From positions 1 to 33,543 of the IMG/VR virus record IMGVR_UViG_3300025889_000490: DNA of 33,543 nucleotides; one strand, given 5' to 3'. Origin of the DNA: a virus. Shown in pieces: positions 1 to 33,543 of this stretch (its first letter is position 1; each line of letters opens with the position of its first letter). The notes under the pieces are model-generated. The model saw nothing but the letters and a program-made list of their open reading frames with translations. It ran no database searches and had not been told where the DNA came from. A program made the translations under genes and the position numbers.

Positions 1-13
1 ATTGGTAGTTGAA
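1..13. repeat. Terminal direct repeat, left copy
   Basis: These 13 bases (ATTGGTAGTTGAA) are identical to the last 13 bases of the window, 33531-33543. Merging the two copies keeps the tail-fibre frame open across the join, so this is best read as the overlap of a circular or circularly permuted assembly. It is too short to be a typical packaged terminal repeat. Confidence 0.75.
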
Positions 14-1314
14 TATAGATAACCTACATCGCCACCAGTAACACCCATAGCAAGATTGGCTTGACCGCCAGACCGTCTAGCAACAAATTCACCACCGTTT
101 GAATTGCCAACATCAACAGCAACATTACCTGCTGAAAGAAGGGCTGAAGGACTAACCCCAATCCCCACGTTACCGCTTGTGTCGATGGTCATTTGTGGTG
201 TACCATTTGTAACTAACGACAATGGGTGATTCGAAGTTGCTCCCATATAAAAAGTCGAATCAGGTTCGTGCGACCTAAAAATACCTTGTACATTTGTAGA
301 TTTAATAAAAAGACTTGCGTAATTACCTGCGTTTTTTAATGTAATAAGTTTTTCTCCCGATATAGCACTAGGTGTTTCCCCAATCCCCACGTTACCTGAA
401 CTATCAATCAAGAAAGCGTTTGATGTGCTTGTTCCAGTAGGTGAACCTGTATTTACTTCAAAGTTTTGACAGTTTATTTCGAACTGTCTTACATTGCTAT
501 TAGTAGAACCTTGATAAGTTGTAAGTGTTGCTCCACCCTCACTATTTGTTCCAATTTTTAAACCACTAACAGAATCAGCAACAATATCTAACTTTTCAGC
601 AGGAGAAACCCCAATCCCCACGTTACCGCTTGTATCTATTTCTAAACCCGTTGAACCACTATTGAAAGTAGCATTTCCACCTTTTATTCTAAAAATTTTC
701 CCATCACCTGCTTGTAAAAGCATTCCCGTACCATCATATCCAATATAAGCACCACTTGCACCGCTTCCCCTAAATGACATATATTGAGCAACATTTGTAC
801 CAGTACCTACATGAAGTACATTACCCGTACCATGAATGTCTAAAACTGTGCCAGGCTCAGTCGTACCAATCCCAAGACGTGCTTCGCTTGCATCCCAAAA
901 TAAACCTTGATTGTTAGCATCGTCATAAAAGGCAATATCGCCATCAGCTTCGATGCGTATTTTTTCGTCATTATTTACATAAAACGACATAGGGTTGTTA
1001 TCCCTTTGATTTATAAATGCACCAGCCGAATTTTGAACTATATCAAAACTAGCACTTCCAAGTGTTGTTCCTGCCGATAATTGCAAAACACCTGCACCAC
1101 TAGAACCCCCAACAACATCAACAATAGTGATTGCACTTGCTCCACTTGAAAAAACACTTAATGTATTTGTAGGCGAATTCGTACCAATCCCAATCGATGT
1201 AAGTAGTTGACCATCACCATTCTGAAGCCCACCAGTAGTTGGTGAACCTGCCGAAGTTCCAATCGTTAATAGATTGCCATAAGTGTCTTTGAGTTGTGTA
1301 CTTCTTAAATCCAT
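1..1314 (-). CDS. Tail fibre protein, N-terminal 438 codons (continues at 33530)
   Basis: The frame opens at an ATG at 1314 and stays open to base 1. Joining the ends on the shared 13 bases continues it in frame from 33530 to the stop at 32700, giving 714 residues. It carries repeats of the IDxSGNVGIG type, encoded near 156-190, 378-410 and 609-645, with degenerate copies near 850-880 and 1180-1200. Such repeats are typical of trimeric fibres of marine and Bacteroidota phages. They probably form the shaft that presents a C-terminal receptor-binding end. No Shine-Dalgarno sequence precedes the start; the context is A-rich. It lies downstream of the large tail protein, as expected for a late adhesin. 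Fibre identity is inferred from repeats and position; the receptor is unknown. Confidence 0.85.
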   Translation of the reverse strand, partial: MDLRSTQLKDTYGNLLTIGTSAGSPTTGGLQNGDGQLLTSIGIGTNSPTNTLSVFSSGASAITIVDVVGGSSGAGVLQLSAGTTLGSASFDIVQNSAGAFINQRDNNPMSFYVNNDEKIRIEADGDIAFYDDANNQGLFWDASEARLGIGTTEPGTVLDIHGTGNVLHVGTGTNVAQYMSFRGSGASGAYIGYDGTGMLLQAGDGKIFRIKGGNATFNSGSTGLEIDTSGNVGIGVSPAEKLDIVADSVSGLKIGTNSEGGATLTTYQGSTNSNVRQFEINCQNFEVNTGSPTGTSTSNAFLIDSSGNVGIGETPSAISGEKLITLKNAGNYASLFIKSTNVQGIFRSHEPDSTFYMGATSNHPLSLVTNGTPQMTIDTSGNVGIGVSPSALLSAGNVAVDVGNSNGGEFVARRSGGQANLAMGVTGGDVGYLYSTTN

Positions 1315-1412
1315 AATTTAGTGCTTGTCAAAATACATTGTTGATTGATTCCAAATTTGATTGGAGCGTGATAAAACACCCCATCTGATATGTGATATAT
1401 AGGTTAATAATC

Positions 1413-1745
1413 TCAATCTAGTATATCTATTAAAAGAAATTTAGCCGTTCTGTCGCTCGCTTCGTTACTTGCTCCCTTGAGCCTAACCTTGTTCACGTCT
1501 TTAAACACATCAGCAGGTAATGAATGCTTACCAGTTGCTACCGTTACACTATACTTGTTGCCAAACGTATCGTATATGTCGAACCACGTTCCGTCTATCT
1601 CTACTTGTACGTCAAATGATGTGTTCGTGTACGTGCCTTCTAGGATTAAAGAACCCATCTCGTAGTCTATGTTTCTGCCATCTATCTCTACTGCTGAAGA
1701 AACAGATTGACCACTTGTGATTGTCGTTGTTCTGATTTGAGCCAT
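1413..1745 (-). CDS. Small putative virion protein between large tail protein and fibre
   Basis: A 110-residue soluble protein with no signal peptide or membrane segment. It is rich in beta-forming residues, Thr and Val, with short alternating hydrophobic stretches that suggest a small beta-sandwich. It contains IDGTWFDIYDTFGNKYSV in the middle and ends with ILD. It sits between the 1609-residue tail protein (47 bases upstream) and the tail fibre (about 97 bases downstream), so a virion accessory role, such as a fibre connector or tail decoration, is the most economical guess. I do not recognise a named family. The 97 bases before the fibre hold no clear promoter or terminator. Confidence 0.7.
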   Translation of the reverse strand: MAQIRTTTITSGQSVSSAVEIDGRNIDYEMGSLILEGTYTNTSFDVQVEIDGTWFDIYDTFGNKYSVTVATGKHSLPADVFKDVNKVRLKGASNEASDRTAKFLLIDILD

Positions 1746-1792
1746 AGTTTTACATTTGTTTACAAATTACGAATTTTCTGTGTCTTTTGAAA

Positions 1793-4700
1793 TTACCCTG
1801 CCGAAATCTTTAACGTTCCGCCATCATTATATATCACCCCTGCTACTTGTGGGTCAGAAGTTGGGAGATTTTTCATTTTAATAATACCCGATAATTCGTT
1901 TTCACTTCTTGTTAGTCTAGCATATTGCGTGTTTGAAGAATTTACAAACAAACCATCAAGAGAAAGCCTTGTTTGACTGTCATAGCTTTTTACTATAATG
2001 TTTTGATTCAATTCAAATTGCGAAGCAAACCCAGTATCATCTGAAAAAACAGTAATGCGTATTTTTACCCAATCATAAGAATAAGAGTGTGCGCTAAATT
2101 TTACAGATACTGTATTGCCCACACTGGTTGCTAGTGAACTAAGAAAAGAACCGAAACTCGTATAACTACCGCCCGAACTTGTAGAGCCTAACGCTTCTAC
2201 TTGAATATAGGCTTCCGAACCATCCGCACCTAAAGAAGTAAGTTCTGCACCCACATCAATATATAATGAATCGCCTTTTGTGGTTTCAAATGCACTTGAT
2301 ATATAAGCCGTTCCTTGATTTATAACAGTCGCATCGCCCGCATTATATTCGCTTGTTTCAGTTAGTGAAAAAGTACCATCATTAACATCTACTTGGGTAC
2401 GTACTCTATCAGCATCTTCTAATTGAATGCGTTGATTAGCCGATTCTACTTTAATACCACCACTTGCATCGGTTGCGTCTAGGGTAAAAGTTGGCACTTT
2501 TATTTCAAAAGAACCTGCCGTTTCATTGTATTCTAAATAATTCGTTCCATCGCCTACCTTGAAGCGTATATCGCCAGTTGATAGTTTCCAAAAATTTTGA
2601 TTTGTAACCGTAGGTGTACTTATCGTTAAACCTTGTTCGTTGGTATTTAATTTACCAAGCGTAACCAAATAACTGCTAGTGCCTATTACTATATTTTCAT
2701 TCGCACTACTTATATCTAGGTTTGTAGTGTTTAAATCAAATGTATCGGTTTGTATATCAAATGAAGAACCATTAAAAGATAGGAAATTAGTGCCATCGCC
2801 TACCTTGAAGGTATTGCTTGTTAATTGTGCAAGTGTGCTAGCTCCATCCTTTAGGAATAGCCCACCATCAGTAACTAAAATATGCTCGTTTGAATTATCC
2901 CCTGCAAAGAAGCCGAATGTTTCCGTACTTAATCCCGAATAGCCGTTTAAATCCCCAAAAGCTACCCTTGTATTTGTTACGGCTTGTAGGTCCGCAAACG
3001 AATTGACTTCTGTTTGAAGTCGCATAATTAGGTTATCTTCCGACCTATCAACATTCCGATACATTATAGCCTGCCTATCAGCATCCGAAACGTTACCGTA
3101 TGCGATAATCAAATCGCCCTGCTCTAATTGTGTAATATCTCCTGCATCAATAGTAACTACAATATCGTTGCCTGATACGCTTGTAACCGTACCTCGAACC
3201 GACTTAACAATAGAACCAGTTCCACCACTTTCTAAATCGTTGTTAATATCTACTACTTGACAAATCCAAAGGTCATTCGCTTTAAAGGCATTTCCTGCCG
3301 TACCCGTAACATTTTCGACCGTAATTGTTTCTGCTCCTACGTTTACGCTTGAAACTCTACCCTGCGCTATACTTAATATCTCCGAACCACCTATCGTACT
3401 AATTTGCTTCGCTATAAACTCATAAACTCGTAATGCTCCACGAATCCTCATTTCTTCAAATTCAGCCGAACCATCTGCGTTTATTTTCCAATTAGTACCT
3501 GCCCACCCTTCAACAAATCCATCGTCTGCTAAATTTGCTTGAGTAGTAAGATTGCCTTGCAGGTTCATTGTGCTATTAAAGTCAGCCTCACCAGTCAAGG
3601 TTAGAGAGCCACCTACGGTTGCATTATTAGTAACCGCTAACGTATCAAAAGTTACACTATCAGAGGTACGAACGTTTTGATTCATTGCATACAACTCGTT
3701 ATCGCCTTGACCAGTATTCAATGTAGGTGCATCTAACGTGCCTGATATGGTAGTATTACCAGTTACGCTTAACGTGCCACCCACTGTCGTACTTCCACTT
3801 ACATCTAATGTGCTTAGTGTAGTTGCTCCAGTTACATCTAGTGTACCGCCTACCATTGCGTTAGTTCCTACATCTACCGTAGTGCCTATTGTTGCACTTG
3901 TTCCTACTTCTAAATAGGTATCTGCTTTTAGGTATGTTCCTGCGTGAATATGTTGGTCTGCATTAATACCATTATCAACGTCTAAACTCGTGCTTATATA
4001 AACTGGATTGTTGAATTTTTCACTAGGGTCAGCATCCCATACTTGAGTTGATGTATTCCATACGATACTCGTAGTGTCTATCTCATCGGTAATTATAGTG
4101 CCAGTGCTTACAATACCATTAAATGTAGGCGTATCACCAGTACCTAGTCCTAAGTTTGTACGGCTAGTATCTACATTATTTACATCACCGAAATTATTTA
4201 AAATACGTAAATATCTAGAGTCAGCTTCAGATTCAGTAAGCCCCTCAGTTTCCGGAGGTGTAACTATTATGCCTTGATTGCCGGACTGGTCTATGCGCTT
4301 TATTGTTGTTAGTGTATCTGTGCCGGTTTGTATATTTATTTGCACAAGTGTTGGCCGCCACCTGCCATTATATGTACCACCTACGTAAGCATAGTAGCTT
4401 CCATCGTACACAGATACATTAACTGGCTCATAGTTGCCAATTATATTTGCATTTATTTTAGTTGGCCTGCTGCGCTGCGTATCTATAACTTCTTTAAGTA
4501 ATAGTTCTTCAAAATTCACATAACTTGCCTGCGAGCGCCGTTTCCAACCAACTGTAATATCTTCTAGGTTAGTACTTGTTCGATAAGCACTTCTACTCCA
4601 AACATAAGGACCATCGCCATAGCGTATTGCGGGTAGTGTTAAATCGTCAGAAGCTACCGCAGTATTCTGCTCTAGCTTATAAACTATACTAGTACTCTCC

Positions 4701-6622
4701 GGATTACTAGGGTCAATAAATTGTACTATTGTATCAAGCCATAATGTTTCATCTATATACCCGCTTGCTATTTCACTTTCAAGAACCCTGGTTGGAAATA
4801 AATGTAGGTTAAGCTCAACTGTTTGGTCGGGCGGTAAGTCAGTAATCTCAAAACTTAAATCACCAACATATTCGGCCAATTTAAGTGTATCAGATAAACC
4901 GCGCACCATGCTTGCTCTTTGCACTGTGTGTGCGCCACTACCTTGATTAGTAAGAGTTATAAAACTACCACCATAACTGTCGCTAATTTGAAATGAATTT
5001 GTACTGCTATTTACAACATAATAAAACGTATCAGCATCTATGCCACCAGGTAAACTGCCACCAGTATTTGTAAAAATTACCAACTGTCCATCTTTTAAAC
5101 CATGGCCAGTAAAATCTACACTGTCTGTTGTTGTGTTTATATTTGCAGCAGTAAGGTTTATTATACTACTACTCATGCCAGTGTAACTAAGCCCAGGCGT
5201 TAAAAAACTACCAGTGCCAGTATCTAAAAAGTTTGCACCTAGTGTTAAAGCAAACTCCGCATTTTTTAAAGTTACTTCTTCTATGGTAAGTACTTTACTA
5301 GCACTGCCCGCGCCGCCATCACTTGTAATATCTACCGGGTTATTTAAACGGTTAGGAAAGGTATCAAAATAGTATTCATCACCGCCATAAGGTTTAGCAT
5401 AGTAAGTAACACCGGAAGAAAGCCCACCAGGAAGAGCGCCAACATTATTTTCAAATCTTACTTTTTGGTCTATACTTAAACCCGGTGTAACATCTATTGT
5501 ATCTGTACTTATATCTACATCAGCATTGCTAAATACATCGTAATTATTATAAGGCACAGTAACACGGCTAATATTTCTAGCGGTAAAAATAATGCTTTCA
5601 TCACCACTTAGCCTCACATTCATTGTGTATTTTTGCTCACTTGGGCTGCTTATGGTTACAGTTTGTGGCACTGTAATGTTTGCATTTAAACTCTTATGGT
5701 CAAACTCTACTGTCGCGCTTTGTAAGGCAGGATAGGTAGTTACTTGGCTACTATCAATTAAAACTGGTAGCCCTAAATCTTTATCGGTGTAAATAGTTTG
5801 CTCTAAATCTACAGTTACAACACCTGCTGCCGTACCATTTAATTGATAATCACCTCTTACAACATTTTGACTATCCTCAAATGCGCTTAACTGTATTACA
5901 TTAAATGCACCGTTCATCTGATAGATTAACAACTGAGGAGCGGCAGTATATTTTAAGGCATCATATACGCTTATACTTGTATCAGTTTCATTACCTTGGC
6001 GGCCATAGTTTCTAAGTTGTATAGTATCGTGATATACTTGATTTAAAAAATCATCTGTAAGCGTTGTTCCCTGAGCCTGCCAACTAGTAAAAGTACGTAG
6101 CACATTACCGGTATAACGCAAAGAATCTAAACCCAGTTGACTTATTAAGTCGGCAATAGTTTGAATTACTTTTTGCCGGTTATCTGTTGGCGTATATTCT
6201 TGTGTCTTTAATACTTCAAAATCTTTAAACTGTAATTTAGCAAGATATTTTTCCTTCTCCGGGTAACTTAATATCCTTCCGCTTGCATAGCCCTGCCATA
6301 GTATATTACCAGTTGTCCCCTGCGCCCATTGTATGTAGTATTCTTTTTTGCTACCAGTTTTTATATCCTCTATTAGTTGCTTTGTGCTTGCATCTTTACC
6401 CCAAACATTCCAGTCAAGCACACCCATTAAAATTTTATTGTAAGTAGGGTTTAAATAACCCTCGTTACTATCGGAAGAAATTTCCTGGTGTTTAAAAGTA
6501 AACCCAGTACTATCGGTTATCTGTAAGCTAGAGCCAGTGTAACCATCCTGGTAAATATGTAGGTAGTCTGTAACATCGTTATGATTTTTAGTACTCCAAT
6601 ATGCTCTTAGTCCGTATGCCAT
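1793..6622 (-). CDS. Large tail-tip/baseplate protein with fibre-like repeats
   Basis: A 1609-residue protein starting one base after the tape-measure stop. Residues 1-350 look like a tail-hub domain (distal-tail or gpJ-like position). Residues about 371-446 and 498-568 are two copies of a module with LPGG(L/I), then YY, at 397-400 and 524-527. A low-complexity stretch at about 900-1050 repeats short TxGGTL or TxxGTL units and probably forms a fibrous shaft. The following part (RVYEFIAKQI) resembles the conserved C-terminal half of tail proteins in Bacteroidota phages. Size and position directly after the tape measure fit a central tail-tip protein that holds fibres and contacts the cell. The precise split between hub, fibre and any enzymatic part cannot be seen; I found no lysin motif. 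Confidence 0.8.
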   Translation of the reverse strand: MAYGLRAYWSTKNHNDVTDYLHIYQDGYTGSSLQITDSTGFTFKHQEISSDSNEGYLNPTYNKILMGVLDWNVWGKDASTKQLIEDIKTGSKKEYYIQWAQGTTGNILWQGYASGRILSYPEKEKYLAKLQFKDFEVLKTQEYTPTDNRQKVIQTIADLISQLGLDSLRYTGNVLRTFTSWQAQGTTLTDDFLNQVYHDTIQLRNYGRQGNETDTSISVYDALKYTAAPQLLIYQMNGAFNVIQLSAFEDSQNVVRGDYQLNGTAAGVVTVDLEQTIYTDKDLGLPVLIDSSQVTTYPALQSATVEFDHKSLNANITVPQTVTISSPSEQKYTMNVRLSGDESIIFTARNISRVTVPYNNYDVFSNADVDISTDTIDVTPGLSIDQKVRFENNVGALPGGLSSGVTYYAKPYGGDEYYFDTFPNRLNNPVDITSDGGAGSASKVLTIEEVTLKNAEFALTLGANFLDTGTGSFLTPGLSYTGMSSSIINLTAANINTTTDSVDFTGHGLKDGQLVIFTNTGGSLPGGIDADTFYYVVNSSTNSFQISDSYGGSFITLTNQGSGAHTVQRASMVRGLSDTLKLAEYVGDLSFEITDLPPDQTVELNLHLFPTRVLESEIASGYIDETLWLDTIVQFIDPSNPESTSIVYKLEQNTAVASDDLTLPAIRYGDGPYVWSRSAYRTSTNLEDITVGWKRRSQASYVNFEELLLKEVIDTQRSRPTKINANIIGNYEPVNVSVYDGSYYAYVGGTYNGRWRPTLVQINIQTGTDTLTTIKRIDQSGNQGIIVTPPETEGLTESEADSRYLRILNNFGDVNNVDTSRTNLGLGTGDTPTFNGIVSTGTIITDEIDTTSIVWNTSTQVWDADPSEKFNNPVYISTSLDVDNGINADQHIHAGTYLKADTYLEVGTSATIGTTVDVGTNAMVGGTLDVTGATTLSTLDVSGSTTVGGTLSVTGNTTISGTLDAPTLNTGQGDNELYAMNQNVRTSDSVTFDTLAVTNNATVGGSLTLTGEADFNSTMNLQGNLTTQANLADDGFVEGWAGTNWKINADGSAEFEEMRIRGALRVYEFIAKQISTIGGSEILSIAQGRVSSVNVGAETITVENVTGTAGNAFKANDLWICQVVDINNDLESGGTGSIVKSVRGTVTSVSGNDIVVTIDAGDITQLEQGDLIIAYGNVSDADRQAIMYRNVDRSEDNLIMRLQTEVNSFADLQAVTNTRVAFGDLNGYSGLSTETFGFFAGDNSNEHILVTDGGLFLKDGASTLAQLTSNTFKVGDGTNFLSFNGSSFDIQTDTFDLNTTNLDISSANENIVIGTSSYLVTLGKLNTNEQGLTISTPTVTNQNFWKLSTGDIRFKVGDGTNYLEYNETAGSFEIKVPTFTLDATDASGGIKVESANQRIQLEDADRVRTQVDVNDGTFSLTETSEYNAGDATVINQGTAYISSAFETTKGDSLYIDVGAELTSLGADGSEAYIQVEALGSTSSGGSYTSFGSFLSSLATSVGNTVSVKFSAHSYSYDWVKIRITVFSDDTGFASQFELNQNIIVKSYDSQTRLSLDGLFVNSSNTQYARLTRSENELSGIIKMKNLPTSDPQVAGVIYNDGGTLKISAG

Positions 6623-9004
6623 TTAAAACCCATATTGACCCTTTTGGCTTAATGTAAAAAACTCATCTGGGCCAAGTTTAGCAGTATAATTTTCTAGCGC
6701 CGTTTCAAATGCAGAAGCTACGTCAAAACTTGTATCAACATTAACACTATTAAGGTTATTTGCAGCCAACTGAGTTGCAGTGCCTGCAACATTAGGTATA
6801 GCGGTATTGTTACCGGCTAATCTTTTAAACAAACTGCCAAGCAGTCCACCGCCTTGGCCTAAAAATCCGGCAGTTTCTGAACCACCAATAGTAAGCCCAC
6901 CAGTAAGCAAGGTTGTAAGTGCAAATTGTAGCGCTTTACTTGCTAATAAGCCGGCTAACTGTTTTAATTGGTCTGCTAAACTTTTACCGGTCATTATTGC
7001 CTTTGTAAACGCATCTGCTATGCCCTCACCTAAACTAGTGTACGCTCTTTTTACAAGTGCTGCATCGCTTTTTATTCGGTTAAAGTCTTGTCGTACCCTA
7101 TCTAACAGAGTTAATGTTTTGGCTACCTGCCCTTCATCTACTGTTGGTGTTACATCTACTGCATCTTCTGTTGGTGTTACATCTTGCGCTGCCATACCAA
7201 GTAACTCGGTAAGGCCAAGCGTTTCCATTATGCCCTCTTTACTAAAGTTTACATAGTCACCAAACTTTTTAAATTCGTTGTTGTATTCCTTTTGTTCGGT
7301 TTTGGCATCCTCTACCGAATCTGCTATTACCCTAAATGGATTAACTTTGTTTATATCGCTAAGTGCTTCAACGGTTTTAGCAGCAAAATCAGAACCGGAC
7401 TCAGCGGCTATTTTAGCATCTACACTTGCAGCAACTAGTTCCTCGCCTAACTCCCGCACGCCAGCGGCTGCACCTTCGAAAAAAGGTATTTTAGCTAGCA
7501 GCTTTTGTGCATTAAAAGCTAAAATCGCAAATTCACCAAGTATATCTGATTTTACCGTTAGCATTCTGCCCACTAACCAATTAAAAAACCCACTAAACTT
7601 TTCGGCCATAAACCGCACGGCGATAGTTATTCCATCAATAAAAAGACTAAAAATATTGTACCTAAGTACAAATTGCATCATTTCTATTAGTGTGTTTTTC
7701 CACCAGTCAGTATCAGACATGCGTTCTTTAACTGCTTCCCAGTTGTCAAGCATGTAAAGGAATGCGCCTACAAGGGCAGTAATCCCGGCAATAATTAAAA
7801 ATACCGGGCTGCTTACCAGAGCCATACCAACCGCAACTGCTTTTAGCGCTGCTGCAATAATTAACAATGCAGGGCCAACGCCTGCCAACACTGCTAGTAA
7901 TTTTACTATATTTTGTTTCGTTTCATCACTAGCATTTGTAAACTGGCGTATCTTTGCAGTAACCTTATCAACAAGTTTTTCTGCGCCACTTAAAATGCCA
8001 ATATCTGCAAAAGATATAAGCATGCCTTCTAACGCGCTGCGTGCCTCTGTAAGCGCACCTGATAAACCTTGCATCTGTCGCTCTGCAATTTCTTTAGCAG
8101 TGCCGCCGCTATCTTTTAGCGCCGTTTCAAAGTCGCGTAACTTTGTTGTGCCTTGTTGTAGTAATGCAACCAAGCCTGGGCCTGCTCTTTGGCCAAACAT
8201 ATCTATTGCGTTTTGTGTGCCACCACTTTTAGCAATAAGTTCATCTAGTAGGTCAGCCATGGGCCGCATTTGCCCATTACTGTCATTCATACTAAAGCCA
8301 AGTTCTTTTGAGGCCTCACCTAGCTGCACCATAATACCACGCAAGGTTGTGCCCGCCCGGCTTGCTTGTATGCCCGCATCTGAAAGCATACCAATTATGG
8401 CTGAAGTTTCTTCCATGCTTACACCAAAACCCGCCGCCACTGGTGCAACAAAACTCATAGCAGTACCTAACTGCATTAAGTTAGTATTGCTGCTTGTAAA
8501 TGTTTTGGCCATTACATCAACAACACGCGCCATATCTTCCGCATCCATGTTAAAGCCAGTAAGTATATTACTAGCAATATCAGAGGCAGTTGCTAAATCC
8601 ATCGCGCCGGCACTTGCTAAGTTTAAAACGCCTGGCATCGCAGTCATTATTTGGCTAGTTTCAAAACCTGCCATAGCTAAAAAGTTCATACCTTCAGCAG
8701 CCTGCGTAGCAGTAAACTTTGTAGTGCGCCCAAGTACTTTAGCTTGTTCGCGTAGCATGTTAAATTCTTCGCCAGTTGCACCAGTTACCGCACCCACCTG
8801 GTTCATGGCTCGCTCAAAGTCTGCCGCAGTTTTTAACATAGCAGAGCCAACACCGACAATAGGCACAGTTAGTGTGCGCGTTAAAGTTTGCCCAGTTTGC
8901 TTAACACCGGCGCTAAAATCTTTAAGCATACCACTGGCCTGGTTTAGCCCTTGTTGCAGCTTCTTTATGTCAACGCCTAATACTACATTAAATGCGCCTA
9001 ACAT
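6623..9004 (-). CDS. Tail tape measure protein
   Basis: A 793-residue protein of the phage tail tape-measure family, which sets tail length and takes part in DNA ejection. The N-terminal 330 residues contain the Ala/Gly-rich helical region typical of the family core (FERAMNQVGAVTGATGEEF near residue 65, then repeated helices to about 330). A long hydrophobic block at about 365-415 contains two or three potential membrane segments. By the usual rule of about 0.15 nm per residue it predicts a tail near 120 nm. The start overlaps the upstream chaperone frame by 7 bases and has a strong Shine-Dalgarno (AAAGGAGAGG). Position between chaperone and tail tip is canonical for siphoviruses. Confidence 0.93.
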   Translation of the reverse strand: MLGAFNVVLGVDIKKLQQGLNQASGMLKDFSAGVKQTGQTLTRTLTVPIVGVGSAMLKTAADFERAMNQVGAVTGATGEEFNMLREQAKVLGRTTKFTATQAAEGMNFLAMAGFETSQIMTAMPGVLNLASAGAMDLATASDIASNILTGFNMDAEDMARVVDVMAKTFTSSNTNLMQLGTAMSFVAPVAAGFGVSMEETSAIIGMLSDAGIQASRAGTTLRGIMVQLGEASKELGFSMNDSNGQMRPMADLLDELIAKSGGTQNAIDMFGQRAGPGLVALLQQGTTKLRDFETALKDSGGTAKEIAERQMQGLSGALTEARSALEGMLISFADIGILSGAEKLVDKVTAKIRQFTNASDETKQNIVKLLAVLAGVGPALLIIAAALKAVAVGMALVSSPVFLIIAGITALVGAFLYMLDNWEAVKERMSDTDWWKNTLIEMMQFVLRYNIFSLFIDGITIAVRFMAEKFSGFFNWLVGRMLTVKSDILGEFAILAFNAQKLLAKIPFFEGAAAGVRELGEELVAASVDAKIAAESGSDFAAKTVEALSDINKVNPFRVIADSVEDAKTEQKEYNNEFKKFGDYVNFSKEGIMETLGLTELLGMAAQDVTPTEDAVDVTPTVDEGQVAKTLTLLDRVRQDFNRIKSDAALVKRAYTSLGEGIADAFTKAIMTGKSLADQLKQLAGLLASKALQFALTTLLTGGLTIGGSETAGFLGQGGGLLGSLFKRLAGNNTAIPNVAGTATQLAANNLNSVNVDTSFDVASAFETALENYTAKLGPDEFFTLSQKGQYGF

Positions 9005-9608
9005 ATTCCTCTCCTTTTATTGCTACGTTTAAAAATTTCTTGCACCTGCTCCCTGCTTAACCTTGGCTTTTTTTCTATGTCATTATCTAGTGGGAACATT
9101 TTATTAGGTGTTAATTTTTTTCTAAACTTACTATCTAAGCCCGAATATACAGAAACTAGATAAGAATTTATACGCATCACGTTTAATTCGTGCAGCATAT
9201 TTTCCCTATAAGCCCTCGCCATAAGGTTGTAGTCATAAATAGTGGTGCTGCGAATGTTCTCCGGTGTTAGGCCCATTCTAAAACCTAATACCAACATATC
9301 TTGCAGTGTAGCTATTTGGCTTTCTTGTTTTGAGGGCTGCGTAGGTTTCCCACTGATTCGCTAACCAGTGAAAATATTTCATTTAACTGCGCAAAATCCA
9401 TAGTGCCTATTACATCCGCCGGTACTTCATTACCACCGGAAGCGGAAAGGGCCTGGATAAATAATTTAATGTTAGCAACTTTATCTAATGCCGCATCAAT
9501 ACTATTTAATCCAACCCCGGCTTCCTCGGTAAAACGCTCTAAAGCGTTAAGGTCAAACCTAAACGAATAATCTACGCCATCTATGGTAATAGATTTACTG
9601 CCTGCCAT
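8998..9608 (-). CDS. Tail assembly chaperone, long form made by -1 frameshift (gpGT-like)
   Basis: A 203-residue fusion predicted from two overlapping frames. The zero frame starts at 9608. At GGGAAAC (9345-9351) a -1 slip enters the frame that stays open to the stop at 8998. The join reads SESVG then KPTQPSKQESQIATLQDML, and no stop lies between the slip site and the ATG at 9297, which would otherwise start a 99-residue protein. In lambda and many other long-tailed phages the equivalent G/GT pair is made in this way and loads the tape measure for tail tube assembly. The gene order tail tube, chaperone, tape measure matches. The slip is inferred from heptamer, phase and position. Independent initiation at 9297 has no good ribosome site. 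Confidence 0.75.
9312..9608 (-). CDS. Tail assembly chaperone, short form (gpG-like)
   Basis: A 98-residue protein read in the zero frame to its own stop. It begins with a beta-strand (SITIDGVDYSFRFDLNALERF) and continues as helices, the pattern seen in short tail chaperones of long-tailed phages. Its start overlaps the tail tube stop by one base, so the two are translationally coupled. Near its end the codons GTG GGA AAC form a slippery heptamer, from which a fraction of ribosomes should enter the downstream frame. The short and long forms act together on the tape measure before tail polymerisation and are normally absent from the virion. Family assignment rests on position, size and slip site rather than on strong sequence similarity. 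Confidence 0.78.
   Translation of the reverse strand: MAGSKSITIDGVDYSFRFDLNALERFTEEAGVGLNSIDAALDKVANIKLFIQALSASGGNEVPADVIGTMDFAQLNEIFSLVSESVGNLRSPQNKKAK
9345..9351 (-). promoter_or_regulatory. Programmed -1 ribosomal frameshift site GGGAAAC
   Basis: On the minus strand the sequence is GTG GGA AAC in the chaperone frame, so G GGA AAC has the exact X XXY YYZ phase for -1 slippage. It closely resembles the lambda G/T site GGGAAAG. It lies 33 bases before the zero-frame stop. I did not find an obvious strong stimulatory hairpin just downstream. Confidence 0.75.
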
Positions 9609-10021
9609 TAGCTAACTGCAACTCTTGCCAATGGACCATCGCCAGTAAAGCTACCGCTCAAAGTTGCAGTATCTTCGTTAGCTGCTACAATGCTTACAGA
9701 AGCCACGCTTGCAGTGCCAGTATATGATACTCCTTTAGTTGAGAATGCAGTGCCAGTTGGCTCAAACTCTAGGCTAACTTGTGTTCTATCTAGTATGTAG
9801 TTTACTAAGTCATCTACATTTTCACCAGTTTCGAAGTCAGCTAATCCATCAAGGTCCACGCTCCAAGACTTTTGTCCTAAAATGTGTTTAGCCCAACCGC
9901 TACTATCTTTTGTAGATGCATCGGGTAAATCTAGTTCTATGTTAAGTGTTGCACTAGTTGTTAGGGCAATAGCAGTGCCACTATCATTTAGTACGATTAA
10001 TGTTCCGTTTACTGCGGCCAT
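9608..10021 (-). CDS. Major tail (tube) protein
   Basis: A 137-residue beta-rich protein. The N-terminus (AAVNGTLIVLNDSGTAIALTTS) and the central SWSVDLDGLADF, followed by a VSLEF strand and a Gly/Ser-rich SGSFTGDGPL end, match the TP901-1-type major tail protein fold that polymerises into the tail tube. It stands between the tail-completion protein and the chaperone, its normal place. It ends one base into the chaperone start. The 70-base upstream gap contains a run of nine T after a weak 4-base-pair AT hairpin, too weak to call a terminator, and could give this abundant protein its own 5' end. No signal peptide or membrane segment. Confidence 0.82.
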   Translation of the reverse strand: MAAVNGTLIVLNDSGTAIALTTSATLNIELDLPDASTKDSSGWAKHILGQKSWSVDLDGLADFETGENVDDLVNYILDRTQVSLEFEPTGTAFSTKGVSYTGTASVASVSIVAANEDTATLSGSFTGDGPLARVAVS

Positions 10022-10092
10022 AGTTTTATTTCATTTAGTTAATGTTAAACTCTGTAAAAGATAAAAAAAAATTATCGGTAATGATAGACCCA

Positions 10093-10521
10093 CTATTTTT
10101 CTTCTATAATATGCCTAAACCTTACTTCCCTTATAAAATAAGTGTATGTATCCGACTTTTCTTTACGCATTACATCATTATCTAAAACGCTAGTAAGTAC
10201 GTTAAAATTAGTTAGAACAAAAGGTACTGGCCTTGCTCTTATAATTTGTTTAACCTGGTTCACTATACTATTTATTTTGCTGCGCGAACCGTTATCAAGG
10301 CTAAACCTATCAACAATGCTTAGGCTAAAAGTAACATCGTCCATAAAAGTACTTTTGGTACTATTGTCGGTAAGTGTTGTTGCGTTGAATTGTATGTGCG
10401 GATAAGTACCGTTGGCAGGAACTTCATCATACACATTCACTGGTGTGCCACTTATTGTTACATTATTATTTAACAATGTATAATATGCAGTCTGTAATTC
10501 TGTGGTTGAATCTTTAGCCAT
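10093..10521 (-). CDS. Tail completion / tail terminator protein
   Basis: I place the start at ATG 10521 (MAKDSTTELQTAYYTLL), giving 142 residues. The longer frame from 10542 adds MKLNLYK, which only overlaps the upstream gene more. The sequence resembles DUF3168-like tail completion proteins: an N-terminal helix, a strand with VYDEVPANGTYPHIQF, a helix near residue 75 (KINSIVNQVKQIIR) and a basic C-terminal strand. These proteins cap the tail tube and join it to the neck. It follows the 299-residue virion protein with an 8-base overlap and precedes the tail tube gene, as in HK97-like gene orders. Functional assignment is from family-level resemblance plus position. Confidence 0.75.
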   Translation of the reverse strand: MAKDSTTELQTAYYTLLNNNVTISGTPVNVYDEVPANGTYPHIQFNATTLTDNSTKSTFMDDVTFSLSIVDRFSLDNGSRSKINSIVNQVKQIIRARPVPFVLTNFNVLTSVLDNDVMRKEKSDTYTYFIREVRFRHIIEEK

Positions 10522-11413
10522 TTTGTACAAGTTTAATTTCAAAGTCTATCGTCATCGGGAGTGTTTGACCGCCTTTACTTTTGCCCATAAAAATTAAGTC
10601 CGTTTCTTCTTGTATAGCTATGGGAGCGACAAAATCAACCGAAGTCGTACCCTTTGCTGAATCAATATCTGTGATAACTCTCAAGGCATCAAATGGTGCA
10701 GTTGTATTCAAAACGCCATTCCTTTGCATAAAAATAATTTCAGCTTCAAGTGTTGCTTGTACTGAATAAGCTATTCTATTTATTAAAGCAGTATAACCAC
10801 TAGGAACAGTATAGCATCCTATTTGAGACTGTCCTTTAAAAATTCCATTGGCTTTTATAGCCGACCAAATATCACCTGCTCCGCTTTCTTGTATAGTTAA
10901 TTCTCCTTGATGGCTTGCGCTTGATTGCGTTGCATACGTTCCGCTACTTGCAACATACCATCTATAAAGTCTTATAAGAGAATCAGGAAGCGCAACCGGC
11001 GTAAGACCGTTCATAGTTACTGTGTTCGAAGTGATAACTAACTCACCTGCCACCTCTTTTAGCCCTTCGTAATACACCGTTCTAGCTCCAATACCCGAAG
11101 CATTATCATCTGCACTATTAGAAACAATTTCTAGCGCCGTATTTGAGGTTGGCATTCTATAAAATCCCGATTGTGTAATTGGTGCAAACGTACTTCCTAC
11201 ATTAGCATTTCTCCCAAACTTATGTATAATGCTAAAATTAGGCACATTACCCAAAGACATTTCAACGTGGAAATCCAAGACTTTTTTATAGTAATCTCGG
11301 TGTGAGTTATATACATAATCTGCCCTATTTACGTAAGTATTATTCTCACGCAACATGCGCCCAGTTTCCTTGTGCATCTTGGTTATGCCGTATGTGCCAA
11401 AATCATCTGCCAT
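10514..11413 (-). CDS. Putative virion structural protein inserted between neck and tail genes
   Basis: A 299-residue protein with a charged helical N-terminus (residues 1-50, with TYVNRADYVYNSHRDYYKK) and a long beta-rich part. In the latter, HKFGRNANVGSTFAPITQSG, then NSADDNASGIGARTV, and further on CYTVPSGYTALI, resemble structural proteins of marine phages whose exact place in the particle is usually not known. It overlaps both neighbours, so it is expressed with the neck genes. In a standard HK97-like order the gp10-type protein is followed directly by the tail completion protein, so this gene is an insertion. It could be a decoration, neck whisker or capsid fibre protein. No enzyme motif is visible. 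Confidence 0.65.
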   Translation of the reverse strand: MADDFGTYGITKMHKETGRMLRENNTYVNRADYVYNSHRDYYKKVLDFHVEMSLGNVPNFSIIHKFGRNANVGSTFAPITQSGFYRMPTSNTALEIVSNSADDNASGIGARTVYYEGLKEVAGELVITSNTVTMNGLTPVALPDSLIRLYRWYVASSGTYATQSSASHQGELTIQESGAGDIWSAIKANGIFKGQSQIGCYTVPSGYTALINRIAYSVQATLEAEIIFMQRNGVLNTTAPFDALRVITDIDSAKGTTSVDFVAPIAIQEETDLIFMGKSKGGQTLPMTIDFEIKLVQNG

Positions 11414-11852
11414 TGGTAATCTTTCTTAATGATTTTAGTAACTCTTTTTTTTCTTTTTCAAAGGCAGGGAAAAGGTAGGGCCTAGGTGGAACACCGCCAG
11501 GCCCACCATCTGATTTTTTAAACTGTATTGCTACCTCTGAGTAATCTACACCGCTTATTGTGGTGTTTACTTTTTCCCTTGTACCGAACTCAACATACGG
11601 TGCATATTCTACATTGGTGTGTACGGCGCGCCCAAGGCTGCCAAGTTTTTCAGTTTTTATGCTGCTTTGTAGTACACCGGTATCAACTGGCACTGCTTTT
11701 TTTGCGTTGCTTTCTATATTTAAAGCATGGTAGTTAAGTGCCAACTCGGCTTTAGCTTGTACATCTTTTTTCATGCCTTGCACCTGGCCTATAACTCTTT
11801 GCAGTTGTGCGCTATTTACATCAGCCCTAAGCATCAACTTCCTCAACTGCAA
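11403..11852 (-). CDS. HK97 gp10-like head-tail joining protein
   Basis: A 149-residue protein with the signature of the HK97 gp10 / tail-neck family: an N-terminal amphipathic helix, KAVPVDTGVLQSSIKTEKLG near residue 52, a strand ending EYAPYVEFGTR near residue 85, and PPRPYLFPAFEKEK near the C-terminus. Members form a ring in the neck between connector and tail terminator. It overlaps the upstream head-tail adaptor by 26 bases and the next gene by 11, consistent with tight co-translation. Length is normal for the family. Confidence 0.88.
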   Translation of the reverse strand: MQLRKLMLRADVNSAQLQRVIGQVQGMKKDVQAKAELALNYHALNIESNAKKAVPVDTGVLQSSIKTEKLGSLGRAVHTNVEYAPYVEFGTREKVNTTISGVDYSEVAIQFKKSDGGPGGVPPRPYLFPAFEKEKKELLKSLRKITNGR

Positions 11853-12201
11853 TTAACTCTGTATAACCCTGGTTTTCACCTTTGTCGCGCGCATACTCTA
11901 TATTAAAAGTTCGCCCATCATATATGGCACGCAACAAATAATCATACGTGGCTCTACTGTAACCCTGGCTAATAAAATCATCACGGTATCGTGTTGTGAT
12001 TCTATATTTTACTTTGCCTTTTAAACCACCAACTTCATAACTTTCGTAGCCACTGAATGCAGCTACTTTTGCCCAAACAGTTACAAGGTTATTCCATTCC
12101 TGCGTGTTGCCACCCATGCCATCGGAAGTGAGGGAGTAATATTGGAACTGTACCCTCTGTTTCATTAAACCTACGTTGCCTTGTCTGTCTTTGGTTTTCA
12201 T
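11827..12201 (-). CDS. Head-tail adaptor (stopper) protein
   Basis: A 124-residue protein of the SPP1 gp16 / HK97 gp9-like head-tail adaptor family. Diagnostic stretches are the start MKQRVQFQYYSLTSDGMGG near residue 13, TVWAKVAAFSGYES, and YRITTRYRDDF in the middle, all predicted beta strands of the small barrel. It seals the connector after packaging and docks the tail. The start lies 3 bases after the connector stop and the end overlaps the gp10-like gene. An alternative start at Met13 would trim the first 12 residues and would match the usual family N-terminus. Confidence 0.85.
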   Translation of the reverse strand: MKTKDRQGNVGLMKQRVQFQYYSLTSDGMGGNTQEWNNLVTVWAKVAAFSGYESYEVGGLKGKVKYRITTRYRDDFISQGYSRATYDYLLRAIYDGRTFNIEYARDKGENQGYTELIAVEEVDA

Positions 12202-12204
12202 TCA

Positions 12205-12810
12205 TTATATAAATTTGGTGTATTTTTTAAAATATGTTTTAGAACTATTCGGCAATACACTTACTGAACCTTCTACCAAATCTTGTCTATCTTCGTAAGC
12301 TGATAGCACTGCTTTTTTTAAACCAACCGTAATGCCACTAGGTATGCTAGTAAAACCCGCAGTGTACACAACTTTTAATCGCAACCTTTGGTACGGCGCA
12401 TCATAACCATGTACAGTATTAAATACCAGTGTATCACCAGTTAAATAAAAATCGTCCCCGGCAGTCAATATAGTTTCAGTGCCTTCGTGATTTATGGTTT
12501 TGACAGAACTCACCGACTGTACCGGGAACAAAGGTAAATCAACACGCGCCGAATAAGTTTCATATTCAGCCGTTACGGTTTTTTCTATAAGCTGAAAGCT
12601 ATACTGCTGCTCAACTGTATTTATTGTTTCTGTCACCAAGCTTGCAATCAAACTGTCATCATCACTTGTTTCTACCTTCATCCAGGATTTTGCGTCTGCC
12701 GTGCTAAGTACATCAGATGGAGTATTTGTACCAGTTGCAACGCTACTTACCGTTACAACGCCATTTAGGCCGTAGTCCGGTGTTCTTATGCTGCTTCTAA
12801 GAAAGGCCAT
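12205..12810 (-). CDS. Head-tail connector protein (HK97 gp6-like)
   Basis: A 201-residue protein. After a variable N-terminus, residues from about 34 (VLSTADAKSWMKVETSDDDSL) match the helical phage connector family related to HK97 gp6 and SPP1 gp15. These form a ring of subunits under the portal. The middle (LPLFPVQSVSSVKTINHEG) and the VVYTAGFTSIP stretch are also typical. The start is preceded by a strong Shine-Dalgarno (GGAGGAG) inside the upstream gene, with a 14-base overlap. Its place between capsid and adaptor genes is canonical. Confidence 0.86.
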   Translation of the reverse strand: MAFLRSSIRTPDYGLNGVVTVSSVATGTNTPSDVLSTADAKSWMKVETSDDDSLIASLVTETINTVEQQYSFQLIEKTVTAEYETYSARVDLPLFPVQSVSSVKTINHEGTETILTAGDDFYLTGDTLVFNTVHGYDAPYQRLRLKVVYTAGFTSIPSGITVGLKKAVLSAYEDRQDLVEGSVSVLPNSSKTYFKKYTKFI

Positions 12811-13081
12811 TTAACTCCTCCATAAGTTTTTGTGCTTTTGCCTGGCTTAACCTATCTATAATCTGATTACCGCGCTTTACATAGTACATAGTCTTGGTGT
12901 TTACATCTTTTTCTAAATGCACCTTATCTGTAACATTGTAAGCTCTTTTATCTTCCTTTGTTTCGTAAAGTAGGCCTCGGCTTAGCATGCTATTTATAGT
13001 TACGCTATCTGCTTTGAATGGTTGGTCTATTTTGTACGGTGTTTTTCCGTGTCTAAAATTTTTTCTGCAACGGTAAGGCAT
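12797..13081 (-). CDS. Small unknown protein after the capsid gene
   Basis: I choose ATG 13081 (MPYRCRKNFRHGKTPYKIDQ), giving 94 residues. The longer frame to 13135 would translate through the tRNA-like element, and its extra residues look like an artefact. The protein is basic, with CRKNFRHGK at the N-terminus, and ends in a helix with QAKAQKLMEEL. I do not recognise it. Small genes at this place between capsid and connector often encode head-tail interface or decoration proteins, but nothing in the sequence proves that. It overlaps the connector start by 14 bases and carries the connector's Shine-Dalgarno. Confidence 0.65.
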   Translation of the reverse strand: MPYRCRKNFRHGKTPYKIDQPFKADSVTINSMLSRGLLYETKEDKRAYNVTDKVHLEKDVNTKTMYYVKRGNQIIDRLSQAKAQKLMEELNGLS

Positions 13082-13096
13082 GGCAATAAATTTAGT

Positions 13097-13143
13097 TAGA
13101 AGGAAGGGCAGGAATCGAACCTGCCCAAGTTCCAAACTTCCTT
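13097..13143 (-). other. tRNA-like minihelix (tRNA remnant)
   Basis: On the minus strand this segment has a perfect T-arm, GCAGG-TTCGATT-CCTGC, with the conserved TTCGA loop. It is joined to an acceptor-like stem, AAGGAAG pairing with CTTCCTT, and ends in CTA where a CCA would be. The D-arm and anticodon arm are missing: only about 11 bases link the 5' acceptor strand to the T-stem. It cannot be a working tRNA. It may be a deletion remnant, a captured tRNA 3' end (as at phage attachment sites), or a minihelix with a role in RNA processing. The segment CCCAAG can also pair with CTTGGG as an alternative hairpin. Confidence 0.6.
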
Positions 13144-13186
13144 GGGCAATTTTAAGAATTACCGTTGGGCAATTTTAAGAATTACC
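13142..13186 (-). repeat. 23-base tandem duplication across the capsid stop codon
   Basis: Bases 13142-13163 and 13165-13186 are identical over 22 positions, with a period of 23. Read on the minus strand, the unit contains the last capsid codons and the TAA stop, so the stop region is present twice. Only the first copy ends translation. The unit also contains TTGCCCAA, which can pair with TTGGGC in the adjacent tRNA-like element. Confidence 0.9.
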
Positions 13187-14404
13187 TGCATTAGTGATGG
13201 CAGAAGTAAAGTTACCGAACGCACCTGCATTGGGTAGGTAAGTTGGTAAAGCTAAACGGCCACTAATTTGTACAGTTACCAAGTCTTTGATAACGTTATC
13301 TTGGTCTTGCTCGTAGAAACGAACTTGTACGCTCTCGCGGTCAAACAAGGTAGTAAGCTGCGGGAAGTCAGCTACTAAGAAGTCATTCGCGCTTCCATCG
13401 GTGTCGTTAATTGCATTGGTTGCAATAATAGGTACGCCGCGCACAACTGGTGTACGAGTACCAAACACAACATCGTTAGGGAAAATGTAACGACCGTCAG
13501 CATCTTTTCTACGTATCATTTCATAGAATCGACCAATACCCATCATAATTGCAGATGGTCGGTAGTTACGATTTTCAACTTGCTTAATAGCTTCTAGCAA
13601 TACATCATGCTCGGTTGCATCAGCATCACCAGTGTATAGGTCTAGCGTGTAATCAGTAGAAGTAACAGTAAGCCCATAAGTGCTATCGTATAACAACCAT
13701 GAATCTTCTTCCTTCATGTACTTTTCTAAACCACGTAAGCTAATGTGGCTTGCAAGGCCGGCAGTATCATTAAGCGCTTCTTTCGATACGCGGAAATGTG
13801 CAGCAATTTTTTCAACCACTGCATCAGTAGCTACCAAATCAAAGTCGTTCTGTAACGATGCGTCACCCTCAGCAACTACACCAGTGTTATCAGTAAAGTT
13901 GGTTTCTTTAATGTAACGGATTTTATCGCTATTGGTTGTACCATTTGGTAGGAACTGTCGCACATGCGTTTTACGCTCTGCATCGTACTTAATACCTGCA
14001 ACATAGTCAGCAGGAACAACATCGCCGGTATAGGCACTGGCTTCAGTTATAACCGCTTTGGTGTCCATTGTAAAACCGCTTATGCTACCTGCTTTGAATG
14101 CAGCCATTTGCTCTTGTACGGTTTTAGATTCTAGGGCTTCTTGCAACACATTTTTAACGTTTGCAGGCTTTTGCGCGCCGCTTAGTCTTTTTTGTGAAAG
14201 CTCGATGCCTTCTAGTCGTTCTTTTTGGCTGCTGATTAAATCTTCAATGTTTTTGATTTCAGCTTTAGTTGCTGCATCAGCTTCGCCCGCAAGTTTTACT
14301 TGCTCTTGTAATTTATCGTAGCGGGTTTCTAAATCGCCTTTAAGCACGTCCATGTGGCTTTTTACCGACTCTAGCCCTTCCGATAAGGTTTTTTCTAAGT
14401 CCAT
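13175..14404 (-). CDS. Major capsid protein, HK97 fold with delta domain
   Basis: A 409-residue major capsid protein of the HK97 type. Residues 1 to about 85 are a charged coiled coil (delta domain) that acts as internal scaffold and is removed by the upstream protease. The mature part begins around residue 100. It shows family features such as EGDASLQNDFDLVATDAVVEK, KIAAHFRVSKEALND, and a C-terminal RVRF/VQISGRL-like strand (VQVRFYEQDQDNVIKDLVTV). The start overlaps the protease end by 10 bases and has an AAGGAG ribosome site. The exact cleavage point cannot be read from sequence. Its 3' end lies in a tandem duplication. Confidence 0.93.
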   Translation of the reverse strand: MDLEKTLSEGLESVKSHMDVLKGDLETRYDKLQEQVKLAGEADAATKAEIKNIEDLISSQKERLEGIELSQKRLSGAQKPANVKNVLQEALESKTVQEQMAAFKAGSISGFTMDTKAVITEASAYTGDVVPADYVAGIKYDAERKTHVRQFLPNGTTNSDKIRYIKETNFTDNTGVVAEGDASLQNDFDLVATDAVVEKIAAHFRVSKEALNDTAGLASHISLRGLEKYMKEEDSWLLYDSTYGLTVTSTDYTLDLYTGDADATEHDVLLEAIKQVENRNYRPSAIMMGIGRFYEMIRRKDADGRYIFPNDVVFGTRTPVVRGVPIIATNAINDTDGSANDFLVADFPQLTTLFDRESVQVRFYEQDQDNVIKDLVTVQISGRLALPTYLPNAGAFGNFTSAITNAGNS

Positions 14405-15972
14405 TTGGTGAACTCCTTTTCTAATTTTAGTTGGTTGTTAAATTTATCGAACAAACCTTTTATCGCATCGGCTTCAACTTTACTCGGAGTGGCTAGAGCC
14501 GGCTCGTTAGGCTGAAGTGAATTCTTTAAGTTTTGTTCTAGGTGTTTTAGTTGTGCTTCTATAAGTAGGAAAGTATCATCAGTGTAATCCCCACTATAAA
14601 ATGCTTTACTAAGTTCTTTAAATTTTTCCACTCGGTCAAGTATTGTACCTTTAGCCATGCCACCAATACTTAACTCGTTTGCACCCCAAGTAACTGTGCT
14701 GCCTTCCCACATGCGCACCTCTTTTACTTCGTATGCATCATCTTGGCTATTATAATCACGCTGCACAAAGTTTATACCAACACTGTGTTCCTTTAAAATG
14801 CCATCACGGTACAATTTTAAAACATCTGTACCCAGTGTTGTATCAGCTATCATTGTACGAAAGTACAAACCTTTTTCATCTTCCATTAAAGCCATTGGCT
14901 TGCCAAGTACTTGTAATGGGTCATGCTGATATAAGTGCATAATTCTGTTACTACCATTTGGCCCATTTTCTTTAATGGTTTTTTCGTAGCAACCCTTTAG
15001 CATTACATCACCATCACTGTCCTTAAAGTCAAAAACACTGTAATAGCCTTCGACTATTCTGCGGTCAACATCTACGCCCTTAATGGTGGCGGTTGTATCT
15101 TTTGTTATCCATGGTAGTTGCATAGTTTTACCCTGCCTTTGTTCTTCTAGTTGTATATTACGGTCGTGGCTACTACAAGCCATAAAATATTGCTCCCCAT
15201 CTAATGTGTGTACATGCGTGCCCTGGCAGCCCAGGTACTGCGCATATTCTTCAGCCTCTTCCCTTGTTCTAAAATAAGCTAATTCCGGTTCTTTTTTCTG
15301 TAAATTTGTTGGCATACTTTTACTGCTCATTGGGTGGCCTTTTGGTAGTAAATCGGTATCATGTTTGCCGCTTTTGAACTTTCCATTCCGCAGCGCATAT
15401 AAAAAAGAATTAACCCTGCCCATCGCCCATTGTTGCGCACTTGTTACATTTGGGCGCACGCTTTGTGGGTTACCTCTGTAAGCACCTATACCTCTGTCAT
15501 AAACTTTTTTAAGCGTTGTTGCGTTAGTACTTTTACTTGCCGCATTATTTACACTTTCATTGTGTTCCTTTGCTTTATCACGCAGCGTATCCATTAACGC
15601 TTTTTGTTCACTTTCTTCGGCCTGGCTTTTATGGTGCATGTACTCCGCATCTAGCGCCTTTTTTTCTTCATCAATTTGTTGGCTTTTACGTATCGCCCAG
15701 TCCACACCTTCCGTACCACCCCAAGCATCCCACATAAGGCCACCGCAACCCTCATCATACGGCACATCTTTGTTCTGCCTATGCCGGTTAAAACTTGCCA
15801 TTCTTTTAACTGTGCGCTCACTAAGGCTTTCTCTGTTTGCCAACTGGTTAGCCCTTTGCCACCCAACTGGTGTGCCACACCCTCTAGGGTTGCCACTTTC
15901 CTCGCGGTACTTTAGTGCGCGTTTAGCGTTTGTGGTTGCTGCTTTTGGATAATCGTTATAGGACATAAGCAA
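14395..15972 (-). CDS. Multidomain prohead protease
   Basis: A 525-residue protein whose C-terminal part (about 290-440) is an HK97-type (S78-like) prohead protease: RRIVEGYYSVFDFKDSDGDV, then His350 in HLYQHDP and Ser397 in EHSVGI as likely catalytic residues. It removes the capsid delta domain during maturation. The N-terminus is unusually long. Residues 4-95 form a Cys-containing domain (NPRGCGTPVGWQRANQLA, YDEGCGGLMWDAWGG), and a second module lies near 178-210 (SAQQWAMGRVNSFL). A small module at 233-270 has Cys and His residues (GCQGTHVHTLDG). Similar fusions are known in Bacteroidota phages; the role of the extra domains is unknown. Met3 is an equally good start. Confidence 0.87.
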   Translation of the reverse strand: MLMSYNDYPKAATTNAKRALKYREESGNPRGCGTPVGWQRANQLANRESLSERTVKRMASFNRHRQNKDVPYDEGCGGLMWDAWGGTEGVDWAIRKSQQIDEEKKALDAEYMHHKSQAEESEQKALMDTLRDKAKEHNESVNNAASKSTNATTLKKVYDRGIGAYRGNPQSVRPNVTSAQQWAMGRVNSFLYALRNGKFKSGKHDTDLLPKGHPMSSKSMPTNLQKKEPELAYFRTREEAEEYAQYLGCQGTHVHTLDGEQYFMACSSHDRNIQLEEQRQGKTMQLPWITKDTTATIKGVDVDRRIVEGYYSVFDFKDSDGDVMLKGCYEKTIKENGPNGSNRIMHLYQHDPLQVLGKPMALMEDEKGLYFRTMIADTTLGTDVLKLYRDGILKEHSVGINFVQRDYNSQDDAYEVKEVRMWEGSTVTWGANELSIGGMAKGTILDRVEKFKELSKAFYSGDYTDDTFLLIEAQLKHLEQNLKNSLQPNEPALATPSKVEADAIKGLFDKFNNQLKLEKEFTKWT

Positions 15973-16055
15973 TTTTATTTGGATTTAAAGTACGAATTTT
16001 TTACACCATTTAACAATTTTGTATATTAGTTTGTAATTATGTACTAAATTTTATT

Positions 16056-16181
16056 ATGGAAAAAGTAATATACAGAGTGCAGGAACAGTTAGATAATAAT
16101 TGGGCGGTAGAAAAATCCGACATACAATTATTACTGATGTTTGCTATTTGTTATTGGAAACAAGTGAGTGAACAACATTAG
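16056..16181 (+). CDS. Possible plus-strand 41-residue ORF in a late-operon gap
   Basis: The only plausible rightward gene. It fills most of the 171-base gap between the glycosyltransferase and protease genes and overlaps the glycosyltransferase 3' end by 38 bases tail to tail. The protein, starting MEKVIYRVQEQLDNNWAVEK, has charged helical first and hydrophobic second halves (IQLLLMFAICYW). A weak promoter-like element, TATATTAG, lies about 25 bases upstream without a good TTG. Composition looks protein-like, but such a short frame can arise by chance. If it is not a gene, the gap is an AT-rich spacer that may carry a capsid-region promoter on the minus strand. Confidence 0.3.
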   Translation: MEKVIYRVQEQLDNNWAVEKSDIQLLLMFAICYWKQVSEQH

Positions 16182-16809
16182 CTAACTCGTTCTGCCTGGT
16201 GTTTTTTTGCTCCCTGCGGTGTATGCTGCCACGCAGGTGGCTTTCTGCGCTCTTTATCCAAAAAATTTTATGCTGCAAACATATAATCCGCACACCTTTT
16301 TTTGCCAGTTCTAGCGCCGCCATTAAATCGCTCATTCTATAATCTTGCCAGGTAGTTGCATCAAATTTTATAGTGTCTGTGTGGAACGCGCTAACACCAG
16401 TGCCCGGCACATCTATTTGGTAATCACCATCAACATTACGTAAACACTGGTATGTTATATGGCCAGTATAATAAGGCAGGTTAAGACCGCGCAACTTGCG
16501 GCCATGAAATGTAAGCCATGTGCCTGGGTATTTTTTTAGCGCGCGTTTTATTGTAGCCACATAGTCGGGTGGGTAATATAAATCATCATCGCAGCTTAGG
16601 TAAATGCCCTTGCTTTGTGGTAGCCAAAAAAATTTAGCGTTATCGGTATAGTCTGTACCAGTATATACTTTAACATTATCGCCTTTTAATTTGGGTGTGT
16701 AGTCATTACCATATACCCGCACGGTATCAACTTGGTGTCTTAGGCTATCTACTACACCTTGCAGGGTAGATTTCCGCGCTTCTATTGTGGCAAGGTTAGC
16801 AGTAATCAT
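16144..16809 (-). CDS. Glycosyltransferase, GT-A fold
   Basis: A 221-residue protein resembling family 2-like glycosyltransferases. The N-terminus (MITANLATIEARKSTLQGVV) matches the nucleotide-sugar binding start, and LSCDDDLYYPPDYV holds the metal-binding DxD-type acidic cluster at residues 74-76. It would transfer a sugar from a nucleotide donor to an unknown acceptor in the cytoplasm. It is the last gene of a tight four-gene island inside the head genes and overlaps the FkbM-type gene by 4 bases (ATGA). Candidate acceptors are capsid, tail or host surface polysaccharide. No membrane segment is visible. Confidence 0.8.
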   Translation of the reverse strand: MITANLATIEARKSTLQGVVDSLRHQVDTVRVYGNDYTPKLKGDNVKVYTGTDYTDNAKFFWLPQSKGIYLSCDDDLYYPPDYVATIKRALKKYPGTWLTFHGRKLRGLNLPYYTGHITYQCLRNVDGDYQIDVPGTGVSAFHTDTIKFDATTWQDYRMSDLMAALELAKKGVRIICLQHKIFWIKSAESHLRGSIHRREQKNTRQNELANVVHSLVSNNK

Positions 16810-17369
16810 TTTAGCACCGCTATGTAATCACTTTTGTATTGGCGCACTTTGTAACCGGAGCGCATTAGTCTGTTTTTTACTTTAGCTATATCCCCTGGCC
16901 TGGTAAGGTGGTTAGCTTCGAACACAATATTTTCGGGCTTAATGTTTACCGTATCTAAAAAGTCGTTAAGTATAATACAGTCGTGGCCTTCGGTATCTAT
17001 TTTTAACGTGGTAATTTTTTTTATTTTATGTTTTTGCAGCACTGTTTTTATACGCTCAACCTTTACCTCAGATTTTTTTATATACTGCAAACCTGCCTGG
17101 CCAAGCTTGTTTATAAGAAGCCCAGTAATTGTTGGGTGTGGTTTATTAACAGAGTTACAACCCCTGGCCCATTTAGGCAGGCCTAAAAGTTCTATATCTT
17201 CCGGCTGCATATAATAAACCCATAGCGTTCCTCTGTAATTGCTTATGGCTATGTTTTCTTTTCTGCATGCAGGCAATAAATCATAATAGCATTTTACTGG
17301 CTCTATAAATAGCCCATCTTCTAAGCCTGCTCTAGTTCTAAAATCGCTTGTGCCTATTTCGACTATCAT
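16806..17369 (-). CDS. FkbM-family methyltransferase
   Basis: A 187-residue protein with the FkbM-type SAM-methyltransferase pattern: IVEIGTSDF at residues 2-10 as glycine motif I, and the diagnostic KIDTEGHD at 123-130. Family members methylate hydroxyl groups, often of sugars or polyketides. It is on the short side and has a variant motif I with one glycine, but the core is present. It sits between the small membrane protein and a glycosyltransferase, with 2 bases upstream and a 4-base overlap downstream. The four genes are likely made together and may produce a methylated sugar. Confidence 0.85.
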   Translation of the reverse strand: MIVEIGTSDFRTRAGLEDGLFIEPVKCYYDLLPACRKENIAISNYRGTLWVYYMQPEDIELLGLPKWARGCNSVNKPHPTITGLLINKLGQAGLQYIKKSEVKVERIKTVLQKHKIKKITTLKIDTEGHDCIILNDFLDTVNIKPENIVFEANHLTRPGDIAKVKNRLMRSGYKVRQYKSDYIAVLK

Positions 17370-17371
17370 AC

Positions 17372-17539
17372 CTATTGTTTAATTTTGCCCAATAAATCTT
17401 CTACTTTTTGCTCAACAAATATTACCGTATCGGTTTTGGTAGCTATAAAGTAAAATATCAGTATCAAGGTTATTTGCCAATCATATAACAGTGATAGTAA
17501 TACACAAAATATTCCCGATAGAATGCCTAGTTTATTCAT
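17372..17539 (-). CDS. Small membrane protein in glycosylation island
   Basis: A 55-residue protein below usual ORF cut-offs. It starts at an ATGA overlap with the upstream glycosyltransferase stop and ends 2 bases before the FkbM gene, so its placement is well supported. Residues 2-34 are strongly hydrophobic (NKLGILSGIFCVLLSLLYDW, then a second segment ITLILIFYFIA), forming one hairpin or two membrane spans. A charged tail follows (VEQKVEDLLGKIKQ). It could anchor the island enzymes to the inner membrane, where lipid-linked sugars are made. I recognise no family. Confidence 0.7.
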   Translation of the reverse strand: MNKLGILSGIFCVLLSLLYDWQITLILIFYFIATKTDTVIFVEQKVEDLLGKIKQ

Positions 17540-18180
17540 TTGCTTATTAGTGGTTGTATTTTTCTTAACTGTGGGTGCATCTTGCTTTCATGCTCGCCGT
17601 GGTAACATAATGATTTTTGCGGTATGTACATAGGAATGAACTTTTTATAAAGTTTGCGGCTTTGTGTAAGGCCAACACCACTGCTTGCACCAGGTCTTCT
17701 AAACCTAAATGCGCTCACAAAATCTTGCTCAAAATTTATTGCTTCTAGCGTTGCTCTATTAGTAAAATAACCACAATCAACATAGCTTACTCGCACGCTA
17801 TTTATCCCGGCTACTGAAACTGGCTTGTGTACCACTGGTGTCCAACACGGTGGCCGCCCATCATTTAAAAGATTATAAACGTACTTGCCTTCTGTGTTTT
17901 GGTAAATATGTTGTATGGTATTGTGGTTTATGTGTAAAAAGTCATCGGGTATAAACAAGAAAAAATCATCGCTACTTTGCTTGCATATTTCGAATGCGTA
18001 TTGCCAGTTTATGTAGTATTGCTCGCGGCCTTTATGGCGCAGCCTATGAAAGTAACTCTTGCGCAATAAAGGCATGCAATCAAAAGTAGAGCCATCATCT
18101 ATTACATAGGGTTTTTCCGGGCATTGGTCTATAACCTGCTCCAACATATCCGGCCTATTGTAACTAAATATTATAATCAA
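17536..18180 (-). CDS. Glycosyltransferase-like protein, GT-A fold
   Basis: A 214-residue protein if it starts at TTG 18180 (MIIIFSYNRPDMLEQVI), which overlaps the upstream stop by 4 bases and gives a typical family N-terminus. The longer ATG frame at 18228 would add 16 unlikely residues. YVIDDGS near residue 25 and FIPDDF near 77-81 match nucleotide-sugar and DxD-like motifs of GT-A enzymes. RFRRPGASSGVGL near 160 may be an acceptor-site loop. It opens the four-gene sugar island directly after the head morphogenesis gene. Substrate and target are unknown. Confidence 0.75.
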   Translation of the reverse strand: MIIIFSYNRPDMLEQVIDQCPEKPYVIDDGSTFDCMPLLRKSYFHRLRHKGREQYYINWQYAFEICKQSSDDFFLFIPDDFLHINHNTIQHIYQNTEGKYVYNLLNDGRPPCWTPVVHKPVSVAGINSVRVSYVDCGYFTNRATLEAINFEQDFVSAFRFRRPGASSGVGLTQSRKLYKKFIPMYIPQKSLCYHGEHESKMHPQLRKIQPLISK

Positions 18181-19115
18181 GTAAGAAACTCCGGTTTTAT
18201 TGGCTCGTAAATTATTGTGCAACGGCAATTAATTGTATTACCAGGGCTTGCGCCTTGGCTACTATCGCCAGGGTACTGCATGGGCTCACCATTAACATCG
18301 AAGTTGCCTTTAAGTTCAGTAGCTTTTTGGCCATCCATTATTATGTGGTCAAACTTGCCAACTGCAAAACTTCTAGTGCGCCCATCTATTGTGCTTAACC
18401 AAACTTTAGAAGCAGCAACACCGCTTGCCTGCGCGCCCAATAAAGAACCCGCATTACTTGCAGCAACAATTTCAGTACGGCCAATGGTCATACCACGTTT
18501 TATACTAAACCCATAATCCTGGCGCAACTGTGACGCAAATTTTGGCACTGGTGTACCATCTTTTAAAGCATTATAGGCCAGGGCCTCTATACGCCTTTGA
18601 GTAAATGCAGTTACACCGACTATTTTAGTAGTGGTGCTGCTAGCTTGTAAAAACTCACTGCCATTTAGCCACTGCGAAACTAAAATATCCCAATTTACAT
18701 TGGTTTTACGTTGTTGTGTTAGTAAGTAATTATAAGTGTCGCGCGCAAAAGTTGGCATAGCATTTTGGTACACATCTAGGTACGCCGCTTGTATAGGTTC
18801 GGTAGTTACAACACCAGTTAAGTCAATATCTATACTGCCAAGCCTTTCTACTTCCTTGAGGTACGCATCTAGCTGCTTTAATAATGCGGCATGGAATTTA
18901 CGCGCAGCACTTTTTTCATACCTGCGCCGCTTACTTTCTATGGCTTTAAATGCCATGTATTTTTTATGGTGTTCCAGTTTGTTTGCTTCAGCATACTGGT
19001 TGTAACAAATTGCAACGGCTTGTTCTTGCGGTGTACCCTCATCAACTAAAAATGTTACACACCTGCCCATAAATGTGCTTTGTGGTTCGCCGCTATTTGG
19101 TTTAGGTATGGGCAT
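18177..19115 (-). CDS. Phage head morphogenesis protein (SPP1 gp7 / Mu gpF type)
   Basis: The family signature is clear at the C-terminus: IGRTEIVAASNAG, then LSTIDGRTR, then an EPMQYPGD segment and NTINCRCTIIYE. These minor capsid proteins bind the portal and help start head assembly. I start it at ATG 19115 (MPIPKPNSGEPQSTFMGRCV), giving 312 residues. The upstream GTG at 19142 would translate the terminator hairpin. The N-terminal segment with RCVTFLVDEGTPQEQAVAIC is a small Cys-bearing domain often found in phage morphogenesis and protease proteins. It is separated from the portal by the lysis genes, an unusual order. Confidence 0.88.
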   Translation of the reverse strand: MPIPKPNSGEPQSTFMGRCVTFLVDEGTPQEQAVAICYNQYAEANKLEHHKKYMAFKAIESKRRRYEKSAARKFHAALLKQLDAYLKEVERLGSIDIDLTGVVTTEPIQAAYLDVYQNAMPTFARDTYNYLLTQQRKTNVNWDILVSQWLNGSEFLQASSTTTKIVGVTAFTQRRIEALAYNALKDGTPVPKFASQLRQDYGFSIKRGMTIGRTEIVAASNAGSLLGAQASGVAASKVWLSTIDGRTRSFAVGKFDHIIMDGQKATELKGNFDVNGEPMQYPGDSSQGASPGNTINCRCTIIYEPIKPEFLT

Positions 19116-19118
19116 GGT

Positions 19119-19154
19119 AAAAAAAATACCAGGGCTATTCACACCCCGGTATTT
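19119..19154 (-). terminator. Intrinsic terminator or attenuator before head morphogenesis gene
   Basis: On the minus strand, ATACCGGGG pairs with CCCTGGTAT (nine base pairs, one G-U, loop of about nine) and is followed by eight T. This has the form of a strong intrinsic terminator. It ends only 3 bases before the ATG at 19115, so downstream genes depend on read-through, antitermination or RNA processing. Confidence 0.75.
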
Positions 19155-19176
19155 ATGTTAAACATACTTAATGGAA

Positions 19177-19482
19177 TTATGAGTCAAGAAGTTGTTGTAA
19201 AACCTGCATAAACTGCTCCACATCATCGGGTGTTAGCCAACCCATAACAAGTGCAGTCGTAAGCATTATTGCCACAATGTTGCGCAGCGTAAATGCTTCT
19301 AGAATTTCTTTCTTAGTTTGCTCCCACTGGCCCTGAAAAATAGCTTTAATCGCTTTGCCCAAGAATTGGTTAGGCAGTGGCAATATGTCGAGTGCGCCGT
19401 GCAACACTTCCCCGGCTTTGTTTTCGCCTCCGGCAGTTTGTTGTATGATACGTACAATTTTCCAGTCCTTTATTTTAGTCAT
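19177..19482 (-). CDS. Holin-like membrane protein
   Basis: A 101-residue protein with an amphipathic N-terminal half and one clear membrane segment (LRNIVAIMLTTALVMGWL, about residues 66-83), followed by the acidic helix TPDDVEQFMQVLQ. It lies in a three-gene group with the M15 peptidase and a coiled-coil membrane protein, joined by short overlaps, so a holin or holin partner is the most likely role. Families of this form are annotated only as hypothetical in related phages. The gene ends just before an intrinsic terminator. Confidence in a membrane protein is high; in the holin role, moderate. Confidence 0.6.
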   Translation of the reverse strand: MTKIKDWKIVRIIQQTAGGENKAGEVLHGALDILPLPNQFLGKAIKAIFQGQWEQTKKEILEAFTLRNIVAIMLTTALVMGWLTPDDVEQFMQVLQQLLDS

Positions 19483-19742
19483 TTTATTAACTCCGCTACT
19501 GTGTTTACTACTGCGCTTGAGCCTAAACCTGCTGCGGTGGCCCAGGCTATTACTTTTTGTTTAAATTTTTGCAGTTCTGCTATGTCAGTTTGATTTTTAG
19601 ACACCCTTTTTACTAACCCTTCTTGGCCAAATTCATTACCAATAAGTGCTTCTTTGATTTCCTGTATATCTTTAGCCAAAATTTCAATCATGGTTTCCAA
19701 TTTATCAATATCAAGTTTAATTGCGTTTAGTTCCTTATCCAT
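19479..19742 (-). CDS. Coiled-coil membrane protein, XhlA/holin-like
   Basis: An 87-residue protein. Residues 1-60 form a heptad-rich coiled coil (IKLDIDKLETMIEILAKDI). Residues 62-84 form a weakly hydrophobic segment with small residues (VIAWATAAGLGSSAVVNTVA), fitting one membrane pass. This layout resembles hemolysin XhlA-type proteins encoded with phage lysis genes. It overlaps the endolysin stop by 8 bases and the next membrane protein by 4. A role in membrane permeabilisation at lysis is inferred from architecture and context only. Confidence 0.6.
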   Translation of the reverse strand: MDKELNAIKLDIDKLETMIEILAKDIQEIKEALIGNEFGQEGLVKRVSKNQTDIAELQKFKQKVIAWATAAGLGSSAVVNTVAELIK

Positions 19743-20100
19743 AATAGTGCCATAATACTTTTTCGGGTTTAGCCTTGTCCATATCTACGTGAATAAAATC
19801 CTTGCCAATACCTATACGGTTAAACCCAACTGAAATTAGTGCATTTATTATTTTAAATCTAGTAACACTGTTGTCAGCTTTAATATCTACCGCCAGGCCT
19901 TTGGTATGCGAACTGCTTCCATCGCGGCCCTGCTCTATTTCGTAAATTTTGCTTCTAAAGCCCGATGTTAGAATAAATGGTACACCACTAAGATGTCGCG
20001 CACTATCTAGCAGCTCAAGAAAAATTTGGCTTAAATCATCCTTATTACATGGTGGATTACACTCTGCAAACTCACTATCTGTAAAATATCTAAGGGCCAT
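19735..20100 (-). CDS. Endolysin, M15-family zinc peptidase
   Basis: A 121-residue enzyme of the M15 D-Ala-D-Ala carboxypeptidase / L-Ala-D-Glu endopeptidase superfamily. Zinc ligands are visible: His65 and Asp72 in SSHTKGLAVDI and His104 in FIHVDMD. Upstream TSGFRS is the usual substrate-loop motif. It would cleave the peptide part of peptidoglycan at lysis. There is no signal peptide, so it needs a holin or similar release, which fits the two membrane proteins that follow. Unusually, the gene overlaps the portal gene by 11 bases and so is a head-operon gene in position. Confidence 0.9.
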   Translation of the reverse strand: MALRYFTDSEFAECNPPCNKDDLSQIFLELLDSARHLSGVPFILTSGFRSKIYEIEQGRDGSSSHTKGLAVDIKADNSVTRFKIINALISVGFNRIGIGKDFIHVDMDKAKPEKVLWHYYG

Positions 20101-21484
20101 ACTGCTCCTTTAGTAATTTTACTTCTTCTTCAGTTAGCCCGCTTTCACCTTCCGGCATTAAGTTTACTGGTATATATCTATTATTGTCACCGATTGGCTC
20201 ATAACCCATTTCGGTTCTTTTTTCATCAGCAGTAAGCCACCATGCTTTACTCAACCAATCCACCTTATCTGCATTATCCTGGTTAAGCGCGTCAATACTT
20301 TGTATATCGAAGTCCAGATGGTATTGCCTACCAGTTGCCCTATTAAATATTGGCACTAAACACCGATTAAGTTCTGCAAAATCCCTGCTAAGTTCCGGTA
20401 TCACATTATCCAAGTACAACTGCTTACGGCTTTGCTCTTTATTGGCATTGGTTTTGTTATCCGGGTCATTAAGTAATTCACTAGGGAAGTTATAAACATT
20501 ACATATATCGCGTTGCGACATTTTACCGGCTTCAATTATTTCCAAATCCACTGGTGGCATACCAAATTTTTCAAACCCAAGTTTCACACTGCTTACTAAC
20601 CAGGTTTTATAACTATCCGGTCCTTGCATTTGCCGCAGGTATTGTTCCAGTTGGCTACGCTGCATTGGTGTAAGTTGCTCTAAGTCCGGGTCTGTTGGAT
20701 ACACAACACCACTAGCACCGCCATTTTTTAAAGCCTTGCTTAATGCCTGGTCACCATCGTTGCCCAACCGTATTGAACGGCGCGCCGCTTTTAAAGGGCT
20801 CATGCCGTATAAGTGTGAGCCTACTGCATCATAGTCAGGATTCCAGTATTTCCAGTGCATTACACTTTCAGCGCTTAACTTATGGCCATCATGGCCGTAC
20901 ATATCAATTATGTAACCCTCAACCAAACTTTCATAAGTAGGGTTGGCAACTATTTTTGTGTACTGCGAAGGCATAACCCACATCTCCCCAAATGTGCCAT
21001 CGCCTAACTCTATAAAGTGCGTATAACCATTACCAGTAATTAGCTGAAAGCCCTTCATATTCTCGTACCACTCCGGGTAACCTTGTAGCGGGTTGGGCTT
21101 GTTTATAAGTTTGTATAATGGGTCGTTATAATCATCTACCTCTACAAACGCTTCATTCTTTAGGGTTAGCAGGTTATCCAATGTGGCTTGAGTTGCCTTT
21201 GTTCTTATTGCCCTGCTTAACTGCTTATACTTTAGTGCTTTTGTTTTGTTTTTTACAACATGCACTATTGGTGGCACTGCTGCCGCCGCCTTTGTAATAC
21301 CATTAACAACACTGTAAACATCGGGATTATATTCGTACCCATCATCTATATAAGCATATTGGGTATCATCTAGGCTAATTGGTAACCCGCGATGAAATCG
21401 AAATAATTGTTTGTTAAGTTCGTTTACAATTTTTGTTTGCGGCGCTTTTGTTTTGCTAAAAGGCAATAAATCTAGTAGGGTCAT
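20090..21484 (-). CDS. Portal protein (HK97 family)
   Basis: A 464-residue HK97-type portal. Characteristic parts are the N-terminal DLLPFSK segment, the middle KGFQLITGNGYTHFIELGDG, HWKYWNPDYDAVG and LYGMSPLKAARRSI, and near residue 345 GKMSQRDICNVYNFPSELLND. The portal forms the dodecameric vertex through which DNA is packaged. It is the first gene of the late operon, preceded by a strong terminator and about 60 bases of AT-rich leader. No Shine-Dalgarno is visible. TerL is about 2.4 kb upstream, separated by the second early-type gene block, which is unusual. Confidence 0.93.
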   Translation of the reverse strand: MTLLDLLPFSKTKAPQTKIVNELNKQLFRFHRGLPISLDDTQYAYIDDGYEYNPDVYSVVNGITKAAAAVPPIVHVVKNKTKALKYKQLSRAIRTKATQATLDNLLTLKNEAFVEVDDYNDPLYKLINKPNPLQGYPEWYENMKGFQLITGNGYTHFIELGDGTFGEMWVMPSQYTKIVANPTYESLVEGYIIDMYGHDGHKLSAESVMHWKYWNPDYDAVGSHLYGMSPLKAARRSIRLGNDGDQALSKALKNGGASGVVYPTDPDLEQLTPMQRSQLEQYLRQMQGPDSYKTWLVSSVKLGFEKFGMPPVDLEIIEAGKMSQRDICNVYNFPSELLNDPDNKTNANKEQSRKQLYLDNVIPELSRDFAELNRCLVPIFNRATGRQYHLDFDIQSIDALNQDNADKVDWLSKAWWLTADEKRTEMGYEPIGDNNRYIPVNLMPEGESGLTEEEVKLLKEQYGP

Positions 21485-21541
21485 GCTGCGTAATTTTGGT
21501 TATAAAGAAATTAACAATTATTTACAACATTAGAAACATAC
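21485..21541 (-). promoter_or_regulatory. Probable late promoter region (weak evidence)
   Basis: The gap between a strong terminator and the portal start must hold the late promoter if the operon is independent. The best match to the Bacteroidota pattern is TTG, 20 bases, TAATTGTT, with two mismatches, so the late promoter may use a modified or phage-specific specificity. The assignment rests mainly on position. Confidence 0.35.
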
Positions 21542-21575
21542 AAAAAAGCCAGTGACTTTTCACAGTCACTAGCTT
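21542..21575 (-). terminator. Intrinsic terminator after DnaA-like gene
   Basis: On the minus strand AAGCTAGTGACT pairs with AGTCACTGGCTT (12 pairs, one G-U) around the loop GTGAAA, followed by a run of six T that overlaps the stem foot. It ends the second early-type operon and separates it from the portal. Confidence 0.88.
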
Positions 21576-21604
21576 AAACAATACATAATGGAGTATGAAT
21601 CTAC

Positions 21605-21922
21605 TTACGTTAAAATAGAAAATAGCCTTCTATATTCCTTATCAAAATTTAAACGCTCTTTGTGGCTTTGCCGCATGTGTATTACAGTTGAGTGGTGTAA
21701 GTCTAACAACCGGGAAACTTCTATCATACTTATAGAAACCCAGTTTGCAAATAAACACCTATAACGCACGTGCTTTGTTTTTCTACTTTTAGCAAACAAT
21801 TCATCGTAGGTAATATCTAGAGTGCAACAAAATTTATACACATAGTTACTGTAATCTACAACTGGTAATTCACCGAGTTGTTGTTGATAACGATTAAAAG
21901 CATCTAGTGCCATGGTGTACAT
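21605..21922 (-). CDS. Stand-alone DnaA domain IV-like DNA-binding protein
   Basis: A 105-residue protein resembling the C-terminal DNA-binding domain of DnaA. Residues 41-55 (ELFAKSRKTKHVRYR) match the basic-loop region, and HHSTVIH at 76-82 matches the DnaA signature (D/H-HSTV). It lacks the ATPase domain and therefore cannot be a full initiator. It may bind DnaA-box-like sites to recruit, block or divert host initiation, or act as a regulator. It is preceded by an AGGAG ribosome site whose context (AAAGCAGGAGCAAT) is shared with the MT-A70 gene. It is the last gene before a strong terminator. Confidence 0.83.
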   Translation of the reverse strand: MYTMALDAFNRYQQQLGELPVVDYSNYVYKFCCTLDITYDELFAKSRKTKHVRYRCLFANWVSISMIEVSRLLDLHHSTVIHMRQSHKERLNFDKEYRRLFSILT

Positions 21923-21955
21923 TATTGCTCCTGCTTTAGTTTAGTTATGTGCCAT

Positions 21956-22522
21956 TTAAAGAGCGATACTAACCTCAACTTCGTCACCCCAAACATCCCA
22001 ACCTTCTGTTGTTTGCCGAGCAAATAATTCAACTCTTGGCAAATCCCCACAAAGTTCAACTATTCTTTGCCTAACCTCATCAGGTTTTTTACTATGCTCT
22101 AATCTTTGGCTTTCGATATAAGCCCTAACATTATGTTTCTTTACAAGTTTGTGTGCATCCTTACCCTTTGTGGCAAGTAAACACAATTCAACTCCACTTT
22201 TCATAGTATATGCGCCCATGAAACAAACTTGTTTACCTTTCTTGGTTTTCTTTGCCCAAACAAAACCAACGGTCTTATATTCAAATCCCCAACTTTTTAT
22301 TACTTCAAGACATTTAGCCAAATGATAATCGGTTGTCCAAATAAAAAGTATTGCATTATTGTCAGCAATATCTTTTACCGGTAAATTCATTATTTCGACT
22401 GAACTCATTACCGAGTAAGGGGGTCGCCTCATGCCTTTTATAGTGGTGCAATCTGGTTTAGCATTACTATCATTGTAATAACTCCACGCAGGGTCTGCAT
22501 ATATTATTTGATATTTCTTCAT
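21956..22522 (-). CDS. MT-A70-family adenine methyltransferase
   Basis: A 188-residue enzyme of the MT-A70 N6-adenine methyltransferase family. The catalytic motif is DPAW at residues 10-13, in place of the usual DPPW. Further family features are ILFIWTTDYHL in the middle, GVELCLLATKG, and the ending KPDEVRQRIVELCGDLPRVE with LFAR and GWDVWGDE. No restriction enzyme is near, so it is probably an orphan DNA modifier that protects or marks phage DNA. It overlaps the Cro-like gene by 4 bases. The Pro-to-Ala change lies in the active-site loop; activity is likely but not proven. Confidence 0.9.
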   Translation of the reverse strand: MKKYQIIYADPAWSYYNDSNAKPDCTTIKGMRRPPYSVMSSVEIMNLPVKDIADNNAILFIWTTDYHLAKCLEVIKSWGFEYKTVGFVWAKKTKKGKQVCFMGAYTMKSGVELCLLATKGKDAHKLVKKHNVRAYIESQRLEHSKKPDEVRQRIVELCGDLPRVELFARQTTEGWDVWGDEVEVSIAL

Positions 22523-22707
22523 TGCTCCTGCTTTTGTTTTTCCAACTGCAATTCTCTAACAGTTTGGAAGCTTGGGTTTTTTGCAGTACCGGCTCGCAAT
22601 CGATAAAATTTACCTGCATCCATTCTTAATTTTTTAGCCAGTGTTGGTATGTGTTGCGTGCCTAACCACACTCGGATTTCTTCTTCTTCTATATATGATT
22701 GTAGCAT
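22519..22707 (-). CDS. Cro-like small HTH protein (paralogue B)
   Basis: A 62-residue protein with a compact helix-turn-helix: PTLAKKLRMDAGKFYRLRAG, then NPSFQTVRELQLEK. It aligns with the 61-residue protein at 29066-29251 in both pattern (xDPSYTTVKKL against NPSFQTVREL) and length, which suggests two paralogues in the two early operons. Such small Cro/C1-type domains bind palindromic operators. A candidate operator overlaps the first early promoter at 30902-30915. It has a GGAGG ribosome site and is 1 base from the upstream gene. No dimer tail or cleavage domain is present, so it is not a CI repressor. Confidence 0.65.
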   Translation of the reverse strand: MLQSYIEEEEIRVWLGTQHIPTLAKKLRMDAGKFYRLRAGTAKNPSFQTVRELQLEKQKQEQ

Positions 22708-22708
22708 A

Positions 22709-22918
22709 TTATTCCTCCACCCAGGTTAGCTGAGCGCCGCTATACATTTTGCGCACCTCGTATGTGATACGGTCTGTAAATCCAATTTTACTTTCGCCCT
22801 CTAAACTAAAGTAAGTAAAGTTGTGATAGGCGTGTTGAAATTTTAAGTCCATTTCATAATAAGTAATGGGTTCACCTTTCCAGTCGGTCAGGTTTATAGT
22901 TTTAAGTGTTGCGTTCAT
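22709..22918 (-). CDS. Small unknown early protein (69 residues)
   Basis: A 69-residue soluble protein with alternating polar and aromatic residues (YYEMDLKFQHAYHNFTYFSL) that suggest a small beta-sheet. It starts in an ATGA overlap with the zinc-ribbon gene stop and ends 1 base before the Cro-like gene. There is no recognisable domain, signal or membrane segment. Compact coupling makes it a real gene. Early-operon position suggests a host take-over or DNA-metabolism accessory role, without direct evidence. Confidence 0.65.
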   Translation of the reverse strand: MNATLKTINLTDWKGEPITYYEMDLKFQHAYHNFTYFSLEGESKIGFTDRITYEVRKMYSGAQLTWVEE

Positions 22919-23139
22919 TGTTTTTTACGTTTAGTTATTGTTCTTATTAGTGTTGAATCTTTGTAGTTACTGCCGCACTCCTGGCACACATAGTCAAAAT
23001 CATGCTTCGCTTCTATCCAGTTATCTTCGGTATATAAGTAGTTGCAGCCATGGCAGTGTCTTATTTCTTCGTTTACATACCCAAAAGCAGTAAGTTCCTC
23101 TAGCCTATTCTCATCAATTATCATTACTGTATTGCACAT
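22915..23139 (-). CDS. Small zinc-ribbon protein
   Basis: A 74-residue protein with CHGC near residue 29 and CQEC near residue 52, a spacing that fits a four-cysteine zinc ribbon. A basic tail follows (TITKRKKQ). It could bind nucleic acid or RNA polymerase. It starts just after ACAATACA, a variant of the shared leader motif, about 10 bases downstream of a GGGCC hairpin. It ends in an ATGA overlap. Met6 is an alternative start. Metal binding is inferred from the Cys pairs; the target is unknown. Confidence 0.68.
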   Translation of the reverse strand: MCNTVMIIDENRLEELTAFGYVNEEIRHCHGCNYLYTEDNWIEAKHDFDYVCQECGSNYKDSTLIRTITKRKKQ

Positions 23140-23154
23140 TGTATTGTAAGTTAT

Positions 23155-23172
23155 GGGCCGCCGGAGCGGCCC
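23155..23172 (-). other. GGGCC-type RNA hairpin upstream of zinc-ribbon gene
   Basis: GGGCCGC and GCGGCCC form a perfect 7-base-pair stem with a 4-base loop in the gap between two genes. No T-run follows on the minus strand. It lies about 16 bases before the ATG at 23139 and copies the layout of the hairpin at 30617-30634. It may protect or process mRNA or adjust translation. Confidence 0.7.
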
Positions 23173-23182
23173 TAGTTAATGT

Positions 23183-23509
23183 TTAAAGTTGGCGCTCTCT
23201 TACTGCGAAGTACTCTCTATTGCCCACCTTGTTAATAATTTTATCAGCAAGCGCAGTGCCTGCATCATTAGTTGAGGTGCTATAAAAAATCCACCCATAG
23301 TAGCCATCTTTTTTGCACCCAACCTTCTTAGCAAACCGCCAGTCCTTACCTACATACTTTACGCAAACCCAGTTGGCATCTAGGTACTTCATTTCCGGGT
23401 CGGCTTGATGTTCCTGCACAATCTTATCTAATGATTTTCTAAGCATATATGCATCTATTTCAATACAGTATTTTTCTTGTTCTTTTGTCATTTTTTTGAA
23501 TTTTAGCAT
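23183..23509 (-). CDS. Small unknown early protein (108 residues)
   Basis: A 108-residue soluble protein with a charged N-terminal helix (KMTKEQEKYCIEIDAYMLRK), a Trp/Tyr-rich middle (GYYGWIFYSTSTNDAG) and a short basic end. I recognise no family. The start is fixed by the shared leader AAACAATACAACAATG directly upstream, identical to the leaders at 23775 and 30841. It is the second gene of the second early-type operon and is followed by the GGGCC hairpin. The reuse of the leader suggests strong early translation. Confidence 0.68.
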   Translation of the reverse strand: MLKFKKMTKEQEKYCIEIDAYMLRKSLDKIVQEHQADPEMKYLDANWVCVKYVGKDWRFAKKVGCKKDGYYGWIFYSTSTNDAGTALADKIINKVGNREYFAVRERQL

Positions 23510-23532
23510 TGTTGTATTGTTTTAGTTTAGGT

Positions 23533-23775
23533 TTATAATAAGTTTATTTTTGATAGTAGTTGGAAGTAGGCTTTTTCTCCTAAGTCACTATCAACTTCCC
23601 CTAGGAAGTATTCCTTAACTGAATCGTATGTTGGGAATGTTTCCTCATTCTCTACATATATGTACTTTTTATCATCAGATGCTTCTATAGTTAAAGTCCA
23701 TGCAACTGTACTTTCATATTCGTTAAAAATCACTTCTGATTCTATTATTGCTGAGTTAATTGTTATTTCGTTCAT
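23533..23775 (-). CDS. Small unknown early protein (80 residues), first in its operon
   Basis: An acidic 80-residue protein (EIDxE-rich, with AWTLTIEASDDKKYIYVEN and ending in LLSKINLL). It is predicted as a mixed alpha/beta small domain. No family is recognised. It is the first gene after the second early-type promoter, about 35 bases downstream of the -7 element, and is started by the leader TAAACAATACAACAATG. First-gene position and the strong leader suggest an abundant early product such as a host-modifying or anti-defence peptide, but this is only a guess. Confidence 0.7.
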   Translation of the reverse strand: MNEITINSAIIESEVIFNEYESTVAWTLTIEASDDKKYIYVENEETFPTYDSVKEYFLGEVDSDLGEKAYFQLLSKINLL

Positions 23776-23807
23776 TGTTGTATTGTTTAGTTATTGTTAA
23801 TTCACAA

Positions 23808-23838
23808 GTAATCTAGTTATAAGAAAATTACCATGCAA
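23808..23838 (-). promoter_or_regulatory. Early-type promoter 2
   Basis: TTG at 23836-23838, 20 bases, then TAGATTAC at 23808-23815 (consensus TAnnTTTG, two mismatches). Tandem A8GTTT repeats lie directly upstream. The transcript would start near 23800 with a leader nearly identical over 28 bases to that of promoter 1. It serves the block from 23775 to 21605. Confidence 0.6.
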
Positions 23839-23922
23839 ACTTTTTTTTAAACTTTTTTTTAATAAAGTTAAAAATAGGCCTTTTTGGGTATATAAAGCGC
23901 GTTTTTTTATAAAATTTTTTTT

Positions 23923-23938
23923 AGGAACGAGCGTTCCT
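23923..23938 (-). other. Hairpin at the 3' end of terL
   Basis: AGGAACG and CGTTCCT form a near-perfect palindrome 4 bases after the terL stop. On the minus strand it is followed by A-runs and then T4, not a classic T-tract, so termination is plausible but not certain. The rest of 23776-23942 is very AT-rich and carries promoter 2. Confidence 0.45.
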
Positions 23939-23942
23939 TGCT

Positions 23943-25139
23943 TTAAACCAGGCTTATATCTAGTGTCTTTTTCTTTACCCTGGCCATTACTGCGTAACGC
24001 CCGGCATCTATTGCGTGGTTAAAATTATCCACTGGCTTGTTTGTAGGGCTACCGCTTCGGTCTTTGGCCCAAGTATAACTGCTAAACTCCTCGACTATAT
24101 TCTTGCTTTGCGCATGTATTTTTATCGGGTAATCTTGCAGCAGTTGTATGCCATACATTACACTATCTTTGCCCTTTTGTGCAGGCACTACCCACACACC
24201 ATTGTTACGCAGCTCGGCTATACTTTTTGGCTCGGCACTATCTGCCACTATATTATCCGTTATCCCTAAATCCTTTATTATTCTGCCAATACTTTGGTTG
24301 GTAAGCTGCTTCCGGTATATATGTTCGCGCCAGTATAACGCGCCGTGTGCGTAGCGTATTTCAACTAGGGCAGTTGGGTCATTGGTAAAACCCCAGTCTA
24401 AACCGTACACGCGCCATTTATAATTTTCGGGCCATTCGTTTACCGTTTCAAAGTCGGGGAACACCAGGCCCTCTAACCGGCCCACCTGGCCCATGCCATA
24501 TACCATCCACCTAAATTGGTTGGCAGTACCCGCCTTAATGTTATCCGGTGTAGGCTCATAACTTTCAATCTTGGCACGTATTGTTGGTTGTATAAATGCG
24601 TTATCCCGGTAAGTACTAACAAACCAGTCCACATCTTCGCGGCCCTGCAATTTATCATGCGCCCAAAAAGCTGCACTAGGGTTGAAGTCTATAATAGTCT
24701 GCTGGGTAGTTCGCATACTAATCTGTTCAAATATCCCGTAGTCTATACCGTTGGCTTCATTAAAAAAACTATGGGTGCGTTTACCACTTCTAGCGTCTAT
24801 TTCATCGTTATAACTGTTAAACTCTATCTTAGAACCCGTAGAGAAAGTAAACACCCTATTGCTTTTATTGTGGTCTGTTAGTTCTTGCGTGAAAAAAGGG
24901 TCGTTATATATGATGTTCTGGGCATCCCTATAAGCACCTACCCTAAGGTTTGGAATGTCTTGCCCTACTACGGTTATAGTAAGGTCTTTCTTTTTACTGG
25001 CTATGCTTATAAGGTACTGTAGTATAGCATAAGTCTTTCCGCTTGATGTGCCGCCTTGATGTACTATATATGGCTTATCAGATTCTAGTGTCCAAAAGAA
25101 TAAATCATTTATCTGAATCTTGTGGCTTGACATACTCAA
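23943..25139 (-). CDS. terL: Terminase large subunit
   Basis: A 398-residue packaging ATPase-nuclease (terminase_3-like). Walker A is GGTSSGKT at 29-36, Walker B lies in FFNEA at 125-129, and DFNPS at 151-155 fits motif III. The C-terminal nuclease carries acidic residues Asp248 (GLDWGF), Asp300 (VADSAEP) and Asp378 (NHAIDAGRY). It cuts concatemers and pumps DNA into the prohead through the portal. It overlaps terS by 35 bases; Met3 is an alternative start. It is the last gene of the first early operon, 2.4 kb from the portal. Length and motif order are complete. Confidence 0.95.
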   Translation of the reverse strand: MSMSSHKIQINDLFFWTLESDKPYIVHQGGTSSGKTYAILQYLISIASKKKDLTITVVGQDIPNLRVGAYRDAQNIIYNDPFFTQELTDHNKSNRVFTFSTGSKIEFNSYNDEIDARSGKRTHSFFNEANGIDYGIFEQISMRTTQQTIIDFNPSAAFWAHDKLQGREDVDWFVSTYRDNAFIQPTIRAKIESYEPTPDNIKAGTANQFRWMVYGMGQVGRLEGLVFPDFETVNEWPENYKWRVYGLDWGFTNDPTALVEIRYAHGALYWREHIYRKQLTNQSIGRIIKDLGITDNIVADSAEPKSIAELRNNGVWVVPAQKGKDSVMYGIQLLQDYPIKIHAQSKNIVEEFSSYTWAKDRSGSPTNKPVDNFNHAIDAGRYAVMARVKKKTLDISLV

Positions 25140-25482
25140 AAGTTACATTCGTAATTTTCTCACCTTCACTAGTGTGGTCGTGGTGCTGCATACTTAAAGC
25201 CTTCCTTTCTTCATCGGTACATATAAGCTTGTATAAAGCCAGTAACCCAGTTGGTGATGTACTTTTATGTAATTTAGAACGTATGCTTATCTTAGTACGT
25301 GCTTTATTTTTATCTAACTCTTCTTTTATAGCGTTTGATTCGTCTGATTCCAAAGGGAAATGCCTATAAAAAGTATCTTTACTAATACCTAAATAAGCAA
25401 GAACATCAGCCACAAAGAATAAGTTGTATTCTTTAATTACGCCAAGGGCATCTTTATATAAATCTTCAGTCTTATACGCCAT
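25105..25482 (-). CDS. terS: Terminase small subunit (probable)
   Basis: A 125-residue protein from MAYKTEDLYKDALGVI. The N-terminal part has a helix-turn-helix look (ADVLAYLGISKDTFYRHF), followed by a charged helix and a second helical stretch (GLLALYKLICTDEERKALS) that recalls oligomerisation segments of small terminases in Bacteroidota phages. Overlap with terL by 35 bases and the HTH support the call. It would recognise the packaging site. The upstream neighbour is the methyltransferase fusion, with an 11-base overlap, so DNA marking and packaging are co-expressed. Confidence 0.78.
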   Translation of the reverse strand: MAYKTEDLYKDALGVIKEYNLFFVADVLAYLGISKDTFYRHFPLESDESNAIKEELDKNKARTKISIRSKLHKSTSPTGLLALYKLICTDEERKALSMQHHDHTSEGEKITNVTFEYVKPQDSDK

Positions 25483-26566
25483 AGGGTTCACCGTTAATTT
25501 TTACTTCTAACGTATCATCTAGCTTGACCATTCGGTCTATTATAACTTGGCAGTATTTAGGGTCTAACTCCATACCGTAGCATTTACGTTTGAGTTGGTG
25601 TGATGCTACCATTGTTGAGCCACTTCCTAGAAACAAATCAATAGTGGTATTACATTTTTTATCTTTCAATATATCTACAATCAATGATATTGGCTTTGGA
25701 GTTGGGTGATAACCTTGCTCTGCTCTATTGTTTTCTCCACCCACATTGTTTACTGAATAGACAATCTGTTCGTGTCTTGTTTTATCATTGTGATAGCAAT
25801 ACATTGTTTCAAAGTGTCCGGCTTGCCAACCGTTTGTTTTATGCCAAATGTGTTTTGAAGTTACCATTTCTGCAAATGGTGGAAATTGTAAATTATCCCA
25901 AAACCATATCATCAATCCATTGCAGTAGATTCTTGAATTGTTAAATGCACCCTCTATATTATTTATCATATCGTGCATTATTTCACTATTGTTCGGAAAT
26001 GGCGGGTCTGTAAATACCATGTCCGCTTTTTCTCCATTCATAAGTTTAGCCACTTGGTCGCTATCGGTACTATCTCCGCACAATAGTCGATGTGGGCCAA
26101 TCTCGATTAAATCGCCCAGCACTACATCAACCTTTATATCATCAGGTTCTTCATAATCATCCTCCTTTGCTTCTACTTCTTCAGCTTCTATATCCCCGAA
26201 TAGTTCTTCATTACTAAAACCCCAGTCAGTAAGTTCCTCAACCTCGAAATAATTAGCTAGGGCATCGTAATCCCAAGCACCCGTATTTTTATTAAGCCGA
26301 ATGTTAAGTTCTCGTTCCTTATCACGGTCTAGTTCTACTTCTACACACGGAAAGGTATCCCACCCTAGGCTTTGTGCAGTCTTTAACCTTTGGTGTCCAC
26401 CTACTATAATATTTTTACGGTCTGGGTGTGTGTTTATAATAGCTGGGTCAACCGCCCCAAATCTTTGCAAGCTTGCTTTTAACTGTTCGGCCTGCTCATT
26501 GCTTAGCTGCCTTGGGTTGTATTCAGCTGGTATCAGTTCGTTAATTTTTCGCTCAATTACTTTCAT
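25472..26566 (-). CDS. ParB-like / DNA adenine methyltransferase fusion
   Basis: A 364-residue two-domain protein. Residues 1-110 are a ParB/Srx-type domain (INELIPAEYNPRQL, and IIVGGHQRLKTAQ near 53-65). Residues 147-350 are an amino-methyltransferase with motif IV DPPF at 187-190 before motif I FLGSGST at 312-318, the order of the beta class. An acidic linker (126-143) joins them. Such fusions are common in phages and act as orphan modifying enzymes. The ParB part may bind DNA or nucleotide. The gene lies between an unknown replication-region protein and terS and overlaps both, which may link methylation to replication or packaging. Confidence 0.92.
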   Translation of the reverse strand: MKVIERKINELIPAEYNPRQLSNEQAEQLKASLQRFGAVDPAIINTHPDRKNIIVGGHQRLKTAQSLGWDTFPCVEVELDRDKERELNIRLNKNTGAWDYDALANYFEVEELTDWGFSNEELFGDIEAEEVEAKEDDYEEPDDIKVDVVLGDLIEIGPHRLLCGDSTDSDQVAKLMNGEKADMVFTDPPFPNNSEIMHDMINNIEGAFNNSRIYCNGLMIWFWDNLQFPPFAEMVTSKHIWHKTNGWQAGHFETMYCYHNDKTRHEQIVYSVNNVGGENNRAEQGYHPTPKPISLIVDILKDKKCNTTIDLFLGSGSTMVASHQLKRKCYGMELDPKYCQVIIDRMVKLDDTLEVKINGEPYGV

Positions 26567-27101
26567 TAAACCTTGTGTAATATTCTTGTTTTATTCTTTT
26601 AAAATAACTTTTAGCACCACCGGTTGCAAATAGCCCACTATCTATACTATTGCCATTAAGCATTTTAATTATTTGGTATTGCCTTTGTATTGTATCATTA
26701 TCAAACTGCTCCACTTTTTTACTACTATTAGTGTAAGTTATTGGCGCTGCTTTTATATAGTTTATGGCATTTATTTTATACCACTCATTAAAACACCTGG
26801 CCAGTGCGCTAATGTTATTGCCCTTGCGTGGCGCACGCTCGTACACTACATCTAGCATCCAGTCAGCATAAATTTTCTCAAACCTTACATCATCGGGGAA
26901 AATAATGTTGTTTACTGCTATGGTTTCATGTAAGCGCACCAGGTAGCTTAAACCCTCTTCCCTGCTATTTGGCAGCTCTTTCACTGCACCAATATCAGTA
27001 TGGAAGTCGTATAATAGGTTTAAAAGCGTTTTATCGTAGCCAAATTTTGCGTCTGCGGCGCGATAACGTTTTACATCTATCTTTGTGTATGCTATGTTCA
27101 T
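26553..27101 (-). CDS. Unknown protein next to the replication initiator
   Basis: A 182-residue mostly helical, charged protein with no recognised domain. Notable stretches are IDVKRYRAADAKFGYDKTLL at the N-terminus and VVYERAPRKGNNISALARCF in the middle, where the basic RAPRKGNN could contact nucleic acid. It starts directly after the DnaD-like gene stop and overlaps the methyltransferase fusion by 14 bases. Proteins in this place often act as helicase loaders, so that role is possible, but there is no Walker motif, so it is not an AAA+ loader. Confidence 0.7.
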   Translation of the reverse strand: MNIAYTKIDVKRYRAADAKFGYDKTLLNLLYDFHTDIGAVKELPNSREEGLSYLVRLHETIAVNNIIFPDDVRFEKIYADWMLDVVYERAPRKGNNISALARCFNEWYKINAINYIKAAPITYTNSSKKVEQFDNDTIQRQYQIIKMLNGNSIDSGLFATGGAKSYFKRIKQEYYTRFNESN

Positions 27102-27761
27102 TTAAAAAGGCCTCTGCATTTTTTTGTTTTCCTTGTTTTTGAATTCTATGTACTTGTTAGCCCAAGTACCTGCTCTGTACTTCCAGTTGGTAATTTTATT
27201 ACCTGCATGCATCCAGTTAGTGGCTTCGTAGTAATTAACAAAATTCTCTGCTTCTAATGCTATATCATGTTCATTTATCTTACCGTTTTTAGTAAAATAA
27301 TTTTCTACCTCAACTTGCGTGGGATACACACTAGGAGCATTATTTTCATTCTTTACATTCTTTTCATTCTTAGTAGTTGTTAGTTGTGTGTTAGTTGTGT
27401 GTTGCTCGTGTGTTAGCCGTGTGTTACCTGGTGTGTTAGTTTCCTCATCATCACCCTGGTAAGTATCGTAATTGCAAACACTTATAATAGTTCCATGTGT
27501 GTTACTTAGTCTGTTGATTTCTCCGGTGCTTTGTAATTTACGTAAAACCGTTCTTAAACTTTGTTTACTAAGTTGCAATTCATACGCTAGTACATCTAGG
27601 CTAGTTATAAAAGTGCCACGCTTAACCAGTGTGCCTCTGTACTTTTTATCTTTGTGGTTAGCTTTTAAAAGGCAGTGAAGAAAAACCCTAGTGCAGTTGG
27701 GTTCATCATACCATTCCCAATCTAAAAACTGTCTATGTAATTTTATCCAACCTTTGTTCAT
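27102..27761 (-). CDS. DnaD-like replication initiator / replisome organizer
   Basis: A 219-residue protein with a winged-helix N-terminus typical of phage replisome organizers: GWIKLHRQFLDWEWYDEPN at 4-22, LLKANHKDKKYRGTLVKRG, and LSKQSLRTVLRKLQSTGEI in the recognition-helix region. A low-complexity Thr/Asn linker (about 105-143, with TNTQLTTTKNEKN) leads to a C-terminal DnaB_2-like part (FVNYYEATNWMHAGNKI and NWKYRAGTW). It probably binds the phage origin and recruits the helicase. The origin could lie within this gene or in the structured 140-base leader just before it. No helicase gene is visible, so host DnaB is likely used. Confidence 0.85.
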   Translation of the reverse strand: MNKGWIKLHRQFLDWEWYDEPNCTRVFLHCLLKANHKDKKYRGTLVKRGTFITSLDVLAYELQLSKQSLRTVLRKLQSTGEINRLSNTHGTIISVCNYDTYQGDDEETNTPGNTRLTHEQHTTNTQLTTTKNEKNVKNENNAPSVYPTQVEVENYFTKNGKINEHDIALEAENFVNYYEATNWMHAGNKITNWKYRAGTWANKYIEFKNKENKKMQRPF

Positions 27762-27870
27762 AATCTATTAAAAAAGGGAACGCCTTTAGGTTGTACGCTA
27801 ACCGGCCAGGCATTCCCCTTGTTAGGAGAGGTCACAATGTATGCGTAGCGTACACGCTTAAATAGTAACC
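27762..27870 (-). ncRNA. Structured leader RNA, possible attenuator, of the replication gene
   Basis: A 140-base gap in an otherwise packed operon. The minus-strand RNA folds in parts. GGUUAC pairs with GUGACC around an inner hairpin, GUGUACG/CGCAUAC. UCUCC can pair with GGGGA, the 5' arm of the terminator stem. UGUACGCUA (27846-27854) is a perfect 9-base complement of UAGCGUACA (27792-27800) in the terminator's apical loop. A weak -7 element, TAACTTTA, lies at 27877-27884. This fits an attenuator or riboregulator; an origin with inverted repeats is the alternative. I match it to no known riboswitch class. Confidence 0.5.
27770..27820 (-). terminator. Intrinsic terminator within the leader
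   Basis: AAGGGGAATGCC pairs with GGCGTTCCCTT (about 10-12 pairs with G-U), closing an inner GGTT/AACC hairpin, and runs into six T. It ends about 9 bases before the ATG at 27761. It separates SSB from the initiator gene, yet any transcript of the initiator must pass it. Confidence 0.75.
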
Positions 27871-27901
27871 TTGCATTAAAGTTATAATAATTTTTCACAA
27901 A

Positions 27902-28300
27902 TTAAAATGGCAGCCCATCTTCTATATCGTTTAAATCAATATTTATTGGAATGGGTGTCTGCTTTTGTGGCCCTACATTGTTATGCTCGCTCGTTTTCTG
28001 TCCGCTTATTAAGTGTAAACGGTTAGCAAGTATTTTTGTTTTTACCTTGGTTTGACCATTGGCATCATATTTATCATAAGTTACACAGCCTTCTATGCAA
28101 ACTTGCTCGCCTTTTTTCACATAGTTACCGGCTACCTCTGCTGTCTTGTTAAAGCATACAACGTTGTGCCAATCAGTAATTGCCTCACCGCTTGCATATC
28201 TATTTGTAGCCAGTGAAAACCTACATACCGCCACACCACTTTTTGAGTAAATAAGTTCCGGGTCTTGGCCAACTCGGCCCATTAGTGTTACATTATTCAT
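27902..28300 (-). CDS. ssb: Single-stranded DNA-binding protein
   Basis: A 132-residue SSB. The OB-fold start is MNNVTLMGRVGQDPELIYSK, followed by GVAVCRFSLATNRY, WHNVVCFNKTAEVAGNYVKK and GEQVCIEGCVTYDKY. The C-terminus keeps the acidic tip DIEDGLPF, which recruits partners such as recombination and repair proteins. It is shorter than typical bacterial SSB (about 170) because the glycine-rich linker is reduced, as is common in phages. It overlaps the NinG stop by 4 bases (ATGA) and works with ERF and NinG in recombination-dependent replication. Confidence 0.95.
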   Translation of the reverse strand: MNNVTLMGRVGQDPELIYSKSGVAVCRFSLATNRYASGEAITDWHNVVCFNKTAEVAGNYVKKGEQVCIEGCVTYDKYDANGQTKVKTKILANRLHLISGQKTSEHNNVGPQKQTPIPINIDLNDIEDGLPF

Positions 28301-28713
28301 ATTATTTTTTCTTTTATTAGTTGTTCACATTCTTGTTTATAGTATCTAGCCATGGCCATTACTTCATCTTTATTCCATTTGTGCAGTAACCGCGCCATTT
28401 CTTCTAACTCCTGCGCCGTACCCGCACCGTATAAAGAATCGATTTCTATGCCATGCCTATACTGCTCACCACTGCCATAATTGTTACATGATTGGCATTG
28501 TGCGTGTGCATTTTTTTCCTCCCACCTGGTAGCAGTAAATCTACGGCTCTGAAAATGGCCACAATCCATATCGCTCCAGTGTTTAACAGTGCTGCAAGTT
28601 ATACACCTGCACAACCCATTATGGTTGGCATCGCGCAAACGTATATACTTGCTAAACCATTCATCGCATGTAGCTTTAGCAGCGCTTAGGTTCTTACTTC
28701 TTATTAAGCCCAT
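28297..28713 (-). CDS. ninG: NinG/Rap recombination protein
   Basis: A 138-residue NinG (Rap) protein, a recombination endonuclease known from lambda. Cys pairs C37-x2-C40 (CITC) and C73-x2-C76 (CQSC), with DCGHFQSRR at 50-58 and NAHAQC near 68, fit a treble-clef/HNH-like zinc site. It promotes phage recombination by acting on branched DNA, together with ERF and SSB. It overlaps the HTH gene by 10 bases and SSB by 4. Shorter than lambda Rap (about 200) but with the complete zinc core. Confidence 0.9.
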   Translation of the reverse strand: MGLIRSKNLSAAKATCDEWFSKYIRLRDANHNGLCRCITCSTVKHWSDMDCGHFQSRRFTATRWEEKNAHAQCQSCNNYGSGEQYRHGIEIDSLYGAGTAQELEEMARLLHKWNKDEVMAMARYYKQECEQLIKEKII

Positions 28714-28943
28714 AAATCCGGTTGGCTACTTCGTATTAACTTGTATTCAGCAAAACTAGTTTTATTGCCAAATCTATTAGTGGTTGTACGTTTTTCACTA
28801 CTAATATTGTACCCGGAGTCTCGCAGGTTAAATATAATAGCTGATAGCCTGGTTATGCCGTATTCCTGGAAGGCTTCCCAACTAGTAATCTTCCCAAAAT
28901 ATGTTAAGTGTTTTAGTACTGTATCGTACTGCGTTTGCTTCAT
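28704..28943 (-). CDS. Helix-turn-helix protein (HTH_39-like)
   Basis: I start it at ATG 28943 (MKQTQYDTVLKHLTYFGKIT), giving 79 residues. The upstream ATG would overlap another small gene and add a poor N-terminus. The pattern, a Q-rich helix, then SWEAFQEYGITRLSAIIFNL and RDSGYNISSE, matches a small phage winged-helix family often next to recombination genes. It could regulate early genes or bind recombination intermediates. It lies 7 bases after the 43-residue membrane protein gene and overlaps NinG by 10. No partner is visible. Confidence 0.75.
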   Translation of the reverse strand: MKQTQYDTVLKHLTYFGKITSWEAFQEYGITRLSAIIFNLRDSGYNISSEKRTTTNRFGNKTSFAEYKLIRSSQPDLWA

Positions 28944-28950
28944 AATATGT

Positions 28951-29082
28951 TTAATTTTTGTGTTTTTGTTTTTCAAACCTGCGCCAATCAATTAACGCAA
29001 TAGCTATTGCATACAAGGCCAGGAAGCCAAGTACTTGCGCAATAAAACCAACCGCATTAAGTGTGTTAGTTATTAGTTCCAT
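28951..29082 (-). CDS. 43-residue single-span membrane protein
   Basis: A short gene below usual cut-offs. It begins 17 bases inside the end of the Cro-like gene and ends 7 bases before the HTH gene, filling the gap exactly. The protein has one long membrane segment (AVGFIAQVLGFLALYAIAIA) and a short positive tail ending DWRRFEKQKHKN, so the C-terminus should face the cytoplasm. Early expression could mean superinfection exclusion or host-membrane effects; that is inference from type and timing only. Confidence 0.62.
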   Translation of the reverse strand: MELITNTLNAVGFIAQVLGFLALYAIAIALIDWRRFEKQKHKN

Positions 29083-29251
29083 TTTTGTACTCCAGTAATT
29101 TTTTTACAGTTGTATAGGAAGGGTCTTTCACCCTTCCTTCTTTAAATGCCCTTATGCGTGGCACGTTTATTTTAACTGCATAGCTTACATCATTTATGTC
29201 TTGTTTTTGCAGCCACTTGCGCAAATCTTCTACTTCTTTATCTTTTTTCAT
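29066..29251 (-). CDS. Cro-like small HTH protein (paralogue A)
   Basis: A 61-residue basic protein with a Cro/C1-type HTH pattern: DINDVSYAVKINVPRIRAFK, then GRVKDPSYTTVKKLLEYK. It resembles the protein at 22519-22707, especially in the DPSYTTVKKL-like second half. Both early operons therefore carry one. It may repress the early promoters late in infection; the perfect palindrome at 30902-30915 over promoter 1 is a candidate site. It starts 9 bases after the ERF stop. With no integrase or large repressor, a lytic switch between early and late genes is more likely than lysogeny. Confidence 0.68.
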   Translation of the reverse strand: MKKDKEVEDLRKWLQKQDINDVSYAVKINVPRIRAFKEGRVKDPSYTTVKKLLEYKNGTNN

Positions 29252-29260
29252 GTTGTGTTA

Positions 29261-29800
29261 TTAGTTTGTGTTGTGCAATGATTTAAAGTATTCGAAATGT
29301 TGTTTACTTACTTTGTATTTATCGCGAAGCCTAATAGGGTTACCGCCGCTGCGTACAAATGCCTCACACTTTTCCCAATCGGGCATACCTTCGTTCAACC
29401 AGGGTTTATCATCATTGGTGTTATTTTTAGTTTTTGGCTTTGCCCTACCTACTACATCTTCGCCATCTAAATCCTCGGCCTCTATACCTATTAAACTGCC
29501 CAGTGTGAAGCGCCGATAATAAGTTATGCACGCGCCCACCTTTTGCGGGTCTTGTAATTCGGGTAATGGCAAAAACGCCTCAACGTACTCCCCGGTATCT
29601 ATGTCTATGATGCGTGTACCAACTGCATTACCTTCTATGGGTTGCAGCAGTAGTAAGTCCTCTGCTATAAGCGCGGGCCTTACCGCTTCGATAAGCTGAT
29701 TTACATCAAAATACCTGCTTCCAAAAAATGGGTTGGTGCTATCCTTCCTCATCTTGTCCATTGTACTGGTTACCTTAAACAACTTTTTATGTATGTTCAT
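29261..29800 (-). CDS. erf: ERF-family single-strand annealing protein
   Basis: A 179-residue ERF-superfamily recombinase. The family core is clear: an N-terminal helix (KVTSTMDKMRKDSTN), SRYFDVNQLIEAVRPAL at 28-44, and DPQKVGACITYYRRFTLGSL near 84-103, followed by IEAEDLDGED. The C-terminal KTKNNTNDDKPW linker and last domain are typical of longer members. It anneals complementary single strands in recombination and genome circularisation or concatemer formation. It overlaps the upstream gene by 4 bases. No partner exonuclease of the Exo/RecE type is visible. Confidence 0.92.
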   Translation of the reverse strand: MNIHKKLFKVTSTMDKMRKDSTNPFFGSRYFDVNQLIEAVRPALIAEDLLLLQPIEGNAVGTRIIDIDTGEYVEAFLPLPELQDPQKVGACITYYRRFTLGSLIGIEAEDLDGEDVVGRAKPKTKNNTNDDKPWLNEGMPDWEKCEAFVRSGGNPIRLRDKYKVSKQHFEYFKSLHNTN

Positions 29801-30222
29801 TTTATTATCTCCACTAAGGTTTTTGGTGCGCGTTCCATTTTAATAAACCCACTGCCGTGTTTTACCTCTACCGGGTCTATTACTTCGCCAGTATGTTGGT
29901 CCACTATGCTTACACCATCATTAGTTGCAATCTTTATTAAACGCTCTATGCGCTTGCGTTCCTCATCGGCTTCACGCCATAGGCTTACACCTTTATAGTC
30001 ATAACTCTTACGGCCCGCCATGTGCGTTATTTTAAAGCCATCAACTATTAGGTCTTCACGGTCACTAATGTAAGTTATCTCACTTACCAGTTCCGCTTCT
30101 ACTGCCTTAATTGCTTCATCTAATTCGCTTTTTAAGGCCCTTAATATTACGTATGCTTTGCTCGGCTTTATATCGCCTTGCATTACATTATTTACTATTT
30201 CGTATGGTTGTATGTTTGTCAT
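29797..30222 (-). CDS. Unknown early protein coupled to ERF
   Basis: A 141-residue, mostly helical protein. Residues 20-50 form a long amphipathic helix (KAYVILRALKSELDEAIKAV), and a short beta hairpin (DLIVDGFKITHMAGRKSYDY) leads to another basic helix (EERKRIERLIKIA). I do not recognise the family by name, but proteins of this kind precede recombinase genes in many phages. The 4-base overlap with ERF suggests joint action, perhaps as a nuclease inhibitor or ERF partner. Its first 35 bases overlap the end of a small membrane protein gene. Confidence 0.72.
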   Translation of the reverse strand: MTNIQPYEIVNNVMQGDIKPSKAYVILRALKSELDEAIKAVEAELVSEITYISDREDLIVDGFKITHMAGRKSYDYKGVSLWREADEERKRIERLIKIATNDGVSIVDQHTGEVIDPVEVKHGSGFIKMERAPKTLVEIIK

Positions 30223-30349
30223 AATAAACTAAGTATGTTCCAGTTATTGTTATTAGTGCAAATTGTATTACTAGGTGTTTTATAGTTTCACCCTCTGCCA
30301 TAAGCATGGTAAAAAATATAATCCCACAAATGTATGCTAGTATTTTCAT
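30188..30349 (-). CDS. 53-residue two-span membrane protein
   Basis: A short gene in the gap between two early genes. The protein has two hydrophobic stretches, KILAYICGIIFFTMLMA and LVIQFALITITGTYLVYY, joined by a short charged loop with EGETIKH. This predicts a helical hairpin in the inner membrane. The ATG follows the A-rich AACAATTATATT, similar to the shared early leader, which supports translation. It overlaps the next gene by 35 bases, which is long for this genome, so I keep confidence moderate. Function unknown. Confidence 0.58.
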   Translation of the reverse strand: MKILAYICGIIFFTMLMAEGETIKHLVIQFALITITGTYLVYYDKHTTIRNSK

Positions 30350-30383
30350 AATATAATTGTTTTTATTAATTTTTAAAACTTTT

Positions 30384-30599
30384 TTAAAGTAATTTTCTTA
30401 TATCGGCGCTTGCCTCTACAATAATGTCTAGGGCTGCAAAAAATGCCTGCTTTTGTCCGCGCAAGTATTGTTTGCGTTTTTGTAAATCAACTTTATCTAT
30501 CCACCCTAACGCTTCATCTGATAACTCGTTGTTAAGTTGTACCAGTTCCATATCAATTTCCATTATAAATCCTTGTATTGTATCTTCTGCTTTTTTCAT
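30384..30599 (-). CDS. Small unknown early helical protein (71 residues)
   Basis: I start it at ATG 30599 (MKKAEDTIQGFIMEIDMELV), because the leader AAACAATACAATT stands directly before it. The upstream ATG at 30683 would read back over the GGGCC hairpin and the previous gene. The protein is helical and rich in charged residues, with VDLQKRKQYLRGQKQAFF in the middle and ending DIRKLL. It has no membrane segment or known domain. Its leader is one of four that match the same motif. Confidence 0.72.
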   Translation of the reverse strand: MKKAEDTIQGFIMEIDMELVQLNNELSDEALGWIDKVDLQKRKQYLRGQKQAFFAALDIIVEASADIRKLL

Positions 30600-30616
30600 A
30601 ATTGTATTGTTTAAAT

Positions 30617-30634
30617 GGGCCACCGCAGTGGCCC
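30617..30634 (-). other. GGGCC-type RNA hairpin upstream of 71-residue gene
   Basis: GGGCCAC and GTGGCCC form a perfect 7-base-pair stem with a 4-base loop, 18 bases before the ATG at 30599. No T-run follows on the minus strand. It mirrors the hairpin at 23155-23172 in stem, loop size and position relative to the ACAATACA leader. Confidence 0.72.
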
Positions 30635-30643
30635 TTGTTGTTC

Positions 30644-30841
30644 TTATTTTATTTTTAAGTAAATTGGTCGGCCTACTTGCCAAAGCTCAACCTCAACACC
30701 CATATCAGCTAATTTTGATTGCGCCTTTCTAGCTTGAGTGTAATTAGCATACTGCATGGCGTTTACGCCAAATTTCGTTTTCTTAGCTACAAATTTATAA
30801 CCTTTAGCAATTCTAGTATTTAATGTAGTTGTTAGTGTCAT
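30644..30841 (-). CDS. Small unknown early protein, first in operon 1 (65 residues)
   Basis: A basic 65-residue protein (RIAKGYKFVAKKTKFGVNAM, then KAQSKLADMGVEVELWQVGR and an ending PIYLKIK). It probably forms a small alpha/beta fold. The start is fixed by the AAACAATACAACA leader, and the promoter lies about 35 bases upstream. As first gene of the early operon it should be made earliest and in large amount. Proteins with a similar ending are seen in other phages but have no function assigned. No DNA-binding motif is evident beyond net positive charge. Confidence 0.7.
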   Translation of the reverse strand: MTLTTTLNTRIAKGYKFVAKKTKFGVNAMQYANYTQARKAQSKLADMGVEVELWQVGRPIYLKIK

Positions 30842-30874
30842 TGTTGTATTGTTTTGTTATTGTTTAACTTGAAA

Positions 30875-30905
30875 TAAATATAGGGAAAAGAAACAATAGG
30901 AGCAA
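30875..30905 (-). promoter_or_regulatory. Early promoter 1
   Basis: TTG at 30903-30905, a 20-base spacer, and TATATTTA at 30875-30882 (consensus TAnnTTTG, one mismatch). A and T tracts lie upstream. It follows a terminator directly and drives the operon beginning at 30841. A perfect dyad (30902-30915) overlaps the TTG element. Confidence 0.72.
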
Positions 30906-30915
30906 ATTTATTTGC
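30902..30915. promoter_or_regulatory. Palindromic operator candidate over early promoter
   Basis: GCAAAT-TT-ATTTGC is a perfect 14-base dyad covering the -33 element. A repressor bound here would block polymerase. Candidate binders are the two Cro-like proteins of this phage. I saw no second copy at promoter 2. Confidence 0.5.
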
Positions 30916-30934
30916 AAGTTTTTTTAAAAAAAAT

Positions 30935-30963
30935 AAAAAAAAATGTAGAAATGTGGCTCTACA
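30935..30963 (-). terminator. Intrinsic terminator after metallophosphoesterase
   Basis: TGTAGA pairs with TCTACA (6 base pairs, 8-base loop) followed by nine T on the minus strand. It closes the metallophosphoesterase unit and probably the late transcript, and insulates early promoter 1. Confidence 0.8.
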
Positions 30964-30986
30964 GTATTAAAAACGCACAAAAAAAA

Positions 30987-31874
30987 TTAAAAAAATTCTA
31001 CTGGCGTTTCTATAACTTGCGTGATAATCTGTTGTTCAGAGTTAGATTTCTTTAACTTAAAATCAACAAACCACCCGCCAATATCGGTAGGGTTAAAGTT
31101 CTTTTCTACTGGCCAACCTGCCTTTCCTGCGCCGATACCATCAACGTAAGAACCGGACTGTATGTATTTGATTTTATCTTTGTAGATGCGGCCCTTTGGT
31201 GTAACACGCATGCGCGCCGTACTAGGGTCGTACCATTTTTGGTGGGTATGCCCGCGCACTAGTATATTTGCATCGGGATATTTCATCGCTTCTATTTGCA
31301 CATCTAGCATACCTTTGGAGCGTTTAGCACTACCACCGAAGCCGTGGTGATAATGTATCTTACAAACCTGGCTAGTTCTTTTGTTTTTCATGCGTATAAA
31401 AACCCACCCACTGTATGCACCCAGGTTTATATTAACACCGTTCTCCAGGTTAAGTGCCCAAACAATGCTGCGCAAGATGTCGTGGTTGTGAAACTTATTT
31501 ATGGTCTTTTCATGATTACCATAGCTTATAAGCGCTATATTTTGCGCGTAAGGCTTTAAAAACTCAATAGTGTATTCAGCTACCAAATCAAGATAGGTAC
31601 GGCCATGTACAATAAATTGTGGGTCTATATCTTCACGTTGTAAACGTCTATCCCCATACGAACCCATCACATCTAACAAATCCCCAAAAATAAAAATGAG
31701 GCCATCAGCCTCTTTTATTTCATCGAAATGTTTTTTTAAAATGTCCCTTTTACACCCAATAGAATCTAAGTGTATATCAGAACAAAAAAGTGTAGGCACT
31801 ATGTCAGTAGAACGGCATCCATCAAACTCAAACAAATGCACATTATCGGACAACTCTTCAACGTGCTTTTTCAT
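30987..31874 (-). CDS. Calcineurin-like metallophosphoesterase
   Basis: A 295-residue enzyme with the complete metallophosphoesterase motif set: D33 and H35 in SDIHLD, G64-D65 in GDLLD, GNHE at 119-122, HH at 176-177, and GHTH at 208-211. These residues bind two metal ions. Phage members may act on DNA ends (Mre11/SbcD-like) or on nucleotides or RNA; substrate cannot be told from sequence. It stands alone with its own near-consensus promoter and a strong terminator, between the late and early operons, so its expression may be separate from both. Confidence 0.9.
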   Translation of the reverse strand: MKKHVEELSDNVHLFEFDGCRSTDIVPTLFCSDIHLDSIGCKRDILKKHFDEIKEADGLIFIFGDLLDVMGSYGDRRLQREDIDPQFIVHGRTYLDLVAEYTIEFLKPYAQNIALISYGNHEKTINKFHNHDILRSIVWALNLENGVNINLGAYSGWVFIRMKNKRTSQVCKIHYHHGFGGSAKRSKGMLDVQIEAMKYPDANILVRGHTHQKWYDPSTARMRVTPKGRIYKDKIKYIQSGSYVDGIGAGKAGWPVEKNFNPTDIGGWFVDFKLKKSNSEQQIITQVIETPVEFF

Positions 31875-31898
31875 AAAATTTGGTTAGTAAAGGTTTAC

Positions 31899-31928
31899 CA
31901 AAATTATTGAATTTAAACTGAAAAGCAA
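31899..31928 (-). promoter_or_regulatory. Promoter of the metallophosphoesterase gene
   Basis: TTG at 31926-31928, a 19-base spacer, and TAATTTTG at 31899-31906, a perfect fit to the Bacteroidota pattern. It places the transcript start about 15 bases before the ATG at 31874. TTTGGT and ACCAAA (31879-31902) form a dyad over the start point and could be an operator or a weak hairpin. Confidence 0.78.
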
Positions 31929-31958
31929 AATTACCAACAACTTGCCCACACACTAGAA

Positions 31959-32102
31959 TTATTCTTCAGTTTTTTCGGCTTCTTCAGCTTGAGCCTTTAG
32001 GGTATTTTCATACCCTTGCTTTACATATCTGATTTCATCAAGTTGCATTTGTAAACGTGCTTCTTGAATTTTCAGTTCTTCGATTCTTTCTTCTATTGTC
32101 AT
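31959..32102 (-). CDS. Small coiled-coil protein after tail genes (47 residues)
   Basis: A gene too short for usual cut-offs. The protein is one charged amphipathic helix (MTIEERIEELKIQEARLQMQ, then LDEIRYVKQGYENTLKAQ) with heptad spacing of Leu and Ile, so a coiled coil is very likely. Small coiled-coil genes of this type often follow tail-fibre genes in marine phages, with unknown role (possible fibre assembly chaperone). It lies 35 bases after the 104-residue gene and is the last gene of the late operon. Confidence 0.68.
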   Translation of the reverse strand: MTIEERIEELKIQEARLQMQLDEIRYVKQGYENTLKAQAEEAEKTEE

Positions 32103-32137
32103 CTTGTACAATTATATTAAAGGTTGCCCAAATATAA

Positions 32138-32452
32138 CTACCAAGCCAATCCTTTCAAAGTCGCAGGATTCTTTTGTGCTTCAATTTGAGCCGTAATACT
32201 TGCTTCAACATCTTCTTCGCCTACTTCAGCTTTTACCCAACCAAGAACGATTTCTTCGGTTAAGTCATCAAAAGCGATGTAACCCTCTGAAGATGGTTCA
32301 GGTTGGAAAGAGCAAGAACCGTACCGTCTGCCTGAGTAAGACAAAGCGTCATCGCCTTCTCCAACTTCAGTATGGGAGCAATCCCAATGTGCCGTTACAA
32401 CTCCTTTGTCAGAGTCGTTGGTGTATTCTAGTGTGTTAATTTTCCAGTTCAT
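32138..32452 (-). CDS. Small conserved phage protein after tail fibre (104 residues)
   Basis: A 104-residue acidic protein. The pattern, an N-terminal WKINTLEYTNDSDKGVVTAH strand pair, a Gly/Ser-rich loop with a SGRRYGSCSF strand, then FDDLTEEIVLGWVKAEVG and a C-terminal helix ending in LAW, recurs in marine phages just after the fibre gene. No function is established as far as I know. It may be a virion or fibre-assembly protein. It overlaps the 81-residue gene by 17 bases. No signal peptide or membrane segment. Confidence 0.72.
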   Translation of the reverse strand: MNWKINTLEYTNDSDKGVVTAHWDCSHTEVGEGDDALSYSGRRYGSCSFQPEPSSEGYIAFDDLTEEIVLGWVKAEVGEEDVEASITAQIEAQKNPATLKGLAW

Positions 32453-32681
32453 TTTGTTGGCTTTGGAAGTTAGCGATTAATTCGTCAGTCCAGTAAGCGT
32501 TGCAAACGTCTTGAACGCTTTGTGGTAAGCTAGTAATATCGTCTAATGGCGTTACTACGCTTCTGTGATGAGATTGTGAAATGACTTGTCCATCTTCTAG
32601 TACCTTCGTGGTTTTTCGAAGTTGAATTTGTCCAGATTCTATTACTTCTATTTTTGAATAGGTTTCTTGTTTTTCTAACAT
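32436..32681 (-). CDS. Small conserved phage protein after tail fibre (81 residues)
   Basis: An 81-residue protein starting MLEKQETYSKIEVIESGQIQ, with a central strand-rich part (LRKTTKVLEDGQVISQSHHR), a proline turn, and a C-terminal helix with DVCNAYWTDELIANF. Proteins with this pattern (a basic response strand and SHHR-like motif followed by a VxxxCxxxWT helix) are common next to marine phage tail genes, without known function. It begins 18 bases after the fibre stop and overlaps the next gene by 17. It is likely co-expressed with the fibre as an assembly or attachment accessory. Confidence 0.72.
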   Translation of the reverse strand: MLEKQETYSKIEVIESGQIQLRKTTKVLEDGQVISQSHHRSVVTPLDDITSLPQSVQDVCNAYWTDELIANFQSQQNELEN

Positions 32682-32699
32682 TGGTTTATTGATTTTATT

Positions 32700-33530
32700 T
32701 TAAACTACGTGAACAGTAATACTAGCATTAAGGTATCTTCCACTTCCTGCATTATGTATTGCGTTAACCCAAGAAGTGTTAGTTCTACTTCCTAATAATT
32801 CGCCTGTTGTTGAAGAAGAACCTATATATAAATTTAGATATTCTCCACCGTTAAAGTCTGCTATTGAATGAACCGAACAATTACCTGAGGCTATATTAGT
32901 AGATGTTGTCGTAAAAGGAAATCCGCTAAACGTTATATTCCCACTAGCACCAGTTGTGTCTACATTATTAAATGTAAAATTATAGTGTACTACATTTCCA
33001 ATTTTAGTATAGTTAGCAGTTGTTGTAACTGTTGTGGTTGGGTCGGTTGTCGAACCACCTAGTGTTAAATCAAAAGTACCTTCCTCGTAATCGTCTAAAG
33101 CGTTGGCAGATGTTGTACCACCTAGATAAACACTACCACCTAGATATAGGTCTTTGAACCTCCCACTAGCATATCCCAAATCAATAGCGTTATCTTGAAC
33201 TGCTCCCGCAGATGTTGCAGGAAATGCTATTCTATCACCATTGAAAAACCCAATGCCAGTATTTGTTTGACCGATTGCAAAACTACCCGATGTAACACCA
33301 ATACTTCCGACTGTTGTAGTGTCTTTTCGGAAGTCTATAATATCACCGTCTGATGTAAGACGGTTAAGTCGCATAGTAACGTTCCCATCTACTGTATGAT
33401 AAGCAGTACCATCATCGAACAATGAAGTACCTACTGTTGCTAATGCAGTAGTAGTCTTACCCACCAATACGTTACCGCTTGAGTCGATGCGCATTGCTTC
33501 TGCGTTGTTAGTACCAAATACCATAGGTGT
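32700..33530 (-). CDS. Tail fibre protein, C-terminal 276 residues (from 1314 across the join)
   Basis: This is the continuation of the frame that starts at 1314, so the ATG at 33524 is internal (reading YSTTNTPMVFGTNNAEAMRI across the junction). The next repeat, IDSSGNVLVG, follows immediately and agrees with the repeats on the other side. Further on, AIDLGYASGRFKDLYLGGSV is a fibre domain seen before C-terminal tips. The sequence then enters a terminal domain that begins DDYEEGTFDLTLGGST and is Gly/Thr/Ser-rich and beta-predicted. It probably binds surface sugars. No S74 chaperone (GxxxA LxxL) motif is visible, so the tip is not self-cleaving. Confidence 0.88.
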   Translation of the reverse strand, partial: TPMVFGTNNAEAMRIDSSGNVLVGKTTTALATVGTSLFDDGTAYHTVDGNVTMRLNRLTSDGDIIDFRKDTTTVGSIGVTSGSFAIGQTNTGIGFFNGDRIAFPATSAGAVQDNAIDLGYASGRFKDLYLGGSVYLGGTTSANALDDYEEGTFDLTLGGSTTDPTTTVTTTANYTKIGNVVHYNFTFNNVDTTGASGNITFSGFPFTTTSTNIASGNCSVHSIADFNGGEYLNLYIGSSSTTGELLGSRTNTSWVNAIHNAGSGRYLNASITVHVV

Positions 33531-33543
33531 ATTGGTAGTTGAA
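33531..33543. repeat. Terminal direct repeat, right copy
   Basis: These bases are identical to 1-13. They should be counted once in a circular map of 33,530 bases. Confidence 0.75.

Follow-up and report, generated by a model that had tools for sequence, protein, structure and literature searches.

A putative self-terminating kissing-loop leader RNA upstream of replication-initiator genes in Bacteroidetes phages

The window, that is, the whole stretch of viral DNA analyzed (33,543 nt), carries on its minus strand the ssb gene, encoding a single-strand DNA-binding protein (27902–28300; PF00436, E = 3e-29; phrog_44, E = 9e-37), followed by a gene encoding a DnaD-like helicase loader (27102–27761; phrog_2514, E = 2e-32). 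The spacer between them is 140 nt long. A preliminary description had pointed to this gap before an initiator gene as the site of a structured leader RNA whose terminator lies hard against the start of the replication gene, and the gap and all the features named in it were confirmed in place on the minus strand. Concerning the rest of the window, one ORF (25472–26566, minus strand) fuses a ParB N-terminal domain to an N6/N4 DNA methylase domain, and a 1609-aa ORF in the structural region (1793–6622, minus strand) has no PHROG match at E 0.001. Neither an integrase nor a repressor turned up among the window ORFs scanned against PHROGs.

The RNA of the spacer presents two hairpins joined by a short linker. 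Hairpin 1 (27830–27870, minus strand) is formed by the closing stem GGUUAC/GUGACC, the inner stem GCGU/ACGC, and a 7-nt loop, GUACGCU. The second one is an intrinsic terminator hairpin (27776–27820, minus strand), and 8 nt separate the end of its U-tract (27770–27775, minus strand) from the start codon of dnaD. The minimum free energy (MFE) structure of the window RNA contains the closing stem, the inner hairpin, and the terminator; hairpin 1 has the same architecture in relatives, and wherever a near relative has a spacer, a terminator occupies the same place in it. The spacer RNA folds at −42.2 kcal/mol (z = −2.9), and none of 200 shuffled sequences was equally stable, while the opposite strand gave z = −1.1 in the same test. 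Both the structured leader and the position of the terminator next to the start codon are borne out.

The loops of the two hairpins are complementary to each other. The 5' kissing strand, UGUACGCUA (27846–27854, minus strand), comprises the loop of hairpin 1 and its flanking pair, and the 3' kissing strand, UAGCGUACA (27792–27800, minus strand), lies in the apical loop of the terminator (AGCGUAC, 7 nt), where 7 of the 7 core bases are unpaired in the window MFE. The 9-nt complement reported previously (TGTACGCTA/TAGCGTACA) is exact. When the window leader was shuffled, a complementary run of at least 9 nt arose with P = 0.014, which is modestly unlikely on its own and leaves some room for an ordinary terminator of the upstream operon next to an unrelated hairpin, with a complement due to chance. 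Since the window complement alone does not go beyond this value, the case for kissing rests on the relatives.

Related phage contigs were collected by DnaD queries. In some of the nearest relatives (L004, L005, and L008–L011) there is no spacer and dnaD begins within about 2 nt of the ssb stop, as expected if the element is an optional regulatory module. In the other nearest relatives, the ssb-dnaD spacer has the same two-hairpin architecture with different sequences. In fact, the kissing pair is AUGCAGG/CCUGCAU in L007, GGUACAA/UUGUACC in L018, and UGGGCAUA/UAUGCCCA in L026, so the complement is kept with other letters, which speaks against chance for the window itself. For the class, chance is already refuted: the covariation, the fixed promoter spacing, and the recurrence in many phages described below stand against a fortuitous complement, and this explanation is the least credible of those considered, being hardly tenable.

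The 31 elements compared have 31 different kissing sequences. The complementarity between the two loops of each element ranges from 6 to 10 nt, with at least 7 Watson-Crick pairs in 30 of the 31, and only 5.3% of the cross-pairs between elements reach at least 7. When the best terminator upstream of DnaD was taken at each locus, and complementarity was not selected on, 56 of 86 loci presented an 8- or 9-nt complement. A strict scan returned 34 distinct matches in 3.2 Mb versus 9 in 6.3 Mb of shuffled sequence. A looser scan of whole contigs gave 66 matches versus 48 in shuffles, so scan matches alone are no evidence unless a promoter, position, or covariation accompanies them. Regarding accessibility, both loops are wholly or mostly single-stranded in 6 of 7 examples in plain MFE folds, which are blind to pseudoknots; the exception is L018, where the hairpin 1 side is mostly paired. 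No model or kissing-terminator match was found in Vibrio phages with DnaD proteins up to 57% identical to those of family A, the set of relatives used for covariation.

Family A consists of 37 distinct sequences (alignment A1), which were scored against a named structure. Pairing in the loop-loop helix reaches 98.6%, and 6 of its 8 pairs show double changes; covariation is likewise seen in the stems of both hairpins. The whole-structure covariation score was 0.680, compared with 0.217 in column shuffles, a control that ignores relatedness, and with 0.133 or less when the partner was slid; both the slide control and the number of different pair types give a clear result. G-U pairs occupy 2 of 296 cells in the kissing helix versus 56 of 331 in the outer terminator stem. 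Covariation among relatives had been proposed in the preliminary description as a check, and it came out in favor of the loop pairing. Comparison of sequences in this way establishes the anatomy of the predicted RNA, its kissing helix, and its terminator.

The window itself would be a member of this proposed class of kissing-loop terminator RNAs by its architecture, its position, and its loop matching, given that its hairpin 1 loop is complementary over at least 7 nt to the apical loop of the terminator. This membership is not one of sequence homology, since the family-A covariance model (R1) found no match in the window at E up to 5.

The preliminary description had also proposed competing pairings in the layout of an attenuator or riboregulator, where a UCUCC segment could sequester the GGGGA of the terminator. 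This pairing does exist in the window, but the relatives L006, L007, and L018 lack it. Hairpin 1, the terminator, and the loop-loop helix are compatible with one another and can form simultaneously. An analogous pairing between the linker and the terminator arm was considered in family A and rejected, as its covariation was not above that of shuffles, and no covarying, mutually exclusive (antiterminator) fold was found. The idea of competing alternatives is therefore not supported, and a classical attenuator switch between exclusive folds is not favored because all the helices can coexist.

A candidate sigma-A −7 box, TAACTTTA, is located at 27877–27884 (minus strand), with a predicted transcription start at about 27872. 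It agrees with TAnnTTTG at 5 of 6 positions, an imperfect and weaker kind of match. Perfect copies of TAnnTTTG, the sigma-A motif of Bacteroidetes, were found in 52 of 64 related-locus elements no more than 45 nt upstream of the kissing strand (3% by chance), and the distance between box and kissing strand is nearly constant, mostly 9–11 nt. In flavobacteria this box lies at −12 to −5 relative to the start (PMC9723704), which would place +1 at the foot of hairpin 1. Hence, the predicted family-A transcript begins at hairpin 1 and measures about 95 nt, a start position that follows from comparing the related loci. Furthermore, the U-tract is followed by the next start codon at a median of 16 nt, and within 35 nt in 94% of 62 elements. 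This leaves no room for a second promoter, so the downstream gene would be expressed by read-through only. In these 62 elements as well as in the window, a terminator stands between the promoter and the start codon, as in an attenuator in the broad sense.

These features lead to a reading that is held with somewhat better than even confidence: the element may be a self-terminating leader RNA, tied by a private kissing helix, that works as a transcription attenuator close to the promoter, acting on early phage genes and chiefly on those for replication initiators. Transcription would begin at or just before hairpin 1, which would fold first, and the terminator hairpin would be next. The two loops would then pair through 7–9 Watson-Crick pairs to give one compact kissing complex. 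Most transcripts would stop at the terminator, leaving a stable RNA of about 95–110 nt, and the initiator protein would be made only from the transcripts that read through, so that the element could limit or time replication. The RNA is presumably made, and the kissing would act in cis to strengthen or tune termination and to meter the supply of initiator.

An element with its own promoter and terminator, and with helices that are all compatible with one finished fold, could also be a stand-alone small RNA with another job, such as protein binding or regulation of host genes. It would then lie before dnaD by happenstance, and the kissing would provide compactness or stability. The unpaired segments of family A are more conserved than the paired ones (ACAnnATA in loop 1, an AAGGnATTATT linker, and a tandem G-A in the terminator), which would be consistent with such a role; however, no such conserved segments are apparent in the window type. 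In addition, the gene that follows begins in nearly all cases no more than a few tens of nucleotides away, which makes the RNA a leader too, and the element recurs before initiators of unrelated families. A small RNA of this kind is therefore a rather improbable account.

Regarding the genes downstream, most of them encode replication initiators that belong to several unrelated families: DnaD-like loaders, the phrog_428 replication initiation protein in Flavobacterium phage FCL-2, and an O-like/primosomal protein in Tenacibaculum phage Gundel_1. A role of the predicted attenuator in the regulation of replication is plausible from its position in the leader, where read-through would be obligatory and initiators of unrelated families follow. 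On the other hand, an exclusive link with replication is at odds with the elements that precede other genes. Five contigs carry two elements each, with loops that do not match between the two, and the second copy precedes an antirepressor gene in Gundel_1, a gene for a ParB-like protein in L257, and a helicase/methyltransferase gene in L264. In L063, the second copy is followed by a small ORF and then by a putative thymidylate synthase gene (taken to be such from its sequence).

The vicinity of ssb and initiator genes would also suit a part of the replication origin, acting as a primer RNA or through transcriptional activation of the origin. Nevertheless, close relatives can dispense with the element, some phages carry a second one before antirepressor, ParB-like, or other genes, and the many G-U pairs of the outer terminator stem indicate pairing of RNA rather than of DNA. 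This makes an origin function very unlikely.

Elements of this kind are present, unannotated, in cultured phages, where they lie between annotated genes. Gundel_1 carries two (16772–16894 and 33886–34001), Cellulophaga phage phi18:3 one (3074–3188, minus strand), FCL-2 one (37470–37588), and Flavobacterium phage 11b one (33616–33726). The last two are weak model matches (E = 0.01 and 0.025, respectively), backed by the loop match and the promoter box. Among host genomes, R1 matched 4 of 400 in one order and 0 of 396 in another, with one copy each, in a scan where stricter filters lose weak matches and the model covers family A only. One of these matches, in Sphingobacterium psychroaquaticum (L320/L390), is upstream of dnaD-like genes, and the surroundings of the matches look like early regions of phages or prophages. 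A terminator style common to the hosts was thus rejected in favor of a phage element, given the approximately one copy per genome at most and the phage-like contexts.

The two loops of each element are complementary, so any two copies of it can also pair with each other, and this opens a second explanation. The released RNA would pair through its loops with a nascent copy of the same element and change its termination, providing dosage feedback, superinfection immunity, or incompatibility. The pairing is private, with cross-pairs at the level of chance, in the five contigs that carry two elements the loops differ between them, and the elements precede replication initiators and an antirepressor, all of which would suit such a function. 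Moreover, in satellite phage P4 the replication genes are kept off by premature termination that depends on the CI RNA (PMC4825925). However, the loops of family A diverge at about the same rate as the stems, with no sign of the diversifying selection that specificity would bring, and for this reason this explanation is ranked second. The element is also found in phages not known as temperate, the 9-mers of the window occur in the phage genome only within the element, with no separate target sites, and pairing in cis accounts for the covariation equally well. Action in trans is accordingly possible, although it is considered doubtful. Equally tentative is the proposal, in its wider form, of a self-recognizing RNA switch with a private loop pair, in which only its own terminated RNA would pair with the nascent copy and set termination ahead of the replication genes.

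Among known systems, the likeness to the P4 CI RNA (and to the structurally related IsrK/SeqA RNAs) lies in a short leader-derived RNA of a phage replication operon, in complementary segments within one leader, and in termination before the genes. The complement is arranged differently: the P4 RNA is a processing product whose partners, seqA and seqC, are located at other places in the leader, whereas the present element would be one unit from promoter to terminator whose partner is the terminator's own apical loop. The host phylum also differs, and in the present element action in trans is putative.

The statement in the preliminary description that no described RNA class fits holds against Rfam 15, which gave no gathering match in the window; in five related loci nothing matched even when E values up to 1 were allowed, and a permissive search returned only a spurious 14-nt fragment of sR7 (E = 5) near the window element. 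The C4 antisense RNA of P1/P7-like phages (RF01695) is a small phage RNA upstream of an antirepressor, and its pairing partners are sequences close to the ribosome-binding site downstream. One Gundel_1 element also precedes an antirepressor gene, and the window element and most others precede replication genes. The Rfam search of the window and related loci gave no RF01695 match. In Gundel_1, the kissing terminator of the element at 33886–34001 (L400) ends about 14 nt before the annotated antirepressor gene, recalling c4/ant of P1.

Countertranscript attenuation of plasmid rep genes (pT181 and pIP501 type) also places a terminator in the leader of a replication initiator. In the 62 elements, however, no TAnnTTTG enrichment was observed on the opposite strand around the terminator, and here there is no covarying alternative fold, so a countertranscript-driven attenuator was rejected for want of an antisense promoter signal opposite the leader. 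In purine, lysine, and cobalamin riboswitches, loop-loop pairing connects two hairpins of a 5' leader, an arrangement shared with the present element. In contrast to these riboswitches, the loop sequences here can vary freely provided that the two stay matched, no ligand core is conserved across families, and there is no Rfam match.

The observation is real and larger than the preliminary description had seen. Many Bacteroidetes phages share this design with unrelated but matching sequences, which points to a phage control RNA class undescribed as judged against Rfam 15 and a part of the open-access literature, where no kissing-loop RNA in Bacteroidetes phages was found described. It would be a recurrent, unnamed class in the phages of a phylum for which little is known about phage gene regulation, and it would stand at a decision point, the expression of the replication initiator. 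Its presence in the cultured phages Gundel_1, FCL-2, 11b, and phi18:3 makes it directly testable. A terminator linked to a loop pair that can be rewritten at will would, in addition, provide a simple orthogonal part for RNA control. If self-recognition were true, the element would be an RNA-only sensor of dosage or immunity across phages with unrelated replication initiators.

Finally, in L118 and L119 dnaD is preceded by another kissing element, CCC[GATGCAG]GGG / GGG[CTGCATC]CCC. It sits where family A sits in phages whose DnaD is about 89% identical, which could reflect a possible exchange of modules at one site.
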